A stretch of DNA of 64,000 bases from positions 1 to 64,000 of the forward strand of contig CATKXX010000015.1 of NCBI GenBank assembly GCA_949840935.1. Reading direction: 5' to 3'. Under the pieces are notes generated by a model. It did not search any database and had not been told where the DNA came from. It was given only the letters and a program-made list of their open reading frames with translations. Below are positions 1 through 64,000 of this stretch, one piece after another (within the stretch, counting starts at the first letter, position 1; each line of letters opens with the position of its first letter). This stretch comes from an uncultured Acetatifactor sp. Its GTDB lineage: Bacteria; Bacillota; Clostridia; Lachnospirales; Lachnospiraceae. Position numbers and translations under genes: made by a program.

Positions 1-156
1 GCCTGCACTGGCGCGCATCATTGACACAAAATCCCCATTTGAGTGGGGGTAAGTAAGCAAAAGTAAGGGTGGATCTGTTCTGCGAACCGTTGGCTCCATT
101 AGGAAATCTGATGGAGCCTATCCACAGTCAGATCTGGATCCTTTGGCGTGGAATAA
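1..156. other. Window-edge noncoding segment with a hairpin
   Basis: No gene can be supported here. Frame 2 is open from the window edge to a stop at 50-52 (ending KSPFEWG) and could be the tail of a gene lying to the left, but it is too short to name. An 8-bp perfect inverted repeat, GGCTCCAT/ATGGAGCC at 92-99 and 111-118, would form a hairpin with an 11-nt loop. No T-run follows it, so it is not a standard terminator. The segment leads into a broken Sir2-family fragment, so it may contain a junction of the accessory region. Confidence 0.3.
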
Positions 157-411
157 TCACTCACTATGAATTTGCGTTCTGATGATAAATTTGTGGAAGA
201 CAAGGGGTGGCATAAAGCAGCCCTGCGGTATGATGATTTCATGCGCCGTCATAAGAAACTGCATATCCTCTTGTTGGAGCTTGGTGTTGGCCATAATACC
301 CCTGCTATTATTAAATACCCTTTTTGGCGGCTGACCGCCCAAAATCCTAAAGCAATTTATGCGTGCATCAATAATGGGGAAGCGTTCTGTCCGGCAGAAA
401 TTGATGATTGA
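157..411 (+). pseudogene. Sir2-family NAD-dependent deacetylase, C-terminal fragment
   Basis: The frame after the stop at 154-156 reads SLTMNLRSDDKFVEDKGWH and continues to ELGVGHNTPAIIKYPFW and YACINNGEAFCP. I recognise these as the C-terminal part of the Sir2-like proteins common in Firmicutes. The Rossmann fold, catalytic histidine and zinc-binding region that should precede it are absent; homology starts right after an in-frame stop. The usual last residues after CPAEI also seem to be missing. It is therefore truncated at both ends and is called a remnant. The ATG at 166 is probably not a true start. It lies just upstream of a serine recombinase module, which fits insertion or decay in an accessory region. 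Confidence 0.7.
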
Positions 412-705
412 TACATTGTCATTTTCCGGTATATTTTTCTGTTATTCAAGAAGCTTTGGAAAACTTCCAAACACGCAAAAAGTCTATAAGTCCACTCCGG
501 CGGAAAGTTGATATTGGCGGGATTGAGTACTCAATCCCTATGCTTGCTATTCCGCTATTCTAAACTTTTTATAGAAATTTTCGTAAACTTTGCCTTTTTT
601 GCTTCCCGTGCGTAGTAAGTAGTAGAGGGGGATTTTACGCTATTCTCGTATAGTGTACTTGCCGCTTCTCATAAAATTTAGGGAAATTGTTAAAGGAGAA
701 AGTTT
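412..705. other. AT-rich noncoding stretch containing a perfect palindrome
   Basis: No open frame is supported between the Sir2 remnant and the small transposon-type gene. The main content is a 20-bp perfect palindrome at 519-538 enclosed by an outer inverted repeat, GCGGAA at 500-505 and TTCCGC at 550-555. The rest is AT-rich and probably holds the promoter of the next genes, but I could not assign convincing -35 and -10 boxes. Confidence 0.4.
519..538. repeat. 20-bp perfect palindrome
   Basis: GGGATTGAGTACTCAATCCC is its own reverse complement over all 20 bases. It is centred between outer arms GCGGAA (500-505) and TTCCGC (550-555). No T-run follows, and with no loop it is a poor RNA terminator. 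A dimeric protein operator or a recombination/replication site of the mobile element is possible; which one is unknown. Confidence 0.6.
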
Positions 706-921
706 ATGTCAAAAACGAATAAACCTCCTATACCCGATACCCAAATACGCATGGAAAGCCTTTCCAATGAAGAAAAGCATTTCATGGAAGAATGTCTTTC
801 CATTGATAAAATGAGGCTGACCGTTACCAACATCTACCCCGCCTTTCAGAAAAAATCAGAGCAGGAAACCCGGCAGGAAATCGGGGAAAGGCTCTATCAG
901 ATTTTTAAGAAATATGCGTAA
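706..921 (+). CDS. Small transposon-associated protein of unknown function
   Basis: This is a 71-residue soluble acidic/basic protein with no membrane segment or cysteine. A good ribosome binding site (AAAGGAG, 7 nt before ATG) supports the start. The C-terminal half (KMRLTVTNIYPAF...EIGERLYQIFKKYA) resembles the loose pattern of small proteins that sit directly upstream of serine recombinases in Firmicute transposons (TnpW-like), where a short beta-hairpin region is followed by a helix. The resemblance is weak and from memory. It lies 77 bp upstream of the recombinase in the same orientation and is probably co-transcribed with it. No function is assigned. Confidence 0.6.
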   Translation: MSKTNKPPIPDTQIRMESLSNEEKHFMEECLSIDKMRLTVTNIYPAFQKKSEQETRQEIGERLYQIFKKYA

Positions 922-998
922 GTCCCTTGCAAAACAATCATGGAAACGATATGATCTGTTTGTGGTATTTGCGTCTTACGTTTTAGGAGGTAGATAGA

Positions 999-2534
999 AT
1001 GTACGACGCATTATATGACGCATTGTATGCGCGACAGTCAATCGAAAAAAAGGACAGCATATCCGTAGAAAGCCAGCTTGAATATTGCAGATACGAAACC
1101 CACGGGGAAGCCTGCATTGAATACACAGACAGAGGTTTTTCGGGCAAGGACACCAACCGTCCCGGTTTTGAAAAGATGATGAATGATATTCGTGCAGGAA
1201 AAATCAAACGGGTTATTGTCTACAAACTCGACCGTATCAGCCGTTCCATTGTGGACTTTGCAAACATGATGGAGATATTTCAGAAATATCATGTGGAGTT
1301 TGTTTCTTCCACGGAAAAATTTGACACGTCCACACCGATCGGCAGAGCGATGTTAAATATCTGTATCGTGTTCGCCCAACTGGAACGGGAAACCATACAA
1401 AAACGGGTAACGGACGCTTATTATGCACGGTGCAAGCGCGGCTTCTACATGGGCGGGCGTATCCCCTACGGCTATCGTCTGACGAATACGGTCATTGACA
1501 ATATCCGCACTTCCATGTACGAGGAAGTCCCGGAAGAAAGCGAACAGTTAAAGCTGATTTACTCCATGTATGCGGACACGGACAATTCCCTTGGGGATAT
1601 TGTACGGTACTTGAACGAACATCAGATTAAAAATCTGCGCGGCGCAAACTGGAATACCGCCCGTATCAGTGAAATGCTCCGCAATCCCGTGTATGTGCAA
1701 GCCGATATTGACGTGTACCGGTTTTTCCAAAGTCAAGGTGCCAACATCTATAATCCGGCAAGTGACTTCACGGGTTATAATGCCTGCTATCTCTACAAGG
1801 GTACGGTTTCCACTTCAAGAAAGCAAAGTGACCTGTCCGACAAAGAGATTGTGCTTGCGCCACATAAGGGTTTTATCCCCTCTAAGACATGGTTAGCCTG
1901 CCGCATACGGTGTCTAAATAACCGACAGTCAACAAAGACCTGTAAACCGAAAAATTCATGGCTTGTTGGTAAGGTAAAATGCGGCAAATGCGGTTATGCG
2001 CTGACAATTCGTAAGGCAAAAACAAAATGGGGACGTTACTTTGTTTGCAGCCAGTCGAGAAGCAGCGGAAGCAACTGCACCGGGGCAGGCTGTACGGTTT
2101 ATGCAGACGTTTTAGAAGAATATATGCTTGGTGCAATCAAGGAAAGACTGTCGGAATTTTCAGCTCTCGAAGAGAGCTTACTCTTCTGTCTATCTGAAAC
2201 AGGAGAAGAACAAACAAATATCACGAAGAAAATCCGTCTGACACAGATTGAGGAAGAAATCGAAGAACTTCTCTCCAAAGTATCCGGGGCAAGCGGCGTT
2301 CTGATGAAGTACATAGACGAAAAAGTATCAGAACTGGACGCAGAGCGGAAAGCCTTGCAGGAAGAAATCGTTACGGCAAATGTCACAGATACAGAGGGCA
2401 GATTGAAGCAGATAACCAATCATGTAAAAACATGGGAAACGCTCTCTTTCGAGGACAGACAGGCGGTAGTTGATACGCTTATCAAAGTTATTCGGATTGC
2501 AGACGGAAACATTGAAATCACTTGGAACATTTAA
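999..2534 (+). CDS. Large serine recombinase (resolvase/integrase family)
   Basis: This site-specific DNA recombinase would cut and rejoin element ends through a 5' phosphoserine link. Domains in order are a resolvase catalytic domain (about residues 8-150), with nucleophile Ser14 in YARQS and the arginine cluster YKLDRISRS (79 and 82), a Recombinase DNA-binding domain (about 155-275), a zinc ribbon (Cys328, Cys331, Cys350, Cys360) and a coiled coil (about 395-470). At 511 residues it has the full length of the family and no frameshift. AGGAGG lies 8 nt before ATG. The first residues repeat (MYDALYDALYARQS) because of a 12-nt tandem duplication. It is the likely mobility gene of the accessory region at the left of the window; attachment sites were not found. 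Confidence 0.95.
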   Translation: MYDALYDALYARQSIEKKDSISVESQLEYCRYETHGEACIEYTDRGFSGKDTNRPGFEKMMNDIRAGKIKRVIVYKLDRISRSIVDFANMMEIFQKYHVEFVSSTEKFDTSTPIGRAMLNICIVFAQLERETIQKRVTDAYYARCKRGFYMGGRIPYGYRLTNTVIDNIRTSMYEEVPEESEQLKLIYSMYADTDNSLGDIVRYLNEHQIKNLRGANWNTARISEMLRNPVYVQADIDVYRFFQSQGANIYNPASDFTGYNACYLYKGTVSTSRKQSDLSDKEIVLAPHKGFIPSKTWLACRIRCLNNRQSTKTCKPKNSWLVGKVKCGKCGYALTIRKAKTKWGRYFVCSQSRSSGSNCTGAGCTVYADVLEEYMLGAIKERLSEFSALEESLLFCLSETGEEQTNITKKIRLTQIEEEIEELLSKVSGASGVLMKYIDEKVSELDAERKALQEEIVTANVTDTEGRLKQITNHVKTWETLSFEDRQAVVDTLIKVIRIADGNIEITWNI

Positions 2535-2589
2535 CGATTAACCATGAAATTCTAAGACACACAGTTTTGAGGAAAATTTAATAAATCTG

Positions 2590-2619
2590 TTGATAAGCCA
2601 ATACTAAATACCGTATAAT
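2590..2619 (+). promoter_or_regulatory. Sigma-A-type promoter of the toxin-antitoxin pair
   Basis: TTGATA (2590-2595), an 18-bp spacer and TATAAT (2614-2619) lie 29 bp before the antitoxin start. The match to the vegetative consensus is strong. Autoregulation by the antitoxin is usual in such systems, but no clear operator is visible. Confidence 0.65.
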
Positions 2620-2648
2620 AAAGTCAACAATCGAAAGGAAGTGATACT

Positions 2649-2819
2649 ATGGCACCTGTAGCACAGGCAATCAGAAACCAGGAAGTCCTAAAAACCGAAT
2701 ATTCCGAGAAAGCAGCCATAGGCGCATTATATGATGAACTCTCTAAAGGAATAGACAGCATGAAAAAAGGCGATGTTTATACGATTGATGAAGCATGGGA
2801 GGAAATTGACAAAATATAA
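2649..2819 (+). CDS. Short antitoxin of a type II toxin-antitoxin system
   Basis: This 56-residue protein (MAPVAQAIRNQEVL...YTIDEAWEEIDKI) was too short for the supplied ORF track. AAAGGAAGTG precedes its ATG. Its stop TAA overlaps the toxin start (TAATG), the tight coupling typical of antitoxin-toxin pairs. The acidic C-terminal half (LYDELSKGIDSMKKGDVYTIDEAWEEI) resembles the toxin-binding tail of Phd/YefM-like antitoxins. Phd/YefM proteins are usually about 80-90 residues with an N-terminal DNA-binding fold, so this one has a short or missing DNA-binding part. Identification rests on the neighbour and the tail. Confidence 0.7.
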   Translation: MAPVAQAIRNQEVLKTEYSEKAAIGALYDELSKGIDSMKKGDVYTIDEAWEEIDKI

Positions 2820-3160
2820 TGCCGGATAAACCTAAAAAATACAAAATTGTGATTTCCAAAGATGCTCTCTCGGATATCAAGTCAACAAAAAAGTATATTC
2901 TCGACACATTCAAATATCGTGAATATGCGGAAAACTTTTCAAAGAAGATCAAGAAGGCAATCAAGGAACTGGATTCCTTTCCCAAAGGCTATGAAGCTAC
3001 GGGATATGTAATCGAGGGATTGAACATTTATTTCAAGCCTTACAGTACATATTTAATCTTCTTTGTCGTTGAGGATTCCACCATTACGGTAATCCGAGTT
3101 TTAAAAGACCGCATGTATTGGCAATCCATTATCAAGAAAATGCAGAAAATCAACAGATAG
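2819..3160 (+). CDS. RelE/ParE-family toxin
   Basis: This 113-residue basic protein has the RelE/ParE order: helical N-terminus (KDALSDIKSTKKYILDTF), a central beta strand (GYVIEGLNIYFKPYSTYLIFF) and the C-terminal TVIRVLKDRMYWQSII, which is characteristic of the fold. RelE relatives cut mRNA in the ribosome and ParE relatives poison gyrase; the sequence alone does not decide between them. The start codon overlaps the antitoxin stop by one base, so translation is coupled. Both genes follow their own promoter, behind the recombinase, and probably stabilise the element. Confidence 0.85.
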   Translation: MPDKPKKYKIVISKDALSDIKSTKKYILDTFKYREYAENFSKKIKKAIKELDSFPKGYEATGYVIEGLNIYFKPYSTYLIFFVVEDSTITVIRVLKDRMYWQSIIKKMQKINR

Positions 3161-3198
3161 ATTTACTTCAATCCTCCCGTTTCGGTGAAGCGTTGCGC

Positions 3199-3303
3199 AT
3201 GACACAGGATAAGCTGGATTCCAAGAATTTCTATGCATTTAATCCTGCGTTTGACATGTGCAGAGACTGCGATGATAAGCCGGACTGCGGCTGTAATAAC
3301 TGA
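3199..3303 (+). CDS. Possible small cysteine-rich peptide or gene remnant
   Basis: Immediately downstream of the toxin, a 34-codon frame reads MTQDKLDSKNFYAFNPAF followed by CRDCDDKPDCGC. Four cysteines are packed into a short tail that could bind metal. I see no strong ribosome binding site, and the frame extends upstream into the toxin gene (ORF 3118-3303), so it may be the end of a decayed larger gene. A strong hairpin follows 17 bp after the stop. Confidence 0.3.
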   Translation: MTQDKLDSKNFYAFNPAFDMCRDCDDKPDCGCNN

Positions 3304-3320
3304 AGTCAGGATAGTACGAC

Positions 3321-3349
3321 TAACGGCAGGGATGACTTCCCTGCCGTTA
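3321..3349. terminator. Strong hairpin terminator at the end of the accessory region
   Basis: TAACGGCAGGGA and TCCCTGCCGTTA pair perfectly over 12 bp around a 5-nt loop (TGACT). The following ATTATTTG is a weak T-tract, so termination is likely but perhaps incomplete. It separates the toxin region from the sigma factor operon. Confidence 0.75.
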
Positions 3350-3436
3350 ATTATTTGAACCTTTTTCCAATTTATTACCATATACAGGTGAAGGACATAA
3401 CCCCTTCACAAAAGACGTCTTTGGATGGGAGCAGGA

Positions 3437-3958
3437 ATGACAAAACAGGAGCTGACAGAATGCATTGATACTTATGGCAGGGATATCTATTCCTTTTGCA
3501 GGCATCTGACCGGAAACGTACAGGAGGCGGAGGAATTGTATCAGGACACATGGCTGAAAACAGTGGAGTTGTTAGAAAGTATTGACTCCACGGGAAATGT
3601 GAAAAGCTATTGCTTGTCCGTGGCCATGCGCATCTGGAAAAATAAGAAGCGCAAATTTGCTTGGAGGAAACGGATCGCCGGGACACAGGACTATCTGGAT
3701 GAGGAGGGGCTGGAATATATCAGCGACGGCAGGCCTGCCTCGGAGGAGCAGATTCTGGTAAAAGAACGGGACAGGCTGGTCTGGAGTGCTGTTGGAGAAT
3801 TGCCGGAAAAACTGAAAACGGTGATCCTTCTGTATTACATGGAAGATATGGGCATTTCACAGATTGCGGAAATGGCAGGAGTGCCTGTGGGAACGATAAA
3901 GAGCAGATTGTATCAGGCGCGTAAGCTTCTGGAACGGAAATTGGAGGGTGTTTTATGA
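3437..3958 (+). CDS. ECF-type RNA polymerase sigma factor
   Basis: This 173-residue sigma-70 family protein has region 2 (TYGRDIYSFCRHLTGNVQEAEELYQDTW, about residues 8-70) and region 4 with its helix-turn-helix (GISQIAEMAGVPVGTIKSRLYQARKLLERKL, about 140-170). It would direct RNA polymerase to a small regulon. The ORF track starts at 3425, but GGAGCAGG is correctly spaced only for the ATG at 3437. Its stop overlaps the next start in ATGA. The next gene encodes a single-pass membrane protein with an anti-sigma layout, so activity is probably controlled by release from the membrane. The inducing signal is unknown. Confidence 0.93.
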   Translation: MTKQELTECIDTYGRDIYSFCRHLTGNVQEAEELYQDTWLKTVELLESIDSTGNVKSYCLSVAMRIWKNKKRKFAWRKRIAGTQDYLDEEGLEYISDGRPASEEQILVKERDRLVWSAVGELPEKLKTVILLYYMEDMGISQIAEMAGVPVGTIKSRLYQARKLLERKLEGVL

Positions 3959-5190
3959 GAAATGAGCTGGATGAGCTTTTGACACATGTCCTTACTCCAA
4001 GGGAGGAACCCGGTGACATCCTGAACCGGAAGATTTTAGAACAGGTAAAGGAGACAGAGCATATGAATCAGAAAAAATATAAAAGGGCATCTGCCGCGGT
4101 GATCGCGGCGGCCGTTGTGGCGGCAAGTTCCATCACTGCTGTGGCGGCATGGCAGTACAGGAGCGCCTCCGACGTAGCGGAGAGAGTGGGGGATGAACAG
4201 CTGGCAGCTCATTTTGCACAGCAGGCATCGGACGCCGGTGTTATCACGGATCCTCCGGGAGTGGCTGGCCAGGCGGATAATGCGGGTATTCTGGGGGAAA
4301 GCCAGAGCTTTGGCGGGTATAAGGTCACGGTGCTGGGGCTTATGTCCGGGGAAGGGATTTCCGAATACCAGGCGAAGTCCGGCGACCAGTTGCGCAGTGA
4401 CAGGACTTACTGTGTGGTGGCCATTGAGAGGGAGGACGGCACGGCAATGGACGCTGAGCAGGGAGATTTCTTCGTATCACCCCTGATTGGGGGGCTGGAG
4501 CCCTGGAAATATAATGCGGCTTCACTCTGTGGAAGCTACGGGCAATTTGTGGAGGAAGGGGTTCTTTACCGGCTTCTGGAATGTGACAATATCGAATGCT
4601 TTGCGGATCGTGAAATATATCTGTGTGTCTCAGATACCAGTTTTTACGACACCAGCCTTTATCACTATGACGAGACGGAGGGCCTTATTTCCAGAAATGC
4701 GGATTACAAGGGATTAAATGCGTTGTTTGAATTGGAAATGGATGCTTCCCTGGCTGATCCTGCCAAGGCGCAGGCGCTTATTGATGAGATAAATTCACCT
4801 GATGAGGCTAACGGAATGGAAATTGAATTGCCCAGGGAAATGCAGGATGCCATGGAATGGGCAGGGCAGCTGACGCCGGAGAATCTGGAACAGTATTGTG
4901 TGAGAATGGAGAACACGATACAGACTGTCACAGTCAATGCGGACGGATGGTATGAATTCCAGCCATGGCTGGTGAATGAGGCAGTTTCTGACTCCGCTGG
5001 GGGAGACGGATCGAGATACAACTCTAAGTTCGTAGAGGATTATATACCGGGAAAACTGTATATCGAGGGATATAATACCAGCGGAGGCATGGAGAGCCTG
5101 GTGATTACCACGATCATCCGGAATGAAGACGGCAGCCTGACATTTGCGGCATGGGTACCGAAAGAAGTAAGCGACTACCTTCAGCAATAG
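3955..5190 (+). CDS. Membrane-anchored anti-sigma factor
   Basis: This 411-residue protein has a short cytoplasmic N-terminus (MRNELDELLTHVLTPREEPGD...), one membrane segment (about 44-66, ASAAVIAAAVVAASSITAVAAW) and a large acidic outer domain of about 340 residues. That layout, and the 4-nt overlap with the ECF sigma gene, are the basis for the call; the N-terminal 40 residues would hold the sigma factor. The outer domain was not recognised as a specific sensor. It contains a repeated tyrosine- and aspartate-rich stretch (YDTSLYHYDETEGL). It is long for an anti-sigma factor, which suggests the outside part does the sensing. A strong terminator follows about 90 bp downstream. Confidence 0.78.
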   Translation: MRNELDELLTHVLTPREEPGDILNRKILEQVKETEHMNQKKYKRASAAVIAAAVVAASSITAVAAWQYRSASDVAERVGDEQLAAHFAQQASDAGVITDPPGVAGQADNAGILGESQSFGGYKVTVLGLMSGEGISEYQAKSGDQLRSDRTYCVVAIEREDGTAMDAEQGDFFVSPLIGGLEPWKYNAASLCGSYGQFVEEGVLYRLLECDNIECFADREIYLCVSDTSFYDTSLYHYDETEGLISRNADYKGLNALFELEMDASLADPAKAQALIDEINSPDEANGMEIELPREMQDAMEWAGQLTPENLEQYCVRMENTIQTVTVNADGWYEFQPWLVNEAVSDSAGGDGSRYNSKFVEDYIPGKLYIEGYNTSGGMESLVITTIIRNEDGSLTFAAWVPKEVSDYLQQ

Positions 5191-5279
5191 AATTATTATT
5201 TAGAAAGTTGTGTTCTGAAATTATGTTGAAATGCCATATGATGAAATGTCATGTGTCGAAATTTATGTGTGGTGGTGTA

Positions 5280-5306
5280 AGCAGGGGAGAGAAAATCTCC
5301 CCTGCT
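5280..5306 (+). terminator. Terminator of the sigma/anti-sigma operon
   Basis: AGCAGGGGAGA and TCTCCCCTGCT pair perfectly over 11 bp with a GAAAA loop and run into TTAT. It lies about 90 bp after the anti-sigma stop codon. Confidence 0.8.
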
Positions 5307-5333
5307 TTATCTCAGACAGCTAAATTATCGTAA

Positions 5334-5525
5334 TACTACAAGGAATTCCTGGACAGACATTGTGAGGAAATCGTGGAATTTGCAGAGCTGAAGGGTTTTA
5401 TGAGGGAAAGGGTGAAAATTTTTCCGGAAGAAAAGCCTGAAAAGGATCAAGGAGATGATTCATTGTGGTTCCACGGTCATCATGGTATCTCATGGCATGG
5501 GGGCTATCTTGGAGAATTGTGCTGA
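5334..5525 (+). pseudogene. Start-less ORF remnant
   Basis: A 63-codon open frame reads YYKEFLDRHCEEIVEFAELKG..., then a histidine/tryptophan-rich end (LWFHGHHGISWHGGYLGELC) and TGA. It begins right after an in-frame stop, has no plausible ATG with a ribosome binding site, and sits between a terminator and a promoter. It looks like the tail of a lost gene. The family was not recognised. Confidence 0.4.
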
Positions 5526-5571
5526 CACACGTCTTCCAATCGCTGTTCTTCCGCAAAATCGTAAGTCCGTA

Positions 5572-5599
5572 TTGACTTTTACCGTTTATCGGTTATAAT
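5572..5599 (+). promoter_or_regulatory. Sigma-A-type promoter of the Rpn-like gene
   Basis: TTGACT (5572-5577), a 16-bp spacer and TATAAT (5594-5599). The ATG that opens ORF 5598-6668 overlaps this -10 box, which shows that the ORF-track start cannot be the translation start. Confidence 0.75.
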
Positions 5600-5789
5600 G
5601 GTATCAAAGCATATATTTCATATTAAGCGTGGCTTCGGTATTGCACCGTGTGCTGCACGTTTTATCAATTATCCATGGTTTATTCTATTCAACGGAATTC
5701 ATGCTTTTAACCCACAATCTATAAAAGCAGGAGTTTCAACCAATAGGATAAACGGCTGTCGCTCCTGCCCATACAAAAGGAGGAAAATG

Positions 5790-6668
5790 ATGGCAGGTAA
5801 CAGAGAGTACAAAAGTGATGTTTTCAGTATGCTGATGGAAAACAGGGATAATGCCCTGCAGCTTTACAATGCGGTGAACGGCTCAGATTATATGGATCCG
5901 GGAATAGTGGAGCTCCAAAATCTTGACAGGGGTATTTCCCTGACAGTAAGGAATGACGCGGCCTTTATCCTGGATATGAATCTGAGTATTTATGAACACC
6001 AGTCCACTGTATGTCCCAATATGCCGGTGAGGAGCCTGATATATTTTTCCATGATGATGAAGCAGTATGTTAAGGAGCGGAATATTTATGGAAGGACACT
6101 GATAAAGATACCGACTCCCAGGTTTGCCGTGTATTATAACGGTGAGGAAGATCAGCCGGAGCAGTATGACATGAAATTGTCCGACGCTTTTGAGAAGCGT
6201 GTTGAGGAGCCGGGGGCAGAGCTGGTCTGCAAAGTATATAACATTAATAACGGGAAGAATACAGAGCTGCTGGACAGATGTCCCTGGCTAAAGGAATATA
6301 TGTTTTTTGTGGATTGTGTCAGAGATTTCCATAAGCAGAATGGATACGATGACCTGGAAAATGCAATAGAGAGAGCCATTGACTGCTGCATAAGGGAAAA
6401 TGTGTTAAAAAGCTTCCTGATGGAGCATCGCACGGAGGTGGTAAAAGTTATGACACTGGATTATACATTTGACAGGCAGCTGATGCTGGAGCGAGAAGAA
6501 GCGAGAACGGAAGGGCTCGCAGAAGGCCATGCGGAAGGGATTAAAGCTCTCATTACCGTCTGTAAGGAGCTGAATGCCTCGTACGATGAGACCGCGGCTA
6601 AAGTAAAGGAGAAGTTTTCATTGGAAGATGAGGAGGCTGGAAAAAGCATGCGGCTTTATTGGCAGTAG
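5790..6668 (+). CDS. Rpn-family PD-(D/E)XK nuclease / putative transposase
   Basis: This 292-residue protein has the layout of Rpn/PDDEXK-type proteins common in Lachnospiraceae. The N-terminal nuclease fold (KSDVFSMLMENRDNALQLYNAVNG, then DMNLSIYEHQSTVCPNMPVRSLIYFS with the core acidic and E-x-Q residues, about residues 8-95) is followed by a helical C-terminal tail with ARTEGLAEGHAEG repeats. Rpn proteins are DNA endonucleases linked to recombination and, in some cases, to phage defence. AGGAGG lies 6 nt before ATG 5790. The gene is monocistronic, with its own promoter and a long leader. The family is often mobile or duplicated in genomes of this group. Confidence 0.8.
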   Translation: MAGNREYKSDVFSMLMENRDNALQLYNAVNGSDYMDPGIVELQNLDRGISLTVRNDAAFILDMNLSIYEHQSTVCPNMPVRSLIYFSMMMKQYVKERNIYGRTLIKIPTPRFAVYYNGEEDQPEQYDMKLSDAFEKRVEEPGAELVCKVYNINNGKNTELLDRCPWLKEYMFFVDCVRDFHKQNGYDDLENAIERAIDCCIRENVLKSFLMEHRTEVVKVMTLDYTFDRQLMLEREEARTEGLAEGHAEGIKALITVCKELNASYDETAAKVKEKFSLEDEEAGKSMRLYWQ

Positions 6669-6716
6669 TAAAGTAATCGCAGGGGGATTATACCCGAATG
6701 GCAGGCAGGTGAAAAT

Positions 6717-7247
6717 GTGATATATATAACGGACTTCTGTAATAAGATCGTGAGCAATTTTTTTCATTTTTTCCCGTACGCATTCCTGGTATCATTGGTG
6801 CTGACGCTGCTGTACAGGCTTGTACTGCGGAGGGAAAGATGGATTCCTTTTTTCCTTTTCTGCATTTACAGTGTACTGCTTTTTGGGGAAACCCTCTGGG
6901 GACGCATGGGAATGAGCATTAAGACGGAGGATTTCATCGGGATATGCCAGCTGGCTGAGAACCCCTGGTATGTGGCTGCTGCGGTGGATAATGTTATCAT
7001 GTTTATCCCTTTTGGCTTTTTGGGCTTTGGAACAGTTCCTTTCAGGAGAGCGTGGAAAGGATGCCTTTTCTGGGCTTTTGCTGTAAGCGTCTGTATCGAA
7101 ATGGCACAATATGTATTGCGGCTTGGGGAAGCACAGTTAGTTGATATCCTGGCGAATTTGCTTGGAGCTTTCGCAGGAATCCTTCTCAGGAAGGGGTTTA
7201 GGAAAATACGATCATGGGGCGGTGAAAGACACTTTGGACAAATATGA
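6717..7247 (+). CDS. VanZ-family membrane protein
   Basis: This 176-residue protein has four or five membrane segments (about 18-36, 43-60, 88-105, 115-130, 137-155). It carries the VanZ signature: AVDNVIMFIPFGFLGFG, then SVCIEMAQYVLRLGEAQLVDILANLLGAFAGI. VanZ-like proteins are named from the teicoplanin resistance cluster but are widespread, with unclear roles at the envelope. No vancomycin resistance genes are nearby, so a resistance function should not be assumed. The reading frame overlaps the likely GTG start of recQ by 26 nt, which suggests coupled translation. Confidence 0.88.
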   Translation: MIYITDFCNKIVSNFFHFFPYAFLVSLVLTLLYRLVLRRERWIPFFLFCIYSVLLFGETLWGRMGMSIKTEDFIGICQLAENPWYVAAAVDNVIMFIPFGFLGFGTVPFRRAWKGCLFWAFAVSVCIEMAQYVLRLGEAQLVDILANLLGAFAGILLRKGFRKIRSWGGERHFGQI

Positions 7248-9132
7248 AATTCTCAAAAGATATTTTGGATATGATACCTTTCGGGAAGGGCAGGAGCTTT
7301 TGACAGACTGTATTTTAAACGGCAGGGATGTGCTGGGTATCATGCCCACCGGGGCGGGGAAGTCCATCTGTTATCAGGTTCCGGCATTGCTGTTTCCCGG
7401 AATTACGCTGGTCATCTCACCTCTGATCTCTCTGATGAAGGATCAGGTTCAGTCACTGAACCATGCAGGCATACATGCAGCCTATATCAACAGTTCCCTG
7501 ACAGAAAATCAAATAGCAAAGGCATTACAATATGCCGCGGAAGGGCGGTATAAGATCATTTATGTGGCACCGGAGCGTCTGGAGACGGCTTCCTTTTTGT
7601 GGTTTGTTCAGAGAGTGGAGATCAGTATGGTGGCCGTTGATGAGGCTCACTGTATTTCCCAGTGGGGACAGGATTTCCGTCCCAGTTATCTGAAGATAGT
7701 CCGGTTTGTGGAACAGCTGCCGGTTCGCCCTGTGTTGAGCGCCTTTACGGCTACGGCTACCGGGGCGGTAAAGGAAGACATTATCTGTGTGCTTGGGCTC
7801 AGGGATCCGGAAATCCTTGTTACGGGATTTGACAGGAAAAATCTGTATTTTGGTGTGGAAACACCCAGGCGAAGGGATGAGTTTGTGGCGGATTATGTGC
7901 GGGGGCACAGCGGCGAGAGCGGTATCGTTTACTGTTCCACAAGGAAAAATGTGGAGCAGGTGCATGAAATGTTGTGTGGGATGGGAATTCCTGCTGCGCG
8001 GTATCATGCAGGACTGTCCGCAGAGGAGCGCAAGAGCAGCCAGGATGCTTTTATCTATGATGTAAAGCCTGTCATTGTGGCCACTAACGCTTTCGGTATG
8101 GGTATCGACAAATCCAATGTCCGCTATGTGCTTCATTATAATATGCCCCAGAGTATGGAGAATTATTACCAGGAAGCAGGGCGTGCGGGAAGGGACGGCG
8201 AGCCCTCGGAATGCATTTTGCTGTATTCTCCCCAGGATATTATGGTGAACCGTTTCCTGATTGAAAATAAGGAACAGAGGGAGGACAGCTTTGACGAAGC
8301 CCAGCTGCAGGCAATCCGCGAGCGTGATGAGGAGCGCCTGCGGGTTATGAGCTTTTATTGTTCCACCACGGATTGCCTTCGCGATTACATCTTAAAGTAT
8401 TTCGGCGAATATGGGGGCGGGGACTGCGGTAACTGCTCCAACTGCAGCGGGGAATTCGAGGATGTGGATATGTCGGAGGAGGCCGCTGTGATCGTCCGCT
8501 GCATCAGGGAGCTGGGAGGGCGGTATGGGATCAATGTAGTGGCCGGGACACTTACGGGAGCGCAGACTGCAAAGCTGCGGGAATACAACGTTAAGAGATT
8601 TGCTTCCTTTGGGACATTGAGCAGGCGCAGGGAAACAGAGATCAAGAAGATGATCCAGAAGCTGCTCCAGGACGGGGTTCTGGCACAGACCGCGGATAAA
8701 TACGCCCTGTTGAGGCTGGCTCCTCTGGCAAAGGAGGTAGAGGACGGCAGAAGGAGAGTGATTATGAGGGTGCCATCCCGGGCGAGGGCATCTGTGGCAT
8801 CTGACGGCAGAAAATCGGCCCAGGGACAGGCCAGCCAGGGGAGAAGCAGGAAGGGCCGCAGGTCAGATGTGCTTAATTCCCAGGGGCTGGAGTGTTTTGA
8901 GGCCCTGCGCGCCCTGCGGACAGAACTGGCAAGAGAGGAGTCTTTGCCGCCTTATATTGTCTTTTCTGATAAAACACTGGTGGATATGTGTGTCAGGCTT
9001 CCCTTTACCAGGGAGGAGATGCTGCAGGTATCCGGTGTGGGCGAGCATAAATACGAAAAGTATGGGGAGCGGTTTATCAGCCGGATAAAAGAATTTACAG
9101 GAGGGGTAAAAGGAAAATATTATTTTGGCTGA
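7222..9132 (+). CDS. recQ: ATP-dependent DNA helicase RecQ
   Basis: This 3'-5' DNA helicase acts in recombination and stalled-fork repair. Motifs visible are Walker A (MPTGAGKSICYQ), the Walker B box DEAH (VDEAHCISQWGQDFRP), helicase C motifs (ATNAFGMGIDKSNVRYV, QEAGRAGRDG), the zinc-binding cysteines (YCSTTDCLRDYIL...CGNCSNC), the winged helix, and a C-terminal HRDC domain (about 555-630, SDKTLVDMCVRLPF). The ORF-track start at 7141 lies well inside vanZ; the family start is close to KDTLDKYEILKRYFGY, so the GTG at 7222 is preferred. A basic serine/arginine/glutamine-rich linker (GRKSAQGQASQGRSRKGRR) precedes HRDC. Confidence 0.93.
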   Translation: MKDTLDKYEILKRYFGYDTFREGQELLTDCILNGRDVLGIMPTGAGKSICYQVPALLFPGITLVISPLISLMKDQVQSLNHAGIHAAYINSSLTENQIAKALQYAAEGRYKIIYVAPERLETASFLWFVQRVEISMVAVDEAHCISQWGQDFRPSYLKIVRFVEQLPVRPVLSAFTATATGAVKEDIICVLGLRDPEILVTGFDRKNLYFGVETPRRRDEFVADYVRGHSGESGIVYCSTRKNVEQVHEMLCGMGIPAARYHAGLSAEERKSSQDAFIYDVKPVIVATNAFGMGIDKSNVRYVLHYNMPQSMENYYQEAGRAGRDGEPSECILLYSPQDIMVNRFLIENKEQREDSFDEAQLQAIRERDEERLRVMSFYCSTTDCLRDYILKYFGEYGGGDCGNCSNCSGEFEDVDMSEEAAVIVRCIRELGGRYGINVVAGTLTGAQTAKLREYNVKRFASFGTLSRRRETEIKKMIQKLLQDGVLAQTADKYALLRLAPLAKEVEDGRRRVIMRVPSRARASVASDGRKSAQGQASQGRSRKGRRSDVLNSQGLECFEALRALRTELAREESLPPYIVFSDKTLVDMCVRLPFTREEMLQVSGVGEHKYEKYGERFISRIKEFTGGVKGKYYFG

Positions 9133-9231
9133 TTTGGAGCAGGAGATATCCCGTGATACAATATGGATACATCTGTAGTGCAGAATGGAATAGACAGTTT
9201 ATAGATAAGGCAGAAGAAACGGGGGAAAGGG

Positions 9232-9888
9232 ATGTTAAAGATTTTGATTGCAGAGGATGAGGAGCCTATTGCAAATCTGATCAGGATGAATTTAAGACGG
9301 GCAGGCTACAACTGCATCTGGGCTGCGGACGGTGAGACCGCTGCAGATTATATGGAAAAGGAGAAGCCGGATCTGGTATTGCTTGATGTGATGCTTCCGG
9401 GTATCAACGGGTATGAGCTGATGGAATATGCCAGGACACTGGAGCTTCCGGTTATTTTCCTGACAGCGTTGGGAAGTACCGAAAATAAAGTGAAGGGCCT
9501 GAAAATGGGGGCAGATGATTATCTGCCCAAGCCCTTTGAGATAGTGGAGCTGCTGGCAAGAGTGGAAGCAGTACTTCGCAGATATCATAAGACGGAGAGT
9601 GTGCTGGAGGTATTCGACATTGTCATCGATACCGCTTCCAGGGCGGTTACCAGGGGCGGGGAGCAGATTCCCCTTACCATGAAGGAATTCGATCTTCTGC
9701 TTTTACTTGCCAGGAACCGGAATATAGCGTTATACAGAGAGACGATTTACGAGACGGTCTGGGGCGGGGAATATGGGGGGCAGAGCAGGACTGTTGACCT
9801 GCACATCCAGAGGCTTAAGAAAAAGCTGAATTGGGATAATGAAATTTCTGCGGTGTATAAGGTGGGATATCGACTGGAGGCGGAATGA
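9232..9888 (+). CDS. OmpR-family DNA-binding response regulator
   Basis: This 218-residue protein has an N-terminal receiver (acidic pocket EDEE at 8-11, phosphoacceptor Asp52 in LLDVMLPG, Thr78, Lys100) and a C-terminal winged helix (about 125-216, LTMKEFDLLLLLARN...TVDLHIQRLKKKL). Phosphorylation by the adjacent kinase would trigger DNA binding. AACGGGGGAAAGGG precedes the ATG. The stop overlaps the kinase start in ATGA, so both are made from one message. The targets are unknown; the neighbouring membrane protein and symporter genes are candidates. Confidence 0.95.
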   Translation: MLKILIAEDEEPIANLIRMNLRRAGYNCIWAADGETAADYMEKEKPDLVLLDVMLPGINGYELMEYARTLELPVIFLTALGSTENKVKGLKMGADDYLPKPFEIVELLARVEAVLRRYHKTESVLEVFDIVIDTASRAVTRGGEQIPLTMKEFDLLLLLARNRNIALYRETIYETVWGGEYGGQSRTVDLHIQRLKKKLNWDNEISAVYKVGYRLEAE

Positions 9889-11378
9889 GATTTTCAGATA
9901 AGCTGTTTCTTGCCACAACGGCGCTGTTGACAGCTATTTTTATGGTATTTGGGATCTGGATGCTCTCCTCTAATTTTACGCAGCTTCTGAACAGGGAGAT
10001 TGAACGCGGGAACAGCGAGAGCAGGATGTATGCCTTTCTGTTTGAGATGGGCTATCGTTCCACAGAGGATTATGGAGAGGATTATGCGGTCAGCAGGACA
10101 TTGGACAGTATTACGCACAGTGTTGAGCGGGAGGGAAGCCGCCTTTTTGTACAAAGGGGGGACGGCTCCTATTATGTCGGGGAAAGCTATGTGTCAGGGG
10201 AAGGCTTTGGGCAGGAGATACAGAACCTGATAGCAGCTCTTGAGCTTGCGGGAAATACGTATGGATACTGTATCCGTAAGTTTGGCAGCGCATACTATAT
10301 GTTTATGGTTACCGTTACGGAGACCTCGGAGCAACGTCTTTACCTTGGCCTGTGCCGTGAGCTGACGCCGGTCTATGAGAACAGGGCCGAACTTCTCAGA
10401 CAGTACCGGATGGCGCTCCTGGGACTGTTGGTGATTGGAAGCATTGGTATATATGGCCTTTCCAGGTACATTACCAGGCCTATCCGCAATCTTGACCGCA
10501 TGGCAAAACAGATTTCCAGCGGCAGGATAGAGCTGCGTTCAGCGAATAAGAGCCCGGATGAAATCGGTGAGCTGGCAAGAAGCTTCAACCGCATGGCGGA
10601 CAGGCTGGTGGAGCAGGCAGAAGCAAAGGCCATGGAGGCGAAGCAGAAAGAGGATTTTACGGCAGCGTTTGCCCATGAGCTGAAGACTCCCCTGACCTCT
10701 ATCATCGGGTACGCAGATATGATGAATTCCATGAAAATATCGGATGAGGAGAGGGCGGAGGCCACCTTCTATATATACAGCCAGGGTAAACGTCTGGAAA
10801 GCCTGTCCCACAAGCTGCTGGAGCTTGTGAGCATGGATAAGAATCCCCTGGAAAGCAGGCCCATACAGACAAAGCTGATCGAAGAAAATATCAGGACTAC
10901 GGTAAGGCCCATCTGGGATCAGAAAAAGATCCATGGTAAGGTGGATATGGATAAGGGTGTGATCTGTGGGGATCTTGATCTTCTTCTCTCCCTGTTCTAT
11001 AATCTGCTGGATAATGCGGCAAAGGCCATGGACAAGGGGGATCGGGGATTTATTCTGTTAAAGGGGCTCAATCTCCCCAGCGGTGAGTATGAGATTAAGG
11101 TGGTGGACAATGGGAGGGGAATCCCGGGTGAGGAGATCAGCCGTATTACGGAAGCTTTTTATATGGTGGATAAGTCCCGTTCCCGCAAGGAGGGCGGCGC
11201 CGGTATCGGCATGGCGCTTTGTTATAAGATCATTAAGCTGCACGGCGGTATCCTGCAGATTGACAGCAGGCTGGGAGAAGGAACCGTCATGAAGGTGGTA
11301 TTTCCTGCAGGTGCGGTCAAGAAGGAAAGAGCGAATGAGCGGAAAAAGAAATCAAGACAGGCAGAGGCCTCATCGTAG
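9885..11378 (+). CDS. Sensor histidine kinase with HAMP domain
   Basis: This 497-residue membrane kinase has TM1 (8-28), an outer sensor region (about 29-175), TM2 (176-194), HAMP (195-247), the dimerisation box with phosphoacceptor His264 (FAHELKTPLTSIIGY) and a HATPase domain with N box (YNLLDNAAKA), G1 (VDNGRGIP) and G2 (GGAGIGMAL). It pairs with the response regulator upstream through a 4-nt overlap. The sensor region is not a named domain. The 3' end overlaps the next gene by 44 nt, which is unusually long and suggests the third protein belongs to the same signalling unit. Confidence 0.95.
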   Translation: MRFSDKLFLATTALLTAIFMVFGIWMLSSNFTQLLNREIERGNSESRMYAFLFEMGYRSTEDYGEDYAVSRTLDSITHSVEREGSRLFVQRGDGSYYVGESYVSGEGFGQEIQNLIAALELAGNTYGYCIRKFGSAYYMFMVTVTETSEQRLYLGLCRELTPVYENRAELLRQYRMALLGLLVIGSIGIYGLSRYITRPIRNLDRMAKQISSGRIELRSANKSPDEIGELARSFNRMADRLVEQAEAKAMEAKQKEDFTAAFAHELKTPLTSIIGYADMMNSMKISDEERAEATFYIYSQGKRLESLSHKLLELVSMDKNPLESRPIQTKLIEENIRTTVRPIWDQKKIHGKVDMDKGVICGDLDLLLSLFYNLLDNAAKAMDKGDRGFILLKGLNLPSGEYEIKVVDNGRGIPGEEISRITEAFYMVDKSRSRKEGGAGIGMALCYKIIKLHGGILQIDSRLGEGTVMKVVFPAGAVKKERANERKKKSRQAEASS

Positions 11379-12411
11379 ACTGGAAAGAATGCTTATTTAT
11401 ATCCTTTTTATACTGGCGCTTGGGGGCTTGGTAGGAGCCGCATTTATCAGTCCAAGATGGGTTTTCGGGATTCAGGACGGCATCCAGTGCCAGGAAATGG
11501 TTCTGGAGGAGAGGGAAAATGTAGATGTCACAGCTCTGAGCACTAACTACGAGGTTTCCTTTTATCGCAGGATGACTAATTTTGCAGAAAATCCTCCGGA
11601 TATCGTGAATTATTACGTGACTTCGGAAGAATTGACGGATTATCAGGAGCTGCAGAGATTTTTACAGTCGGAGTCCGGGCTGTACAGGGATAATATATTG
11701 ATGTTGACAGAAATGGGGCTGATCACCCAGGATATATTCACCAGCAATATCAGCAGCTGGAAGCAGTATGTGATCTACAGCGACGATTATACCAGGGGGG
11801 TTAACTTTATTCTGTGGTACATTGAATTGGAATCTGCATATGAATCGACTGGGACATTTAAACTCCTCCTGGAGGCTGAAACAGGAGACGTATACGGAGT
11901 GCAGGCTGATACGGGCGACCTGTGGGTGGAAGGATACGAGAAAGGGGTCGATAAGACTGTCATAAGCCTGGAGGAATTCCTGGGAATGAGTAATTATTCA
12001 GACTACTACTATTCCTGGGAGACGATTGCATACTATTTCAGCGGGATGAATGAGACGGACTATTACAGCGACTACAAGCAGTACCTTGAGCAGTCCAGGT
12101 TCTATGAGGACGCAATTTATGCGGAAAAGGCTGCCCAGGAAATGATGGATGGTGTGGAACAGAACAGTGTCAGCATTGGGACTGAGTCAAATTTATGGAC
12201 GGGCGATTCCCTGGTTGATTATTGGATGGAGCATCCGCCGCGGTTCATCAGCCGGAATAATGGCAACCGGCTGGAGTGCACATTCCCTTATGGGAAAAGT
12301 GATATGGTCTTTCGGATAGAGACAAAAGATAGCGTGCCCTATCCCTGGATACTGCACGATATTACGGTTGGCTTTCCTGCGGTCTATGAGTTGATTCCTG
12401 AGTTTGGGTAA
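11335..12411 (+). CDS. Single-pass membrane protein linked to the two-component system, unknown function
   Basis: This 358-residue protein was not recognised. It has a basic cytoplasmic N-terminus (MSGKRNQDRQRPHRRLER), one membrane helix (about 19-40, MLIYILFILALGGLVGAAF) and an outer domain rich in Tyr, Glu and Asp, with several YY/DYYYSW stretches. The ORF track begins at a GTG (11311), but AAGGAAAG fits the ATG at 11335. The gene starts inside the 3' end of the kinase gene. From its place it may be a regulated output or an accessory sensor of the two-component system; that is inference. Confidence 0.75.
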   Translation: MSGKRNQDRQRPHRRLERMLIYILFILALGGLVGAAFISPRWVFGIQDGIQCQEMVLEERENVDVTALSTNYEVSFYRRMTNFAENPPDIVNYYVTSEELTDYQELQRFLQSESGLYRDNILMLTEMGLITQDIFTSNISSWKQYVIYSDDYTRGVNFILWYIELESAYESTGTFKLLLEAETGDVYGVQADTGDLWVEGYEKGVDKTVISLEEFLGMSNYSDYYYSWETIAYYFSGMNETDYYSDYKQYLEQSRFYEDAIYAEKAAQEMMDGVEQNSVSIGTESNLWTGDSLVDYWMEHPPRFISRNNGNRLECTFPYGKSDMVFRIETKDSVPYPWILHDITVGFPAVYELIPEFG

Positions 12412-12470
12412 AACAGGAATAATAAGGCCTTTGCACTGATATATTTAAAAAAAAGTACAGAGGCTTTACT

Positions 12471-13898
12471 TTGATAAAATTAGAAGAATGGATCAGGAGG
12501 CTTGACGACCTGGTGTGGGGGCCGTGGCTGCTGTTTTTGCTGCTGGGGACAGGGATATATCTGATGGTCAGCCTGAGGTTTCTGCCTCTCAAAAATCTGA
12601 AATTTGCTTTTTTCTGCGCGCTTGGCAGGGAGGGGAAACCCCGGCTGCAGGAAACGGGACAAGGGAAAGGGCGGGGAAGGAAGTATACAGGGAAGGGGAA
12701 GGCATCCTCCGGCCAGGTGTCGTCCCTGGCATCCCTCACCACGGAGCTTGCCGCTACCATGGGAACGGGTAATATTGTGGGAGTTGCAACAGCGATGGTG
12801 CTTGGAGGGCCGGGAGCCCTGTTCTGGATGGTGGTTACCAGCCTGATCGGAATGGCTACCAAGCTGGTGGAAAGTACATTGTCCGTTACATATCGGTGTA
12901 AAAATGAATTGGGAGAGACGGTAGGCGGCCCCATGTATACTATGGCCGCTGCACTTCCGGGAAAATCCTTTGGCAGAATGCTTGGGACGCTATTTGCGCT
13001 GTTCGCTGTTCTTGCTTCTTTCGGAATGGGGAATATGACGCAGTCCAACTCCATTGCAGATGCCCTGTATGTCACCTTCCAGGTGCCCAGAGCGGCTGCC
13101 GCCCTGGGAGTGACACTGATGACCATTCTCGTAGTCCTGGGAGGGATTGGATATATCGCGAAGCTGACACGGATTATGGTGCCTTTTATGGGAGTCTTTT
13201 ACCTTTTGGGGACGCTGGCTGTGATTCTGACTCATTGGAGGAACCTTCCCCTTGCCATAGGCGGCATCCTGACGGCGGCATTCTGTCCTCAGGCAGTATC
13301 GGGAGGGTTGTTCGGTACGGTTATGGTTTCTATGGGACAGTCCCTGCGATGGGGTGTTTCCAGGGGGATTTTTTCCAATGAGGCGGGGCTGGGCGCAGCA
13401 GGGATTTCCGCCGCGGCGGCGGACACGAAGGATGCGGTGAAACAGGGGTATATCAGTATGACGGGAGTCTTTCTGGATACCGTAATCATGTGTTCCCTGA
13501 CCGGGCTGGCGCTGGCTTCTTCCGGTGCGCTTGGGATGACCGATGGGGCGGGCAGACCTCTGACAGGGACGGCGCTGACTCTGGCTGCTTTCGAGAGCAC
13601 CCTGGGAGACTGGGGGGAAAGGTTTGTCAGTGTCAGCATCGTGCTCTTTGCCTTTGCCACGATTGCAGGCTGGGCTTATCAGGGAGAGAGGGCTTTTGAA
13701 TTCCTGATGAAAGGAAAAGTTTCTTATAATATGTGGTATCGATTTATCTATGCGTTGATGGCTTTTCTGGGGTGCGTCTGTTCCCTGGAAGCAGTATGGA
13801 ATCTGTCGGATATCTGTAATGCACTGATGGCAGTCCCCAATTTAATCTGCGTGATTCTTTTGTCGCCCGGAGTATGCAGAAGGATACGGGAATATTAA
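12471..13898 (+). CDS. Alanine/glycine:sodium symporter (AGCS family)
   Basis: This 475-residue transporter moves alanine or glycine into the cell with sodium. The AGCS signature is clear (GTGNIVGVATAMVLGGPGALFWM), with about 9-11 membrane segments. Conserved later stretches include RGIFSNEAGLGAAGISAAAADT and AGWAYQGERAFEFL. A glycine/lysine-rich loop (about 57-80, GKGRGRKYTGKGK) is inserted between the first two conserved parts and is longer and more basic than usual. The start is TTG at 12471, with GAGG 6 nt upstream. It follows the membrane protein gene by 59 nt and may be part of the same transcript. Confidence 0.9.
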   Translation: MIKLEEWIRRLDDLVWGPWLLFLLLGTGIYLMVSLRFLPLKNLKFAFFCALGREGKPRLQETGQGKGRGRKYTGKGKASSGQVSSLASLTTELAATMGTGNIVGVATAMVLGGPGALFWMVVTSLIGMATKLVESTLSVTYRCKNELGETVGGPMYTMAAALPGKSFGRMLGTLFALFAVLASFGMGNMTQSNSIADALYVTFQVPRAAAALGVTLMTILVVLGGIGYIAKLTRIMVPFMGVFYLLGTLAVILTHWRNLPLAIGGILTAAFCPQAVSGGLFGTVMVSMGQSLRWGVSRGIFSNEAGLGAAGISAAAADTKDAVKQGYISMTGVFLDTVIMCSLTGLALASSGALGMTDGAGRPLTGTALTLAAFESTLGDWGERFVSVSIVLFAFATIAGWAYQGERAFEFLMKGKVSYNMWYRFIYALMAFLGCVCSLEAVWNLSDICNALMAVPNLICVILLSPGVCRRIREY

Positions 13899-14013
13899 AT
13901 AATATCTAAAAATGCAGGCAGATTTTCAGTGATAGTGTCCATATGATTTATAGAGATATTTTGATATACTAAAAATGTTTATTTATCCAATAGATACAGC
14001 AAGGAGGATTTAT

Positions 14014-14418
14014 ATGAGTTTTGAAAAACCGTTGGTCATTGATGTGGGTATGTCGGAAGGTGTATACGCGGCATCTGGTGCCTGTGACTGTTTCTCCATT
14101 GAAAATATTCATGAGAATGCTGATGCGGCTATGGGATACTTCCTGGAATGGAATATCGTACATAATCAGACCCATAGTCATACGGTGGAGACAGACTGGG
14201 CAAATCTTTATGCAGAGATTACCTTTACCACGACGATTCCGGCTACTGTCACGGTGCGGAATCCTGCCAATGCTGTTATTTCCGGGAATAAAGTTATCTT
14301 AAATCTTGAAACAGTCGTTCCGGCGGATGCAGGTGATTTCTCTTATAATGCTATTATTTTGGCAGGAGAGGGTTCGTCGAGCCTGCGCTATCAGTCGATT
14401 GAGTCTAAGCACAGATAA
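14014..14418 (+). CDS. Unrecognised 134-residue beta-rich protein
   Basis: AGGAGG, 6 nt before ATG 14014, is an excellent ribosome binding site, so translation is very likely; the ORF-track start at 13975 is not supported. There is no signal peptide and no membrane segment. The N-terminus EKPLVIDVGMSEGVYAASGA looks like a conserved leader-like stretch, followed by CDC, a His-rich patch (WNIVHNQTHSHTVETDW) and alternating hydrophobic strands (ITFTTTIPATVTVRNPANAVISGN) that suggest an Ig-like sandwich. I recall similar unnamed Clostridia proteins but cannot name a family. It is monocistronic, and hairpins lie downstream. Confidence 0.7.
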   Translation: MSFEKPLVIDVGMSEGVYAASGACDCFSIENIHENADAAMGYFLEWNIVHNQTHSHTVETDWANLYAEITFTTTIPATVTVRNPANAVISGNKVILNLETVVPADAGDFSYNAIILAGEGSSSLRYQSIESKHR

Positions 14419-14467
14419 GGACACAGGAGCCGGATGCTTCCTGTGCAGGCAGTGAAAAGGGCAATAC

Positions 14468-14510
14468 GGGAGACAGGGAGCCGGGAGGGCTTTTCCCTGC
14501 CTCCTTTTTT
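14468..14510 (+). terminator. Terminator after the 134-residue protein gene
   Basis: GGGAGACAGGGA pairs with TCCCTGCCTCC with one mismatch and is followed by six T. An additional small stem (CACAGGA/TCCTGTG, 14422-14445) lies upstream, right after the stop codon. Confidence 0.75.
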
Positions 14511-14553
14511 CCGTGGATGAGAGTATATCCGTGAAAAAGGATGAAAATAGGAA

Positions 14554-14582
14554 TTGTGATGAATCGGGAAACGTGGTATGAT
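14554..14582 (+). promoter_or_regulatory. Promoter of pepT
   Basis: TTGTGA (14554-14559), a 17-bp spacer and TATGAT (14577-14582) lie about 50 bp before the peptidase start. Confidence 0.65.
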
Positions 14583-14632
14583 AAATAAGTTATTTTCAGG
14601 CTTACTACGGTGAAAAAAGAAGGAGATTATAC

Positions 14633-15868
14633 ATGACTGTATCCAGGACTATTGAATACTTTTTACAATATGTAATGATAGACACACAATCCGATGAGAC
14701 TACGGGGGTCACACCCAGCACCCCGAAACAGCATGAATTGGCGGAACTGCTGGCCAGGCAGCTTCAGGATATGGGAGCGGAGGAGATTGCCTATGACAGG
14801 GAGCATTGCTATCTCTACGCAACGATTCCGGCCACCACAGGCTGTGAAAATGCGCCGGTGCTGGGATTTATTGCTCACATGGATACGTCCCCTGCAGTAT
14901 CCGGAGCCGGGGTTAAGCCGCGGATTATAGAAAATTATGACGGAAAGGATATCCTGCTGAATGAGGCGGAGAATATTGTGCTTTCCGTTTCGGATTTTCC
15001 GGATATTACGAGGCTGAAGGGAAAGGATCTCATTGTTACTGACGGCACTACGCTTTTAGGCGCTGATGATAAGGCAGGGATAGCGGAGATTATGGGTGCC
15101 TGTGAATATCTTTTGCAGCATCCTGAGATAAGGCATGGCAGGCTGCGGATTGGATTTACGCCTGATGAGGAGATAGGAGAAGGAGCGGATCATTTTGATG
15201 TAGGGCTCTTTGGAGCGGATTTTGCCTATACGGTGGACGGTGGTGAGCTGGGCGAGCTGGAGGATGAGACCTTTAACGCGGCGTCAGGCAGGCTGACGGT
15301 ATCTGGGCGCAGCGTGCATCCTGGCAGCGCCAAAGGAAAGATGATCAATGCAATCCTGATAGCACAGGAATTTCAGGGCCTTCTTCCTGTATTCCAGAAC
15401 CCCATGTACACGGAAGGGAGGGAGGGCTTCTTCCATTTAGACCGTATAGAGGGAAATGTGGAGAAGACGGTTGCGGAATACATTATCCGGGATCACGACA
15501 GGAATGCTTTTGAACAAAAAAAGGCAGTTTTTGCGCGGTGTGCGGATTTCCTGAATGCAAAATATGGCCAGGGAACGGCCTGCGCAGAGGTGAAGGACTC
15601 TTATTATAATATGCGTGAGGTGCTGAAGGAGCATGAGCATCTTATGGAAAACGCAGCCAGCCTTCTGCGGACTTTGGGTGTAGAGCCCATCGTGAATCCC
15701 GTCAGAGGGGGCACCGACGGCGCAAGGCTTTCTTTTATGGGGCTGCCCTGCCCCAACCTCTGTACTGGAGGGGCGAATTACCACAGCCGTTTTGAATATG
15801 CCTGTGTCCAGTCTATGGACATGGTTACGGAGCTGCTGATCCTGCTGGCGGAGAAGTATTCTTCATGA
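14633..15868 (+). CDS. pepT: Peptidase T (tripeptide aminopeptidase)
   Basis: This zinc-dependent cytoplasmic exopeptidase of the M20 family releases the N-terminal residue of tripeptides. Metal and catalytic motifs are present: AHMDTSP (His/Asp), LLGADDKAGIAE (bridging Asp), FTPDEEIGEGADHF (catalytic and metal Glu), and the late NPVRGGTDGARLSFMG and GGANYHSRFEY (metal His). The 411 residues match the family length of about 405-410. AAGAAGGAGA precedes the ATG. It has its own promoter, and miaB follows at 27 nt. Confidence 0.96.
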   Translation: MTVSRTIEYFLQYVMIDTQSDETTGVTPSTPKQHELAELLARQLQDMGAEEIAYDREHCYLYATIPATTGCENAPVLGFIAHMDTSPAVSGAGVKPRIIENYDGKDILLNEAENIVLSVSDFPDITRLKGKDLIVTDGTTLLGADDKAGIAEIMGACEYLLQHPEIRHGRLRIGFTPDEEIGEGADHFDVGLFGADFAYTVDGGELGELEDETFNAASGRLTVSGRSVHPGSAKGKMINAILIAQEFQGLLPVFQNPMYTEGREGFFHLDRIEGNVEKTVAEYIIRDHDRNAFEQKKAVFARCADFLNAKYGQGTACAEVKDSYYNMREVLKEHEHLMENAASLLRTLGVEPIVNPVRGGTDGARLSFMGLPCPNLCTGGANYHSRFEYACVQSMDMVTELLILLAEKYSS

Positions 15869-15895
15869 CCAAGGTACAGGAGGGAGGGTAACTTA

Positions 15896-17512
15896 TTGCA
15901 AATGATCCCTTTTAGAGATATGAAAATGTATAATGAAGCTTCGCATCATAACGAAATTGATTTAGATAAAATAGATATAGCCGCAGAGCCGCCCACAGAG
16001 GAACCGGCCAGACAATACTATTTTATGGCAAAATGCCGGAAGTGGGTGCGGGAGTTTGAACAAAAAAACGGGCGGTTGCCCACCGCCTGCGTGACGACTT
16101 TCGGTTGTCAGATGAACGCCAGGGATTCTGAAAAGCTGGCGGGAATCCTGGGGCAGGCAGGCTATGTGCTCACGGACAGTGAGGACGCTGATTTTGTGAT
16201 CTTCAACACCTGTACCGTCCGGGATAACGCTAATCAGAAGGTTTACGGCAGGCTGGGCGAATTGAATGGCCGTAAGAAAAGAAATCCCGCCATGGAGATT
16301 GCCCTTTGCGGCTGTATGACCCAGGAGCCCCAGGTGGTGGAAAGGCTGAAAAAGAGCTATCCCTTTGTCAACCTGATTTTCGGAACACACAATATTTTTA
16401 AATTTGCGGAGCTTTTACATACCGTCCATGAAAACGGGGACGGTATGGTGATCGATATCTGGCCGGATGCAGACAGGATTGTGGAGGAGCTGCCCACAGA
16501 GCGGAAGTATCCTTTTAAGTCCGGCATCAACATCATGTTTGGGTGCAACAATTTCTGCAGCTATTGCATTGTCCCTTACGTCAGAGGCCGGGAGAGAAGC
16601 AGGGAACCGAAGGATATTCTCAGGGAGATTCAACGGCTGGTACAGGACGGGGTGGTGGAGGTCATGCTGCTGGGCCAGAATGTGAATTCCTACGGTAAAA
16701 ATCTGGAAAATCCCATGACCTTCGCCCAGCTTCTGCGGGAGGTGGAACGGATTGAGGGCTTGAAACGGATCCGCTTTATGACTTCCCATCCCAAGGATCT
16801 GTCCGACGAGCTGATTCAGGTGATGAAGGAATCGAAAAAGATCTGCCGCCATCTTCACCTGCCCCTTCAGTCCGGTTCCACGAAAATCCTCACCCGCATG
16901 AACCGCCGCTATACAAAGGAACAGTATCTGGAATTGGCGGGAAAAATCCGCCGGGAGATTCCCGATATAGCTATCACCACGGATATTATTGTGGGATTTC
17001 CGGGGGAGACGGAAGCAGATTTGGAGGAGACCATAGACGTAGTCCGCAGGGTCAGGTTTGACAACGCCTTTACCTTTATCTATTCCAAACGGACAGGTAC
17101 CCCCGCCGCGGCGATGGAAGACCAGGTTCCGGAGGAACAGGTGCGGAAAGGTTTTGACAGGCTGCTTAAGGTGGTGCAGGATACGGCAAAGGAACAGGCG
17201 GAGAAGTATAGAGGGCGTGTTATGGAAGCACTGATCGAGTCGGTCAATGAGAAAAACGGCATGGCAGGCGGGCAGACGAAAAGAGTCAACGCCGACAGGG
17301 AAAGCAGCGGGGCTGCCGACGATCATGGGTATGCGGCTGAAACAATGGTTACAGGCAGGCTTTCCAACAATACCATTGTCCATCTTCCCGGGGATGCGTC
17401 CATGGTCGGGAAACTGGTCAGCGTCTCCCTGGATCAATGCTGCGGATTCTATTACACAGGTCATGTGGCGGACAGCTCTTTCACGGATGAGGAAGAAAAA
17501 ATTATACAGTAA
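15896..17512 (+). CDS. miaB: tRNA-2-methylthio-N6-dimethylallyladenosine synthase MiaB
   Basis: This radical-SAM enzyme adds a methylthio group to i6A37 of tRNAs reading UNN codons. It is the step after MiaA, which is also encoded in this window. The N-terminal cluster domain holds FGCQMNARDSEKL, NTCTVRDNA and LCGCMTQ. The radical SAM motif CNNFCSYC is followed by IVPYVRGRERSR. A TRAM domain closes the protein and carries a roughly 20-residue extra polar loop (RVNADRESSGAADDHGYAAET). A TTG start at 15896 fits the GGAGGGAGGG site (7 nt); the ATG two codons later would be too far (13 nt). The length of 538 residues is longer than E. coli MiaB because of an N-terminal extension and this loop. 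Confidence 0.95.
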   Translation: MQMIPFRDMKMYNEASHHNEIDLDKIDIAAEPPTEEPARQYYFMAKCRKWVREFEQKNGRLPTACVTTFGCQMNARDSEKLAGILGQAGYVLTDSEDADFVIFNTCTVRDNANQKVYGRLGELNGRKKRNPAMEIALCGCMTQEPQVVERLKKSYPFVNLIFGTHNIFKFAELLHTVHENGDGMVIDIWPDADRIVEELPTERKYPFKSGINIMFGCNNFCSYCIVPYVRGRERSREPKDILREIQRLVQDGVVEVMLLGQNVNSYGKNLENPMTFAQLLREVERIEGLKRIRFMTSHPKDLSDELIQVMKESKKICRHLHLPLQSGSTKILTRMNRRYTKEQYLELAGKIRREIPDIAITTDIIVGFPGETEADLEETIDVVRRVRFDNAFTFIYSKRTGTPAAAMEDQVPEEQVRKGFDRLLKVVQDTAKEQAEKYRGRVMEALIESVNEKNGMAGGQTKRVNADRESSGAADDHGYAAETMVTGRLSNNTIVHLPGDASMVGKLVSVSLDQCCGFYYTGHVADSSFTDEEEKIIQ

Positions 17513-17629
17513 GCAGTAAGCCCGGTACGGTAATTCCGGGGAAATCAATCCTGCCATGGCCTGATGATCTGCTGTTTGCGGTTACAAACCTGCAAGACAA
17601 GATATTTTGAGGGTGGAATGTAAAAATAC

Positions 17630-19399
17630 ATGGAACAGAAAAGCAATCTGACAGAAACGGTACAAAACAAAAGCATACAGAATCCCCAAAAGGAAAATCC
17701 CATACACAGGATTCCCGCAACTATACATACCATTGACGCCGCGCCGGGACAGAGGATCCTGGTATTCAGCGATATTCACGGGTATCTGAACCGTCTGATC
17801 CAGCTTTTAAAAAAGGTGAATTATGGCGGGGACGATATCATAGTCGTTGTGGGCGACCTGGTGGACAAGGGGCCGGAGAGCCTGCGGGTGGTACAGTACC
17901 TCCTGGATTTAAGCAGGCGCCATCCCGTCTATGTTACCATGGGGAATGTGGATCTGGACAGGGTACAGTACTTTCAGGAGGACTCCTTTAAGTCGGACGA
18001 GGAGTTTGTGGATTACCTGAAGGAATTTTCCAGAAGGGAAAAATGGGGCGGCAGCATCGGTCAGGATATGCTGGAGAATCTGGGAGTGGGCGTGGAACAG
18101 GTCACGGTACAGAACGCGGCCGAATGCCGCTGTATGGTCAGGGAGCATTTCCGTCAGGAGCTGGATTTCCTGGGGCGCTGTCCCACCATACTGACCCTGG
18201 GGGATTACCTCTTTGTCCACGGCGGCGTGCCTGTGGATGACCTGCCGGCGCTGGAGGGAACCTCCGCTTACCAATACCTGAAATGGGATCATTTCTGGAA
18301 GCAGGGATACCGTTTTCAGAAATATACGGTGGTTACGGGACACTTCCCTGCCGTCCTGTATAAAGACAACGAGGATATGAGCCCGCTGTTCGATCCGGAC
18401 AGAAGGGTGATCGCCATTGACGGGGGCTGCGGCCTGAAAGCTTCGGGCCAGTTAAACTGCCTGGTTTTGCAGGACTGCCATACCGGGATGGAGGAGATCC
18501 GTTGGGAGTCCTTTGACGAATTTCCTGTGGTGAGGGCGCTGGAGCCTCAGGACGAATCGCCTTCTTCCCTTTTTCTCAACTATTTCGACAGCAGGGTGGA
18601 GCTTTTGGAGGAGCGCGGCCGTTTCCGAAGGGTCAGGCATCTTTCTACCGGGAAGGTTTTTGACGTCCCCCGGGACTGGGCGGTGACATGGCGCGACGGA
18701 GAGTTTCACTGCGAGGACTACTGTGACAGGAAGCTGGCGGTGGCGGCGGGAGAGGAGCTCTCGGTGATCTTTGAGACGGCAGAGGGCCGGTATGTAAAGA
18801 AACAGGGGCGGCAGATCGGATGGTATCATGGGGCGGCGGAGCCCGTGAAAAGCAATCTGCGGCTTGTGGAAGGAGCTCCCGGGTACGGGAATTGGCGGCG
18901 GGAGAGGGAATTGGCCGTGTATGAGCTGCTGCAGAGGCTGGAAATCCCCTTCCAGCGGATCGATCATCAGGAGGCAAACAACATGGATGCCTGCCGGGAG
19001 ATCGATCTGGCCCTGGACGCAGTGATCTGTAAGAACCTGTTTCTGTGCAACCGGCAGAGAACCGCCTTTTATCTGCTGATGATGCCGGGGAATAAAAAAT
19101 TTAAGACAAAGGAGCTGTCGGAGCAGATCGGCAGTTCCCGTCTTTCCTTCGGGGAGGCGGCGTATATGGAACGATTTCTGCATATTACCCCCGGCTCCGT
19201 CAGCGTCATGGGGCTGATGAACGACAGGGAAAACAGGGTCAGGCTGCTGATCGACCGGGATGTGCTGAAGGGGGAGCGGCTGGGCTGCCATCCCTGTATG
19301 AATACGTCCAGTATCCGGCTGAGAATATCGGATCTGCTGGAAAAATTTCTTCCAGCGGTGGGACATGAGCCGATATATGTAGATCTGACCGGACAATAG
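17630..19399 (+). CDS. Metallophosphatase fused to a ProX/YbaK-type tRNA-editing domain
   Basis: This is one uninterrupted 589-residue frame with two enzyme modules. The N-terminal calcineurin-like phosphoesterase has FSDIHGYLNR (Asp48, His50), VGDLVDKGP (Asp76, Asp79), MGNVDLD (Asn106), FVHGGV (His197), GHFP (His238) and AIDGGCG. The usual GNHE histidine is replaced (GNVD). A beta-rich middle part (about 320-410) follows. Residues 427-585 match stand-alone ProX/ProXp-ala proteins, which hydrolyse Ala-tRNA(Pro): VICKNLFL (Lys468), GSSRLSF, PGSVSVMGLMND, GCHPCMNTSS. The ribosome binding site (GAGGGTGG) is about 14 nt from ATG, which is weak, so the exact start is uncertain. sulP follows at 15 nt. 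Confidence 0.85.
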   Translation: MEQKSNLTETVQNKSIQNPQKENPIHRIPATIHTIDAAPGQRILVFSDIHGYLNRLIQLLKKVNYGGDDIIVVVGDLVDKGPESLRVVQYLLDLSRRHPVYVTMGNVDLDRVQYFQEDSFKSDEEFVDYLKEFSRREKWGGSIGQDMLENLGVGVEQVTVQNAAECRCMVREHFRQELDFLGRCPTILTLGDYLFVHGGVPVDDLPALEGTSAYQYLKWDHFWKQGYRFQKYTVVTGHFPAVLYKDNEDMSPLFDPDRRVIAIDGGCGLKASGQLNCLVLQDCHTGMEEIRWESFDEFPVVRALEPQDESPSSLFLNYFDSRVELLEERGRFRRVRHLSTGKVFDVPRDWAVTWRDGEFHCEDYCDRKLAVAAGEELSVIFETAEGRYVKKQGRQIGWYHGAAEPVKSNLRLVEGAPGYGNWRRERELAVYELLQRLEIPFQRIDHQEANNMDACREIDLALDAVICKNLFLCNRQRTAFYLLMMPGNKKFKTKELSEQIGSSRLSFGEAAYMERFLHITPGSVSVMGLMNDRENRVRLLIDRDVLKGERLGCHPCMNTSSIRLRISDLLEKFLPAVGHEPIYVDLTGQ

Positions 19400-19414
19400 G
19401 AGGACTTTTTACAA

Positions 19415-21079
19415 ATGGAAAAATTAAAACCAAAGCTTTTTTCGGTGATGAAGACCTACACGAAGGAGCAGTTTATTAAGGATGTGGTGGCGGGAATCAT
19501 CGTGGCGATCATCGCTCTGCCCCTGTCCATCGCCCTGGCCCTGGCCTCCGGTGTGACCCCGGAAAAGGGTATTTACACGGCAATCACGGCAGGATTTGTG
19601 ATTTCGTTCCTGGGCGGCAGCCGGGTGCAGATTGCCGGGCCTACGGCGGCCTTCGCCACCATTGTGGCGGGGATTGTGGCTAAGAACGGTTTTGAAGGGC
19701 TGGTGATCGCCACGCTGCTGGCGGGAGTGATCCTGATCCTGATGGGCCTCCTGCGCCTGGGAGGCCTGATCAAATTCATTCCCTACACCATCACCACCGG
19801 ATTTACGGCAGGAATCGCCGTGACTATCTTTATCGGCCAGATCAAGGATTTCCTGGGACTGGCCGTGGTGACGGAGGAACCTTTGATCGAAACCATGGAC
19901 AAGCTGAAGGCCGTATTTGCCTTTATAGACACCATCAACTGGCAGGCGGTGGCGGTGGGGGCGGTCTGTATGGCAATCCTGATCGCATGGCCGTATCTGC
20001 CCGGGTTCTGCAAAAAAATCCCCCCTTCCCTGATCGCGGTTCTGGCAGGTATCGCCATGGTCAGCGGCCTGGGGATGAAGGTCAATACCATTGGGGACCT
20101 GTATGAGATTTCCAATAAGCTTCCTTCCGTGTCTCTTCCCGGTTTCAGCATGGAAACGGTGCGGAATGTGTTCCCCGACGCCGTGACCATCGCCATCCTG
20201 GCGGCCATAGAATCCCTGCTTTCCTGCGTGGTGGCGGACAGTATGGTGAACAGCAGGCACCGTTCCAATATGGAGCTGGTGGCCCAGGGGGCCGGAAATA
20301 TCGTGTCGGCGCTCTTTGGCGGCATTCCCGCCACGGGAGCCATTGCCAGGACGGCAGCCAACATCAAGAACGGCGGGCGCACGCCCATTGCGGGCATGGT
20401 GCATTCAGTGGTGCTTCTTCTGATCCTGGTGGTTCTGATGCCCTATGCGGCGTTAATCCCCATGCCTGCCATTGCGGCCATCCTTTTCATGGTGGCTTAC
20501 AATATGTGCGGCTGGAGAAATTTCGTTTATCTGTGTAAAACCTCGCCTAAGAGCGATATCGCGGTGCTGGTGGTGACTTTCCTGCTGACGGTGGTATTTG
20601 ACCTGGTGGTGGCTATCGAGGTGGGGATCCTGATGGCGGCGCTGCTGTTCATGAAACGTATGAGCGAAGTCACCGAAGTGGAGGGCTGGAAGTACATAGA
20701 TGACGAGGACGACCCCGACAGCCTGTCCCTGCGGGAGGTTCCCGCCAACACCCGGGTATATGAGATCAGCGGCCCCCTGTTCTTCGGCGCGGCGGACAAG
20801 ATCCTGACCATTTCCCTGGACGAGAAGACGAAATGCCTGATCCTGCGTATGAGGGGAGTGTCCGCCATCGACGCCACCGCCATGCACAATCTGGAGGAAA
20901 TGTACGCGGAGTGTCAGCGCAAGAAGATCCGGCTGGTGCTGTCCCACGTCAACGAGCAGCCTCTGCGGGTGATGCAGAAGGCAGGATTTGTGGAAAAGGT
21001 GGGCGCGGAAAACTTCTGCTCCCACATTGACGATGCGCTGCGGCGGGCGGAAGAATTGCAGCGGGGACGCGCATCCTAA
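19415..21079 (+). CDS. SulP-family anion transporter with STAS domain
   Basis: This 554-residue transporter has 10-14 membrane helices in the SLC26/SulP fold (for example GIIVAIIALPLSIALALASGV and GGSRVQIAGPTAAFATIVAGIVA), ending in a cytoplasmic STAS domain (about 440-545, VYEISGPLFFGAADKI...ILRMRGVSAIDATAMHNLEEM). Family members carry sulfate, bicarbonate or dicarboxylates; the substrate cannot be read from the sequence. AGGAGG lies 11 nt before ATG. It follows the phosphatase/ProX gene by 15 nt, so they are probably co-transcribed. Confidence 0.92.
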   Translation: MEKLKPKLFSVMKTYTKEQFIKDVVAGIIVAIIALPLSIALALASGVTPEKGIYTAITAGFVISFLGGSRVQIAGPTAAFATIVAGIVAKNGFEGLVIATLLAGVILILMGLLRLGGLIKFIPYTITTGFTAGIAVTIFIGQIKDFLGLAVVTEEPLIETMDKLKAVFAFIDTINWQAVAVGAVCMAILIAWPYLPGFCKKIPPSLIAVLAGIAMVSGLGMKVNTIGDLYEISNKLPSVSLPGFSMETVRNVFPDAVTIAILAAIESLLSCVVADSMVNSRHRSNMELVAQGAGNIVSALFGGIPATGAIARTAANIKNGGRTPIAGMVHSVVLLLILVVLMPYAALIPMPAIAAILFMVAYNMCGWRNFVYLCKTSPKSDIAVLVVTFLLTVVFDLVVAIEVGILMAALLFMKRMSEVTEVEGWKYIDDEDDPDSLSLREVPANTRVYEISGPLFFGAADKILTISLDEKTKCLILRMRGVSAIDATAMHNLEEMYAECQRKKIRLVLSHVNEQPLRVMQKAGFVEKVGAENFCSHIDDALRRAEELQRGRAS

Positions 21080-21132
21080 AGTGTGTTTGAATCATCATTC
21101 ACAGGCGAAAAAATTTTTGAAAACTCCGCTGA

Positions 21133-21161
21133 TTTACAAATACCATATTTTGTGATAGAAT
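21133..21161 (+). promoter_or_regulatory. Promoter of the mutS-mutL-miaA-ynbB cluster
   Basis: TTTACA (21133-21138), a 17-bp spacer and TAGAAT (21156-21161). The expected transcript starts near 21168, at the first arm of a hairpin (GGGCAAA 21165-21171 with TTTGCCC 21189-21195), which could protect the 5' end or affect translation. Confidence 0.65.
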
Positions 21162-21223
21162 GAGGGCAAATGCGCAAACCTTGTGTGTTTGCCCTTAATT
21201 ATGAGAACAGGAGTGTACCAAAG

Positions 21224-23902
21224 ATGCCGGAACAGCGGATTCCAGTGGAAGATCTGACCCCCATGATGCAGCAATACATGGAGACGAAAAAGCAATATCA
21301 GGATTGTATCCTTTTTTACCGTCTGGGTGATTTTTATGAGATGTTTTTTGACGATGCCCTGACGGTCACTAAGGAGCTGGAACTTACGCTGACGGGAAAG
21401 GCCTGCGGGCTGGAGGAGCGCGCCCCCATGTGCGGTGTCCCTTATCACGCGGTGGAGGGATACTTGACCAAACTGGTCAGCAGGGGCTACAAGGTAGCAA
21501 TCTGCGAGCAGACAGAGGATCCGAAGCTGGCCAAGGGCCTGGTAAAGCGTGAGGTAGTGCGCATCGTCACGCCGGGAACGAACCTGAACGTGCAGGCGCT
21601 GGAGGAATCCAAGAACAATTTCCTCATGTGCATTACTTATACGCCCACAAAGATTGGTATTTCCGTGGCGGATGTGACCACTGGGGATTATTATCTGACG
21701 GAGGTGGAGGATTTAAAAAAGCTGAACGACGAGCTGATGAAATATGAGCCCTCGGAGATCATCTGCAACGAGGCTTTCCTGGTCAGCGGCTTTGATGTGG
21801 ACGAGCTGCGGGAGAGGTATCATATTTCCATCAATGCGCTTGAGCCCCGCCTTTTTGGCGATGAAGAATGCAGGAGGGTGCTGCTAAAGCATTTTAAAGT
21901 AAACACGATGATCGGGCTGGGAATTGAGGACTTTCCCGTGGGAATGCTGGCTGCGGGGGCTCTGCTGCAGTATCTCTACGAGACCCAGAAGACAGAGCTG
22001 GAGCATTTTACCCATATTTATCCCTATCTGGCCAATAAATATATGCTGCTTGACAGCTCTACCAGGCGTAACCTGGAGCTCACAGAGACGCTCAGAGAGA
22101 AGCAGAAAAGAGGCTCTCTGCTGTGGGTTCTTGACAAGACCCGCACGGCAATGGGGGGCAGGCTTCTTCGGAGCATGATCGAGCAGCCCCTGATCGACCG
22201 GGAGGAGATTGAGAAACGCCTGGACGCCATTGAGGAGCTGAATCAGGACAGCGTGTCACGGGATGAGATCAGGGAATATCTGAATCCGGTCTATGACCTG
22301 GAAAGGCTGCTCAGCAAGGTGACTTATAAGACAGCCAATCCCAGGGATTTTATTGCTTTCCGCAATTCCCTTGAAATGCTGCCCCATATCAAGACAGTGC
22401 TGACAGAATTTTCAGGGGAGGAGTTGAAGCGCATCTATGAGGATATGGACGGGCTGGAGGACATTTACCAGCTGATCAGCGCAGCTATCGAGGAGGATCC
22501 GCCTGTTACAATCCGCGAGGGCGGTATGATCAGGGATGGCTTTGACGAGACCATAGACACCCTCAGAAGTGCAAAACGCGATGGAAAACAGTGGCTTGCA
22601 GAATTGGAAGAGCAGGACAGGGAGCGCACCGGAATTAAAAATCTGAAGATCAAATACAATAAAGTATTTGGCTATTACTTTGAAGTTACCAATTCTTACA
22701 GGGATATGGTGCCGGAGGATTATATCCGCAAGCAGACCCTTGCCAATGCGGAGCGGTATACCACGCCCCGATTAAAGGAGCTGGAGGACACCATTTTAAA
22801 TGCGGAGGACAAGCTGACGGCGCTGGAATACGATCTGTTCTGTAAGATTCGGGAATCCATTGCACTGGAATTGGAGCGGATTCAGAAAACCGCAAAAGCC
22901 ATTGCCAGGCTGGATGTGTATTCCTCCCTGTCCCTTGTGTCGGAGCGGAACCGCTTTGTAAGGCCGAAGCTGAACGGGAAGGGGGTCATCGACATCAAGG
23001 ACGGAAGACATCCTGTGGTGGAGCAGATGATCACCAACGACCTGTTTATTGCCAACGATACGTTCCTGGACAACGGCAGCCATTGCATCAGTATCATAAC
23101 AGGCCCCAACATGGCGGGAAAGTCCACTTATATGAGGCAGACGGCGCTGATCGTGCTGATGGCGCAGCTGGGCTGTTTTGTGCCTGCGAAGAGCGCGAAT
23201 ATAGGCATTGTGGACAGGATTTTTACCAGGGTGGGGGCCTCCGACGACCTGGCAAGCGGCCAGTCCACCTTCATGGTGGAGATGAATGAGGTGGCCAATA
23301 TCCTGAGGAACGCTACCTCCGACAGCCTGCTGATCCTGGACGAGATCGGGCGGGGGACGTCCACCTTTGACGGGCTCAGCATTGCCTGGGCGGTGATCGA
23401 ACATATCAGCAACCGGAAACTGCTGGGGGCCAAGACCCTCTTTGCCACCCATTACCACGAGCTCACCGAGCTGGAGGGCAAGATGAGCAATGTGAACAAT
23501 TACTGCATCGCCGTGAAGGAATGCGGGGACGATATCATCTTCCTGAGAAAGATCATCAAGGGGGGCGCAGACCGCAGCTACGGCATCCAGGTGGCCAAGC
23601 TGGCGGGGGTGCCGGATATGGTCATAGACAGGGCAAAGGAGATTGCGGAACAGCTCTCCGACAACGATATCACGGAGAAGGTACAGAGCATTTCCGTTGA
23701 GATAAAGGGTGAAGGCAGGCTTAAGAAACAGCCTAAACTGGATGAGCTGGATCTGGCGCAGATGTCGCTTTTTGACACAGTCACTGACGAGGATGTCATA
23801 AAAGAATTGATGGAGCTTGAGGTCAATACCATGGCGCCCATCGATGCCCTGAATGCTTTGTACAGGCTGCAGAACAAGATTAAGAACCGCTGGCAGATGT
23901 GA
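21224..23902 (+). CDS. mutS: DNA mismatch repair protein MutS
   Basis: This mismatch-recognition ATPase of 892 residues has an N-terminal mismatch-binding domain (LTPMMQQYMETKKQYQDCILFYRLGDFYEMFF, with the Phe-x-Glu pair in FYEM), a connector, lever and clamp, and the C-terminal ATPase with Walker A (GPNMAGKSTYMRQ), Walker B (LLILDEIGRGTSTFDG) and FATHYHELTEL. The ORF-track start at 21170 adds 18 residues; the ATG at 21224 matches the family start (MPEQRIPVEDLTPMMQQY) and has GGAG upstream. It is the first gene of a repair/tRNA modification operon, with mutL 76 nt downstream. Confidence 0.96.
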   Translation: MPEQRIPVEDLTPMMQQYMETKKQYQDCILFYRLGDFYEMFFDDALTVTKELELTLTGKACGLEERAPMCGVPYHAVEGYLTKLVSRGYKVAICEQTEDPKLAKGLVKREVVRIVTPGTNLNVQALEESKNNFLMCITYTPTKIGISVADVTTGDYYLTEVEDLKKLNDELMKYEPSEIICNEAFLVSGFDVDELRERYHISINALEPRLFGDEECRRVLLKHFKVNTMIGLGIEDFPVGMLAAGALLQYLYETQKTELEHFTHIYPYLANKYMLLDSSTRRNLELTETLREKQKRGSLLWVLDKTRTAMGGRLLRSMIEQPLIDREEIEKRLDAIEELNQDSVSRDEIREYLNPVYDLERLLSKVTYKTANPRDFIAFRNSLEMLPHIKTVLTEFSGEELKRIYEDMDGLEDIYQLISAAIEEDPPVTIREGGMIRDGFDETIDTLRSAKRDGKQWLAELEEQDRERTGIKNLKIKYNKVFGYYFEVTNSYRDMVPEDYIRKQTLANAERYTTPRLKELEDTILNAEDKLTALEYDLFCKIRESIALELERIQKTAKAIARLDVYSSLSLVSERNRFVRPKLNGKGVIDIKDGRHPVVEQMITNDLFIANDTFLDNGSHCISIITGPNMAGKSTYMRQTALIVLMAQLGCFVPAKSANIGIVDRIFTRVGASDDLASGQSTFMVEMNEVANILRNATSDSLLILDEIGRGTSTFDGLSIAWAVIEHISNRKLLGAKTLFATHYHELTELEGKMSNVNNYCIAVKECGDDIIFLRKIIKGGADRSYGIQVAKLAGVPDMVIDRAKEIAEQLSDNDITEKVQSISVEIKGEGRLKKQPKLDELDLAQMSLFDTVTDEDVIKELMELEVNTMAPIDALNALYRLQNKIKNRWQM

Positions 23903-23978
23903 AGATATCGATTTCTCCCCGGAGAGCGGGCTGTGAGATAAGATATGGAGCCGGTAAGGCAGTAATAAGAGGGAGATT

Positions 23979-26045
23979 ATGGCACAGATACACGTACTTG
24001 ATTCGGAGACGATTGATAAGATTGCAGCGGGGGAGGTGGTGGAACGCCCCTCCAGCGTGGTAAAGGAATTGGTGGAGAATGCCATAGACGCAGGGGCTTC
24101 GGCTGTTACCGTGGAGATCAGGGACGGGGGGATTGAATTCATCCGCGTCACGGATAACGGGGCAGGAATGGAGCGGGAGCAGCTCCGCACTGCGTTTCTG
24201 CGCCATGCCACCAGCAAGATTTCGGATGCTTCCGACCTGACGCGGATTTCCAGCCTGGGCTTCAGGGGGGAGGCCCTGTCCAGTATTGCGGCAGTGGCAA
24301 AGGTGGAGGTCATCACCAGGACAGCGGGCAGTATGACTGGCAGCCGAATCCTCCTGGAGGGAGCCAGGGAGACTGGTTTTGAGGAGGTGGGGGCGCCGGA
24401 GGGAACTACCTTTCTGGTGCGGAACCTTTTCTTTAATACGCCTGTTAGAAGGAAATTTTTAAAGCAGCCTGCCACAGAGGGCGGGTACATCGTGGATCTG
24501 ATGGAGCATCTGGCCCTTTCCAGGCCGGATATTTCCTTTAAGCTCCTGGTTGGGAGCCAGATGAGATTCCATACCTCGGGAAACGGCGACCTGAAGGAGG
24601 TGGTCTACCGTATCTACGGGCGGGATGTGGCGGCTTCTCTGGTACCGGTTCAGGCACAGAAGGACGGTATCCGGGTGGAGGGATATCTGGGGAAGCCTGT
24701 GATGGTGCGTTCCAACCGGAATTTTGAGATTTATTTTATCAACGGAAGGTTTATACGCAGCAGCGTGATCTCCCGCGCTGTGGAGGAGGGCTACAGGGAA
24801 TATCTGATGCAGCACAAATTCCCCATGTGTGTCCTCCATATAACCATGGATACTGACAGGGTGGATGTGAATGTACATCCCACCAAGATGGATGTGCGCT
24901 TCAGTGACGCCATTTCCTTTTGCAACCTTCTCATGGAGACGGTCAGGGCTGCCCTGCATGTCAGGGAGATGATACCGGAGGCATCGCTGGACAGCGGCAG
25001 GGAATTAAGGGCTGCTGCTGCGGAGGAGCGGAAGGCGGCCCGGGAGGAACAGACGCCGGAGCCCTTTGAGCGCAGCCGGGGGGAAAACTACCGCGTGCAG
25101 GAGGATACAAAATATAGGGTCGTGGCGGCTGAAGGAGGAATCCAAAACCCCAAAAAGCAGGATTTTACGCAGAATCCCGTTTGGAACAGGGTGAAATTGC
25201 AGCAAGAGCCTGTGGAAAAGGAGGCTGTTCCTCAGGAAAAAGAAGAAGGGGAGGATTTCTTTACGGAGACCTCGGAGCTTCCGGAGGATGCCGGGCCGTC
25301 CATTGCGCTGCCGACACAGGACGCAGAACAGAAGCAGGAACTGCCGGCGGGTGGAAAGGAAGATGAGCCGTCCATTGCGCCGCCGGGTTCGCAGGAGGAA
25401 CCGCTTTCGACAGAGCCAGTGGCACAGATGAATCTGTTCGAGGAAAAACTCCTGACGGAGGACAACCGCTCCCGGTTTCGCATTATCGGCCAGGTGTTCG
25501 AGACATACTGGCTGATACAGTTTGAGGAAAAGCTGATGATGATCGACCAGCATGCCGCCCATGAAAAGGTGAATTATGAAAGGCTGATGAAGCAGTATCA
25601 TGAAAAAAACGTGGTTTCCCAGGCGCTGATGCCGCCTGTGATCGTCAGTCTTTCCGGCCAGGAGGAAACGGTGTTAAAGGAAAATGCGGATGTGTTCGCC
25701 TCCCTCGGCTTTGAGGTGGAGGCCTTTGGCGGGAGCGAGTATGCGCTGCGCGGCGTGCCGGTGGATCTTTACGGCTGTAACGAGAGGGAAATGTTCCTGG
25801 AGGTGCTGGATCAGCTGAGCGAGGGAACCAGCTTTGGCAATATCCGCGTGATAGAGGAGAAGATTGCCTCCATGTCCTGTAAAGCCGCGGTAAAGGGCAA
25901 CAGCCTGCTGAGCCCCGCGGAGGCGGAGGCTCTGATCGACGAGCTCCTGACCCTGGATAATCCCTATAACTGCCCCCATGGCAGGCCAACTGTCGTAACC
26001 ATGACGAAGGCGGAGATGGACAGGAAATTTAAGCGTATCGTATAA
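23979..26045 (+). CDS. mutL: DNA mismatch repair protein MutL (endonuclease type)
   Basis: This is the partner of MutS in mismatch repair, 688 residues long. The GHKL ATPase N-terminus is clear (IDKIAAGEVVERPSSVVKEL, DNGAGM, TSKISDASDLTRISSLGFRGEAL). A low-conservation acidic linker (about 345-490) leads to the C-terminal dimerisation domain, which holds the endonuclease motif DQHAAHEKVNYE (the pattern DQHA-x2-E-x4-E) and CPHGRP. This motif is typical of organisms without MutH, so MutL itself would nick the new strand. AGAGGGAGA precedes the ATG. Confidence 0.96.
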   Translation: MAQIHVLDSETIDKIAAGEVVERPSSVVKELVENAIDAGASAVTVEIRDGGIEFIRVTDNGAGMEREQLRTAFLRHATSKISDASDLTRISSLGFRGEALSSIAAVAKVEVITRTAGSMTGSRILLEGARETGFEEVGAPEGTTFLVRNLFFNTPVRRKFLKQPATEGGYIVDLMEHLALSRPDISFKLLVGSQMRFHTSGNGDLKEVVYRIYGRDVAASLVPVQAQKDGIRVEGYLGKPVMVRSNRNFEIYFINGRFIRSSVISRAVEEGYREYLMQHKFPMCVLHITMDTDRVDVNVHPTKMDVRFSDAISFCNLLMETVRAALHVREMIPEASLDSGRELRAAAAEERKAAREEQTPEPFERSRGENYRVQEDTKYRVVAAEGGIQNPKKQDFTQNPVWNRVKLQQEPVEKEAVPQEKEEGEDFFTETSELPEDAGPSIALPTQDAEQKQELPAGGKEDEPSIAPPGSQEEPLSTEPVAQMNLFEEKLLTEDNRSRFRIIGQVFETYWLIQFEEKLMMIDQHAAHEKVNYERLMKQYHEKNVVSQALMPPVIVSLSGQEETVLKENADVFASLGFEVEAFGGSEYALRGVPVDLYGCNEREMFLEVLDQLSEGTSFGNIRVIEEKIASMSCKAAVKGNSLLSPAEAEALIDELLTLDNPYNCPHGRPTVVTMTKAEMDRKFKRIV

Positions 26046-26066
26046 AGCTCAGGAAGGCGGCAATTT

Positions 26067-27035
26067 ATGATAAAGAGAGAGAACGGGGACAGGCCGCCCA
26101 TGATCGTGCTGACAGGGCCAACCGCAGTGGGGAAGACGCAGCTTTCCCTGGCCCTGGCGGGAGAGGTGGGAGGCGAAATCCTTTCCGCGGATTCCATGCA
26201 GGTATACAGGCATATGGACATCGGCTCAGCGAAGATTGCTGCGTCAGAAATGCAGGGAATCCCGCATCACATGATCGATATCCTGGAGCCCTGGGAATCC
26301 TTTCATGTGGCAGCCTTCAAGGAGAGGTGCCAGGAGGCTTTGCAGGGGATTTATGAGCGCGGGCATATCCCCATTGTGACGGGGGGGACGGGATTTTATA
26401 TCCAGGCGCTGCTTAAGGATGTGGATTTTACGGAAAGCGGGGAGGACGGGGAGTACCGCGCCCGGCTGGAGGAAATCGCCGCCAGGGAGGGGGCGGAAAA
26501 GCTCCATGAGATGCTTTCCGAGGCTGATCCGGAAGCGGCCCGGGCAATCCATCCCAACAATATTAAACGAACCATACGCGCGCTGGAATTTTTCCACCAG
26601 ACCGGGCAGAGGATTTCCGGGCATAACGAGCGGGAGCGGCAGAAGGAGAGCGTGTACAATTCCTGTTATTTTGTGCTGAACGACCTGAGGGAGAGGCTTT
26701 ATCAGCGCATAGAACAAAGAGTTGACGAGATGCTGGAGCAGGGGCTGGTGGAGGAGGTCAGGGCGCTGCAGGCGATGGGCTGCCACCGGGGGATGGTCTC
26801 CATGCAGGGCCTGGGATATAAGGAGATACTGGCGTATCTGGAAGGGGAATACACTTATGAGCAGGCAGTGGAGCTTCTGAAACGCGACACCAGACGCTTT
26901 GCAAAGAGGCAGCTCACATGGTTCCGCAGGGAAGAAGGAGTCGTCTGGATAAATAAAAACGAGTTTGGATATGATGAACGGAAGATACTGGAATTTATGC
27001 TGGAAATAATAAGGCAGCGCGGGATCGGTACATAA
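26067..27035 (+). CDS. miaA: tRNA dimethylallyltransferase MiaA
   Basis: This 322-residue enzyme transfers a dimethylallyl group to A37 of tRNAs reading UNN codons. Its product is the substrate of MiaB, encoded at 15.9 kb. Motifs present are the P-loop (LTGPTAVGKTQLSLALA), the substrate region SADSMQVYRHMDIGSAK, the conserved TGGTGFYIQALL and the arginine-rich C-terminal motif RDTRRFAKRQLTWFRR. It lies 21 nt after mutL and 17 nt before ynbB, in the gene order mutS-mutL-miaA that is common in Firmicutes. Confidence 0.96.
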   Translation: MIKRENGDRPPMIVLTGPTAVGKTQLSLALAGEVGGEILSADSMQVYRHMDIGSAKIAASEMQGIPHHMIDILEPWESFHVAAFKERCQEALQGIYERGHIPIVTGGTGFYIQALLKDVDFTESGEDGEYRARLEEIAAREGAEKLHEMLSEADPEAARAIHPNNIKRTIRALEFFHQTGQRISGHNERERQKESVYNSCYFVLNDLRERLYQRIEQRVDEMLEQGLVEEVRALQAMGCHRGMVSMQGLGYKEILAYLEGEYTYEQAVELLKRDTRRFAKRQLTWFRREEGVVWINKNEFGYDERKILEFMLEIIRQRGIGT

Positions 27036-27052
27036 GAAAGGATCGGATAGTT

Positions 27053-28366
27053 ATGAACCATATGGATACAGACAGCCATACGAAAACGCTTTACAGAGAG
27101 ATGGGGATTTCCCGGGAGGTATATGAATATGGTGAGGCGGTGATCCGAAGGCTGCAGGAGCGGTTTGAACAGATAGACCGGACAACGGAGTATAATCAGC
27201 TGAAGGTACTGAGGGCAATGCAGAAGAATCAGGTCAGCGAGGCGTGTCTTCTCGGGACTACGGGCTATGGCTATAATGACTTGGGGAGGGATACGCTGGA
27301 ATCGGTTTACGCGGATGTCTTCCACACGGAGGACGCCCTGGTGCGCCCCCAGATCACCTGCGGAACCCATGCGCTGGCGCTGGCGCTGATGAGCAACCTG
27401 CGTCCCGGGGACGAGCTGCTGTCCCCTGTGGGAAAGCCCTATGACACCCTGGAGGAAGTGATCGGGATCCGTCCCTCTAAGGGCTCCCTGGCAGAGTACG
27501 GGGTGACCTACAGGCAGGTGGATCTATTGGAGGACGGGAGCTTCGACTATGAAGGGATCCGGAGGAATATAAATGAGAGGACGCGGCTTGTCACCATACA
27601 GCGCTCCAAGGGCTATCAGACCCGGCCCACCCTTTCCGTGGAGCGTATCGGGGAATTGATCGACTTTGTGAAAAAGAGAAAGCCGGATGTCATCTGTATG
27701 GTGGACAACTGCTACGGGGAATTTGTGGAGGAGAGGGAGCCGGGGGATGTGGGAGCGGATATGGTAGTCGGCTCCCTGATCAAGAACCCCGGCGGCGGCC
27801 TGGCGCCCATTGGCGGTTACATTGCGGGGAAAAGGGAATGTGTGGAAAACGCCGCTTTTCGCCTGACCTCCCCCGGGCTGGGCAAGGAGGTGGGGGCTTC
27901 CCTTGGAATATTGAAGGACTTCTATCAGGGGCTGTTCCTCGCCCCATCCGTTACCGCAGGCGCCCTGAAGGGGGCTGTCTTTGCGGCCAATGTCTATGAA
28001 GGGCTTGGCTTTCCCGTAGTGCCGGATGGCAGCGAGAGCAGGCACGACATCATCCAGGCGGTCACTTTCGGACAGCCGGAGGGCGTCATAGCCTTCTGCC
28101 GCGGGATTCAGTCGGCGGCGCCGGTGGACAGCCATGTGACGCCGGAACCCTGGGATATGCCGGGGTACGACGCGAAGGTCATCATGGCTGCGGGGGCCTT
28201 TGTATCAGGCTCCTCCATCGAATTGTCGGCGGACGGCCCCATCAAGCCGCCCTATGCCGTTTACTTCCAGGGCGGGCTGACATGGCACCACGCCAAATTC
28301 GGCATCTTAAAGTCCCTGCAGTCCCTGATGGACGCGGGCCTGGTGGAACGGGGCGCTTTGCTGTAG
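27053..28366 (+). CDS. ynbB: PLP-dependent methionine gamma-lyase-family protein (YnbB-like, 'aluminium resistance')
   Basis: This 437-residue fold-type I PLP enzyme has FVKKRKPDVICMVDNCYGEF, followed by the Schiff-base lysine region VVGSLIKNPGGGLAPIGGYIAG and SPGLGKEVGASLG. The family is annotated as methionine gamma-lyase-like or aluminium resistance protein, and its true substrate is not established. Its position directly after miaA matches Firmicute gene order (ynbB near miaA/hfq in Bacillus). No hfq gene was seen here. The next gene starts 150 bp downstream. Confidence 0.88.
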   Translation: MNHMDTDSHTKTLYREMGISREVYEYGEAVIRRLQERFEQIDRTTEYNQLKVLRAMQKNQVSEACLLGTTGYGYNDLGRDTLESVYADVFHTEDALVRPQITCGTHALALALMSNLRPGDELLSPVGKPYDTLEEVIGIRPSKGSLAEYGVTYRQVDLLEDGSFDYEGIRRNINERTRLVTIQRSKGYQTRPTLSVERIGELIDFVKKRKPDVICMVDNCYGEFVEEREPGDVGADMVVGSLIKNPGGGLAPIGGYIAGKRECVENAAFRLTSPGLGKEVGASLGILKDFYQGLFLAPSVTAGALKGAVFAANVYEGLGFPVVPDGSESRHDIIQAVTFGQPEGVIAFCRGIQSAAPVDSHVTPEPWDMPGYDAKVIMAAGAFVSGSSIELSADGPIKPPYAVYFQGGLTWHHAKFGILKSLQSLMDAGLVERGALL

Positions 28367-28407
28367 CAATATGTAGAAAAACATAAAAATAAAATCTATG
28401 AATTTTA

Positions 28408-28436
28408 TATACAGGTATTTAAATTTGTGGTATTAT
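28408..28436 (+). promoter_or_regulatory. Possible promoter of the DUF4321-radC-mre cluster
   Basis: TATACA (28408-28413), a 17-bp spacer and TATTAT (28431-28436). The -35 box is weak, so the call is tentative, but the 150-bp AT-rich gap here is the largest before the shape gene cluster. Confidence 0.4.
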
Positions 28437-28515
28437 AGTAAGACGTATGAGGGAAATACTTCCATTGGGCAGGAGGCAGTTCCCTCATGAAAGAAAGAAA
28501 AGAAGAGGAAATACT

Positions 28516-28755
28516 TTGAGAAGAGTAAATTGGGTACTGGTCATGCTGGTGCTGGTAGGGTTTGTGATCGGCCGTTTTATCGGGACTTTCTTCGAGGGAA
28601 GCTTCCTGAATTACGGACAGGCCTTTGGTTTAAGCTCCCCCATGGTTCTGGATCTGGGATTCTTCGTGCTGACCTTCGGCCTTACGATCCAGATCACGAT
28701 AGCGAGTGTCATCGGGGTGGTGATAGCGCTGGTAGTGTACCGCTTTATCAGATAG
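28516..28755 (+). CDS. DUF4321 membrane protein
   Basis: This 79-residue protein has two membrane helices (about 5-23, VNWVLVMLVLVGFVIGRFIG, and 47-75, LDLGFFVLTFGLTIQITIASVIGVVIALVVY). The pattern LNYGQAFGL...LDLGF..LTFGLTIQITIASVIG matches DUF4321 proteins, which in Clostridia commonly sit just upstream of radC and mreB. The ORF-track start (28447) adds an unlikely charged extension; a TTG at 28516 with GAGG 8 nt upstream gives the normal family length. Function unknown; a role at the cell envelope is plausible from its neighbours. Confidence 0.82.
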   Translation: MRRVNWVLVMLVLVGFVIGRFIGTFFEGSFLNYGQAFGLSSPMVLDLGFFVLTFGLTIQITIASVIGVVIALVVYRFIR

Positions 28756-28799
28756 TCCTGCGGAATCTTGTCAGTCGGAGAAGGTTGCGGGGAGTGTAT

Positions 28800-29498
28800 A
28801 TGGCAGCCGAAAATAGCAAACAGGCATATCAGGCACAGCTTCTTCCTTATGAAAGATTTCTGCGGTTTGGCCCGGAGAGTCTGACGGAGGCGGAGCTGCT
28901 GGCAATTATCATCCGCACCGGGACGAGGGACTGCAGCGCATTGCAGCTTGCGCAGCAGGTTCTGGCGCTGGCGCAATACCCCAAGGAGGGGCTGTTGGGG
29001 CTTTATGACGTATCCTTAAAGGAGCTGCAGGGTATCCGGGGCATTGGCGAGGTGAAGGCTGTAAAGCTGAAATGCCTCACGGAGCTGACTATGCGGATGA
29101 GCGCCGCCAGGGCAAGGGAGGGGCTTTCCTTTCACAGCTCGGGACAGGTGGCGGATTATTTTATGGAGAGGCTGAGGCATAAAAGGACGGAATGCGTAAC
29201 GCTGGTCTGCCTGGATGCCAAGGGCCAGATGATCGCGGAGCAGAGGCTTTCCGAGGGGAGTGTGAGGATGTCCCTGATCTCACCCAGGGAAATCTTTCTG
29301 GCGGCGCTGCAAAATAATGCGGTCAATATCCTGCTGGTACACAATCATCCCAGCGGGGATCCCACGCCCAGCAGGGCGGACAGGGAGCTGACCGCTAACA
29401 TAAAGGAATTGGGCGATAAAATGGATATCCGGCTGCTGGATCACATTGTGATCGGAGACAACTGTTATACCAGCTTCAAGGAAGCGTCGCTTTTGTAG
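28800..29498 (+). CDS. radC: RadC family JAB-domain protein
   Basis: This 232-residue protein has a helix-hairpin-helix (SLKELQGIRGIGEVKAVKLK) and a JAB1/MPN metalloprotease-like domain with the metal-binding motif LLVHNHPSGDPTPSRAD. It is historically called a DNA repair protein, but its biochemical role is not settled. The ORF-track start at 28530 runs through the preceding gene in another frame; GGGGAG, 5 nt before ATG 28800, gives the family start. The radC-mreB neighbourhood is classical for Firmicutes. Confidence 0.92.
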   Translation: MAAENSKQAYQAQLLPYERFLRFGPESLTEAELLAIIIRTGTRDCSALQLAQQVLALAQYPKEGLLGLYDVSLKELQGIRGIGEVKAVKLKCLTELTMRMSAARAREGLSFHSSGQVADYFMERLRHKRTECVTLVCLDAKGQMIAEQRLSEGSVRMSLISPREIFLAALQNNAVNILLVHNHPSGDPTPSRADRELTANIKELGDKMDIRLLDHIVIGDNCYTSFKEASLL

Positions 29499-29535
29499 AA
29501 TGAGCTTTAAATACGTTAAGAAAGGGGCTTTTGTT

Positions 29536-30546
29536 TTGGCAAACAACGCATTCGGTATCGATCTCGGTACTAACAACATCAAAATCTATAGCAGGAGCGA
29601 TGACAATGTCCTCGTGGAAAAGAACATGATCGCCATTGAGAATAAAAATACATTATTTGCCTACGGCGACTCTGCATTTGAAATGTATGAGAAAGCGCCC
29701 AGCAATATTCATATTTCTTATCCATTGTCCAACGGGGTCATCGCGGATATCAAAAATATGGAGACACTTGTCCGCTATTTTGTCAGCGACCTGCAGAAAG
29801 GGAATAACAAGCCTGCCGATTTCTTCATTGCGGTTCCCACCGATGTGACGGAGGTGGAGAAGCGCGCCTTTTATGACCTGATCAGGGATGCCAATGTGAA
29901 GGCGAAAAAGATCATGGTTGTGGAAAAGGCGGTGGCGGACGGCCTGGGCATGGATATAGACGTCAAGAATTCCCAGGGAGTCCTGGTGGTGAACGTGGGT
30001 TACGAGACCACAGAGATTTCCATACTTTCCCTGGGAGGGATTGTGCTGAGCCGCCTGATCAAGACAGGCGGGCTGAAATTTGACGAGGCGATCCGGGCTG
30101 CGGTTCGCAAGGAATTCAGCCTGATCATCGGGGGCAAGACTGCGGAGACGGTGAAGATTTCCTTAAGCGAGCTGGAGAAGGCGGAGCAGGGCGCTGTGGT
30201 CTATGGGCGCGATATTGTGACCGGGCTTCCCGTGGAACGGGAGATTCCGACGAAGCTGGTGGATCAGTGCCTGGAAGAACATTTTAACGCGATCATCGAC
30301 AACGTAAAGGTGATCCTGGAGAGGACGCCCCCTGAGCTTGCGGCGGACATTTACCGCCATGGCGTCTATCTCACCGGAGGGGCATCCCAGGTGAGCCACT
30401 TATCGGAGCGTCTCGCCACAGGGACGGGGCTTAAGGTAAACATTGCCGAAAATCCTGTTACCAGCGTTGTCATGGGTCTCGCAAAAATCATCAAGGACGA
30501 CAATTATAAATCTGTAGCCTATGCAATCGAAGGGATGAGTAAATGA
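29536..30546 (+). CDS. mreB: Actin-like rod shape protein MreB
   Basis: This 336-residue bacterial actin has phosphate 1 motif GIDLGTNNIKIY, phosphate 2 VVNVGYETTEISIL and adenosine motif YLTGGASQVSHL. It polymerises under the membrane and steers wall synthesis with MreC, MreD, PBP2 and RodA, all encoded downstream. The track start (ATG 29500) has no ribosome binding site; the TTG at 29536 has AAAGGGG 8 nt upstream and yields the usual start (MANNAFGIDLGTNN). The TNN and YET versions of the phosphate motifs are divergent from the common GTAN/GGGTT forms, so this may be an MreB paralogue class. It overlaps mreC by 4 nt. Confidence 0.9.
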   Translation: MANNAFGIDLGTNNIKIYSRSDDNVLVEKNMIAIENKNTLFAYGDSAFEMYEKAPSNIHISYPLSNGVIADIKNMETLVRYFVSDLQKGNNKPADFFIAVPTDVTEVEKRAFYDLIRDANVKAKKIMVVEKAVADGLGMDIDVKNSQGVLVVNVGYETTEISILSLGGIVLSRLIKTGGLKFDEAIRAAVRKEFSLIIGGKTAETVKISLSELEKAEQGAVVYGRDIVTGLPVEREIPTKLVDQCLEEHFNAIIDNVKVILERTPPELAADIYRHGVYLTGGASQVSHLSERLATGTGLKVNIAENPVTSVVMGLAKIIKDDNYKSVAYAIEGMSK

Positions 30547-31415
30547 GCCCGATCATAAAAAGAAAAGGGGAGAGATTTACTTTACCGAGTAAATATCTCC
30601 TTTTGATTTTAACAATATTATGTACAGGCATGATGCTGGTTACGTTTGGAACTGATGTGTTTAACCGTCCACTGAATACTGTGGTGGGATATGTCATTGT
30701 CCCCTTCCAGCGCGGGATCAGCAAGATGGGAGGCTGGCTCTCCAACCGTTCCGAGGAATTGGTGCAGATCAGGACGCTGCTGGATGAAAACGCCAGGCTC
30801 CGGGAGGAGATTGCTGCCCTGACGGAGGAGAATACCCTCTTGCAGCAGGACAAGTACGAGCTGAACAGAATGAGGGAGCTGGTGGCTCTGGACGAACAGT
30901 ACGGCGCGTACAATAAGGTGGGCGCCCGGATCATCGGCAGGGATTCCGGGAATTGGTATTCCTCCTTTATCATTGATAAAGGGGAGGAGGACGGCCTGGC
31001 AGTGGATATGAATGTCATAGCGGGCGGCGGCCTGGTGGGCAGGGTTACTTCCGTAGGGCCCAATTGGGCCAGGGTGACCTCTATTATTTCCGACAATGTG
31101 AATGTCAGCGCAATGACGCTTTCCACAGAGGATAATCTCACTGTATCGGGAGATTTGAAGCTGATGGTGGATAACTGTATCACCTTTCGTCAGCTGGTGG
31201 ACAGCCAGAATAAGGTGGTGGAGGGCGACAAGGTAGTGACCTCCGATATCAGCGATAAATATCTGCCCAATATACTGATCGGATATATCAACACGATAAA
31301 CAGGGACAATAATAATCTGACAAAATCCGGTCTGATCACGCCGGCGGTGGACTTTGAACACCTGAGTGAAGTGCTGGTCATTACGGATCTGAAGCAGACG
31401 ATAGTGGAGGAATAA
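30543..31415 (+). CDS. mreC: Cell shape protein MreC
   Basis: This 290-residue single-pass protein has a membrane helix (about 17-37, YLLLILTILCTGMMLVTFG), a coiled coil (about 70-110, LLDENARLREEIAALTEENTLLQQ) and two beta-barrels. The conserved segments DSGNWYSSFIIDKGEEDGL and GGGLVGRVTSVGPNWARVTSI are present. It scaffolds PBP2 outside the membrane. It overlaps mreB by 4 nt (ATGA) and is 37 nt upstream of mreD. Confidence 0.94.
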   Translation: MSPIIKRKGERFTLPSKYLLLILTILCTGMMLVTFGTDVFNRPLNTVVGYVIVPFQRGISKMGGWLSNRSEELVQIRTLLDENARLREEIAALTEENTLLQQDKYELNRMRELVALDEQYGAYNKVGARIIGRDSGNWYSSFIIDKGEEDGLAVDMNVIAGGGLVGRVTSVGPNWARVTSIISDNVNVSAMTLSTEDNLTVSGDLKLMVDNCITFRQLVDSQNKVVEGDKVVTSDISDKYLPNILIGYINTINRDNNNLTKSGLITPAVDFEHLSEVLVITDLKQTIVEE

Positions 31416-31452
31416 AGGATGCGCGCAGGACGGCGTGGGAGCGGAGGGGCAT

Positions 31453-31971
31453 ATGCTTAGGAAGGTTGTCGTTACATTACTGGTGCTGACATGTTTTATA
31501 TTGCAGTGTAGCGTATTCATCGGCCTGGCATTTGCGGGGATCATCCCCAATCTGATGATCATACTGACTTCCTCATTCGGTTTTATGAGAGGGGAAAAGG
31601 AGGGGCTGGTCATCGGCTTTTTCTGCGGGCTTCTGAGCGACATATTTTTCGGGGGCTTCCTGGGGTTTTACGCGTTGGTTCTGATGTACATAGGTTATCT
31701 GAACGGTAAATTCAGCAGGATCTTTTATCCCGAGGATATTAAGCTGCCCATAGCGCTGATCATTACCAGCGACCTATCCTACGGCATACTGTGTTACTGC
31801 CTGATGTTTCTGCTGCGGGGAAGGCTCCATTTCAGCCACTATTTTACCCATGTGATCCTTCCGGAGGCGCTCTATACGATCGTTATCACTATTTTTCTGT
31901 ATCCGGCGGTTTTGTGGATCAACAATAAACTGGAAGCGATAGAAAAAAGGAGAGCAAAGAAATTTGTTTGA
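31453..31971 (+). CDS. mreD: Rod shape-determining protein MreD
   Basis: This 172-residue membrane protein has five or six hydrophobic segments (LRKVVVTLLVLTCFILQCSV, IIPNLMIILTSSFGFMRG, and so on). The MreD pattern PNLMIIL...GFMRGEKEGLVIGFFCGLLSDIFFGG is clear. The track start (GTG 31435) lies before GGAGGGG; the ATG at 31453 is the supported start. The end overlaps the PBP2 start by 8 nt. Confidence 0.9.
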   Translation: MLRKVVVTLLVLTCFILQCSVFIGLAFAGIIPNLMIILTSSFGFMRGEKEGLVIGFFCGLLSDIFFGGFLGFYALVLMYIGYLNGKFSRIFYPEDIKLPIALIITSDLSYGILCYCLMFLLRGRLHFSHYFTHVILPEALYTIVITIFLYPAVLWINNKLEAIEKRRAKKFV

Positions 31972-34849
31972 CGAATTGAAAGAAAAGATAATTGGGTTCA
32001 TCACCAGCAGGCTGACGATCATGACGCTTCTCTTCATGGCGCTGGGCGGCCTGCTCATATACCGCTGTTTCGATCTTCAGATCGTTCACGGGGAAGAGTA
32101 CCTGAACGACTTTATCCTGCAGATTGAAAAGACCAGGGATATTGCCAGTACCAGAGGGAATATCTATGACAGGAACGGCGTGGTGCTGGCCTATAATGAG
32201 CTTGCCTATTCCGTCAAGATAGAGGATGTCTTTGAATCTGACAAGTATAAGAATAAGAACCTGAACGAGACGATATTCCGCCTGATACAGATGGTGGAAA
32301 AGAACGGCGACAGCGTGATCACGGACTTCAAGATTTATATTGACGAGGACGGTGATTTTGCCTATACCGCGGAGGGGACGGCGCTTTTGCGTTTCCTGGC
32401 GGACGTCTACGGCCACCAGACCATCGGGGAGCTGGAGGACGGCGAGCGGACGGCCACCGCCCGGGAACTGATGGAGTATCTGAGCAGCCCCAAGCGATTT
32501 GCAATCGGCGAGTACGAGGATCCGGAGGATTCCAAAAGCGAATTCCATCCCGGGGAAGGCTATTCCCAGGAGGACTGGCTGAAGATGGTGACCATACGCT
32601 ATGCCATGAACCTTACCTCCTATCGGAAATATCTGGGCACCACGGTAGCTACCAATGTCAATGAGAGAACCAGGGCGGTGATCCTGGAAAATTCAGATGT
32701 GCTCCCGGGCGTCCGGATTGAGGAGGATACCATCCGGAAATATGTGGACAGCCAGTACTTTGCCCATGTGCTCGGTTACACCGGCAAGATTTCCTCCGAT
32801 GAGCTGACGGAATTGAACGCCGAGGTGGTGGAGGCCGGAGGGCAGCCCGATACATACAATATCAATGATGTGGTCGGGAAGAGCGGCATTGAGGCTTATC
32901 TGGAGACAACCCTCCAGGGACAGAAGGGTTATGAGAAGGTAGTCGTGGACAATATGGGCAAGGTGATCACCATCCTGGAGACGGAGGAGCCGCAGGCGGG
33001 AAGGAATGCATATCTGACCATAGACCATGACCTGACCATCGCCGCTTACAATATCCTGGAACAGAAGCTTGCCGGCCTGGTATCCAATAAGCTCATCAAC
33101 GCGAAGGAATATGTGGCGGCGCCGGGCTCCGGAAGTGCGGAGATCAAGATTCCGATCTACGATGTTTACTTTGCCATGTTCAACAACAGCATTATCGATA
33201 TGAAACGGCTGGCTGCGGAAAACGCCGGAGAGATGGAGCGCCAGGTGTATGAGAAATATCTCGTATACAAGCAGGGCGTCTATGATACTCTGCGGAGAGA
33301 GCTGACGGAGGCCTTTACTCCGTACAATATGCTTACCAAGGAATACCAGGTATACCAGAGCAATATTGTATCCCTGCTGAACCGGAACGGCGTCATCATG
33401 AGCGAGGCCGTGGACGCCAGTGACGCCACACAGATTGCGTGGGCTACGGAGGAGGTCATCAGCCTCAGTGAGTATCTTCAGTACTGCATCGCCCGCAACT
33501 GGATCGACGTCAGCAAGCTGGAGCTGGATGACAAATATTCAGATTCCGCAGAAATCTATGATAAACTGTTGGAATATATCATTTCCATGATAGACAAGAA
33601 TACGGAATTCCAGAAACGCTTTTACAAATATATGCTCCTGTCTGATGTGATCACGGGGAAGGATGTCTGTATGATCCTTTGTGAGCAGAATAATGTGGAA
33701 ATTCCGCTGGAGGACGAGGAAGCGCTGTATTCCGGCAGGTTGAACGCCTTTTCCTTTATGGAGAAACGCATTGTCAATCTGGATATCACGCCGGCCCAGC
33801 TGGCGCTGGATCCCTGCAATGCCTCCGTAGTGATCACGGATATCAATACGGGGGATGTGCTGGCGATGGTTTCCTATCCCGGCTATGACAATAATATGAT
33901 GGCCAATTCCATCGATGCGGAATATTATGCGCAGCTCAACAGCGACAAGTCGAACCCCATGCTGAATTATGCCACACAGTATAAGGCGGCGCCAGGCTCC
34001 ACCTTCAAAATGGTCTCCGCCACGGCGGGGCTGATGGAGGGGGTCACCGACCTGTATGAGAGGGTAAATTGTACAGGTACGTTTACGGAGATCGAACCGC
34101 CCCCGAGGTGCTGGAAACGTTCCGGTCATGGCAACGAAACGCTGACAACCGCCATCCGTGATTCCTGTAACTACTATTTCTTCAATGTGGGCTATCAGCT
34201 TTCCATCCGGTCCGGCTCTTACAATGAGACGGAGGGGTTAAATACGTTGTACCGCTATGCAGACCAGTTTGGCCTGACGGAGAAATCAGGTGTTGAGATC
34301 ACGGAGTGGGAGCCGGATCTGTCGGATATCGATCCCGCCCGTTCCGCCATCGGCCAGGGTACAAACAGCTTTACCACCGCAGGTCTGGCCAGATATGTGA
34401 CCACGGTGGCAAACAGCGGGACATGCTATAATCTTACGCTGATTGACCGGATTACCGATTCCGGAGGTGCGCTGGTGGAGGAATATGAGCCGGATGTACG
34501 CAATACGGTGGAGCTTCCCCAGGAGTACTGGAACGCCATCCACCAGGGGATGCGCCAGGTGGTGGAGAACAAGTCGTATTTCAGCGATCTGGCAGTGAAT
34601 GTGGCTGGCAAGACAGGGACGGCGGAGCAGACCTCCTCCAGGCCCAATCATGCGTTGTTTGTGTGCTATGCGCCCTATGAGCAGCCTGAAATTGCCGTAG
34701 TCACCAGGATTCCCTTCGGATACTCCTCAGACCATGCGGCACAGGCTACAAGGGACATTTTGAAATACTATTACGGGCTGGCGGAGGAGGATGAGCTGAT
34801 CACAGGTACTGCGGACGCACCTGACGGCGGAATATCAAACGAAATGTAA
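31964..34849 (+). CDS. mrdA: Penicillin-binding protein 2 (elongation transpeptidase) with large insertion
   Basis: This class B PBP makes peptide crosslinks during elongation. It has a TM helix (about 19-36), a pedestal domain (STRGNIYDRNGVVLAYN; YFAHVLGYTGKIS) and a transpeptidase with SxxK (Ser679-Lys682, APGSTFKM), SCN (about 733) and KTG (Lys883, AGKTGTAEQ). At 961 residues it is much longer than E. coli PBP2 (633). The extra length is a helical insertion of about 240 residues (about 385-625) between pedestal and catalytic domain. The start is a TTG with AGGAGA 10 nt upstream, overlapping mreD by 8 nt. RodA, its partner glycosyltransferase, is four genes downstream. Confidence 0.93.
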   Translation: MFDELKEKIIGFITSRLTIMTLLFMALGGLLIYRCFDLQIVHGEEYLNDFILQIEKTRDIASTRGNIYDRNGVVLAYNELAYSVKIEDVFESDKYKNKNLNETIFRLIQMVEKNGDSVITDFKIYIDEDGDFAYTAEGTALLRFLADVYGHQTIGELEDGERTATARELMEYLSSPKRFAIGEYEDPEDSKSEFHPGEGYSQEDWLKMVTIRYAMNLTSYRKYLGTTVATNVNERTRAVILENSDVLPGVRIEEDTIRKYVDSQYFAHVLGYTGKISSDELTELNAEVVEAGGQPDTYNINDVVGKSGIEAYLETTLQGQKGYEKVVVDNMGKVITILETEEPQAGRNAYLTIDHDLTIAAYNILEQKLAGLVSNKLINAKEYVAAPGSGSAEIKIPIYDVYFAMFNNSIIDMKRLAAENAGEMERQVYEKYLVYKQGVYDTLRRELTEAFTPYNMLTKEYQVYQSNIVSLLNRNGVIMSEAVDASDATQIAWATEEVISLSEYLQYCIARNWIDVSKLELDDKYSDSAEIYDKLLEYIISMIDKNTEFQKRFYKYMLLSDVITGKDVCMILCEQNNVEIPLEDEEALYSGRLNAFSFMEKRIVNLDITPAQLALDPCNASVVITDINTGDVLAMVSYPGYDNNMMANSIDAEYYAQLNSDKSNPMLNYATQYKAAPGSTFKMVSATAGLMEGVTDLYERVNCTGTFTEIEPPPRCWKRSGHGNETLTTAIRDSCNYYFFNVGYQLSIRSGSYNETEGLNTLYRYADQFGLTEKSGVEITEWEPDLSDIDPARSAIGQGTNSFTTAGLARYVTTVANSGTCYNLTLIDRITDSGGALVEEYEPDVRNTVELPQEYWNAIHQGMRQVVENKSYFSDLAVNVAGKTGTAEQTSSRPNHALFVCYAPYEQPEIAVVTRIPFGYSSDHAAQATRDILKYYYGLAEEDELITGTADAPDGGISNEM

Positions 34850-34879
34850 TTATTTGTGTAAAGGCGGTGACTTAACGGC

Positions 34880-35551
34880 ATGAAGGATGCGGTATTGATC
34901 AAAAGTTATCCCAGGGGGATCCTGCTTCACCTGAATGCGGAGGTGGACTTCGGAGTGATCCTGGAGGAGCTGGCGCGCAAGCTCTCGGAGGCGAGGGACT
35001 TCTTCGGCACAGCCTGTATGGCCCTTTCCATCGACGGACGGGAGGTGGACAACGCGGAGGAGATTGCCATCGCGGACACCATCCATCAGAACAGTAATTT
35101 AAGCATAGCCTGCATTGTGGGCAGGGATGAGTCTGTCAACCGGAATTTCATCAAGGCGCTGGCTCATATGGAGAGGAAGCTGAGCGGCGGGGAGGACGGC
35201 CAGTTCTATAAGGGTACCCTGAAGAACAATGAGGTCATAGAGACGGAATACAGTATCATTATACTGGGTGACGTTTACCCCGGCAGCGCCGTCATCAGTG
35301 CCAGGAATGTCATTATCCTGGGAGGGCTCTACGGTGAAGCCTATGCTGGCGGAAACGGGATGGACGGAGCCTTTGTCGCAGCGCTTGAAATGGAGCCGGA
35401 GAGAATTAAGATCGGCGATTTCAAATATAAACCAGGTACAAAACAGTCAAAATGGGGCATACGCCCAAAGATACAGCCGAAGATCGCACATGTGAAGAAC
35501 GACAGGATTATTTTTGAACCCTTTACAAAAGATTTGCTGAGTTCCTTTTAA
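34880..35551 (+). CDS. minC: Septum site-determining protein MinC
   Basis: This 223-residue inhibitor of FtsZ assembly has an N-terminal domain (VLIKSYPRGILLHLNAEVDFGVILEELARKL) and a C-terminal beta-helix (YSIIILGDVYPGSAVISARNVIILGGLYGEAYAGGNG) that binds MinD. AAAGGCGGTGA precedes the ATG. It is the first gene of minCDE, 30 nt after PBP2, so septum placement and elongation are encoded together. An extra C-terminal tail (KWGIRPKIQPKIAHVKNDRIIFEPF) follows the beta-helix, as in other Firmicute MinC proteins. Confidence 0.95.
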   Translation: MKDAVLIKSYPRGILLHLNAEVDFGVILEELARKLSEARDFFGTACMALSIDGREVDNAEEIAIADTIHQNSNLSIACIVGRDESVNRNFIKALAHMERKLSGGEDGQFYKGTLKNNEVIETEYSIIILGDVYPGSAVISARNVIILGGLYGEAYAGGNGMDGAFVAALEMEPERIKIGDFKYKPGTKQSKWGIRPKIQPKIAHVKNDRIIFEPFTKDLLSSF

Positions 35552-35593
35552 AGGATTCGGAGGACGACAAAATCAGAATGGAGGATTTGGAAA

Positions 35594-36388
35594 ATGGAAA
35601 GTCAGGTCATTGTCGTCACTTCAGGAAAAGGCGGTGTGGGAAAGACCACCACATCAGCAAACGTAGGGACAGGTCTTGCGAAGCTGGGGAAAAAGGTATG
35701 TCTGATCGACACAGATATCGGCCTTCGCAATCTCGATGTGGTCATGGGGCTGGAGAACCGTATTGTCTACAATCTGGTGGACGTGGTGGAGGGGAATTGC
35801 CGTGTGAAGCAGGCCCTCATTCGTGACAAGCGCCATCCCGGCCTGTATCTCATGCCCTCGGCGCAGACCAGGGACAAGTCGGCAGTTTCCCCGGGGCAGA
35901 TGATAAAGGTCATCGAGCATTTGAAGGAACAGTTTGACTACATTATACTGGACTGCCCGGCGGGGATTGAGCAGGGCTTTCAGAACGCCATTGCCGGCGC
36001 TGACAGGGCGCTGGTGGTCACTACCCCGGAGGTCTCGGCCATCCGGGACGCGGATCGTATTATCGGGCTGCTGGAGGCCAACGGCTTTAAACAGATGGAT
36101 CTGGTTCTCAACCGCCTCAGGATGGATATGGTGAGGAAGGGGGACATGATGTCTGCCCAGGATGTGGTGGATATCCTTGCGATTCCGTTGATCGGCATCG
36201 TTCCGGATGATGAAAATGTGGTGATTTCCACGAACCAGGGGGAGCCCCTGGTGGGCAGTGACAGCCCCGCAGGCGAGGCTTACGCCAATGTGGTGCTGCG
36301 CGTGGAGGGAAAGGATGTGCCATTCATAAATTTTGAGAAGGGGATTTCCTTTTGGACAAGGGTAACGGGTATTTTCCATAAAGCATAG
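35594..36388 (+). CDS. minD: Septum site-determining ATPase MinD
   Basis: This 264-residue ParA/MinD ATPase has a deviant Walker A (TSGKGGVGKTTTSANVG), switch I region (IDTDIGLRNLDVVMGLENR), Walker B (YIILDCPAGIEQGF) and a C-terminal amphipathic membrane-targeting helix (ISFWTRVTGIFHKA). It brings MinC to the membrane at the poles. It is 42 nt after minC and 14 nt before minE. Confidence 0.97.
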   Translation: MESQVIVVTSGKGGVGKTTTSANVGTGLAKLGKKVCLIDTDIGLRNLDVVMGLENRIVYNLVDVVEGNCRVKQALIRDKRHPGLYLMPSAQTRDKSAVSPGQMIKVIEHLKEQFDYIILDCPAGIEQGFQNAIAGADRALVVTTPEVSAIRDADRIIGLLEANGFKQMDLVLNRLRMDMVRKGDMMSAQDVVDILAIPLIGIVPDDENVVISTNQGEPLVGSDSPAGEAYANVVLRVEGKDVPFINFEKGISFWTRVTGIFHKA

Positions 36389-36402
36389 AGAGGAGCAGTG
36401 AA

Positions 36403-36696
36403 ATGAAATATTTTTTTCGCAGAAAAAGCTCCTGTCAGATTGCCAAGGACAGACTGAAGATCCTGCTGATCTCGGACAGGGTCAACTGCTCTCCGGAAAT
36501 GATGGAGCTTATCAAGACCGACATCGCCAAGGTAATATCAAAATACATGAAAATAGATGCGGAAAACATAGAAATCCAGATCAGCACAGTGGGAGGCAGG
36601 ACGGACAAGGGGGCAGGAGGCAAACACCCCATGCTGTATGCGGATATCCCCATACTGGATGTTACGGCGCAGGAACAGGCGCTGAACGTTAAATAG
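36403..36696 (+). CDS. minE: Cell division topological specificity factor MinE
   Basis: This 97-residue protein stimulates MinD ATPase and drives Min oscillation. An N-terminal membrane-binding stretch (MKYFFRRKSSCQIAKDRLKILLISDR) holds the MinD-contact segment. The C-terminal fold (MMELIKTDIAKVISKYMKIDAENIEIQIS) forms the dimer. The presence of MinE shows an oscillating Min system rather than the DivIVA type of Bacillus. rodA follows after 18 nt. Confidence 0.94.
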   Translation: MKYFFRRKSSCQIAKDRLKILLISDRVNCSPEMMELIKTDIAKVISKYMKIDAENIEIQISTVGGRTDKGAGGKHPMLYADIPILDVTAQEQALNVK

Positions 36697-36714
36697 TGTT
36701 TTCCCGGGGGTTAT

Positions 36715-37830
36715 ATGTTCAAAAGCTTTAGGATAAGAGATTATGATTTTAAATTGGTTCTTATGATATTGGCCTTGGCATCCGTTGGTGTCATGGCTAT
36801 TGGAAGCGCCGAGGAATCACTCCGGAATAAGCAGCTGGCCGGAGTGGTTGCCGGGGCGGCTGCCATGCTCATAATATCTTTTTTCAATTATTCCTGGATA
36901 TTGAAATTTTACTGGCTGATGTACTTTGTCAACATCGGCCTGCTGGGGCTGGTCATGTTTTCCGGAGCCGGTTCCGACGCAAAAGGGGCGCAGAGATGGC
37001 TGGAAATCGGGGGATTGAGATTCCAGCCGTCAGAAACTGCTAAAATTTTGTTGATTTTATTCTTTGCACAGTTTATTATGAGATATAGGAAGAAAATAAA
37101 TACGGTCAGATTTATCGGAAGCTCTGTTATACTGGCACTTGTTCCATGGGTCATGATATATAAGCAGCCGGATTTATCCACCAGTATTGTAGTGATTGTT
37201 GTATTCTGTTTTGTAATGTTTGCGGGAGGCATAAGCTGGAAGCTGGTGGCGGGCGTACTGGCCGTTTCCATTCCTGCGGTAGCAATCGTCATATCGCTGG
37301 CGCTGCAGCCGGACAACGAGATCTTGACAGATTACCAGAGAGGGCGCATTCTGTCCTTTGTCAATCCGCAGGAGTATGCCACCACGCTGGCATACCAGCA
37401 GCTGAATTCCGTTACTGCCATCGCATCGGGGCAGCTGGACGGCAAGGGCTATAAGAACAACGAGATCACCTCCGTCAAAAACGGCAATTTCATTTCGGAG
37501 GCACAGACGGATTTTATTTTTGCGGTGATCGGGGAAGAATTTGGTTTTAAAGGGAGTATTACGGTTATTATCCTTCTTATGGGGATTTCGCTGGAATGCG
37601 TATCCGTTGCCAGAAGGGCGAAGGATACGGCGGGGACGGTCATTGCGGCGGGAATGGGAGGACTGGTGGCTATTCAGGGCTTTGTGAATATTGGTGTGGC
37701 AACCTTTATTCTGCCCAATACAGGATTGCCGCTGCCCTTTGTGAGTTATGGGCTGACTTCTCTTATGAGCCTTTTCATGGGCATGGGGTTTGTGCTGAAT
37801 GTGAGGCTCCAGGTAAAGAGAACAAAATAA
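36715..37830 (+). CDS. rodA: SEDS peptidoglycan glycosyltransferase RodA
   Basis: This 371-residue polytopic protein has about ten membrane segments. The SEDS signatures are present: GAQRWLEIGGLRFQPSETAKI, WVMIYKQPDLSTSIV (catalytic Asp in QPDLSTS), SEAQTDFIFAVIGEEFGF and LPLPFVSYG. It polymerises lipid II for the elongation machine with the PBP2 encoded upstream, hence RodA rather than FtsW/SpoVE. GGGGG precedes the ATG by only a few bases. Confidence 0.93.
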   Translation: MFKSFRIRDYDFKLVLMILALASVGVMAIGSAEESLRNKQLAGVVAGAAAMLIISFFNYSWILKFYWLMYFVNIGLLGLVMFSGAGSDAKGAQRWLEIGGLRFQPSETAKILLILFFAQFIMRYRKKINTVRFIGSSVILALVPWVMIYKQPDLSTSIVVIVVFCFVMFAGGISWKLVAGVLAVSIPAVAIVISLALQPDNEILTDYQRGRILSFVNPQEYATTLAYQQLNSVTAIASGQLDGKGYKNNEITSVKNGNFISEAQTDFIFAVIGEEFGFKGSITVIILLMGISLECVSVARRAKDTAGTVIAAGMGGLVAIQGFVNIGVATFILPNTGLPLPFVSYGLTSLMSLFMGMGFVLNVRLQVKRTK

Positions 37831-37851
37831 GAGATTGGGGTGGAAACAATG

Positions 37852-38247
37852 ATGAATATTGCTTTGATCGCACATGATGCCAAGAAAAAGCTCATGCAGA
37901 ATTTCTGTATAGCTTACAGGGGCATCCTGAGCAAAAACGATCTGTATGCAACCGGGACTACCGGGCGCCTGATCGAGGAGGTTACAAATCTGAGCATTCA
38001 TAAATACCTGGCGGGACATTTGGGAGGAGAGCAGCAGATTGGCGCACAGATTGAGCATAACCAGATCGATCTTGTGATCTTTCTGAGGGATCCTCTGACA
38101 CCCAAGCCCCATGAACCGGATGTGAACAACGTCATCAAGCTCTGCGATATGTACAATATACCTCTGGCGACCAATCTTGCCAGTGCGGAACTGTTGATAA
38201 AGTCCCTTGACAGAGGAGATTTAGAGTGGCGTGAAATGTACAGGTAG
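37852..38247 (+). CDS. mgsA: Methylglyoxal synthase
   Basis: This 131-residue enzyme converts dihydroxyacetone phosphate to methylglyoxal and phosphate. The substrate site is complete: [13 protein letters not shown] (His, Lys), [12 protein letters not shown] (phosphate loop), SGPLGG replaced by [13 protein letters not shown], and [18 protein letters not shown] with catalytic Asp. The ORF-track GTG adds METM; the ATG at 37852 (or 37849) follows GGGGTGG. It is 21 nt after rodA in the shape cluster, an odd metabolic neighbour that also occurs next to rodA/min genes in other Clostridia, as far as I recall. Confidence 0.94.
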
Positions 38248-38254
38248 AAAGAAG

Positions 38255-39220
38255 ATGAAAAAGGCTCTGTGCCTGATCTGTGTCTGCATGGCCTTCTTTA
38301 CAGGCTGTGGCAGCCTGCCTTATGACATGGCATACGATACAGGGTCAAAGATCAGCAGCTTTAATGTAGTGTCCGGGCAGGACAGGAATGTAGCGAAGAC
38401 CTTCGCGTCCGGATTGTGCGTGGTGACGGAGGACGTCACAGATGATGAAAATGTGGATATGGAACATGTGGCGGCGGCAGTCCTCTTTGACCTGAACAGC
38501 CGGGAGGTTCTTTATTCTAAGAGTGCCCATGAGATCCTGCATCCTGCCAGTCTGACAAAGGTGATGACAGCCCTGGTGGCGTTGCAGCACGGCAGCCTGG
38601 ATCAGCAGCTGACTGCCACTCCGACAGTCAATATTACAGAGGCCGGGGCCCAGCTCTGCGGGCTGAAAAGCGGGGATTCCATGACCCTGGATCAGGCGCT
38701 GCGGATCCTGTTAGTCTATTCGGCCAATGACGTCGCCATGCTCATTGCGGAGAATATTGGCGGCACGGTGGAAAATTTTGTGGAGATGATGAACCGGGAG
38801 GCGAGGAGGCTGGGGGCTACCAACACCCACTTTGCAAATCCCCATGGCCTGACGGAGGAGGAGCATTACACCACGGCCTATGACCTGTATCTGATTCTCA
38901 ATGAAGCGGTCAAATATGAGACTTTTAATGAAATCATACAGATGTCGTCATACCAGACCACTTATTTTGACAAGAACGGCAAGGAGAAGACCTTTGACAA
39001 GACTACCACCAATCTGTTTGTAAGGGGCGATTACCAGCCTCCGGCAAACGTGAATGTCATCGGGGGAAAGACGGGCACCACTAAGGCTGCAGGCCACTGT
39101 CTTATGTTGTTTTCAAGGGATTCCGGGGGAGCGCCATATATATCCGTTATTTTGGGTTCGGAAGGAACGGAGACCCTGTACAGGGAGATGACGGACCTGC
39201 TGGACGAGATTAATAAATAG
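38255..39220 (+). CDS. D-alanyl-D-alanine carboxypeptidase, lipoprotein (DacF/PBP5-like)
   Basis: This 321-residue S11 peptidase trims the terminal D-Ala of peptidoglycan stem peptides. A lipoprotein signal (MKKALCLICVCMAFFTGC, Cys18) anchors it outside the cell. The catalytic triad is present: SxxK in PASLTKVMTAL, SxN in LVYSANDVAML and KTG in VIGGKTGTTKAAGH. The C-terminal beta domain of PBP5 is missing, so the protein is shorter than DacA. The track start (38231) lies inside mgsA; AGAAAGAAG supports the ATG at 38255. It is the last gene of the shape and division cluster. Confidence 0.92.
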   Translation: MKKALCLICVCMAFFTGCGSLPYDMAYDTGSKISSFNVVSGQDRNVAKTFASGLCVVTEDVTDDENVDMEHVAAAVLFDLNSREVLYSKSAHEILHPASLTKVMTALVALQHGSLDQQLTATPTVNITEAGAQLCGLKSGDSMTLDQALRILLVYSANDVAMLIAENIGGTVENFVEMMNREARRLGATNTHFANPHGLTEEEHYTTAYDLYLILNEAVKYETFNEIIQMSSYQTTYFDKNGKEKTFDKTTTNLFVRGDYQPPANVNVIGGKTGTTKAAGHCLMLFSRDSGGAPYISVILGSEGTETLYREMTDLLDEINK

Positions 39221-39223
39221 TAG

Positions 39224-39252
39224 TTGTTTTTTATGCCATTTTCAACTATAAT
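39224..39252 (+). promoter_or_regulatory. Promoter of the P-loop protein gene
   Basis: TTGTTT (39224-39229), a 17-bp spacer and perfect TATAAT (39247-39252) lie 46 bp before the ATG. Confidence 0.65.
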
Positions 39253-39298
39253 AAAAATACGAGCAGTAATACTAAAATTACTATAGGAGGGTATTCCA

Positions 39299-39718
39299 AT
39301 GGTTCAGCTGATTGTAGGTAAAAAGGGTAAGGGTAAGACAAAGCAGTTATTAGATAAGGTAAACAGCGAGATCAGGGAGATTTCCGGTAATATCGTATAT
39401 CTGGATAAGAGCACCAAGCATATGTATGAGTTAAATAATAAGGTGCGTCTTATCGATGTATCTCAGTGTGCCATTGAGAACAGCAGTGAATTTGTTGGTT
39501 TTGTGTGCGGCATACTCTCTCAGGATCATGATCTGCAGCAGATGTATTTTGACAGCTTCCTGAAGATTTCCCATCTGGAGGATCAGGATATTACCAGCAC
39601 TGTGGAGAAGCTGGAGAGACTTAGCAAAATTTTTGATGTTACTTTCATATTAAGTATTTCTAAGGATGAAGACGAGCTCCCCGCGGCATTAAAGGACAAG
39701 GTTATCATTTCCCTGTAG
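39299..39718 (+). CDS. Conserved small P-loop protein, unknown function
   Basis: This 139-residue soluble protein starts with MVQLIVGKKGKGKTKQLLDKV, a glycine/lysine-rich Walker A-like loop, and contains a predicted strand ending in aspartate (NIVYLDKSTKHM). The end FDVTFILSISKDEDELPAALKDKVI could be the second strand of a RecA-like core. It is much smaller than typical P-loop ATPases, with no sensor or arginine finger that I can see. It has its own promoter, GGAGGG before the ATG, and a terminator behind it. I recall unnamed Lachnospiraceae proteins of this type but no function. Confidence 0.75.
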   Translation: MVQLIVGKKGKGKTKQLLDKVNSEIREISGNIVYLDKSTKHMYELNNKVRLIDVSQCAIENSSEFVGFVCGILSQDHDLQQMYFDSFLKISHLEDQDITSTVEKLERLSKIFDVTFILSISKDEDELPAALKDKVIISL

Positions 39719-39777
39719 GCGGCAGGATTGGTCTGGACAGTTTAAATATTTACAGTTTTATAAATGCAAGTGTTATA

Positions 39778-39802
39778 AAGCCTCGGATGACAACCGGGGC
39801 TT
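39778..39802 (+). terminator. Terminator-like hairpin directly before the HlyD-like gene
   Basis: AAGCCTCGG pairs with CCGGGGCTT (one G-U) around a 7-nt loop and runs into TGTTTTGGAGG. The T-tract merges with the ribosome binding site of the next gene, so it may terminate the P-loop transcript and may also attenuate the next gene. Confidence 0.65.
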
Positions 39803-39821
39803 TGTTTTGGAGGCAGTTTTT

Positions 39822-41729
39822 GTGGCAAAGAGAGCATCGGGCAGGGCAGGTACGGGAAGAAGATCGGCGCGCGGCGCGAACAGGGGCACATCGGCCAGGG
39901 TATCGGGGAACGCATCAAACAGAAGCACTTCAGGGAATGCATCGGCCAGGGCGGGCAGAGGCGCGTCAGGGAACGCATCGGCCAGAGCGGGCAGGGGCGC
40001 ATCAGGGCGGCCGTCGGGGAATGCATCGGCCAGGCCGTCAGGAAGCATTTCGGACATGCCGGGCAGGGGCGCGTCGGGCAGAGCGTCAGGAAGCATTTCG
40101 GACATGCCGGGCAGGGGCGCGTCGGACAGGGCGTCAGGAAGCATTTCGGACATGTCGGGCAGGGGCGCGTCGGACAGGGTGTTGGAGAGAGCGTCGGACG
40201 GGCGGCCGGGCCGGGCATCCGGAAACGCATCGGACAGAGCGGGCAGAGGTTCATCGGAAAGGGCATCGGGGAACGCCAGGCAGGGAAGGAATACGACTGA
40301 CAGGCCGGACAGGAAGGGAGCTGACAGATCCCCGAAAGAGCCGGAAAAGATTAAAAAGTACCGCAGGCCCTTAAACCTGAACATCGGCATGGTTATTTTT
40401 GCCGTGATTTTTGTCTATGTGCTGGTCTGTGTGGTCATGTATTTTCAGACAAGCCATATTGTGCGCTATGAGGTTCAGGAGGGATCGCTGGCTACAAACA
40501 ATATCTATCGGGGCGTCGTTATCCGGGAGGAAAGCGTTGTGTGCACTACCACTGCAGGATATGTCAATTATTATGCCAGAGAGGGCGAACGCGTGGCGAA
40601 GAACGATCTGGTATATGTGGTGGACGAGACGGGACGTCTCAACGAAGAGCTCGAAGGGATGAACATGGGGGAAAATTCCCTGAGTGAGAGGGAGCTGGCT
40701 GAATTTAGAAATGAGATAGTAAATTTCGTTCATGGCTTTGATACCGTTCACTTTGACAATACATATGATTTCAAGTATTCTTTAAAGAATACGGTACTCA
40801 AGCTGGCAAATGTAAATATGCTGCAGAGCGTCAATGACCTGAACGGTGCAACGGGTGCTAATGTGGTCAATTATTCCAACGCTCCCTGCTCGGGAATTGT
40901 GGCATACTGGGTCGATGGGCTCGAGGGGCTTTCGCCTCAGGATGTGACTGCCGGGCTCCTGGAGGGGGAAAATTACGAGAAGACACAGTTTATCGGTAAT
41001 TCGCTGATGGCGGCTGGGGATCCAGCTTATAAGCTTTCTACCAGTGAAATCTGGTCTCTTGTGATTCCCGTGGATGCGGAAAGAGGCGTGCAGCTGCAGG
41101 AGGAGGATTATGTAAAGGTGCGTTTTCTGAAGAACCAGTACGAGTCCTGGGGAAAGGTGAACCTGCTTACCAACGGTGACGGCAATACCTACCTGCAGCT
41201 TACCTTTAATAATTCCATGGTGAGCTTTATTTCAGACAGGTTTCTGGATGTGGAGCTGATCGTGGAGGATGAGACCGGCTTGAAGATACCGGTATCCTCC
41301 ATTGTACAGAAGGAATTCTTCCTGATCCCGGAGGAATATGTGATTCTCGGAGGAAGCAATGGAGGCGAGAGCATCATGCGTCAGTGTTTCCTGGAGGACG
41401 GGACCATATCCAGCGAGATCATGGAGATTGAGGTATACAATTTTGACGAGGAAAACCGGGAATACTATGTGGACAGTTCCATACTGGATGTGGGCGATAC
41501 GCTGTATAAGCTGGACAGCCAGGAGACCTTTACCGTGAGCAAGCGGGCCACGCTCATCGGCGTATACAACATGAACAAGGGGTACGCTGATTTCAAGCAG
41601 ATCAGTATTTTATACCAGAATGACGAATATGCCATCGTAATGCCCAATACGAAATATGGCCTGAGCGTATACGATTATATTGTGCTGGATGCAGATTCGG
41701 TTAATGATGATCAATTTATCAATCAGTAA
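39822..41729 (+). CDS. HlyD-like membrane-fusion protein with repetitive basic N-terminal tail
   Basis: This 635-residue protein has three parts. Residues 1-187 are a disordered cytoplasmic tail of Ser, Gly, Ala and Arg with 12- and 16-residue tandem repeats. One membrane helix follows (about 188-208, IGMVIFAVIFVYVLVCVVMYF). The outer domain begins as a barrel-sandwich hybrid (VQEGSLATNNIYRGVVIREESVVCTTTAGYVNYYAREGERV), like HlyD-type adaptors, and ends in beta-rich parts. The start is GTG 39822, with GGAGG 8 nt upstream; the track TTG at 39807 overlaps that site. It precedes yggS and sepF by 13 nt, so a role at the division site is plausible but inferred. No ABC or RND partner gene is nearby. 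Confidence 0.8.
   Translation: MAKRASGRAGTGRRSARGANRGTSARVSGNASNRSTSGNASARAGRGASGNASARAGRGASGRPSGNASARPSGSISDMPGRGASGRASGSISDMPGRGASDRASGSISDMSGRGASDRVLERASDGRPGRASGNASDRAGRGSSERASGNARQGRNTTDRPDRKGADRSPKEPEKIKKYRRPLNLNIGMVIFAVIFVYVLVCVVMYFQTSHIVRYEVQEGSLATNNIYRGVVIREESVVCTTTAGYVNYYAREGERVAKNDLVYVVDETGRLNEELEGMNMGENSLSERELAEFRNEIVNFVHGFDTVHFDNTYDFKYSLKNTVLKLANVNMLQSVNDLNGATGANVVNYSNAPCSGIVAYWVDGLEGLSPQDVTAGLLEGENYEKTQFIGNSLMAAGDPAYKLSTSEIWSLVIPVDAERGVQLQEEDYVKVRFLKNQYESWGKVNLLTNGDGNTYLQLTFNNSMVSFISDRFLDVELIVEDETGLKIPVSSIVQKEFFLIPEEYVILGGSNGGESIMRQCFLEDGTISSEIMEIEVYNFDEENREYYVDSSILDVGDTLYKLDSQETFTVSKRATLIGVYNMNKGYADFKQISILYQNDEYAIVMPNTKYGLSVYDYIVLDADSVNDDQFINQ
39930..40181 (+). repeat. Coding tandem repeats (36-bp and 48-bp units)
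   Basis: Two near-identical 36-bp units (39930-39965, 39966-40001; SGNASARAGRGA) and a diverged third (40002-40037) are followed by three 48-bp units (40038-40085, 40086-40133, 40134-40181; SGSISDMPGRGASGRA and variants). All unit lengths are multiples of three, so the frame is kept. The block is GC-rich relative to its surroundings and is expected to vary in copy number between strains. Confidence 0.85.
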
Positions 41730-41742
41730 TGGAGGCTTGTAA

Positions 41743-42450
41743 ATGATTCGTGACAATTTGGAGCAGGTACAACAAAGGATAAAGGAGGCTTGTGAGAATG
41801 CCGGGCGCGATGAGAAGGAGGTAACTCTTGTCTCTGTCAGCAAGACAAAGCCTCTGTCCATGCTGCAGGAGGCTTACGAGGCGGGAGTCAGAGACTTCGG
41901 CGAGAACAAGGTTCAGGAGCTGATGGAGAAAATCCCGGAAATGCCCGGGGATGTGCGCTGGCATATGATCGGACATCTGCAGCGAAACAAGGTGAAGTAC
42001 ATTGTTGGAAAGGTATTCCTTATCCACAGCGTGGATTCCCTGCGGCTTGCGGAGGAGATCAGCAGGGAGGCATGCAGGCAGAATACGGATGTAAATATCC
42101 TGCTGGAGGTCAATGTGGCGGAGGAGGAAAGTAAATTCGGAATTACACTGGAGGAGACAGAGGAGCTTGTACGAAAGGCTTCAGAATTGCCCGGAATTCA
42201 CGTCTGCGGGCTTATGACCATTGCCCCTTTTGTTGAAAATGCAGAAGATAATCGTCAGTATTTTAGAAAACTGAAACAATTGTCTGTTGACATAGGAAGG
42301 AAAAACATTGATAATGTTAGTATGAATGTGCTGTCGATGGGTATGACAGGAGATTATCCCGTAGCTGTGGAGGAGGGCGCCACCTGTGTCCGGGTGGGGA
42401 CCGGTATTTTCGGAGAGCGGGATTATGTGAAAGGCATGGTAATTGCATGA
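41743..42450 (+). CDS. yggS: YggS/YlmE-family PLP homeostasis protein
   Basis: This 235-residue single-domain fold-type III PLP-binding protein buffers pyridoxal phosphate and affects amino acid pools. The PLP lysine lies in VTLVSVSKTKPLSML; later signatures are FGENKVQELMEK, WHMIGHLQRNKVKY, GLMTIAPF and LSMGMTGDYPVAVEEGATCVRVGTGIFG. The yggS-sepF order is conserved in Firmicutes (ylmE-ylmF). Its stop overlaps sepF by 4 nt (ATGA). Confidence 0.95.
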   Translation: MIRDNLEQVQQRIKEACENAGRDEKEVTLVSVSKTKPLSMLQEAYEAGVRDFGENKVQELMEKIPEMPGDVRWHMIGHLQRNKVKYIVGKVFLIHSVDSLRLAEEISREACRQNTDVNILLEVNVAEEESKFGITLEETEELVRKASELPGIHVCGLMTIAPFVENAEDNRQYFRKLKQLSVDIGRKNIDNVSMNVLSMGMTGDYPVAVEEGATCVRVGTGIFGERDYVKGMVIA

Positions 42451-42974
42451 GTGTAATGGACAAATTCTTGAATTATATGAAACTGAACGGTGAAGATGAC
42501 GATGACGAATACTATGATGATGAGTATCTGGATGACGAGGAGGATTTAGAGCCTGCACCAAAGAAGACGGCTTCCTCCAGGGCAAAGGATATGGATACAT
42601 ATGAGGATCCCGGCGTGGTAAAGAGGCCGGCTTCCGGGAATAAGATCACCCCGATCAACAAGCCCTCCACCAGGCGTATGAACAACGGCACCGGAATGGA
42701 AGTCTGCGTTATCAAGCCCACCTCTGTGGAGGAGGCCCGCGAGATTACGGAGACACTTCTGGCGAACCGTACCGTAGTGCTGAATCTGGAGGGGCTGGAC
42801 GTAGATATTGCCCAGCGGATCATTGACTTTACCAGCGGCTCCTGCTTCGCAATCGGAGGCAACCTGCAGAAGATTTCCCATTATATCTTTATAATCACCC
42901 CGGCCAGTGTGGATATTTCCGGGGATTTCCAGGATATTTTCGGGAATTCCTTTGAGATGCCGCTGAATAACTGA
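42447..42974 (+). CDS. sepF: Cell division protein SepF
   Basis: This 175-residue protein anchors and bundles FtsZ filaments at the membrane. It has an N-terminal amphipathic helix (MSVMDKFLNYMKLN), an acidic stretch (DDDDEYYDDEYLDDEEDLE), a linker and the SepF core (about 90-170, EVCVIKPTSVEEAREITETLLANRTVVLNLEGLDVDIAQRIIDFTSG). SepF substitutes for FtsA/ZipA functions in many Gram-positives. The acidic tail here and the highly basic tail of the protein encoded two genes upstream make an interesting opposite-charge pair. Confidence 0.95.
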   Translation: MSVMDKFLNYMKLNGEDDDDEYYDDEYLDDEEDLEPAPKKTASSRAKDMDTYEDPGVVKRPASGNKITPINKPSTRRMNNGTGMEVCVIKPTSVEEAREITETLLANRTVVLNLEGLDVDIAQRIIDFTSGSCFAIGGNLQKISHYIFIITPASVDISGDFQDIFGNSFEMPLNN

Positions 42975-43027
42975 TGCGGTAAATGACAATACGATACTGA
43001 TAAAGTGACAGATAAGAAAGGATGGCC

Positions 43028-44137
43028 ATGTCAGAAAGACTACCGGTACTTTACAATAGAAAGCCCTGTTATGATATTGTGTTCACCCAGTCCTTTGATG
43101 AATTGTGGGGTGAATTGGAAGCGTTGGGCTGTGGGGACAGGAAACTCTGTATTGTGACAGATTCCCGGGTGGACGAGCTGTACGGCGATGCTGTGCTAAC
43201 GCTTCTGGAGGGAAAATGTGCGGGTGCTGTCAAGTATGTCTTTCCCAACGGGGAGGAGAATAAGACGCTGGATACGGTAAAGGGTGTTTACCGATTCCTG
43301 ATCGAGGAAGGGTTTGAGCGCAGGGATATGCTGATAGCGCTTGGCGGCGGCGTGGTGGGCGATCTCACGGGATACACGGCGGCCACTTACCTGAGAGGAA
43401 TTGACTTTGTACAGATTCCCACCACCCTGCTCTCCCAGGCGGACAGCAGTATCGGCGGTAAGACAGGTGTGGATTTTGACGGTTATAAGAATATGGTGGG
43501 GGCTTTTAAGATGCCCCGTCTGGTGTATATGAACCTGGCTGTGCTGGCTACCCTGGAGGACAGGCAGTTCTTTTCCGGCTTTGCGGAGGTCATGAAGCAC
43601 GGGCTGATCAGAGACAGCCTGTTCTACGAGTGGTTGATTGAAAATATGTATGAGATCTGCGAGCGCGACCTGGATGTGCTGCAGGAAATGCTGAAGCGAA
43701 GCTGTGGTGTGAAGAAGCTTGTGGTGGAGAAGGATCCCACGGAAAAAGGGGACAGAGCGCTGTTGAACCTGGGCCATACCATCGGCCATGCCATTGAAAA
43801 GTATAAGGATTTCCAGCTGTATCATGGAGAATGTGTGGCGCTGGGCTGTGTGGCGGCGGCATATATTTCCTGGAAAAAGGGAATGCTTTCCATGGAGGAA
43901 TATTACGAGATCAGGGATATGTTCGTGCCCTTTAACCTTCCGATTTCCATAGAGGACATCAATCCCCGGGAAATCCTGCGACTGACCAGGTCGGACAAAA
44001 AGATGGAAGCGGGGAAGATTAAATTTGTCCTGCTGAAAAGGATTGGCAGGGCGGTGATAGACAGGTCTGTTACGGAGGAGGAAATACTGGCCGCCGTCAA
44101 CGAGATTTATTTCAGCGAAGAGGATGCCCATGAATAA
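43028..44137 (+). CDS. aroB: 3-dehydroquinate synthase
   Basis: This 369-residue NAD- and zinc-dependent enzyme carries out the second step of the shikimate pathway. The signatures GGGVVGDLTGYTAATYLRGIDFVQIPTTLLSQADSSIGGKTGV and the metal-binding LNLGHTIGHAIEK and YHGECVALG are complete. AAAGGA supports the ATG at 43028; the track start six bases earlier would bury the site. No other shikimate genes are nearby; lspA overlaps its end by 8 nt. Confidence 0.95.
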   Translation: MSERLPVLYNRKPCYDIVFTQSFDELWGELEALGCGDRKLCIVTDSRVDELYGDAVLTLLEGKCAGAVKYVFPNGEENKTLDTVKGVYRFLIEEGFERRDMLIALGGGVVGDLTGYTAATYLRGIDFVQIPTTLLSQADSSIGGKTGVDFDGYKNMVGAFKMPRLVYMNLAVLATLEDRQFFSGFAEVMKHGLIRDSLFYEWLIENMYEICERDLDVLQEMLKRSCGVKKLVVEKDPTEKGDRALLNLGHTIGHAIEKYKDFQLYHGECVALGCVAAAYISWKKGMLSMEEYYEIRDMFVPFNLPISIEDINPREILRLTRSDKKMEAGKIKFVLLKRIGRAVIDRSVTEEEILAAVNEIYFSEEDAHE

Positions 44138-44654
44138 AAGAGTAAAGATGTTATTGATCGATGCTGTCATTATAGCGGTATTGCTGACCTTTGACCAGTT
44201 TACCAAAAGGCTTGCCATCCTGTATCTGAAGAACAATCCGGCGGTAGTGCTGATAGACGGGGTGCTGGAGCTGCAGTATCTGGAAAACAGGGGATCCGCT
44301 TTCGGGATGCTGCAGAATCAGAAATTTTTCATCCTGTTTGTGGGAATCGTATTCCTTATGGTAATCCTGTTTTTTCTGTTCAAGCTGCCGGATCATAAGA
44401 AATACGATATTGTCCATGTGCTGCTGTCCGTTGTGATCGCGGGCGGGATTGGCAATATGATAGACAGGTTCCGGTTTGATTATGTTGTGGATTTTATTTC
44501 CTTTATCCTGATCAACTATCCGATCTTCAATGTAGCTGACTGCTATATTGTAGTGGCGATGATCGGGCTGTTTATTTTGTTTGCCTTCGTGTTCAAGGAG
44601 AAGGATTTGGAATTTCTGAATTTTAAACAGAGCCGGTATCGGATGAAGGAATAA
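44130..44654 (+). CDS. lspA: Lipoprotein signal peptidase (signal peptidase II)
   Basis: This 174-residue membrane aspartyl protease cleaves prolipoproteins before the lipidated cysteine. It has four membrane segments. The catalytic aspartates lie in GGIGNMIDRFRFDYVVDFI and FNVADCYIVVAMI. Substrates in this window include the carboxypeptidase lipoprotein and LivJ. GAGGA precedes the ATG at 44130. rluD follows at 23 nt, the usual lspA-rluD order. Confidence 0.95.
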   Translation: MNKRVKMLLIDAVIIAVLLTFDQFTKRLAILYLKNNPAVVLIDGVLELQYLENRGSAFGMLQNQKFFILFVGIVFLMVILFFLFKLPDHKKYDIVHVLLSVVIAGGIGNMIDRFRFDYVVDFISFILINYPIFNVADCYIVVAMIGLFILFAFVFKEKDLEFLNFKQSRYRMKE

Positions 44655-44677
44655 ATGAGACAGCAGGAGAGGGCCGG

Positions 44678-45586
44678 ATGGAACGGTTTCGGTTTGAGAT
44701 AACAGAGGAGCTGGAGGATGAGAGGATCGATAAGTGTTTGTCGGCGCTTATCGATTCTTTGTCGCGCTCTTTTATCCAGAAGCTCATCAGAGAGGGAGAG
44801 ATCACTGTGGACGGCCGTCCCGTGAAGGGGAGCTATCGGGTGAAGGTAGAGGATATTGTGGAATTTGATCTGCCGGAATCTGTGGAGCCGGATATCGAGC
44901 CGGAAAACATCCCCCTGGACATCCTCTACGAGGATAAAGATGTGATCGTGGTAAACAAGCCCAAGGGGATGGTAGTGCATCCCGCTGCAGGCCATTACAG
45001 CGGTACGCTGGTCAATGCGCTGATGTACCACTGCGGGAGTGAACTTTCCGGCATCAACGGCTGTATGCGCCCGGGGATCGTACACCGTATCGATATGGAT
45101 ACCACGGGTTCGGTCATAGCCTGCAAAAACAACGCCGCCCATCTGTGCCTTGCCAGACAGCTGAAGGAGCATACTGTCAACAGGCGGTATGTGGCAATCT
45201 GCTGCGGCAGCGTAAAGGAAGATGAGGGCACTGTTGACAGGCCCATAGGCCGCCATCCCACAGAACGAAAAAAAATGGCGGTCAATGAGCGGAATGGCAG
45301 GAGGGCGGTGACCCATTACCGTGTCCTGCAGCGTTTTGAAAAGTACACCTATATAGAATGCAGGCTGGAAACCGGGAGAACCCATCAGATCAGGGTACAT
45401 ATGGCGAGTATCGGGCATCCTCTCCTGGGAGATGAAATTTATTCTAACCACAGATCACCTTTCCGCCTGCAGGGACAGACGCTTCACGCAAAAACCCTTG
45501 GATTCATCCACCCCTCTACAGGGGAGTATGTGGAAGTAGAGGCCCCGCTGCCGGAATACTTCCGCCAGTTACTGCTTACTCTGTGA
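44678..45586 (+). CDS. rluD: RluD-family 23S rRNA pseudouridine synthase
   Basis: This 302-residue enzyme has an N-terminal S4 RNA-binding domain (ERIDKCLSALIDSLSRSFIQKLIREGEITVDGRPVKGSYRV) and a catalytic domain with the RluA-class motif GIVHRIDMDTTGSVI (catalytic Asp), ETGRTHQIRVHMASIGHPLLGD and LHAKTLGF. The exact target uridines are not certain in Firmicutes. AGGAGAGGG precedes the ATG. Confidence 0.93.
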   Translation: MERFRFEITEELEDERIDKCLSALIDSLSRSFIQKLIREGEITVDGRPVKGSYRVKVEDIVEFDLPESVEPDIEPENIPLDILYEDKDVIVVNKPKGMVVHPAAGHYSGTLVNALMYHCGSELSGINGCMRPGIVHRIDMDTTGSVIACKNNAAHLCLARQLKEHTVNRRYVAICCGSVKEDEGTVDRPIGRHPTERKKMAVNERNGRRAVTHYRVLQRFEKYTYIECRLETGRTHQIRVHMASIGHPLLGDEIYSNHRSPFRLQGQTLHAKTLGFIHPSTGEYVEVEAPLPEYFRQLLLTL

Positions 45587-45631
45587 CCAGTAACCTTCCG
45601 GCTTACTTATGGAGATCATTTGATTTAATAG

Positions 45632-45660
45632 TTGCCTGAATTCTTGAAATAGAGTATAAT
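45632..45660 (+). promoter_or_regulatory. Promoter of the first cytidylate-kinase-like gene
   Basis: TTGCCT (45632-45637), a 17-bp spacer and perfect TATAAT (45655-45660) lie 35 bp before the start codon. Confidence 0.65.
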
Positions 45661-45695
45661 ATAATCAGAAAAAACATGGAAAAGGGGTGTGTTAT

Positions 45696-46322
45696 ATGAA
45701 TACAGTTATAACGATTGGCAGACAATTTGGCTCCGCAGGGCGTGAGATCGGGGAAAAGCTTGCGGAATATTTCGGGATTAAATGCTATGATAAAGAGCTG
45801 TTGACCAGGGCTGCCCAGGAGAGCGGCTTTTGTGAGGAAATGATCCAGAACCATGATGAGCGTCCTACTAACTCCTTCCTGTATAATCTGGTCATGGACA
45901 CGTATTCCTTCGGGTACAATGCGTCCTCCTTCGTGGATATGCCCATAAGCCATAAGGTATTCCTGGCACAGTTTGACACCATCAAGAAGATTGCGGACGA
46001 GGGGCCCTGCGTAATCGTGGGCCGTTGTGCAGATTATGCGCTGACGGATTACAAGAATGTGATCAATCTGTTTATCTATGGCAATGAGGAATGCAAGGTG
46101 AAGCGCATTATGAAGAAGTATGAGCTCAGCGAGGCCAAGGCAAGGGATATGATCATCAAGAAGGATAAGCAGCGCCAGAGTTATTACAATTACTATTCCT
46201 CCAAGAAGTGGGGCCGCGCTGACAGCTATGACCTGTGTATCAACAGCAGTGTCCTGGGGGTTGAGGGTACGGTGAAGCTGATCACACAGTATGTGGAGGA
46301 TTTCGAGAAGGCAAACGCTTAA
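45696..46322 (+). CDS. Cytidylate kinase-like family protein (paralogue 1)
   Basis: This 208-residue P-loop protein has NTVITIGRQFGSAGREIGEKLAEYF, where the Walker A is the unusual GRQFGSAGREIG form, and GPCVIVGRCADYAL. It belongs to the cytidylate kinase-like family of Clostridia rather than to true Cmk, and its substrate is not established. AAAGGGG precedes the ATG at 45696. A homologue lies at 56.6 kb with the same CVI(V/I)GRCADY and YDLC(I/L)NSS motifs. It is a single-gene transcript with its own promoter. Confidence 0.88.
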   Translation: MNTVITIGRQFGSAGREIGEKLAEYFGIKCYDKELLTRAAQESGFCEEMIQNHDERPTNSFLYNLVMDTYSFGYNASSFVDMPISHKVFLAQFDTIKKIADEGPCVIVGRCADYALTDYKNVINLFIYGNEECKVKRIMKKYELSEAKARDMIIKKDKQRQSYYNYYSSKKWGRADSYDLCINSSVLGVEGTVKLITQYVEDFEKANA

Positions 46323-46356
46323 AAATATATAATAGCGCATAAATTTGAAATAGGCA

Positions 46357-46386
46357 TTGACAAAATAAGGCACCTCATGCTATGAT
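46357..46386 (+). promoter_or_regulatory. Promoter of the L21-L27 operon
   Basis: Perfect TTGACA (46357-46362), an 18-bp spacer and TATGAT (46381-46386) give a strong ribosomal-protein promoter, with transcription expected near 46393. Confidence 0.8.
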
Positions 46387-46392
46387 ACTACG

Positions 46393-46505
46393 GTATGCCG
46401 CATAACGAGGTAGAAGTGTGTGCACATGGTAATGTGTATGCCACCGAAGTTAGCGAGTAAATGAACGGGAATCTACCGCAGTTCATGAATAGGAGGTGCC
46501 TTACT
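46393..46505 (+). ncRNA. Ribosomal protein L21 leader
   Basis: The transcript before rplU folds into nested stems: GGTAGA with TCTACC, a small CACAT/ATGTG hairpin, and ATGAAC (near 46460) with GTTCAT, which competes with the first stem. Its position in front of rplU and its layout match the L21 leader family of Firmicutes, through which ribosomal protein genes are autoregulated. The AGGAGG ribosome binding site lies at its 3' end. The boundary is estimated from the promoter. I could not run the covariance model. Confidence 0.75.
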
Positions 46506-46811
46506 ATGTACGCAATTATTGCAACAGGCGGAAAACAGTACAAGGTTTCCGAGGGTGATGTGATCAAGGTTGAGAAACTGGACGCAGAAGCCGGGAACAC
46601 TGTTATTTTTGACCAGGTGATCGCAGTAAGTGACGGAACCCTGAAGGTTGGCGAGGACGTTGCAAACGCAAACGTGACTGCAACCGTAATGGAGCAGGGG
46701 AAGGGTAAGAAGGTTATTGTATACAAGTACAAGAGAAAAACCGGATACCATAAAAAGAACGGTCACAGGCAAGCATACACTCAGGTTAAGATTGACAAGA
46801 TCAATGCATAA
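46506..46811 (+). CDS. rplU: 50S ribosomal protein L21
   Basis: This 101-residue protein binds 23S rRNA ([25 protein letters not shown]...[27 protein letters not shown]). The ATG at 46506 has AGGAGG upstream; the track start at 46461 lies inside the leader. It is the first gene of rplU-prp-rpmA. Confidence 0.98.
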
Positions 46812-46817
46812 TAAGCT

Positions 46818-47150
46818 ATGATAACCGTAGTGATCCGCAGGACAAAGGACCATGCATACAGGGGATTCCTCTGTATGGGACATGCAGAGTATTCAAAGCC
46901 CGGCAAACCGGATGTGGTGTGCGCAGCTGTTTCCGCGCTGACCATCGGGACGGTCAATTCCCTGGAGGAATTGGCGGGAGAACGTCTGAAGGTCAGCCAG
47001 GACGGGAAAACGGGGTATCTCAGATGTGATTTTGAGGGCACTCTGCAGGAAAAGTCCAATTTCCTCATGGATGCCATGACATTTTCGCTGGAAGCCATAA
47101 GCAGGGAATATGGACAGAAGTATTTACAGGTTAAGATAGAGGAGGTGTAA
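46818..47150 (+). CDS. prp: Ribosomal-processing cysteine protease Prp
   Basis: This 110-residue protease removes the N-terminal extension of L27, an essential step in Firmicutes. The catalytic His and Cys are visible (FLCMGHAEYSKPGKPDVVCAAVSAL). It lies between rplU and rpmA, its usual place, with only 6 nt before and 3 nt after. Its substrate site is present in the L27 encoded next. Confidence 0.95.
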   Translation: MITVVIRRTKDHAYRGFLCMGHAEYSKPGKPDVVCAAVSALTIGTVNSLEELAGERLKVSQDGKTGYLRCDFEGTLQEKSNFLMDAMTFSLEAISREYGQKYLQVKIEEV

Positions 47151-47153
47151 GCC

Positions 47154-47438
47154 ATGTTAAATATGAACCTTCAATTTTTCGCTCATAAAAAGGGAGTGGG
47201 CTCTACCAAGAACGGCAGGGATTCCGAGTCCAAAAGATTAGGTGCGAAGAGAGCTGATGGACAATTCGTAAAGGCAGGAAACATTCTGTACAGACAGCGT
47301 GGAACCAAGATTCACCCCGGCATCAATGTGGGTATCGGCGGCGATGATACCCTGTTTGCATTAGTTGACGGTGTCCTCCGTTTCGAAAGAAAGGGCAGAG
47401 ACAAGAAGCAGGCTTCCGTGTATCCTGTAGAGAAATAA
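47154..47438 (+). CDS. rpmA: 50S ribosomal protein L27 (with cleavable N-terminus)
   Basis: This 94-residue protein sits near the peptidyl transferase centre. The N-terminus [20 protein letters not shown] carries the Firmicute extension, cleaved by Prp between Phe and Ala in [15 protein letters not shown] precedes the ATG. A strong terminator ends the operon. Confidence 0.98.
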
Positions 47439-47450
47439 TTACGAATCAGG

Positions 47451-47489
47451 CAGGACTTCAAACTAATGATGTTTGAAGTCCTGTTTTTT
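47451..47489 (+). terminator. Terminator of rplU-prp-rpmA
   Basis: A 13-bp perfect stem (CAGGACTTCAAAC with GTTTGAAGTCCTG), a 7-nt loop and six T. Confidence 0.92.
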
Positions 47490-47544
47490 CCAAGTGGTTT
47501 ATTCCCGCGGGCAATGAGGAAAAGATGACAGATCAGGAGGCAGC

Positions 47545-48837
47545 ATGTTTGCAGACAGAGCCAGAATTTATGTGAGGAGCGGAAAGGGCGGCGACGGCCA
47601 TGTGTCCTTCCGCAGGGAAAAGTATGTGCCCAACGGCGGGCCTGACGGCGGCGACGGCGGACGGGGCGGTGATGTGATATTTACGGTGGACGAGGGGCTG
47701 AATACCCTGATTGATTTCCGGAATAAACGCAAATACAAAGCAGGTGACGGTGAACCCGGCGACAAGAAGAATTGCCGGGGAAAGGACGGCCAGGATATTA
47801 TATTAAAGGTGCCCCGGGGGACAGTGATCAAGGAGGCTGAGAGCGGCAAGGTCATTGCGGATATGTCCGGGGACAGGCGGGAGGTAACCCTGCTGAAGGG
47901 CGGCCGGGGAGGCAACGGCAATCAGCATTACGCCACCAGCACCATGCAGGCACCGAAGTATGCCCAGCCGGGACAGCCGGCCCGGGAGCTGGAGCTTATG
48001 CTGGAGCTGAAGGTGATCGCCGATGTGGGCTTGGTAGGGTTCCCCAATGTGGGGAAATCCACGTTCCTTGCCAGAGTGACCAACGCAAAGCCCAAAATTG
48101 CCAATTATCACTTTACTACTTTAAATCCCAATCTTGGGGTGGTAGACCTGGAGGGGACGGGAGGCTTCGTGATTGCGGATATCCCGGGCCTGATCGAGGG
48201 CGCTTCAGAGGGTGTCGGCCTGGGGTATGAATTCCTGAGGCATATCGAGCGCACCAGGGTCATTATTCATATTGTGGATGCTGCGGGTACGGAGGGCAGG
48301 GATCCCATTGAGGATATCTATGCGATCAACAGGGAGCTGGATGCGTACAATCCTGATATTGCGAAGCGTCCCCAGGTGATCGCGGCCAACAAGATTGACG
48401 CCATATACGAGCCTGACAACCGTTCCATAGATGCGATCAGAAAAGAATTTGAACCAAAGGGGATACAGGTCTATCCTATTTCCGCAGTCAGCGGAGAGGG
48501 TGTAAGGGAATTGCTTTATCATGTCTATGAGATGCTGCAGGACATCGGCGGGGAGCCTGCCGTATTTGAACAGGAGTATTTTCCTGAGCAGCAGACCGGC
48601 GATGCTTCCAATGAACCCTTCACCGTGGGATATGACCGGGAGGAGGATGAATATGTGGTGGAAGGCCCCAGAATCGAGAAAATGCTCGGCTATACGAATC
48701 TTGACAGTGAAAAGGGCTTTCTTTTTTTCCAGAATTTCCTGAAGGATAACGGTATTCTGGATCAGCTGGAGGAGCTTGGCATTCAAGAGGGTGATACGGT
48801 GCGCATATACGGCCTGTCCTTTGACTATTACAAATAG
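47545..48837 (+). CDS. obgE: GTPase ObgE/CgtA
   Basis: This 430-residue GTPase acts in late 50S assembly and growth control. It has a glycine-rich Obg domain (ARIYVRSGKGGDGHVSFRREKYVPNGGPDGGDGGRGGDV), a G domain with G1 (GFPNVGKSTFL), G3 (DIPGLIEGASEG) and G4 (ANKID), and a Firmicute-type C-terminal OCT domain (VEGPRIEKMLGYTNLDSEKGFLFFQNFL). It follows rpmA, as is usual, but behind a terminator. AGGAGG precedes the ATG. Confidence 0.97.
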   Translation: MFADRARIYVRSGKGGDGHVSFRREKYVPNGGPDGGDGGRGGDVIFTVDEGLNTLIDFRNKRKYKAGDGEPGDKKNCRGKDGQDIILKVPRGTVIKEAESGKVIADMSGDRREVTLLKGGRGGNGNQHYATSTMQAPKYAQPGQPARELELMLELKVIADVGLVGFPNVGKSTFLARVTNAKPKIANYHFTTLNPNLGVVDLEGTGGFVIADIPGLIEGASEGVGLGYEFLRHIERTRVIIHIVDAAGTEGRDPIEDIYAINRELDAYNPDIAKRPQVIAANKIDAIYEPDNRSIDAIRKEFEPKGIQVYPISAVSGEGVRELLYHVYEMLQDIGGEPAVFEQEYFPEQQTGDASNEPFTVGYDREEDEYVVEGPRIEKMLGYTNLDSEKGFLFFQNFLKDNGILDQLEELGIQEGDTVRIYGLSFDYYK

Positions 48838-48847
48838 GAGTAGAAAG

Positions 48848-49156
48848 ATGACCAGTAAACAGAGAGCTTATTTAAAAAGCCTTGCAAACAGGCTGAATCC
48901 CATCTTCCAGGTTGGGAAATCCAGCCTCACGCCGGAGCTGACAGAGGCTGTCAGTGAAGCCTTTAACAACAATGAGCTGATAAAGATCGCGGTATTAAAG
49001 AATTGTGCAGATGATCCCCGTGAGATCGGGGAGATCCTTTCAGAGAGGACACATTCCCAGCTTGTACAGGTGATAGGGAAAAAGATCATCCTCTATAAGC
49101 CGGATAAGAACAAGCCCAAGATTGTGCTGCCCAGGGCTGCGGAGACAAAGCAGTAG
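48848..49156 (+). CDS. yhbY: CRM-domain RNA-binding protein YhbY
   Basis: This 102-residue protein associates with pre-50S particles. The signature TSKQRAYLKSLANRLNPIFQVGKSSLTPEL...LKNCADDPREIG...QVIGKKIILYK is complete. AGGAG lies just before the start at 48848; the track start is inside obgE. It is 10 nt after obgE in a ribosome assembly run. Confidence 0.95.
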   Translation: MTSKQRAYLKSLANRLNPIFQVGKSSLTPELTEAVSEAFNNNELIKIAVLKNCADDPREIGEILSERTHSQLVQVIGKKIILYKPDKNKPKIVLPRAAETKQ

Positions 49157-49209
49157 ATTTTTCTGCCATGGGCGGAAATCAGAGTGGAATACAGAGGGAA
49201 CAGAGGCAG

Positions 49210-49812
49210 ATGAAAAGGATCGGTATTATGGGAGGCACCTTTAATCCCGTCCACATGGGACATTTACTGCTGGCTGAATGGGCCAGAGTTGAAGCAGGGC
49301 TGGATGAGGTGTGGCTGATTCCCAGCGGGATTTCCTACAAAAAGGCCGGACAGGAGATTGCTCCTGCCCGGCACAGGCTGCGTATGGCGGAGCTTGCTGT
49401 GCAGGGCAACAAGTATTTTAAATGCCTTGACCTGGAGATAAAGCGGGGCGGCTATACCTATAGCTATGAGACGATGGAGGAGCTGGCGGCAGCTTATCCG
49501 GAAGACAAATTTTTCTTTATCCTGGGTGCGGACTGTCTGTTTACCCTGGAGACCTGGAAGTATCCCGGACGGCTCCTTGGCTGCTGCAAGCTGGCTGTGG
49601 CTGTCCGGGACGATACGCCTATGGAGGCGCTGAAGGAGAAAAAGGCGCAGCTGGAACAGCGCTTTGGCGGGGAGATTCTGCTGCTTCCGTTTGTCAGGCT
49701 GTCTGTTTCCGCTACGCAGGTCAGGGAGCGGATCAGGCAGGGAAAGAGTGTGCGATATATGATTCCGGACAGTGTCCTGGCCTATATTGAAGAAAAGGGG
49801 CTGTACCGATAA
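49210..49812 (+). CDS. nadD: Nicotinate-nucleotide adenylyltransferase
   Basis: This 200-residue enzyme makes deamido-NAD from nicotinate mononucleotide and ATP. Motifs are KRIGIMGGTFNPVHMGHLLLAEWA (GxFxPxHxGH), FFILGADCLFTLETWKYP and LSVSATQVRERIRQG (the ISSTxIR equivalent). The track start at 49168 is too early; GAGG before ATG 49210 fits the family. The nadD-yqeK-rsfS order is conserved in Firmicutes. Confidence 0.95.
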   Translation: MKRIGIMGGTFNPVHMGHLLLAEWARVEAGLDEVWLIPSGISYKKAGQEIAPARHRLRMAELAVQGNKYFKCLDLEIKRGGYTYSYETMEELAAAYPEDKFFFILGADCLFTLETWKYPGRLLGCCKLAVAVRDDTPMEALKEKKAQLEQRFGGEILLLPFVRLSVSATQVRERIRQGKSVRYMIPDSVLAYIEEKGLYR

Positions 49813-49858
49813 GAAGGATTGCGGGACAGGTGATGACAGGCAGAGGGGAAAATCAGAA

Positions 49859-50899
49859 ATGGCAAAAGAGGATTCTTTGAGAAAGCTTCGCAGGGAAATG
49901 GAAAAGGTACAGGATTCCAGGCGCTTTGAGCATACGCTGGGGGTGGAATTCACGGCTGCTTCCCTGGCCATGCGCTATGGCGCATCCATTAAAAGTGCCC
50001 GGACTGCAGGGCTTCTGCACGACTGTGCCAAATGTCTTACAGACGAAGAAAGGATATCCATCTGCCGGAAAAACGGCATTCCCATCTCAGAAATGGAGTG
50101 GAAAAACCCTTTCCTCCTCCATGCAAAGGCGGGAGCCTTTCTGGCGAAGAAACAATACGGGATTGAGGATGAGGATATCCTGAATGCCATCTGCAGTCAT
50201 ACCACCGGCAGGCCGGGAATGAGCCTGCTGGAAATGATTGTATTTGTTGCGGATTACATCGAACCGGGAAGGAATAAGGCTTCCAACCTGGAAGAAATAC
50301 GCAGGCTGGCATTTACGGAATTGGATCAGGCGCTTCTGAAGATTCTGGGTGATACGCTGGAATATCTGGAAAGCGGGAGCGGGGATGTGGATCCTATGAC
50401 AAGAAAAACCTGGGAATATTATATGGAAGTGGGTTCCCTGCGGCATTCACCAGATGCTCGTGCAAGCGCAGCACCCGGCTCATTGCCCGCGGGAATCAAA
50501 TGCCGCAGGTGCGGCGGAATGAGAGGTAATATGGAACAGAATTCAATGGAAATGGCGAAGCTCGCCGTAAAGGCGCTGGAGGACAAGAAGGCGGAGGATA
50601 TCCGCATCATTGATATCAGCCAGGTGACAGTGATCGCTGATTATTTCCTGATCGCCGGGGGAAATAACCGGAATCAGATTCAGGCACTGTGTGATAATGT
50701 GGAGGAAACGCTGGGCAGGGCGGGCTTTTTCTGCAGACAGAAGGAAGGATACGATACGGCAAACTGGATCCTGATGGATTTCGGGGATGTCATTGTCCAT
50801 ATTTTTGACAAGGAGAACAGGCTGTTGTATGATCTGGAACGCATCTGGAGGGATGGCAGACAGATGAATATGGAGGAATTCCGGAGAGAGCAGGCTTAA
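49859..50899 (+). CDS. YqeK HD phosphohydrolase fused in frame to ribosome silencing factor RsfS
   Basis: One 346-codon frame holds two proteins that are normally separate. Residues 1-190 are YqeK, which hydrolyses Ap4A symmetrically; the HD metal ligands are His25, His54-Asp55, His88, His114 and Asp132. Residues 195-224 are a linker of poor conservation (SPDARASAAPGSLPAGIKCRRCGG). Residues 225-346 are RsfS, which blocks 50S-30S joining (MAKLAVKALEDKKAEDIRIIDIS...DYFLIAGGNNRNQIQA...WILMDFGDVIVHIF). A possible internal start at 50531 (ATG after AGAGGTAAT) would make free RsfS as well. GAGGGG supports the start at 49859. The linker looks like a former intergenic spacer. Confidence 0.88.
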   Translation: MAKEDSLRKLRREMEKVQDSRRFEHTLGVEFTAASLAMRYGASIKSARTAGLLHDCAKCLTDEERISICRKNGIPISEMEWKNPFLLHAKAGAFLAKKQYGIEDEDILNAICSHTTGRPGMSLLEMIVFVADYIEPGRNKASNLEEIRRLAFTELDQALLKILGDTLEYLESGSGDVDPMTRKTWEYYMEVGSLRHSPDARASAAPGSLPAGIKCRRCGGMRGNMEQNSMEMAKLAVKALEDKKAEDIRIIDISQVTVIADYFLIAGGNNRNQIQALCDNVEETLGRAGFFCRQKEGYDTANWILMDFGDVIVHIFDKENRLLYDLERIWRDGRQMNMEEFRREQA

Positions 50900-50925
50900 A
50901 AGCCCGGCTCCTCTGGTGAAATGCG

Positions 50926-50959
50926 AAAAAAGGAAGCCATGAAACGCGGCTTCCTTTTT
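50926..50959. terminator. Bidirectional terminator between rsfS and the DUF378 gene
   Basis: AAAAAGGAAGCC and GGCTTCCTTTTT pair over 12 bp with a 9-nt loop. A-tracts and T-tracts on both sides allow it to work for the convergent genes. Confidence 0.85.
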
Positions 50960-51008
50960 CCTGTTTTGTTTTCTTTTTCTGTTTTCTGTCTTACCGTATA
51001 CCGGTTCG

Positions 51009-51221
51009 TCAGGCTTCTGCCTTGCCTGAAAGCTTCATGAAAAAGGTGATCAGATAAAGCCCGCAGGTACCCACAAGGGTGTAAACAATTCTGGAAAGCC
51101 ATGACATATCTCCGAAAATAAAAGCTACCAGGTCAAAGCGGAACAGACCGATCAGCCCCCAGTTAATAGCGCCAATGATAGCAATGGTAAGCGCAGTGGC
51201 ATCAATATATTTATTTCCCAT
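51009..51221 (-). CDS. DUF378 family small membrane protein (YuzA-like)
   Basis: This 70-residue protein has two membrane segments (ALTIAIIGAINWGLIGLF and IVYTLVGTCGLYLITFF). The INWGLIGLF and YTLVG motifs mark DUF378. Function unknown; relatives are often stress- or sporulation-associated in Firmicutes. GGGGGT lies 4 nt before its ATG on the minus strand. It is convergent to yqeK-rsfS and divergent from livJ. Confidence 0.85.
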   Translation of the reverse strand: MGNKYIDATALTIAIIGAINWGLIGLFRFDLVAFIFGDMSWLSRIVYTLVGTCGLYLITFFMKLSGKAEA

Positions 51222-51312
51222 ATTTACCCCCGTTTCTGCACGGTTTGTTCACTTCTCTTAAAAACCGGCAGTATTAATATTTGTAAAATGTTAAAGAATA
51301 TACATATTTTTA

Positions 51313-51341
51313 TTGACAAAAAAACCGGAACAATGTAATAT
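51313..51341 (+). promoter_or_regulatory. Promoter of livJ
   Basis: Perfect TTGACA (51313-51318), a 17-bp spacer and TAATAT (51336-51341) lie about 57 bp before the start codon. Confidence 0.8.
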
Positions 51342-51397
51342 TTAAAAATATATACAGATATATCATTGTATACATGTATGTAGAAGGAGGAAATATT

Positions 51398-52555
51398 ATG
51401 AAGAATTTCAAAAAACTGGTGGGCGCTGCCATGGCAGCTTCCATGGTGTTTGCCATGGCGGGCTGTGGCTCCAATAACGGTGGCGGCGGTGATACTTTTA
51501 AGATCGGCGGTACTGGCCCTCTTACCGGCGGCGCAGCGGCTTACGGCCAGGCTGTCAGAAATGCGGCTCAGCTGGCTGTGGATGAGATCAATGAGAACGG
51601 CGGCGTCAACGGATACATGCTGGAATTGAATTATCAGGATGACGAGCATGATGCAGAGAAGGCTGTAAATGCTTATAACACCATAAAGGACTGGGGTGTT
51701 CAGATTGTCCTGGGCAGTGTGACTTCTGCTCCCTGTATCGCAGTGGCTGACAAGACAAAGGATGACAATATTTTCCAGCTGACCCCCTCGGGCACGGCGG
51801 TGGAATGCACACAGTATGACAATGCTTTCCGCGTGTGCTTCTCCGACCCCGCGCAGGGTACGGCGTCTGCACAGTATATCGGTGAGCATAACCTGGCTTC
51901 CAAGGTAGCGATCATCTATGACAGCTCCGATGTGTATTCTACCGGTATCTATGAGAACTTTGTGAAGGAAGCGGAGAAATATTCCTTTGAGATCGTATCT
52001 GCAGAAGCCTTTACACAGGACAGCAATTCAGACTTTTCCGTACAGCTGCAGAAGTCAAAGGATTCCGGTGCGGATATGGTATTCCTGCCGATTTACTATA
52101 AGGAGGCTTCCCTGATACTGACCCAGGCGAACGGTATGGGCTTTGCCCCGAAATTCTTCGGTGTGGACGGTATGGACGGTATCCTCAGCGGTGTGGATAA
52201 CTTTGACGCTTCCCTGGCGGAGGGAGTGATGTTCCTGACACCTTTTGCGGCTACCTCTTCAGATGCAAATATTGTGAATTTTGTGAAAGCTTATGAAGAA
52301 AAGTTTGGTGAGACTCCGAACCAGTTCGCGGCGGATGCATATGACGGTGTTTATCTCATCAAGGCCCTCATCGAAAAGAGCGGCGTAAAGCCCTCCGACG
52401 ATGTGGCAACGATCTGTAACGGATTAAAGGGCGCTATCGTTGATTATTCCTTTGACGGCCTGACCGGTTCAGGAATCACCTGGTCGGCAGACGGCGAGCC
52501 CAACAAGGCTCCCAGCGTTGTAATAATCCAGGGCGGCGTATATATCGAGATGTAA
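51398..52555 (+). CDS. livJ: Branched-chain amino acid ABC transporter, substrate-binding lipoprotein
   Basis: This 385-residue type I periplasmic-fold binding protein catches Leu/Ile/Val or related ligands outside the cell. The signal peptide ends in a lipobox (MAASMVFAMAGC, about Cys22), so it is lipid-anchored. Family signatures are IGGTGPLTGGAAAYGQAVRNAAQLAVDEINENGGVNG and SVTSAPCIAVADKTKDDNI. AGGAGG is 7 nt before ATG 51398. It is transcribed alone, with its own terminator, probably because more binding protein than permease is needed. Confidence 0.94.
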   Translation: MKNFKKLVGAAMAASMVFAMAGCGSNNGGGGDTFKIGGTGPLTGGAAAYGQAVRNAAQLAVDEINENGGVNGYMLELNYQDDEHDAEKAVNAYNTIKDWGVQIVLGSVTSAPCIAVADKTKDDNIFQLTPSGTAVECTQYDNAFRVCFSDPAQGTASAQYIGEHNLASKVAIIYDSSDVYSTGIYENFVKEAEKYSFEIVSAEAFTQDSNSDFSVQLQKSKDSGADMVFLPIYYKEASLILTQANGMGFAPKFFGVDGMDGILSGVDNFDASLAEGVMFLTPFAATSSDANIVNFVKAYEEKFGETPNQFAADAYDGVYLIKALIEKSGVKPSDDVATICNGLKGAIVDYSFDGLTGSGITWSADGEPNKAPSVVIIQGGVYIEM

Positions 52556-52570
52556 TGACAAAGCCAATGA

Positions 52571-52602
52571 GGGCTGCTCAGTTTTGGTGGGCAGCCCTTT
52601 TC
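52571..52602 (+). terminator. Terminator of livJ
   Basis: GGGCTGC and GCAGCCC pair over 7 bp with a 13-nt loop, followed by TTTTCTT. Confidence 0.8.
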
Positions 52603-52658
52603 TTAACAGGCAGGCGTCTTATAATATAGAAGATTGCAGTTTCCATGAGAAAATGAGA

Positions 52659-52697
52659 TTAAGAATCCGTCGTTTAAAAGAAAAGGTGGATTCTTAA
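52659..52697. promoter_or_regulatory. Inverted repeat before livH, possible operator
   Basis: TTAAGAATCC (52659-52668) and GGATTCTTAA (52688-52697) are perfect 10-bp arms 19 bp apart. A TATACT -10-like box follows at 52710-52715 without a good -35, so the right arm would cover the -35 region. A regulator site is plausible; an RNA hairpin is the alternative. Confidence 0.5.
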
Positions 52698-52777
52698 GGT
52701 TATTTCTGATATACTTTATTAAAAAAGTATAAAAAAGATAAATTTTCAGTTTTAGAGCTTAATTGGAGGGCTTTACC

Positions 52778-53662
52778 ATGAGTTTTTTACAATATCTGAT
52801 CAGCGGCCTGAGCCTGGGAAGCGTGTATGCTTTGATAGCATTGGGATATACCATGGTCTACGGCATAGCAAAGATGCTGAATTTCGCACATGGGGATGTC
52901 ATTATGATCGGCGCTTTTACCACATATACGATCTGCAGTGCCCTGGGGCTGCCCCCGGCGGCAGGCGTGCTTGCAGCTGTGGTACTCTGTACGCTGCTCG
53001 GGGTCTGCATTGAGAAGGTGGCGTATAAGCCCCTGCGGAAAGCGGCCTCCCCGCTGGCGGTTTTGATCACGGCGATTGGGGTCAGCTATCTGCTGCAGAA
53101 CGTGGCGCTTTTGATCTTTGGTACGAATACGAAAGCCTTTACCTCCGTGGTATCCGTAAATGCTGTGAGGCTTGCGGATGGACAGCTCACCATCACGGGA
53201 GAGACGATCGTCACCATTGTATCATGCATTGTCATAATGGCTGGCCTGATGATCTTTATCAGGAAGACAAAGGCCGGACAGGCAATGCTGGCGGTTTCGG
53301 AGGATAAAGGCGCGGCACAGCTCATGGGTATCAATGTAAACGGGACAATCGCACTGACCTTTGCCATCGGTTCTGCACTGGCGGCGGTTGCCGGAGTGCT
53401 GCTTTGCTCTGCTTACCCTTCCCTGAATCCCTATACCGGCTCCATGCCGGGTATCAAGGCGTTTGTGGCTGCGGTATTTGGCGGTATCGGCTCTATCCCT
53501 GGAGCATTTATCGGCGGAATTCTGCTGGGGATTATTGAGATTTTTGCTAAGGCCTATATTTCATCTCAAATGGCGGACGCCATTGTGTTTGCCATATTGA
53601 TCGTAATCCTGCTGATAAAACCCACAGGGATTCTGGGCAGGAATATTCAGGAAAAGGTGTAG
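52778..53662 (+). CDS. livH: Branched-chain amino acid ABC permease LivH
   Basis: This 294-residue inner-membrane permease has about eight helices. LivH signatures are SLGSVYALIALGYTMVYGIAKMLNFAHGDVIMIGAF and the coupling region with SEDKGAAQLMGINVNGTIALTFAIGSALAAVAGVL. GGAGG lies 8 nt before ATG 52778. It heads livHMGF. Confidence 0.95.
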   Translation: MSFLQYLISGLSLGSVYALIALGYTMVYGIAKMLNFAHGDVIMIGAFTTYTICSALGLPPAAGVLAAVVLCTLLGVCIEKVAYKPLRKAASPLAVLITAIGVSYLLQNVALLIFGTNTKAFTSVVSVNAVRLADGQLTITGETIVTIVSCIVIMAGLMIFIRKTKAGQAMLAVSEDKGAAQLMGINVNGTIALTFAIGSALAAVAGVLLCSAYPSLNPYTGSMPGIKAFVAAVFGGIGSIPGAFIGGILLGIIEIFAKAYISSQMADAIVFAILIVILLIKPTGILGRNIQEKV

Positions 53663-53695
53663 GTCACAAAGCGATAATTCCGCGTGGAGGTTAGT

Positions 53696-54781
53696 ATGAA
53701 GGCTTTAAAAGTTAAAATGAAGTCAGACAAAAATTTAAGAAGCAATCTTATCACCTTTGGTATGGTGATTGGCGTTTATATCATTATGCAGGTATTGCTG
53801 GCGGCAGGGGTGGTATCCAGCCTGGTCAGGGGGCTTCTGGTTCCGCTCTGTACGTATGCGATTCTGGCGGTATCTTTAAACCTGACAGTAGGGATTCTGG
53901 GAGAATTAAGTCTGGGGCATGCGGGCTTCATGTGTATTGGGGCATTTACCAGTGCATTCTTTTCCAAATGTATGCAGGAGGCGATTCCCATCGCAGCATT
54001 ACGGTTCACCATTGCAATCCTGATCGGTGCACTGTGTGCGGGCCTTATGGGCCTGTTGATCGGTATCCCTGTCCTCAGGCTGAAGGGAGATTACCTGGCA
54101 ATCGTGACGCTGGCTTTTGGGGAGATTGCCAAGAATGTCATAAATATGCTGTATATAGGCGTGGACGAGGCAGGACTGCACTTTTCCACAAAGAGTTCAC
54201 TGGAGCTGAACCTGTCAGAGAATGGTACAGTCATTATCCAGGGCGCCCAGGGGATTACGGGGACACCCAATGATTCCAGCTTTACAGTGGGAATCGTGCT
54301 GCTTCTGATCACGTTGTTCGTCATACTGAACCTGATTCATTCCAGAGACGGTCGTGCTATCATGGCCATCCGGGATAACACAATTGCGGCGGAGTCCATA
54401 GGGATTCCCATTACAAAGTATAAACTGATGGCGTTTTCTGTTTCGGCAGCCTTTGCCGGGATGGCCGGTGTGCTTTATGCCCATAACCTGTCCACCCTGA
54501 GTGCAACGCCCAAGAATTTCGGTTATAATATGTCAATCATGATTCTGGTCTTTGTAGTGCTGGGTGGTATCGGTAATATCAGGGGATCTGTCATTGCGGC
54601 AGTAGTCCTCACTCTGCTGCCAGAGCTTCTGAGGGGCCTTAACGATTATCGTATGCTGATCTATGCGGTGGTGCTGATCGCTATGATGCTGTTTAACTGG
54701 GCGCCTGCATGTATTCAGTGGAGAGAGAAGATGGTTTACCGGCTCAAATCCAGAAAAAAACTTACAAAGGAGGCTGAATAG
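53696..54781 (+). CDS. livM: Branched-chain amino acid ABC permease LivM
   Basis: This 361-residue permease has about eight or nine helices, and the N-terminal tail is charged (MKALKVKMKSDKNLRSN). Signatures are LSLNLTVGILGELSLGHAGFMCIGAF, LKGDYLAIVTLAFGEIAKNV and AIRDNTIAAESIGIPITKYKLMAFSVSAAFAGMAG. GGAGG precedes ATG 53696. livG begins 2 nt after the stop. Confidence 0.95.
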   Translation: MKALKVKMKSDKNLRSNLITFGMVIGVYIIMQVLLAAGVVSSLVRGLLVPLCTYAILAVSLNLTVGILGELSLGHAGFMCIGAFTSAFFSKCMQEAIPIAALRFTIAILIGALCAGLMGLLIGIPVLRLKGDYLAIVTLAFGEIAKNVINMLYIGVDEAGLHFSTKSSLELNLSENGTVIIQGAQGITGTPNDSSFTVGIVLLLITLFVILNLIHSRDGRAIMAIRDNTIAAESIGIPITKYKLMAFSVSAAFAGMAGVLYAHNLSTLSATPKNFGYNMSIMILVFVVLGGIGNIRGSVIAAVVLTLLPELLRGLNDYRMLIYAVVLIAMMLFNWAPACIQWREKMVYRLKSRKKLTKEAE

Positions 54782-54783
54782 GA

Positions 54784-55542
54784 ATGGCAATATTGGAGAT
54801 ACGTAATCTGGGCATTTCCTTTGGTGGTCTCCGTGCGGTGGATGACTTTAACATTGAGGTAAAGAAGGGGTGCCTGTACGGCCTGATCGGGCCTAACGGT
54901 GCAGGGAAAACCACAGTGTTTAACCTGCTGACCGGCGTATACAAGCCAAGTGAGGGAATCATTACTCTTGACGGCAAGGATATTACGGGTAAGAGGACGA
55001 TAGATATCAATCATGCCGGTATTGCGAGGACATTTCAGAACATCCGGCTTTTTAAGGAATTGTCTGTGGCGGACAATGTAAAGGCCGGTCTGCACTCTCA
55101 GCTGCGTTACTCTACGATGGAGGGAATCCTCCGGCTGCCCGGATATCGCCGGGTGGAAAAGCAGCTGCAGGAGCAGGCGCTGGAATTATTGAGAGTCTTT
55201 GACCTGGAGGGTGAAGGAGAGGTTCTGGCGGCCAATCTCCCTTACGGAAAGCAGCGGAAGCTGGAAATCGCAAGGGCGCTGGCCACAAAGCCCAAGCTGC
55301 TCCTGCTGGATGAGCCGGCTGCAGGTATGAACCCCAATGAGACTCAGGAGTTGATGGAGACTATTAAATTTGTCCGGGAACACTTTGATATGACCATTAT
55401 CCTGATAGAGCATGACATGAAGCTTGTCAGCGGAATCTGCGAGGAGCTTACGGTGCTGAATTTCGGACGTGTCCTTTGCCAGGGCACTACAAATGAGGTT
55501 CTTAATAATCCGGAAGTGATCAGGGCGTATCTGGGTGAATGA
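54784..55542 (+). CDS. livG: Branched-chain amino acid ABC ATPase LivG
   Basis: This 252-residue ABC ATPase has Walker A (GLIGPNGAGKTTVFNLLTG), a Liv-type Q-loop region, the signature in the variant form NLPYGKQRKLEIARAL, Walker B (LLLLDEPAAGMN) and the switch histidine (LIEHDM). It couples ATP hydrolysis to LivH/LivM transport, together with LivF. Confidence 0.96.
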   Translation: MAILEIRNLGISFGGLRAVDDFNIEVKKGCLYGLIGPNGAGKTTVFNLLTGVYKPSEGIITLDGKDITGKRTIDINHAGIARTFQNIRLFKELSVADNVKAGLHSQLRYSTMEGILRLPGYRRVEKQLQEQALELLRVFDLEGEGEVLAANLPYGKQRKLEIARALATKPKLLLLDEPAAGMNPNETQELMETIKFVREHFDMTIILIEHDMKLVSGICEELTVLNFGRVLCQGTTNEVLNNPEVIRAYLGE

Positions 55543-55726
55543 TTGAAACGGCTTGACAGCCGGATTTCAGATCTCCCATTCCGTGTATTTGTATAAACGC
55601 ACGAGAAGGAGGCTGACTGTTGTGAGCAGCTTGCGACCAATCTGCGGACGGCAGCCTGATGCAGTCAGACGCCGTAAGCTGCCTGGCAGGGGAGTTGGAG
55701 TGAGAAGCGGAAAGGCATGGTTACAG

Positions 55727-56431
55727 ATGTTAGAGGTTAGAGATTTACAGGTATATTATGGCATGATACAGGCAATAAAAGGTGTCTCCTTTCATGTGGA
55801 GGAGGGGGAGGTAGTTGCGCTGATCGGCGCCAATGGCGCGGGTAAAACTACAATCCTTCACACCATATCAGGACTTCTTTCGCCAAAGGAGGGAAGTGTC
55901 ATATTTGAGGGGACGGATATTACGAAGGTTCCCAGTCACAGGATCGTATCCATGGGGATGGCCCATGTCCCGGAAGGAAGACGTGTCTTTGCACAGCTTT
56001 CCGTCTTACAGAATCTGAAAATGGGGGCCTACACCAGGAAGGATAAGAATGAGATTCAGCAGACTCTGCGGACAGTCTTTGACCGTTTCCCCAGATTGGA
56101 GGAGCGTCAGAATCAGATGGCAGGAACCCTGAGCGGCGGTGAGCAGCAAATGCTTGCCATGGGCAGGGCCCTGATGTCCCATCCAAGGATCATACTGATG
56201 GATGAGCCTTCCATGGGACTTTCCCCTATTTTTGTCAATGAGATTTTTGACATCATCCAGGAAGTAAGTAAAGGCGGGACTACGGTTCTCCTGGTGGAGC
56301 AGAATGCAAAAAAGGCTTTGTCCATCGCGAACAGGGCTTATGTGCTTGAAACAGGCCGGATCGTCCTGGAGGGAAGGGCGGATGAGCTGTTGAAGGATGA
56401 TTCTGTGAAGAAGGCTTATCTCGGCGAATAG
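55727..56431 (+). CDS. livF: Branched-chain amino acid ABC ATPase LivF
   Basis: This 234-residue ABC ATPase has Walker A (LIGANGAGKTTILHTISG), the signature GTLSGGEQQMLAMGRAL, Walker B (IILMDEPSMGLSP) and switch histidine replaced by LLVEQNA, as usual for LivF. The conventional start MLEVRDLQVYYGM (ATG 55727) has only a distant AAAGG. In the same frame, GTG 55622 has AGGAGG 9 nt upstream and would add 35 basic residues (MSSLRPICGRQPDAVRRRKL). The true start is therefore uncertain. The 184-bp gap after livG is unusually long for this operon. Confidence 0.92.
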   Translation: MLEVRDLQVYYGMIQAIKGVSFHVEEGEVVALIGANGAGKTTILHTISGLLSPKEGSVIFEGTDITKVPSHRIVSMGMAHVPEGRRVFAQLSVLQNLKMGAYTRKDKNEIQQTLRTVFDRFPRLEERQNQMAGTLSGGEQQMLAMGRALMSHPRIILMDEPSMGLSPIFVNEIFDIIQEVSKGGTTVLLVEQNAKKALSIANRAYVLETGRIVLEGRADELLKDDSVKKAYLGE

Positions 56432-56588
56432 TGTGCTTGGGAGCTTGGAAGGATATTGCCCCAAAGGGAGTTATCAGATCAGAGAGCTTATATGTAAACA
56501 GCCCGGAGGCTGGGTGGTACGTGTCTGAGCGGCGGGAGGGACAGTACTATGGACGGCTTCCGGGAACCGGAAAGGAAAGGGACAGGGT

Positions 56589-57215
56589 ATGGAAAAGGTT
56601 GTCATTACCATTGCAAGACAGTATGGAAGCGGCGGACGAACGATCGGCCAGATGCTGTCGGAAAGGCTAAATATCCATTATTATGATAAAGAGCTGATGA
56701 AGCTGGCGAGTGAAGACAGCGGGATCAACGAGGCATTGTTTGCCAATGCTGACGAAAAGGTGAAAAGTACCCGGCTTTTCCGCATTGCAAAAAGCGTGTA
56801 CGGCGGTGAGCTGATTCCTCCTGAGAGTGATAATTTTACCTCCACAGATAATCTCTTTAATTATCAGGCTAAAATTATCCGTAAACTTGCCGAGGAAGAG
56901 ACCTGTGTCATTATCGGCCGCTGTGCAGATTATGTGCTGAAGGATTACGACAATGTCCTCAGTGTCTTTATTCATGCCCCAGAGGATTTCTGTCTGGAGC
57001 AGGCTGCAAAGAAGCACAGTATGAGCCGGAAGGAGCTGGAGAAGTTTATCCAGAAGACAGATAAGCACAGGTCAGATTACTATACCTATCATACCGGCAG
57101 AAGCTGGTTCGACGCCAGGAATTATGACTTGTGCCTGAACAGCTCAAAACTGGGCTTTGACAGGTGTGTGGACGAGATTATTGCGTACATGAAAGTGCGG
57201 TTCCAACAGGATTGA
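56589..57215 (+). CDS. Cytidylate kinase-like family protein (paralogue 2)
   Basis: This 208-residue P-loop protein has KVVITIARQYGSGGRTIGQMLSERLNIHYYDKEL at the N-terminus, CVIIGRCADYVLKDYDNVLSVFIHAPEDF in the middle and YDLCLNSSKLGFD near the end. It is the same length and domain layout as the gene at 45.7 kb but clearly diverged. True cytidylate kinases share the fold, but the substrate here is not known. It ends at a bidirectional terminator shared with lexA. Confidence 0.88.
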   Translation: MEKVVITIARQYGSGGRTIGQMLSERLNIHYYDKELMKLASEDSGINEALFANADEKVKSTRLFRIAKSVYGGELIPPESDNFTSTDNLFNYQAKIIRKLAEEETCVIIGRCADYVLKDYDNVLSVFIHAPEDFCLEQAAKKHSMSRKELEKFIQKTDKHRSDYYTYHTGRSWFDARNYDLCLNSSKLGFDRCVDEIIAYMKVRFQQD

Positions 57216-57246
57216 GATGATTTGTTTATCCCTATGTGAGCTGATA

Positions 57247-57295
57247 CCCCTTAAGTAGACAAGGTAAATAACCAAAGTCTACTTAGGGGGTTTTT
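57247..57295. terminator. Bidirectional terminator between paralogue 2 and lexA
   Basis: CCCCTTAAGTAGAC pairs with GTCTACTTAGGGG (one T bulge), followed by TTTTT on the plus strand. The loop is 16 nt. It lies between convergent genes. Confidence 0.8.
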
Positions 57296-57316
57296 GTGTC
57301 AAATACAACATACTGA

Positions 57317-57934
57317 TCAGCGGTAAAAGCGGAATATGCCGAATACCCGTCCCAGAATCTGGCAGTCATCTACGATAATGGGATCCATGGTATCGTTTTC
57401 TGGCTGCAGCCTGATATGGCCGTCTTCCCGATAGAAGGTCTTTACGGTAGCGGAATCATCAATCAGCGCCACAACAATATCGCCGTTCGCCGCAGTATCG
57501 CAGACATTGACAAACACACGGTCACCATCGAAAATACCGGCATTGATCATGGATTCTCCACGTACATTTAAAATAAAGGACTCTCCCTGGGGCACCACCT
57601 CGGCGGGAACCGGGAAGTATTCCTGTACGTTTTCTTCCGCAAAAATAGGCTGTCCAGCCGCCACATTCCCGATGACCGGAAGGCTGACCATTTCTGTCCG
57701 TACAACCTGGAAGCTGTCGTCGCAGATCTCAATGGCACGGGGCTTGGTAGGGTCGCGGCGGATATAGCCGTTTTTCTCCAGCGTTTCCAGATGGGAGTGA
57801 ACGGAAGAGGTAGACTTCAGGCCCACTGTCTCACAAATTTCCCTCACTGTAGGCGGATAGCCTTTCTTTAGTATTTCTTCCTTAATATAATCGAGTATCT
57901 GTTGCTGTTTAGCTGAAATTTTCCCATGACTCAT
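57317..57934 (-). CDS. lexA: SOS repressor LexA
   Basis: This 205-residue repressor has a winged helix (about 1-70, [48 protein letters not shown]) and an S24 autopeptidase domain. The self-cleavage site is AlaGly in NVAAGQPIF, with Ser in [16 protein letters not shown] and Lys in ATVKTFYRE. RecA filament triggers cleavage and opens the SOS regulon. GAGGTAGG precedes the start. Its own promoter region contains LexA-box-like sites, and it is divergent from a yneA-like gene, as in Bacillus. Confidence 0.97.
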
Positions 57935-57991
57935 ATTTACCTACCTCATTCTTTCTGATGATGAAATATCACTTATAATTTCCCTGACTAT

Positions 57992-58020
57992 ATAATATCA
58001 TAACTGAACAGAAAAAGCAA
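57992..58020 (-). promoter_or_regulatory. Promoter of lexA
   Basis: On the minus strand, TTGCTT (58020-58015), a 17-bp spacer and TATTAT (57997-57992). A LexA-box-like sequence overlaps the -35 element. Confidence 0.65.
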
Positions 58021-58030
58021 ACATATATTC
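58019..58030 (-). promoter_or_regulatory. Candidate LexA box 1 (lexA -35 region)
   Basis: Minus-strand GAATATATGTTT matches the core GAAC-N4-GTTY with one mismatch in the left half-site. It overlaps the lexA -35 by two bases, as expected for autorepression. Confidence 0.45.
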
Positions 58031-58053
58031 CAAAAATATGTTCGGTATTTATA

Positions 58054-58082
58054 TTGACAAACAAACGTTCCTGTGATATATT
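58054..58082 (+). promoter_or_regulatory. Promoter of the yneA-like gene
   Basis: Perfect TTGACA (58054-58059), a 17-bp spacer and TATATT (58077-58082). LexA box 2 lies inside the spacer, and box 3 lies just downstream. Confidence 0.8.
58058..58071 (+). promoter_or_regulatory. LexA box 2 (yneA-like promoter spacer)
   Basis: CAAACAAACGTTCC matches the Gram-positive LexA consensus CGAACRNRYGTTYC at all but the second base. It sits between the -35 and -10 boxes, an ideal place for repression. Confidence 0.7.
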
Positions 58083-58097
58083 CCATTTACAGGATAA

Positions 58098-58111
58098 AGA
58101 ACGGGTGTTCC
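58098..58111 (+). promoter_or_regulatory. LexA box 3 (downstream of the -10)
   Basis: AGAACGGGTGTTCC has a perfect GAAC-N4-GTTC core and differs from the consensus only at base 1. It lies about 10-25 bp past the expected transcription start of the yneA-like gene. Confidence 0.8.
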
Positions 58112-58232
58112 GAACATATGAACCAATGTGAGATATAAAGATTGAAATTACCGTAATGCCTGGACGATAGCAACTATAAAATGTTCCGTTGCAGGATTTT
58201 TATGAAAGCGGAAAAGAAGGGAGAAGATTCTC

Positions 58233-58637
58233 ATGGAGGAAGAGAATCAAAAGAAGGGAGAGCAAAAAATGGAAAAGCAGAGGGAAGAAAAGCAGAAAGA
58301 AGAAAAGCTGCAGTACTCCGAGGGAGAGAGCAGGTCGAAATTCTTAATCTTTGGGTTTGCCGTGGCTGTTATCATCAGTATGATACTGATTTGTACAATA
58401 TCGTACAGTTCGATCAAAGTACAGGCAAACACCGGCTTTAAGTACTATACCGGCATAACAGTGAAAAGCGGTGAGACCCTCTGGAGTATCGCAGACAAGT
58501 ATATTGATTATGCATATTATGAGGATAAAGCAGCCTATATTAATGAAATTGAATGCATCAACCATCTGGATGACGATGAAATGCTTTTGGCAGGGCAGCT
58601 TTTGATCATACCGTACTATTCGTCGGAATTTATGTAA
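58233..58637 (+). CDS. YneA-like SOS cell division inhibitor (TM + LysM)
   Basis: This 134-residue protein has a charged cytoplasmic N-terminus (MEEENQKKGEQKMEKQREEK), one membrane helix (about 38-58, FLIFGFAVAVIISMILICTIS) and a LysM domain outside (about 75-128, ITVKSGETLWSIADKYI...LLAGQLLIIPY). In Bacillus, yneA is divergent from lexA and delays division after DNA damage; the layout, domain order and LexA boxes fit here. Its N-terminus is longer than in YneA (about 105 residues). A second start at ATG 58269 has an equally good GGGAG site and would shorten the tail by 12 residues. Confidence 0.85.
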   Translation: MEEENQKKGEQKMEKQREEKQKEEKLQYSEGESRSKFLIFGFAVAVIISMILICTISYSSIKVQANTGFKYYTGITVKSGETLWSIADKYIDYAYYEDKAAYINEIECINHLDDDEMLLAGQLLIIPYYSSEFM

Positions 58638-58694
58638 GGCCAACGCATATTGTGAAAAATATGACTTACTCGTTTATTATATGGGGCGTTATGG

Positions 58695-59753
58695 CTATTT
58701 TTCCCTTAAGCGGACTATTTGGGCAGCCTTTCTGCGGCGTTCATCCGCCTGAGCCGCGTAATGTTTCCGGGTAGTGTTGACATCCTTATGCCCCAGTACG
58801 TCCGCGACCAGATAAATATCACCCGATTCCTGATAGAGGGTAGTGCCATAGGTGCTTCTGAGCTTATGGGGAGTAATCTTCTTCAGGGTGGTCACTCTGG
58901 AGGAATATTTTTTAACAAGATTTTCTACGGAGCGCACAGCCATCCTGCGGTTCTGAAGTGACAAAAACAGCGCTTTTTCATGGCCTTCTGCAGGGATAAT
59001 ATGCCTGCGTTCCTCCAGATAGTCCGACAATGCAGACTCTACCTCCACGCCGAAGTAGATTATTGCTTCATAGCCGCCCTTGCGACGAATTTTTATTCCG
59101 TTTACGTCAAAATCTATGTCGGAAATATCCAGGCCAACACATTCAGAAACACGTATCCCAGTACCCAGAAGCAGAGTCAGGAGCGCCACATCACGCAGCT
59201 TTGTCTTTTTATGATATTCCAGCTCCTTTTTGGTCAGTTTTGTTCCATCCTCCACCTGATCCAGAAGAATAGCTACCTCATTTGGTTCTAGGCGTATGAT
59301 TTCCTTTTCATGCAGCTTGGGAAGGGGGACGAGGGAGGCAGGATTAGTGCTTATCATCTCATTTTGGAAAAAATAATTATAAAAGCTGCGCAGAGAAGCA
59401 AGTTTTCTTGCTTTTCCCCTCTCTTCATTGGAAATGGCCCTGCCGTCCTTCTGATAAAGGGACATATATTGCAGGTATTCTTCAATTTCCACACGTTTTA
59501 CATTGTCCAGGATGTCGATAGGATAATCCTTAATCTCATGCTTTTGGCACACAGTATTGTTTTCATGCAGATATTCAAAAAAAAGGCGGATATCGTAGGC
59601 ATAGGCAAGCCTGGTACGGGTAGATGTGTATTCTTCGATGCCGCGGAAAAATGTTTTGCAGAAAGCGGGAAGCGTTTCCAGGACAGAACGCATTTTCTGA
59701 ATATTTTGTTTATTTTGTTCATCATGATAATTATTTGACTTTATTACTGCCAA
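58695..59753 (-). CDS. Tyrosine recombinase (XerC/XerD-like)
   Basis: This 352-residue site-specific recombinase has an N-terminal SAM-like core-binding domain (about 30-165) and a catalytic domain with Arg in LLGTGIRVSECVGLD, Lys in IKIRRKGGYE, HKLRSTYG (His, Arg), GHKDVNTTRKHYA (His and Tyr nucleophile). The best-supported start is a TTG overlapping the end of ttcA by 23 nt. It may resolve chromosome dimers, as Xer enzymes do. No element ends or cargo are visible around it, so an integrase role is less likely. Confidence 0.85.
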   Translation of the reverse strand: MAVIKSNNYHDEQNKQNIQKMRSVLETLPAFCKTFFRGIEEYTSTRTRLAYAYDIRLFFEYLHENNTVCQKHEIKDYPIDILDNVKRVEIEEYLQYMSLYQKDGRAISNEERGKARKLASLRSFYNYFFQNEMISTNPASLVPLPKLHEKEIIRLEPNEVAILLDQVEDGTKLTKKELEYHKKTKLRDVALLTLLLGTGIRVSECVGLDISDIDFDVNGIKIRRKGGYEAIIYFGVEVESALSDYLEERRHIIPAEGHEKALFLSLQNRRMAVRSVENLVKKYSSRVTTLKKITPHKLRSTYGTTLYQESGDIYLVADVLGHKDVNTTRKHYAAQADERRRKAAQIVRLREK

Positions 59754-60471
59754 GGTATTCCACCCAACCTTTCATATTTCCGGTTCTGACAGCGGTAAAC
59801 ATACGCTCCTTCACACCGGGATTTTCCAAATTCAGCTGCCGCAGCATATCTTTCACATATTCCCGCCGGGTATGCCCGTCCGCCGGACAGGGGCTTTTTA
59901 CCACGGGAACGGCGTATTTATTGACGAAGCCTATTACATCGGCTTCATTCATATAGATTAGTGGCCTGATGACTGTCAGATCCATGCGGTCAAGATAAGT
60001 GACAGGAGCAAAAGTATGAAATCGTCCTTCATAGATCAGGGACATCAGCATGGTTTCTACTACATCATCCTTGTGATGTGCATAAGCTACCTTATTGCAG
60101 CCCGCTTCCTTTATAGCCTGGTTCAAGGCGCCTTTGCGCATTTTGGAGCAGAGGGAGCAGGGATTATCCTCCCTGCGTTCCTCAAATACAATCTGTGAGA
60201 TATCCGTATTGACAATTGTATATTCCACACCAAGGTTTCTGCAAAATTCCTGAAGCTTGTCCAGTTTCAGATTCTTAAAGCCAAGATCCACCGTTACGGC
60301 GCGTATTTCAAAACTTTCAGGATAAAAGCGTTTTAATGCGTTCATGGCGTACAGGAGTGTAAGGCTGTCCTTACCACCGGAAATCCCAATGGCAATTCTG
60401 TCTCCCTCCTGAATCATATGGTAATCGTCCACTGCTTTGCGGACATGGCTCAATACCTGTTGAAGCTTCAT
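59731..60471 (-). CDS. TtcA-like tRNA 2-thiocytidine synthetase / PP-loop ATPase
   Basis: This 246-residue PP-loop protein has SGGKDSLTLLYAM (ATP-binding), CSLCSKMRKGALNQ (a CxxC pair for thiolation or an iron-sulfur cluster), the AYAHHKDDVVETML motif and CPADGHTRREYVKDML near the C-terminus. TtcA makes 2-thiocytidine 32 in tRNAs. GGAGGG, 4 nt before the ATG at 60471, favours that start over the track start. Its end overlaps the tyrosine recombinase start. Confidence 0.87.
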   Translation of the reverse strand: MKLQQVLSHVRKAVDDYHMIQEGDRIAIGISGGKDSLTLLYAMNALKRFYPESFEIRAVTVDLGFKNLKLDKLQEFCRNLGVEYTIVNTDISQIVFEERREDNPCSLCSKMRKGALNQAIKEAGCNKVAYAHHKDDVVETMLMSLIYEGRFHTFAPVTYLDRMDLTVIRPLIYMNEADVIGFVNKYAVPVVKSPCPADGHTRREYVKDMLRQLNLENPGVKERMFTAVRTGNMKGWVEYLGSNKVK

Positions 60472-60632
60472 TGTTCCCTCCATATTACAGATGTATGAAT
60501 TCTATTATATACGATTCTTTACAGAAATCAAAGGGGGCATAAATTATATTTTGACTTTATGTGGATATACTGTTTGATGTACAGGCTAAATAAAAATGCC
60601 TGCTAAAAAAGTAGTGGAAGGAGCTGTAAATT

Positions 60633-61229
60633 ATGGCAGTAGATTTTACAAAGAGTGTTACAAAGGATAATCTGATGAGGGCGTTTGCCGGAGAAAGCCA
60701 GGCGAGAAACAGATATACCTTTGCTGCTTCTCAGGCAAAGAAAAATGGATTGTATGTAGTCAGCGCTGTTTTCGCTTTTACGGCCTCCCAGGAGAAGGAA
60801 CATGCCGAAATTTTTTATAAGCATCTGAAAGAGTTGGCGGGTGAGACCATCTATATCGATGGAGGATATCCGGTTGATATTTCGGACAGTGTAACGGATT
60901 TGCTTTCCATGGCTCAGCATAACGAGTACGAAGAACACGATGATGTGTACAAGGCATTTGGAGAGAAGGCAAGAGAAGAGGGATTTGACAGAGTAGCAGC
61001 CGTGTTTCAGCATATTGCGGGAATAGAGAAGATTCACGGAGACCGGTTCGGAAAATTTGCTCAGTTGTTAAAGGATGGCAGGCTCTTTGTCTCAGATGTG
61101 GAGGAAGAGTGGATGTGCTTAAACTGCGGCTACGTTTTCAAGGGTGCGAAGGCGCCGGCTGTATGTCCGGTCTGCCAGCATGATCAGGGTTATTTCATTC
61201 GATTTGAGCTTGCGCCTTTCGGCAGATAA
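60633..61229 (+). CDS. rbr: Rubrerythrin
   Basis: This 198-residue non-heme iron protein reduces hydrogen peroxide in anaerobes. The diiron domain has FAGESQARNRYTF, SQEKEHAEIFYKHL and AGIEKIHGDRF (E-x2-H ligands). The C-terminal rubredoxin-like site is MCLNCGYVF...APAVCPVCQHDQGYF. GGAAGGAG precedes the ATG. It is probably monocistronic; the AT-rich region upstream must hold its promoter, but I could not assign boxes. Confidence 0.97.
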   Translation: MAVDFTKSVTKDNLMRAFAGESQARNRYTFAASQAKKNGLYVVSAVFAFTASQEKEHAEIFYKHLKELAGETIYIDGGYPVDISDSVTDLLSMAQHNEYEEHDDVYKAFGEKAREEGFDRVAAVFQHIAGIEKIHGDRFGKFAQLLKDGRLFVSDVEEEWMCLNCGYVFKGAKAPAVCPVCQHDQGYFIRFELAPFGR

Positions 61230-61273
61230 GAGTATTATAGAAGTAAATCCATACCAAAGAGGGGAAGATCTGT

Positions 61274-62611
61274 ATGAAATTTAAAATAAACAGCAAATAT
61301 TTCAGATGGGGGTTGACAGCATTTACAGTGATTGCTGCCAGCATAGTCTTTTACTATTTTATGTTCCACCATTCCAGCATCAGGACGGGTATTGGAATGA
61401 TAGCGGACATAGTAATGCCGGTCATGCTGGGACTGATAATGGCATATCTGTTGACCCCCATTTTGAATTTCCTCGAAGACAAGGTCATGTTACCTCTTTG
61501 TAAAAAGTGTAAAATAAGGGAATCCGCAAAAAGGAATTCCATTATCAGGGGAATCGGTATCCTGATTACGGCTTTTTTATTTGTGTCAGTAATCTATCTT
61601 TTAATTGCCATGCTGTTGTCGCAGATCATCCCCAGCATACAAAATATTGTTGTGAATTTTGATTCCTATACCAACAATTTTATCCAGTGGCTTGATAAGC
61701 TTCTGGAGGATAATCCTGAAGTGGGAGAGTATGTCGTCAGAAATGTAGATAAATATTCGGGAGAGCTGGAAAAATGGATCAGTGATTTTACCAAGATCAG
61801 CCCTCTGATCCGAACGGTTTCCATGAGTGTTATTAATGTGCTTGGAGTGCTGTGGGACAGCATTATCGGGTTTATTATTTCTATTTATGTTCTGGCCAGC
61901 AAGGAGAAATTTGCCGGACAGGCAAAAAAAATTGTCTATGCGGTATTTGAAAGGGATACTGCAAACACAGTGATACGGAATTTTCGCTTTACGCACAGGA
62001 CATTCATAGGCTTCATCAGCGGCAAAATTCTCGATTCCATTATTATCGGGATCCTGTGCTTTATTGGTACATCCATCCTGCGTACCCCTTATGCGGCCCT
62101 GGTCAGCGTGATCATCGGGGTTACGAACGTGATTCCTTTCTTTGGACCATATCTGGGGGCGATTCCCTGCGGGATACTGGTTCTGATCGTGGATCCCTCG
62201 CATCCTTTGAATTGTGTTTACTTTTTGCTGTTTATCCTGATTTTGCAGCAGTTTGACGGTAATATACTGGGGCCTAAGATTCTGGGAAGTTCTACCGGCC
62301 TTACCGGATTTTGGGTCATTTCTTCCATTACTCTATTTGGCGGACTGTTTGGGGTGCTGGGCATGATCATCGGTGTACCTATATTTGCCGTAATCTATGC
62401 TGCAATCCGTTCTCTGGTCAATACCTCCTTAAGAAAGAAGGATTTACCACATGAGACAAAGAAATATGAGAATCTGGATTATATCGATCAGGAGGGGATT
62501 CATGAAAGTATTCCGGCAAAGAAGCCTTTAAAGCTTAAGCACAGTATCGTTGGAAAGGCAGGCAGCGTGGAAAGTGAATCTGCTGAAAGCGGCGGGGACA
62601 ATGAGAAATGA
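61274..62611 (+). CDS. AI-2E family transporter
   Basis: This 445-residue membrane protein of the AI-2E/PerM family has about seven or eight helices (GLTAFTVIAASIVFYYF, VMPVMLGLIMAYLLTPIL, IIRGIGILITAFLFVSVIYLLIAMLL) and the conserved C-terminal part (YAALVSVIIGVTNVIPFFGPYLGAIPCGI, DGNILGPKILGSSTGLTGFWVI). Substrates of relatives range from autoinducer-2 to sodium/proton exchange, so the name should not be taken as a quorum-sensing role. A charged tail of about 60 residues follows. Confidence 0.92.
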   Translation: MKFKINSKYFRWGLTAFTVIAASIVFYYFMFHHSSIRTGIGMIADIVMPVMLGLIMAYLLTPILNFLEDKVMLPLCKKCKIRESAKRNSIIRGIGILITAFLFVSVIYLLIAMLLSQIIPSIQNIVVNFDSYTNNFIQWLDKLLEDNPEVGEYVVRNVDKYSGELEKWISDFTKISPLIRTVSMSVINVLGVLWDSIIGFIISIYVLASKEKFAGQAKKIVYAVFERDTANTVIRNFRFTHRTFIGFISGKILDSIIIGILCFIGTSILRTPYAALVSVIIGVTNVIPFFGPYLGAIPCGILVLIVDPSHPLNCVYFLLFILILQQFDGNILGPKILGSSTGLTGFWVISSITLFGGLFGVLGMIIGVPIFAVIYAAIRSLVNTSLRKKDLPHETKKYENLDYIDQEGIHESIPAKKPLKLKHSIVGKAGSVESESAESGGDNEK

Positions 62612-62716
62612 TCCGTTACTCATTGTTCATCAGGCAGGGAGGCTTGGCTGAATGTCAATGATACTATATACTTGGCACTCGGGGATGATTTCTTCCGAGG
62701 CGGACGGGAGGTACAA

Positions 62717-63163
62717 ATGAGATTTCTGATACAGCGGGTGACGCAGGCAAGTGTGGAGGTTGAGAACAGGATGCTTGGCAGCATTGGAAAGGGATTTCTG
62801 GTGTTTGTGGGAATCAGCGGTACGGACACAGAGGAAACTGCTGATAAAATGGTCAAAAAGCTGATCGGGCTGAGAATATTTGAGGATGAGAATGGGAAGA
62901 CCAATCTGGATATAAAGACGGTAGGAGGGGAAATGCTGATTATTTCCCAGTTTACGCTGTATGCGGATTGCAAAAAAGGAAACAGGCCTTCCTTTGTACA
63001 CGCCGGCCCTCCGGAAGTTGCAAATAAGCTGTATCAATATATTCTTCGGCGGTGCAGGCAGGAGATTGGGAGAGTGGAGGAGGGCTCCTTTGGCGCCGAA
63101 ATGAGGGTTTCACTTTTGAATGACGGTCCTTTTACCATATGGCTTGATTCAGAGGAGCTCTGA
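62717..63163 (+). CDS. dtd: D-aminoacyl-tRNA deacylase
   Basis: This 148-residue enzyme recycles D-amino-acylated tRNAs. The motifs SQFTLYADCKKGNRPSF (active-site SQxT) and the C-terminal NDGPFTIWLDSEEL (Gly-cis-Pro motif) are complete. The track start (62672) lacks support; GGGAGG, 6 nt before ATG 62717, fits the family start MRFLIQRVTQASVEV. It is the second aminoacyl-tRNA editing gene of the window besides the ProX fusion. Confidence 0.96.
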   Translation: MRFLIQRVTQASVEVENRMLGSIGKGFLVFVGISGTDTEETADKMVKKLIGLRIFEDENGKTNLDIKTVGGEMLIISQFTLYADCKKGNRPSFVHAGPPEVANKLYQYILRRCRQEIGRVEEGSFGAEMRVSLLNDGPFTIWLDSEEL

Positions 63164-63220
63164 TACCATCATGAAATTATGGAATGATAGACGTGCAGGG
63201 ATACATAACAATATACAGGG

Positions 63221-63238
63221 TGTGAAATAAATTTCACA
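63221..63238. promoter_or_regulatory. 18-bp palindrome before the flotillin gene
   Basis: TGTGAAATAAATTTCACA is TGTGAAAT and ATTTCACA around AA, a nearly perfect dyad 24 bp before the start codon. It resembles TGTGA-type operators, but with an 8-nt gap, and could be a repressor site or a hairpin over the leader. Confidence 0.5.
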
Positions 63239-63262
63239 TCAAAGAGAAAGAGGAGGGAACAT

Positions 63263-64000
63263 ATGATTGATCTTGTAGCAGCTGTTGTAATTATTGTGGC
63301 AGTATTATTTGTGGTAATCTTTTTGACCGGCTATGTGAAGGCATCTCCCGACACGGCCCTGATCATTTCAGGCCTTCGCAGAAAACCCAAGGTTCTGATC
63401 GGTAAGGCTGGTGTAAAGATTCCTTTTCTGGAGCGAAAGGATGCCCTGAATCTGCAGTTGATTCCTATCGATGTTAAGACCTCAAGTGCAGTTCCCACGG
63501 CAGATTACATAAACATTAATGTGGATGCCACTGTTAATGTCAAAATCAGTGATAATGAAGAACGCTTAAAGCTGGCGGCCCAGAATTTCCTGAATAAGAA
63601 GCCTGAATATATCGGCCATGTGGCCCGGGAGGTGCTCGAAGGAAATGTCCGCGAAATCGTCGGGAAGATGGCATTAGAGGAAATGGTATCTGACAGACAG
63701 AAGTTTGCCATGCTGGTTAAAGAAAATGCGGAACCGGATCTTGCGGCCATGGGGTTGGATATCATCAGTTTTAACGTACAGAATTTTGTGGACGGTAATG
63801 GCGTCATAGAGAATCTTGGTGTGGATAACATAGTAAAGATTCAGAAGAATGCTGCTATTTCCAGGGCCGAGAGCGAGAAGGAGATTGCCAAGGCACAGGC
63901 ACAGGCAAAACGTGAATCGAATGAAGCGGAGGTAAATGCAGAATCTGAAATCGCCAAAAAGAAGAATGAGCTGGATATCCAGAAAGCTGAGTTAAAGCGG
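63263..64000 (+). CDS. Flotillin-like SPFH protein (partial, cut by window end)
   Basis: The frame from ATG 63263 (GGAGGG upstream) is open to the last base (246 codons), so it was absent from the ORF track. It has an N-terminal membrane hairpin (MIDLVAAVVIIVAVLFVVIFLTGYV), an SPFH domain (about 30-190, YVKASPDTALIISGLRRKPKVLIGKAGVKIPFLE..., INVDATVNVKIS) and the start of an alanine/glutamate-rich coiled coil (AAISRAESEKEIAKAQAQAK). This matches flotillins (FloT/YuaG), which scaffold membrane microdomains. The C-terminal coiled coil lies beyond the window. Confidence 0.92.
   Translation, partial: MIDLVAAVVIIVAVLFVVIFLTGYVKASPDTALIISGLRRKPKVLIGKAGVKIPFLERKDALNLQLIPIDVKTSSAVPTADYININVDATVNVKISDNEERLKLAAQNFLNKKPEYIGHVAREVLEGNVREIVGKMALEEMVSDRQKFAMLVKENAEPDLAAMGLDIISFNVQNFVDGNGVIENLGVDNIVKIQKNAAISRAESEKEIAKAQAQAKRESNEAEVNAESEIAKKKNELDIQKAELKR

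Follow-up and report, generated by a model that had tools for sequence, protein, structure and literature searches.

The question raised by the open frame at positions 17630-19399 (forward strand) of the 64,000-nucleotide stretch of DNA analysed here (the window) is whether a metallophosphatase and a ProXp-ala editing domain are genuinely joined in one protein and, if so, whether they work together. The frame is single and intact from ATG to stop, has no internal stops and encodes 589 amino acids. The initial annotation had read it as a calcineurin-like phosphoesterase followed by a ProXp-ala domain, and this was confirmed by Pfam, with both domains well over their cut-offs: Metallophos at residues 42-248 (67.1 bits, cut-off 21.5) and tRNA_edit, PF04073, at 466-570 (71.1 bits, cut-off 25.5). 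Four segments can be delimited, all on the forward strand. A variable N-terminal extension (aa 1-28, 17630..17713) was recognised from the alignment, and AlphaFold2 gives its residues 1-20 very low confidence (pLDDT below 50). It is followed by an ApaH-like PPP/calcineurin-like metallophosphatase domain (aa 36-300, 17735..18529, with GNVD at 105-108), placed by Pfam, Foldseek and column counts; an all-beta domain (aa 301-410, 18530..18859), placed by alignment to a family of stand-alone phosphatases and modelled at pLDDT 91.7; and the ProXp-ala domain (aa 411-589, 18860..19396), placed by Pfam, PDB relatives, a tree, alignment and Foldseek. The AlphaFold2 model of the whole fused protein, made from a 33-row alignment, has a pLDDT of 90.5 and a pTM of 0.87.

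That two genes were joined by a frameshift or an assembly error is practically inconceivable. The window's assembly is incomplete (64%), but an artefact is ruled out because colinear full-length homologues, 50-81% identical to the fused protein, occur across many independent genomes, from the sister species G187 (80% identity) downwards; one of them, IMSAGC_003, comes from a record not labelled as a MAG. The absence of internal stops and the grouping of all fused editing domains in a single clade also argue against an artefact. Full-length colinear fusions were found in 15 of the 101 genomes of the genus, a count that includes the window's own copy and two cut by contig ends. Whether fused homologues occur beyond the genus had been left as a check, and they do: one is present in G030, of a second genus, and of the best 80 matches in a scan of the sequence collection with the alignment as query, 18 were fused; their labels read Lachnospiraceae, Acetatifactor, Blautia or simply bacterium.

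In the window the gene lies between a miaB-like gene (15896..17512, +) and a SulP-type transporter gene (19415..21079, +), followed by mutS (21170..23902, +), mutL and miaA, the names of these neighbours being taken from sequence reading. Synteny marks miaB and mutS as the conserved edges of the slot. The slot is conserved only in the window's subclade, and the other fused lineages carry the gene elsewhere. Further along the window, an open frame at 39807-41729 contains tandem repeats with periods of 36 and 48 (39930-40179), which encode a Gly/Ser/Arg-rich N-terminal tract of a 640-aa protein.

In a tree of ProX domains all 16 fused domains formed one clade (support 100/99), and on this tree one fusion event of two formerly separate genes is sufficient. 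The fused region begins with LRLVEGAP, which aligns with MELMKGRP, the first residues of the stand-alone relatives, so a whole ProXp-ala gene was joined in frame. The editing half is mostly 55-66% identical to these stand-alone ProXp-ala proteins and groups with them rather than with YbaK. Its score against the YbaK profile TIGR00011 is 17.8 bits, against a cut-off of 153.25, and a true YbaK is encoded separately (L002, 176 bits). Among PDB entries, residues 440-587 are closest to the ProXp-ala of Caulobacter crescentus (E=4e-19), and Foldseek matched the half to 1vki and 1vjf (TMt 0.86-0.88; E=6.5e-15 for 1vki).

The residues that characterise ProXp-ala are largely present. Lysine 45 of the C. 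crescentus enzyme, nearly universal in ProXp-ala, corresponds to K468, and the acceptor-stem arginine R80, which is not universal, corresponds to R504 (residue roles from PMC10164551); both were kept in 19 of 19 aligned rows. The position of the secondary residue K50, for which strict conservation is absent (PMC10164551), is occupied here by C473, and by cysteine or arginine in all 19 rows, those of the Lachnospiraceae relatives included. ProXp-ala is otherwise a single-domain, stand-alone protein; here the domain is fused.

The gene content of the host genomes bears on what this domain does. A stand-alone ProXp-ala was found in 0 of the 15 fusion genomes and in about 47 of the 85 others of the genus (p=2.8e-5, Fisher; counted by hand, with a p value that ignores kinship among the genomes). 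A prolyl-tRNA synthetase (ProRS) of about 480 aa that lacks the INS editing domain (proS_fam_I) was present in 28 of the 31 genomes examined, including the sister species; the three without a full match to proS_fam_I were G000 (the window's own MAG, 64% complete), G207 and G033. The ProRS protein of G030 was checked and is likewise an INS-less proS_fam_I enzyme. Three genomes carry an additional ProRS that bears INS: G242 and G170, which keep the fusion alongside it, and G195, in which the fusion gene (L062:7434-8342) has decayed through internal deletions. The tRNA-Pro genes, located with a BLAST query, have C1:G72 and A73, which are the elements that bacterial ProXp-ala recognises (PMC3973320, PMC10164551). 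Since the fusion genomes have no other ProXp-ala, and nearly all have an INS-less ProRS, the C-terminal domain probably has the usual function of a ProXp-ala, which is also the simplest interpretation.

The phosphatase half bore out the expectation that all metal motifs of a calcineurin-like phosphoesterase would be present. The six ligands are D48, H50, D76, N106, H197 and H238 (motifs DxH, GD, GN, H and GH), and column counts showed that they are kept throughout the aligned family. The GNVD that had been pointed out in place of GNHE is indeed there, but it is no peculiarity of this protein and was rejected as an unusual feature: among the best 80 relatives the motif reads GNVD in 45, GNVE in 15 and GNCD in 14, and nearly all members have V or C in place of the histidine, with GNHE in one, L066. 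The general-acid histidine of GNHE is thus replaced by V107, and K80 stands where an arginine is usual in the GDxxxRG motif. Because the GNVD site is without the general-acid histidine of PPP enzymes, catalysis by this domain is uncertain. The closest solved relatives are trypanosome and bacterial ApaH-type enzymes, with PnkP lower down, and Foldseek of the AlphaFold2 model matched 2qjc and lambda phosphatase. As an ApaH proper it scores far too low, with 24.5 bits against an NCBIfam equivalog cut-off of 222.85 and 45.1 against a cut-off of 176 for PRK00166.

Proteins of about 310-400 aa that consist of the phosphatase and the beta domain, without the editing domain, make up a family in Clostridia; its members come from Lachnospiraceae, Hungatella, Clostridium oryzae, Oscillospiraceae and others. 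No conserved gene neighbours, translation-related or other, were found for these stand-alone phosphatases, and their surroundings gave no clue to a substrate. Residues 301-410 are the conserved C-terminal domain of this family. The initial annotation had taken this region for a beta-rich linker of about 100 residues; its beta structure and size stand, but it is a folded, conserved domain of the phosphatase family and was rejected as a mere spacer. Foldseek of the beta domain returned SH3-like matches only, none of them significant, and any SH3-like character is at most weakly indicated by the model.

In trees of the phosphatase, members without the editing domain are nested in the fused clade at three points (G198/G201, G218/G221 and L151). 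On these trees the editing half was cleanly lost, and the phosphatase retained, at least three times, a count which assumes that regain is unlikely. In G198/G201 and G218/G221 the phosphatase occupies the same miaB-mutS slot, with little space for a ProX remnant before the following gene; in L151 the frame does not run beyond the beta domain, and the next gene is unrelated. The phosphatase motifs are kept in all three. A further ProX-less candidate, L159, was rejected as it is cut by a contig end. Neither a ProXp-ala nor an INS domain was detected in G198, G201, G218, G221 or G999 (the genome of L151), where only YbaK-type proteins were found, the two matches in G999 being classed by profile span. 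Values of dN/dS were about 0.06-0.22 in all three domains of fused pairs, which are thus under purifying selection, and 0.15-0.32 in phosphatase-only pairs, both being rough estimates owing to high dS. Since three lineages dropped the editing half yet kept the phosphatase, the two halves would appear to do separate jobs. The suggestion that the modules may be independent thus gained support from these losses and from the wide occurrence of the phosphatase and beta domain alone.

The explanation that we consider probable as a whole is a fusion, of single origin and carried by some gut Lachnospiraceae, in which the ProXp-ala and phosphatase modules work mainly independently. The C-terminal domain would be the cell's only ProXp-ala, hydrolysing Ala-tRNA(Pro) made by the INS-less ProRS, to judge from sequence, tRNA and gene content. 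The N-terminal phosphatase and beta domain would together be an ApaH-like phosphoesterase that uses two metals and has a substrate of its own, and the favoured view of it is of an independent phosphoesterase tethered to an editing enzyme. That substrate is most likely a nucleotide or an RNA end, a guess from the relatives. The separate losses, like the relatives that stand alone, suggest that the fusion provides common expression or location and not an obligate coupled reaction. Several observations go against this explanation: the pTM of 0.87 suggests a fixed arrangement of the domains, which could mean cooperation; G242 and G170 keep the fusion despite having an INS-bearing ProRS; no INS-less ProRS was found in G207 or in the window's own, 64% complete genome; and the GNVD site makes catalysis by the phosphatase uncertain.

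A coupled enzyme is unlikely, although several facts are in its favour. In such an enzyme the phosphatase, beside the editing site, would act on a tRNA end or on a molecule that arises as a side product of prolyl-tRNA synthesis or regulates it, such as Np4A formed by ProRS. ApaH and the trypanosome ApaH-like phosphatase are among its closest characterised relatives in sequence and fold, PnkP being further down, and the fusion is conserved to about 50% identity; moreover, G202, of the same genus, joins ProXp-ala to another nucleotide hydrolase, MazG. The score far under the ApaH equivalog cut-off, the lack of a conserved translation-related neighbourhood around the stand-alone phosphatase, and its persistence in three ProX-less lineages with no detectable ProXp-ala at all count against coupling. 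In addition, the window encodes the Ap4A hydrolase YqeK, which passes the Ap4A-hydrolase equivalog cut-off, so clearance of Ap4A by the phosphatase would be redundant. The initial annotation had proposed a tRNA, a nucleotide alarmone or the editing product as possible targets of the phosphatase, a proposal weakened by YqeK, by the three losses of the editing half only and by the wide stand-alone occurrence. Quite unlikely in our judgement is a quality-control version in which one polypeptide couples proofreading and clean-up, the phosphatase removing or sensing a nucleotide or RNA species that arises from misacylation or stalling of ProRS. Very unlikely, too, is a phosphatase that has degenerated into a ligand-binding domain or a scaffold and regulates or places the editing domain. 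The absence of the general-acid histidine (V107), the lysine at position 80 and the possibility that the beta domain, with its weak, non-significant SH3-like similarity, is an interaction module would fit such a role; the metal ligands kept across the aligned family, the strong purifying selection and the survival of the phosphatase after loss of the editing domain do not, and GNCD-type sites in the YfcE/MJ0936 group can be active.

At 49772-50899 of the window the HD domain of YqeK and RsfS share one 375-aa frame, whereas the likely YqeK frames of the relatives, found by a broad HD-domain search, are about 200-230 aa; the frame is either a yqeK-rsfS fusion or the product of a lost stop. As for MazG, the frame in G202 (L095:5344-6531) encodes 395 aa, with PF04073 at 86 bits and PF03819, the MazG nucleotide pyrophosphohydrolase domain, at 101 bits. 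A small MazG-like frame also lies in G226 (L048:1966-2457), on the same strand as the fused gene and about 5.5 kb away. That ProXp-ala has two different nucleotide hydrolases as fusion partners within a single genus may hint at coupling or may be coincidence.

Compared with known proteins, the editing half shares its fold (TMt 0.86-0.88) and 28-32% identity with ProXp-ala from C. crescentus (CC_0111, PDB 5vxb, 1vjf and 9bu5) and Agrobacterium tumefaciens (Atu3699, 1vki), together with the K45 and R80 equivalents, an INS-less ProRS in nearly all of the host genomes and C1:G72/A73 in tRNA-Pro; it differs in lying C-terminal to a phosphatase and in having cysteine at the K50 equivalent. Plant ProXp-ala likewise carries an added domain, a plant-only C-terminal one for dimerisation and tRNA binding (PMC9425024), but that domain is not a phosphatase. 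The INS domain of bacterial P-type ProRS is a homologous editing domain also joined to another enzyme, in that case inserted in the synthetase itself. The phosphatase shares the two-metal PPP fold and motifs with ApaH and ApaH-like phosphatases (PDB 2dfj, 2qjc) and with lambda protein phosphatase (1g5b), and differs in GNVD for GNHE or GNHD, in lysine for arginine in GDxxxRG, in its C-terminal beta domain and in scores far below the equivalog cut-offs. Searches of the open-access literature turned up no account of a metallophosphatase or MazG fused to ProXp-ala or YbaK. The architecture therefore looks undescribed so far, a new combination of known parts and not a new kind of system.

If coupled quality control did turn out to be true, the fusion of ProXp-ala to MazG in G202 would show such coupling a second time. 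For a phosphatase family that is widespread in Clostridia, the phosphatase-ProXp-ala fusion offers a lead to the substrate. The three losses of the editing half, in lineages where neither ProXp-ala nor an INS domain was detected, amount to natural knock-outs in which to study life without known Ala-tRNA(Pro) editing.

Follow-up and report, generated by a model that had tools for sequence, protein, structure and literature searches.

The genes yqeK and rsfS are conserved neighbours (PMC7549365), and the locus described here raises the question of how and why, in one draft genome of an uncultured gut Acetatifactor sp., they came to lie in a single reading frame. We examined the locus within a window of 64,000 nt, which is the whole stretch of DNA analysed, and compared it with its own genome and with genomes of the same genus, family and class. 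The shared frame held up: a 346-aa product was predicted with one terminal stop, and both domains scored above curated cut-offs, with TIGR00488 (YqeK) matching residues 18–180 at 149.9 bits against a cut-off of 70.15 and TIGR00090 (RsfS) matching residues 233–330 at 108.4 bits against 56.9, in agreement with the Pfam HD and RsfS calls. All 18 invariant columns were intact in an alignment of 26 YqeK sequences, including H25, H54, D55, H88, H114 and D132 (alignment numbering), as was every invariant column in an alignment of 26 RsfS sequences. The predicted product comprises two intact domains joined by a probably flexible linker of about 30 residues (approximately residues 191–224). It matched a single place in its own genome, and named relatives of the locus included Acetatifactor species, Lachnospiraceae bacterium GAM79 and many uncultured Lachnospiraceae. 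Immediately upstream, nadD forms a gene of its own, with nadD-yqeK-rsfS synteny evident on both flanks, and the NadD-YqeK fusion model NF005519 scored the fused protein at 126 bits, below its cut-off of 315. Features of the locus are collected in Table 1.

Table 1. Features of the fused yqeK-rsfS locus (positions are those of the window)
Feature	Position	Strand	Basis or detail
nadD (nicotinate-nucleotide adenylyltransferase)	49210..49812	+	Pfam CTP_transf_like 4.2e-22; ATG opening MKRIGIMGGTFNP
Fused yqeK-rsfS ORF	49859..50899	+	346 aa plus TAA; translation with one terminal stop
YqeK portion, predicted HD-domain symmetrical Ap4A hydrolase	49859..50431	+	~residues 1–191; TIGR00488, alignment
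Element A, belonging to a dispersed, imperfectly palindromic repeat; encodes linker residues	~50434..50500	+	DNA matches, pattern, alignment, folding
Predicted tryptic peptide ASAAPGSLPAGIK			encoded by element A
Perfect 11-bp inverted repeat, CCTGCGGCATT / AATGCCGCAGG	arms 50437–50447 and 50499–50509	.	one arm in element A, the other in the element B hairpin
Element B, hairpin GCCGC-AGGT-GCGGC then GGAATGAGAGG	50502..50526	+	core present in exact form in 20 of 28 genomes of the genus
Ancestral TGA stop of yqeK, out of frame here (+1)	50520..50522	+	in-frame yqeK stop in L007, L195, L196 and L197
Shine-Dalgarno AGAGG of rsfS	50522..50526	+	sequence; kept in sister species with separate genes
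rsfS from the ancestral, now internal ATG	50531..50899	+	122 aa plus stop, predicted N-terminus MEQNSMEMAK, about 14 kDa; Pfam RsfS 6.9e-33
Terminator-like hairpin GGAAGCC...GGCTTCC then T run, 3' of rsfS	50932..50959	+	read from sequence

The linker had been described in the original prediction as resembling spacer sequence, and this proved literally so: it is translated intergenic repeat DNA made up of two parts, which we designated elements A and B. Comparison of the linker DNA with its own genome returned many matches, the best at 84 % over 73 nt, and a consensus query of element A identified 38 matching places in the genome (89 % for the copy between yqeK and rsfS). Element A is approximately 66 nt long, and the other well-matched copies examined were mostly intergenic. 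Aligned copies displayed two conserved halves, GCGGCATTCGCCA and TTGGCTCATTGCCCGCGGGAATCAA, flanking a variable loop that can hold further hairpins. A 20-nt pattern drawn from the right half matched 27 times in this genome and 45, 22, 39 and 35 times in four other genomes of the genus, with few or no matches in the remaining genus genomes and in other families; reversed patterns, which served as controls, gave 0 matches in every genome. When folding was compared with that of shuffled sequences, other copies of element A reached z-scores of about −3.7 to −4.2, and the yqeK-rsfS copy reached −1.67. The linker as a whole was rejected as strongly folded DNA, since the 121-nt stretch was no more stable than its shuffles (z −0.34), whereas single elements are. 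Being dispersed, mutually similar, short, palindromic and without coding capacity, element A is a candidate miniature inverted-repeat element of the MITE kind. Its ends form a TTGA/TCAA pair in some copies, the comparison with transposases covering the Y1 type alone, and no target-site duplication was identified at element A. A known RNA family was ruled out as its identity, as no family in Rfam matched element A or element B.

Several further repeats were observed alongside these. A right-half fragment of element A is present at 47498–47518 (− strand) in the interval separating rpmA from obgE, where it closely follows a terminator-like hairpin, and the element A loops of three loci (L165, L168 and L183) enclose a second hairpin (AGCCAAT...ATTGGCTT), which looks as though one palindrome had inserted into another. 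Elsewhere in the window, positions 45991–46090, inside a 211-aa ORF at 45687–46322, and positions 56887–56986, near 56.9 kb, are 74 % identical and suggest a pair of paralogous genes lying within 11 kb of each other. Imperfect repeats at 39876–40276, spaced by 36–48 nt and about 65–93 % identical, probably encode a repetitive protein segment.

Element B lies shortly before rsfS. Its exact core, CGGC[AG]GAATGAGAGG, was found in 133 copies across 20 of the 28 genus genomes and in none (0 copies) of 18 genomes from other families. An ATG follows this core at 2–7 nt in 127 of the 133 copies, including 9/9 in this genome, where chance would place one after roughly 1 in 10 cores by a rough estimate of six positions at 1/64 each. 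At twenty element B loci, plus several others, this ATG opens a frame of at least 190 aa, rsfS itself excepted, and at the same sampled loci the CGGC of the element usually has a GCCG arm upstream with which it can pair. The placement of the ATG, the long downstream frames and the pairing arm together point to element B as a putative start module, with a proposed layout of a GCCG...CGGC hairpin, [AG]GAATGAGAGG, usually 4–5 nt, and ATG. The in-frame ATG at 50531, reached through AGAGG-N4-ATG, would be among its starts. No account of element B, with its hairpin and Shine-Dalgarno sequence, emerged from a limited literature search.

The likely state of the locus before it acquired element A is preserved in sister species. 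Four sister genomes (L007/G001, L195/G160, L196/G111 and L197/G108) are without element A and have kept element B, the hairpin of which is a variant form in L197. In all four, yqeK stops at the TGA inside GGAATGAGAGG and rsfS begins, in another frame, at the same ATG as here. Alignment of relatives, proposed in the original prediction as a means of finding the ancestral yqeK stop, therefore located it inside element B, and the suggested second start of RsfS at 50531 turned out to be the ancestral rsfS start. The distance from the conserved TATTA to GCCGC is 80 nt here versus 10 nt in L120, L121 and L122, a net length difference of +70 nt, or 1 modulo 3. Because this gain shifts the frame by one, the TGA no longer falls in frame; the yqeK frame is open up to rsfS, and stop codons interrupt the other two frames at 50520 and 50527. 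Among composition-shuffled 97-mers 34 % stay open, so chance alone could leave the linker without a stop; beyond chance are its repeat content and the displacement of the ancestral stop. As about a third of shuffled sequences stay open, a fusion would come as no surprise after an insertion of this kind wherever the frame fits. In another genome (L194/G145) a fragment of element A lies between yqeK and rsfS, downstream of a yqeK stop that is intact. The locus with the highest identity to this one (L186/L058) differs in its spacer, which has neither element A nor the exact element B core. This counts against a simple insertion history: either element B was gained or lost repeatedly, or events at the locus were more complex. 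A separate repeat family was observed in the yqeK-rsfS spacer of L024 (G013), where imperfect units with CCGCC...GGCGGCATGAAGGA hairpins are repeated several times in tandem.

Among the loci and matches compared, the fusion was seen at this locus alone. The two genes were fused in one of 157 loci carrying both, namely the present locus, in a sample that covered the genus, its family and many further families of the class, with some species represented twice. No second uninterrupted fusion was found among the 20 of 138 genus genomes that matched at E ≤1e-90, and across 291 genomes of the class every other match spanning both domains, among the matches listed, contained stops. A fusion common to relatives (G018, G042, G056 and others) was rejected: the open-frame value was misleading, and stop codons separate the two genes in their DNA. 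In the Clostridia survey 25 of 146 loci, from several families, have NadD and YqeK in a single frame (e.g. L139–L147 and L200–L213), which suggests that this pair has been fused repeatedly; a triple NadD-YqeK-RsfS fusion was sought and not found, the long frames being NadD-YqeK only. We found no literature on a YqeK-RsfS fusion; the one paper found to name both proteins, PMC7549365, describes their synteny and not a fusion.

These observations are best explained, with a probability that we put at roughly 0.8, by a recent, lineage-specific insertion of element A that displaced the yqeK TGA and left the rsfS start in place, the fusion being a by-product with no sign of selected coupling. Element A would have inserted into a short yqeK-rsfS spacer, just upstream of the element B that serves rsfS. 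With the net gain of 70 nt, ribosomes translating yqeK would miss the formerly in-frame TGA inside element B and continue into the rsfS frame, yielding a YqeK-linker-RsfS protein as predicted from the frame. Since the start module of rsfS is unchanged, translation of free RsfS most probably still begins at 50531, its ancestral start, and both products would then be made. The fusion itself is real in the sequence, recent, lineage-specific and probably incidental, with an effect that may well be neutral. Extra N-terminal sequence on RsfS may plausibly be tolerated, because the Staphylococcus aureus RsfS used for the 50S complex bore an N-terminal His tag (PMC7125091) and in the human relative MALSU1 about 96 residues precede the matched domain. 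A more tentative extension, which we regard as possible but rather doubtful, is that element B constitutes an undescribed, genus-specific start module independent of upstream translation, such that element A fuses the genes, element B keeps the second protein available on its own, and fusion and free RsfS are both made; repeats of this sort would in that case offer a low-cost route to new gene fusions.

The same observations bear on three other accounts of the locus. Were the frame a product of sequencing or assembly error, the true yqeK would stop at the TGA in element B, and indeed a small length change would restore that stop at 50520; the fusion is also seen in one draft genome only, which is 64 % complete, and repeats can confuse assembly. 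However, no homopolymer longer than 3 nt occurs at 50419–50540, the longest exact match reported to another element copy is 21 nt, which is short for a repeat-induced misjoin, and the locus sits between syntenic nadD-yqeK-rsfS flanks with intact neighbouring genes. We therefore consider an assembly error unlikely, although with a single draft genome of this completeness it keeps a small probability. The alternative that ATG 50531 is unused, being covered by ribosomes translating yqeK so that the fusion is the sole product, draws on the overlap of the sister yqeK stop with the Shine-Dalgarno sequence: rsfS may need coupled termination and re-initiation, which would be lost here. Most element B copies examined, however, precede starts without an overlapping upstream stop, so coupling is not needed, and we regard this as the least probable of the three accounts.

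The reading put forward in the original prediction, in which the fusion couples Ap4A breakdown to ribosome silencing, fared less well than its observations on the frame, the linker and the start. A selected bifunctional protein would be consistent with the retention of all invariant residues in both domains, with the conserved adjacency of the genes, and with the NadD-YqeK fusions, which indicate that the cluster tolerates fusion. Against this, NadD-YqeK recurs and YqeK-RsfS does not, being present at just one of the loci surveyed, the linker consists of unconserved repeat DNA, the stop was displaced by a dispersed repeat, and an independent rsfS start has been retained. We found no indication that the fusion regulates ribosome silencing through Ap4A, and judge such coupling to be very improbable. 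The insertion of element A, with the fusion as its by-product, remains our preferred explanation. It cautions against assuming a selected functional link wherever two domains share a frame. The locus illustrates how a very small dispersed repeat can unite two conserved genes, by pushing a stop codon out of frame, whilst the downstream start survives, with the likely earlier state still visible in sister species. The genus-wide hairpin plus Shine-Dalgarno module may represent a new kind of translation-start leader.

The components of the fused protein are readily placed among known families. Its YqeK portion resembles other YqeK Ap4A hydrolases (COG1713, TIGR00488; solved relatives 3CCG, 2O08 and 8WMY) in its full HD domain with all invariant residues and is a predicted hydrolase, but differs in bearing a C-terminal repeat-derived linker and RsfS. 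The RsfS portion is likewise a complete RsfS/YbeB/Iojap domain (TIGR00090; solved relatives 2O5A and 6SJ5), including the invariant Glu, but here would also form the C-terminal end of a protein fused to YqeK. Glu70 of S. aureus RsfS is needed for uL14 binding (PMC7125091), and E72 of the internal RsfS product is expected to correspond to it. Like the NadD-YqeK fusions (NF005519/PRK07152), which are recurrent in Clostridia, the present case is a natural fusion inside the nadD-yqeK-rsfS cluster, although it joins the other gene pair. Element A, as a dispersed GC-rich imperfect palindrome outside genes, is comparable to the REP/RAYT families but longer than their repeats; a RAYT transposase was rejected as its driver and element A was not assigned to these families, since no RAYT-type Y1 transposase (PF01797) was found in the 64 %-complete draft genome. 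A further parallel is offered by the Rickettsia palindromic elements and other MITEs, which are known to insert in frame into genes (PMC10969869). Element A is similarly a small dispersed palindrome that comes to lie within a coding frame and changes a protein through in-frame fusion, a likeness by description, yet it falls outside the Rickettsia elements proper, which measure approximately 150 bp and are frequently in frame within genes. Moreover, element A displaced a stop between two genes instead of lengthening one. The YqeK-RsfS protein is a new case of an already known phenomenon, in-frame fusion by small palindromes.
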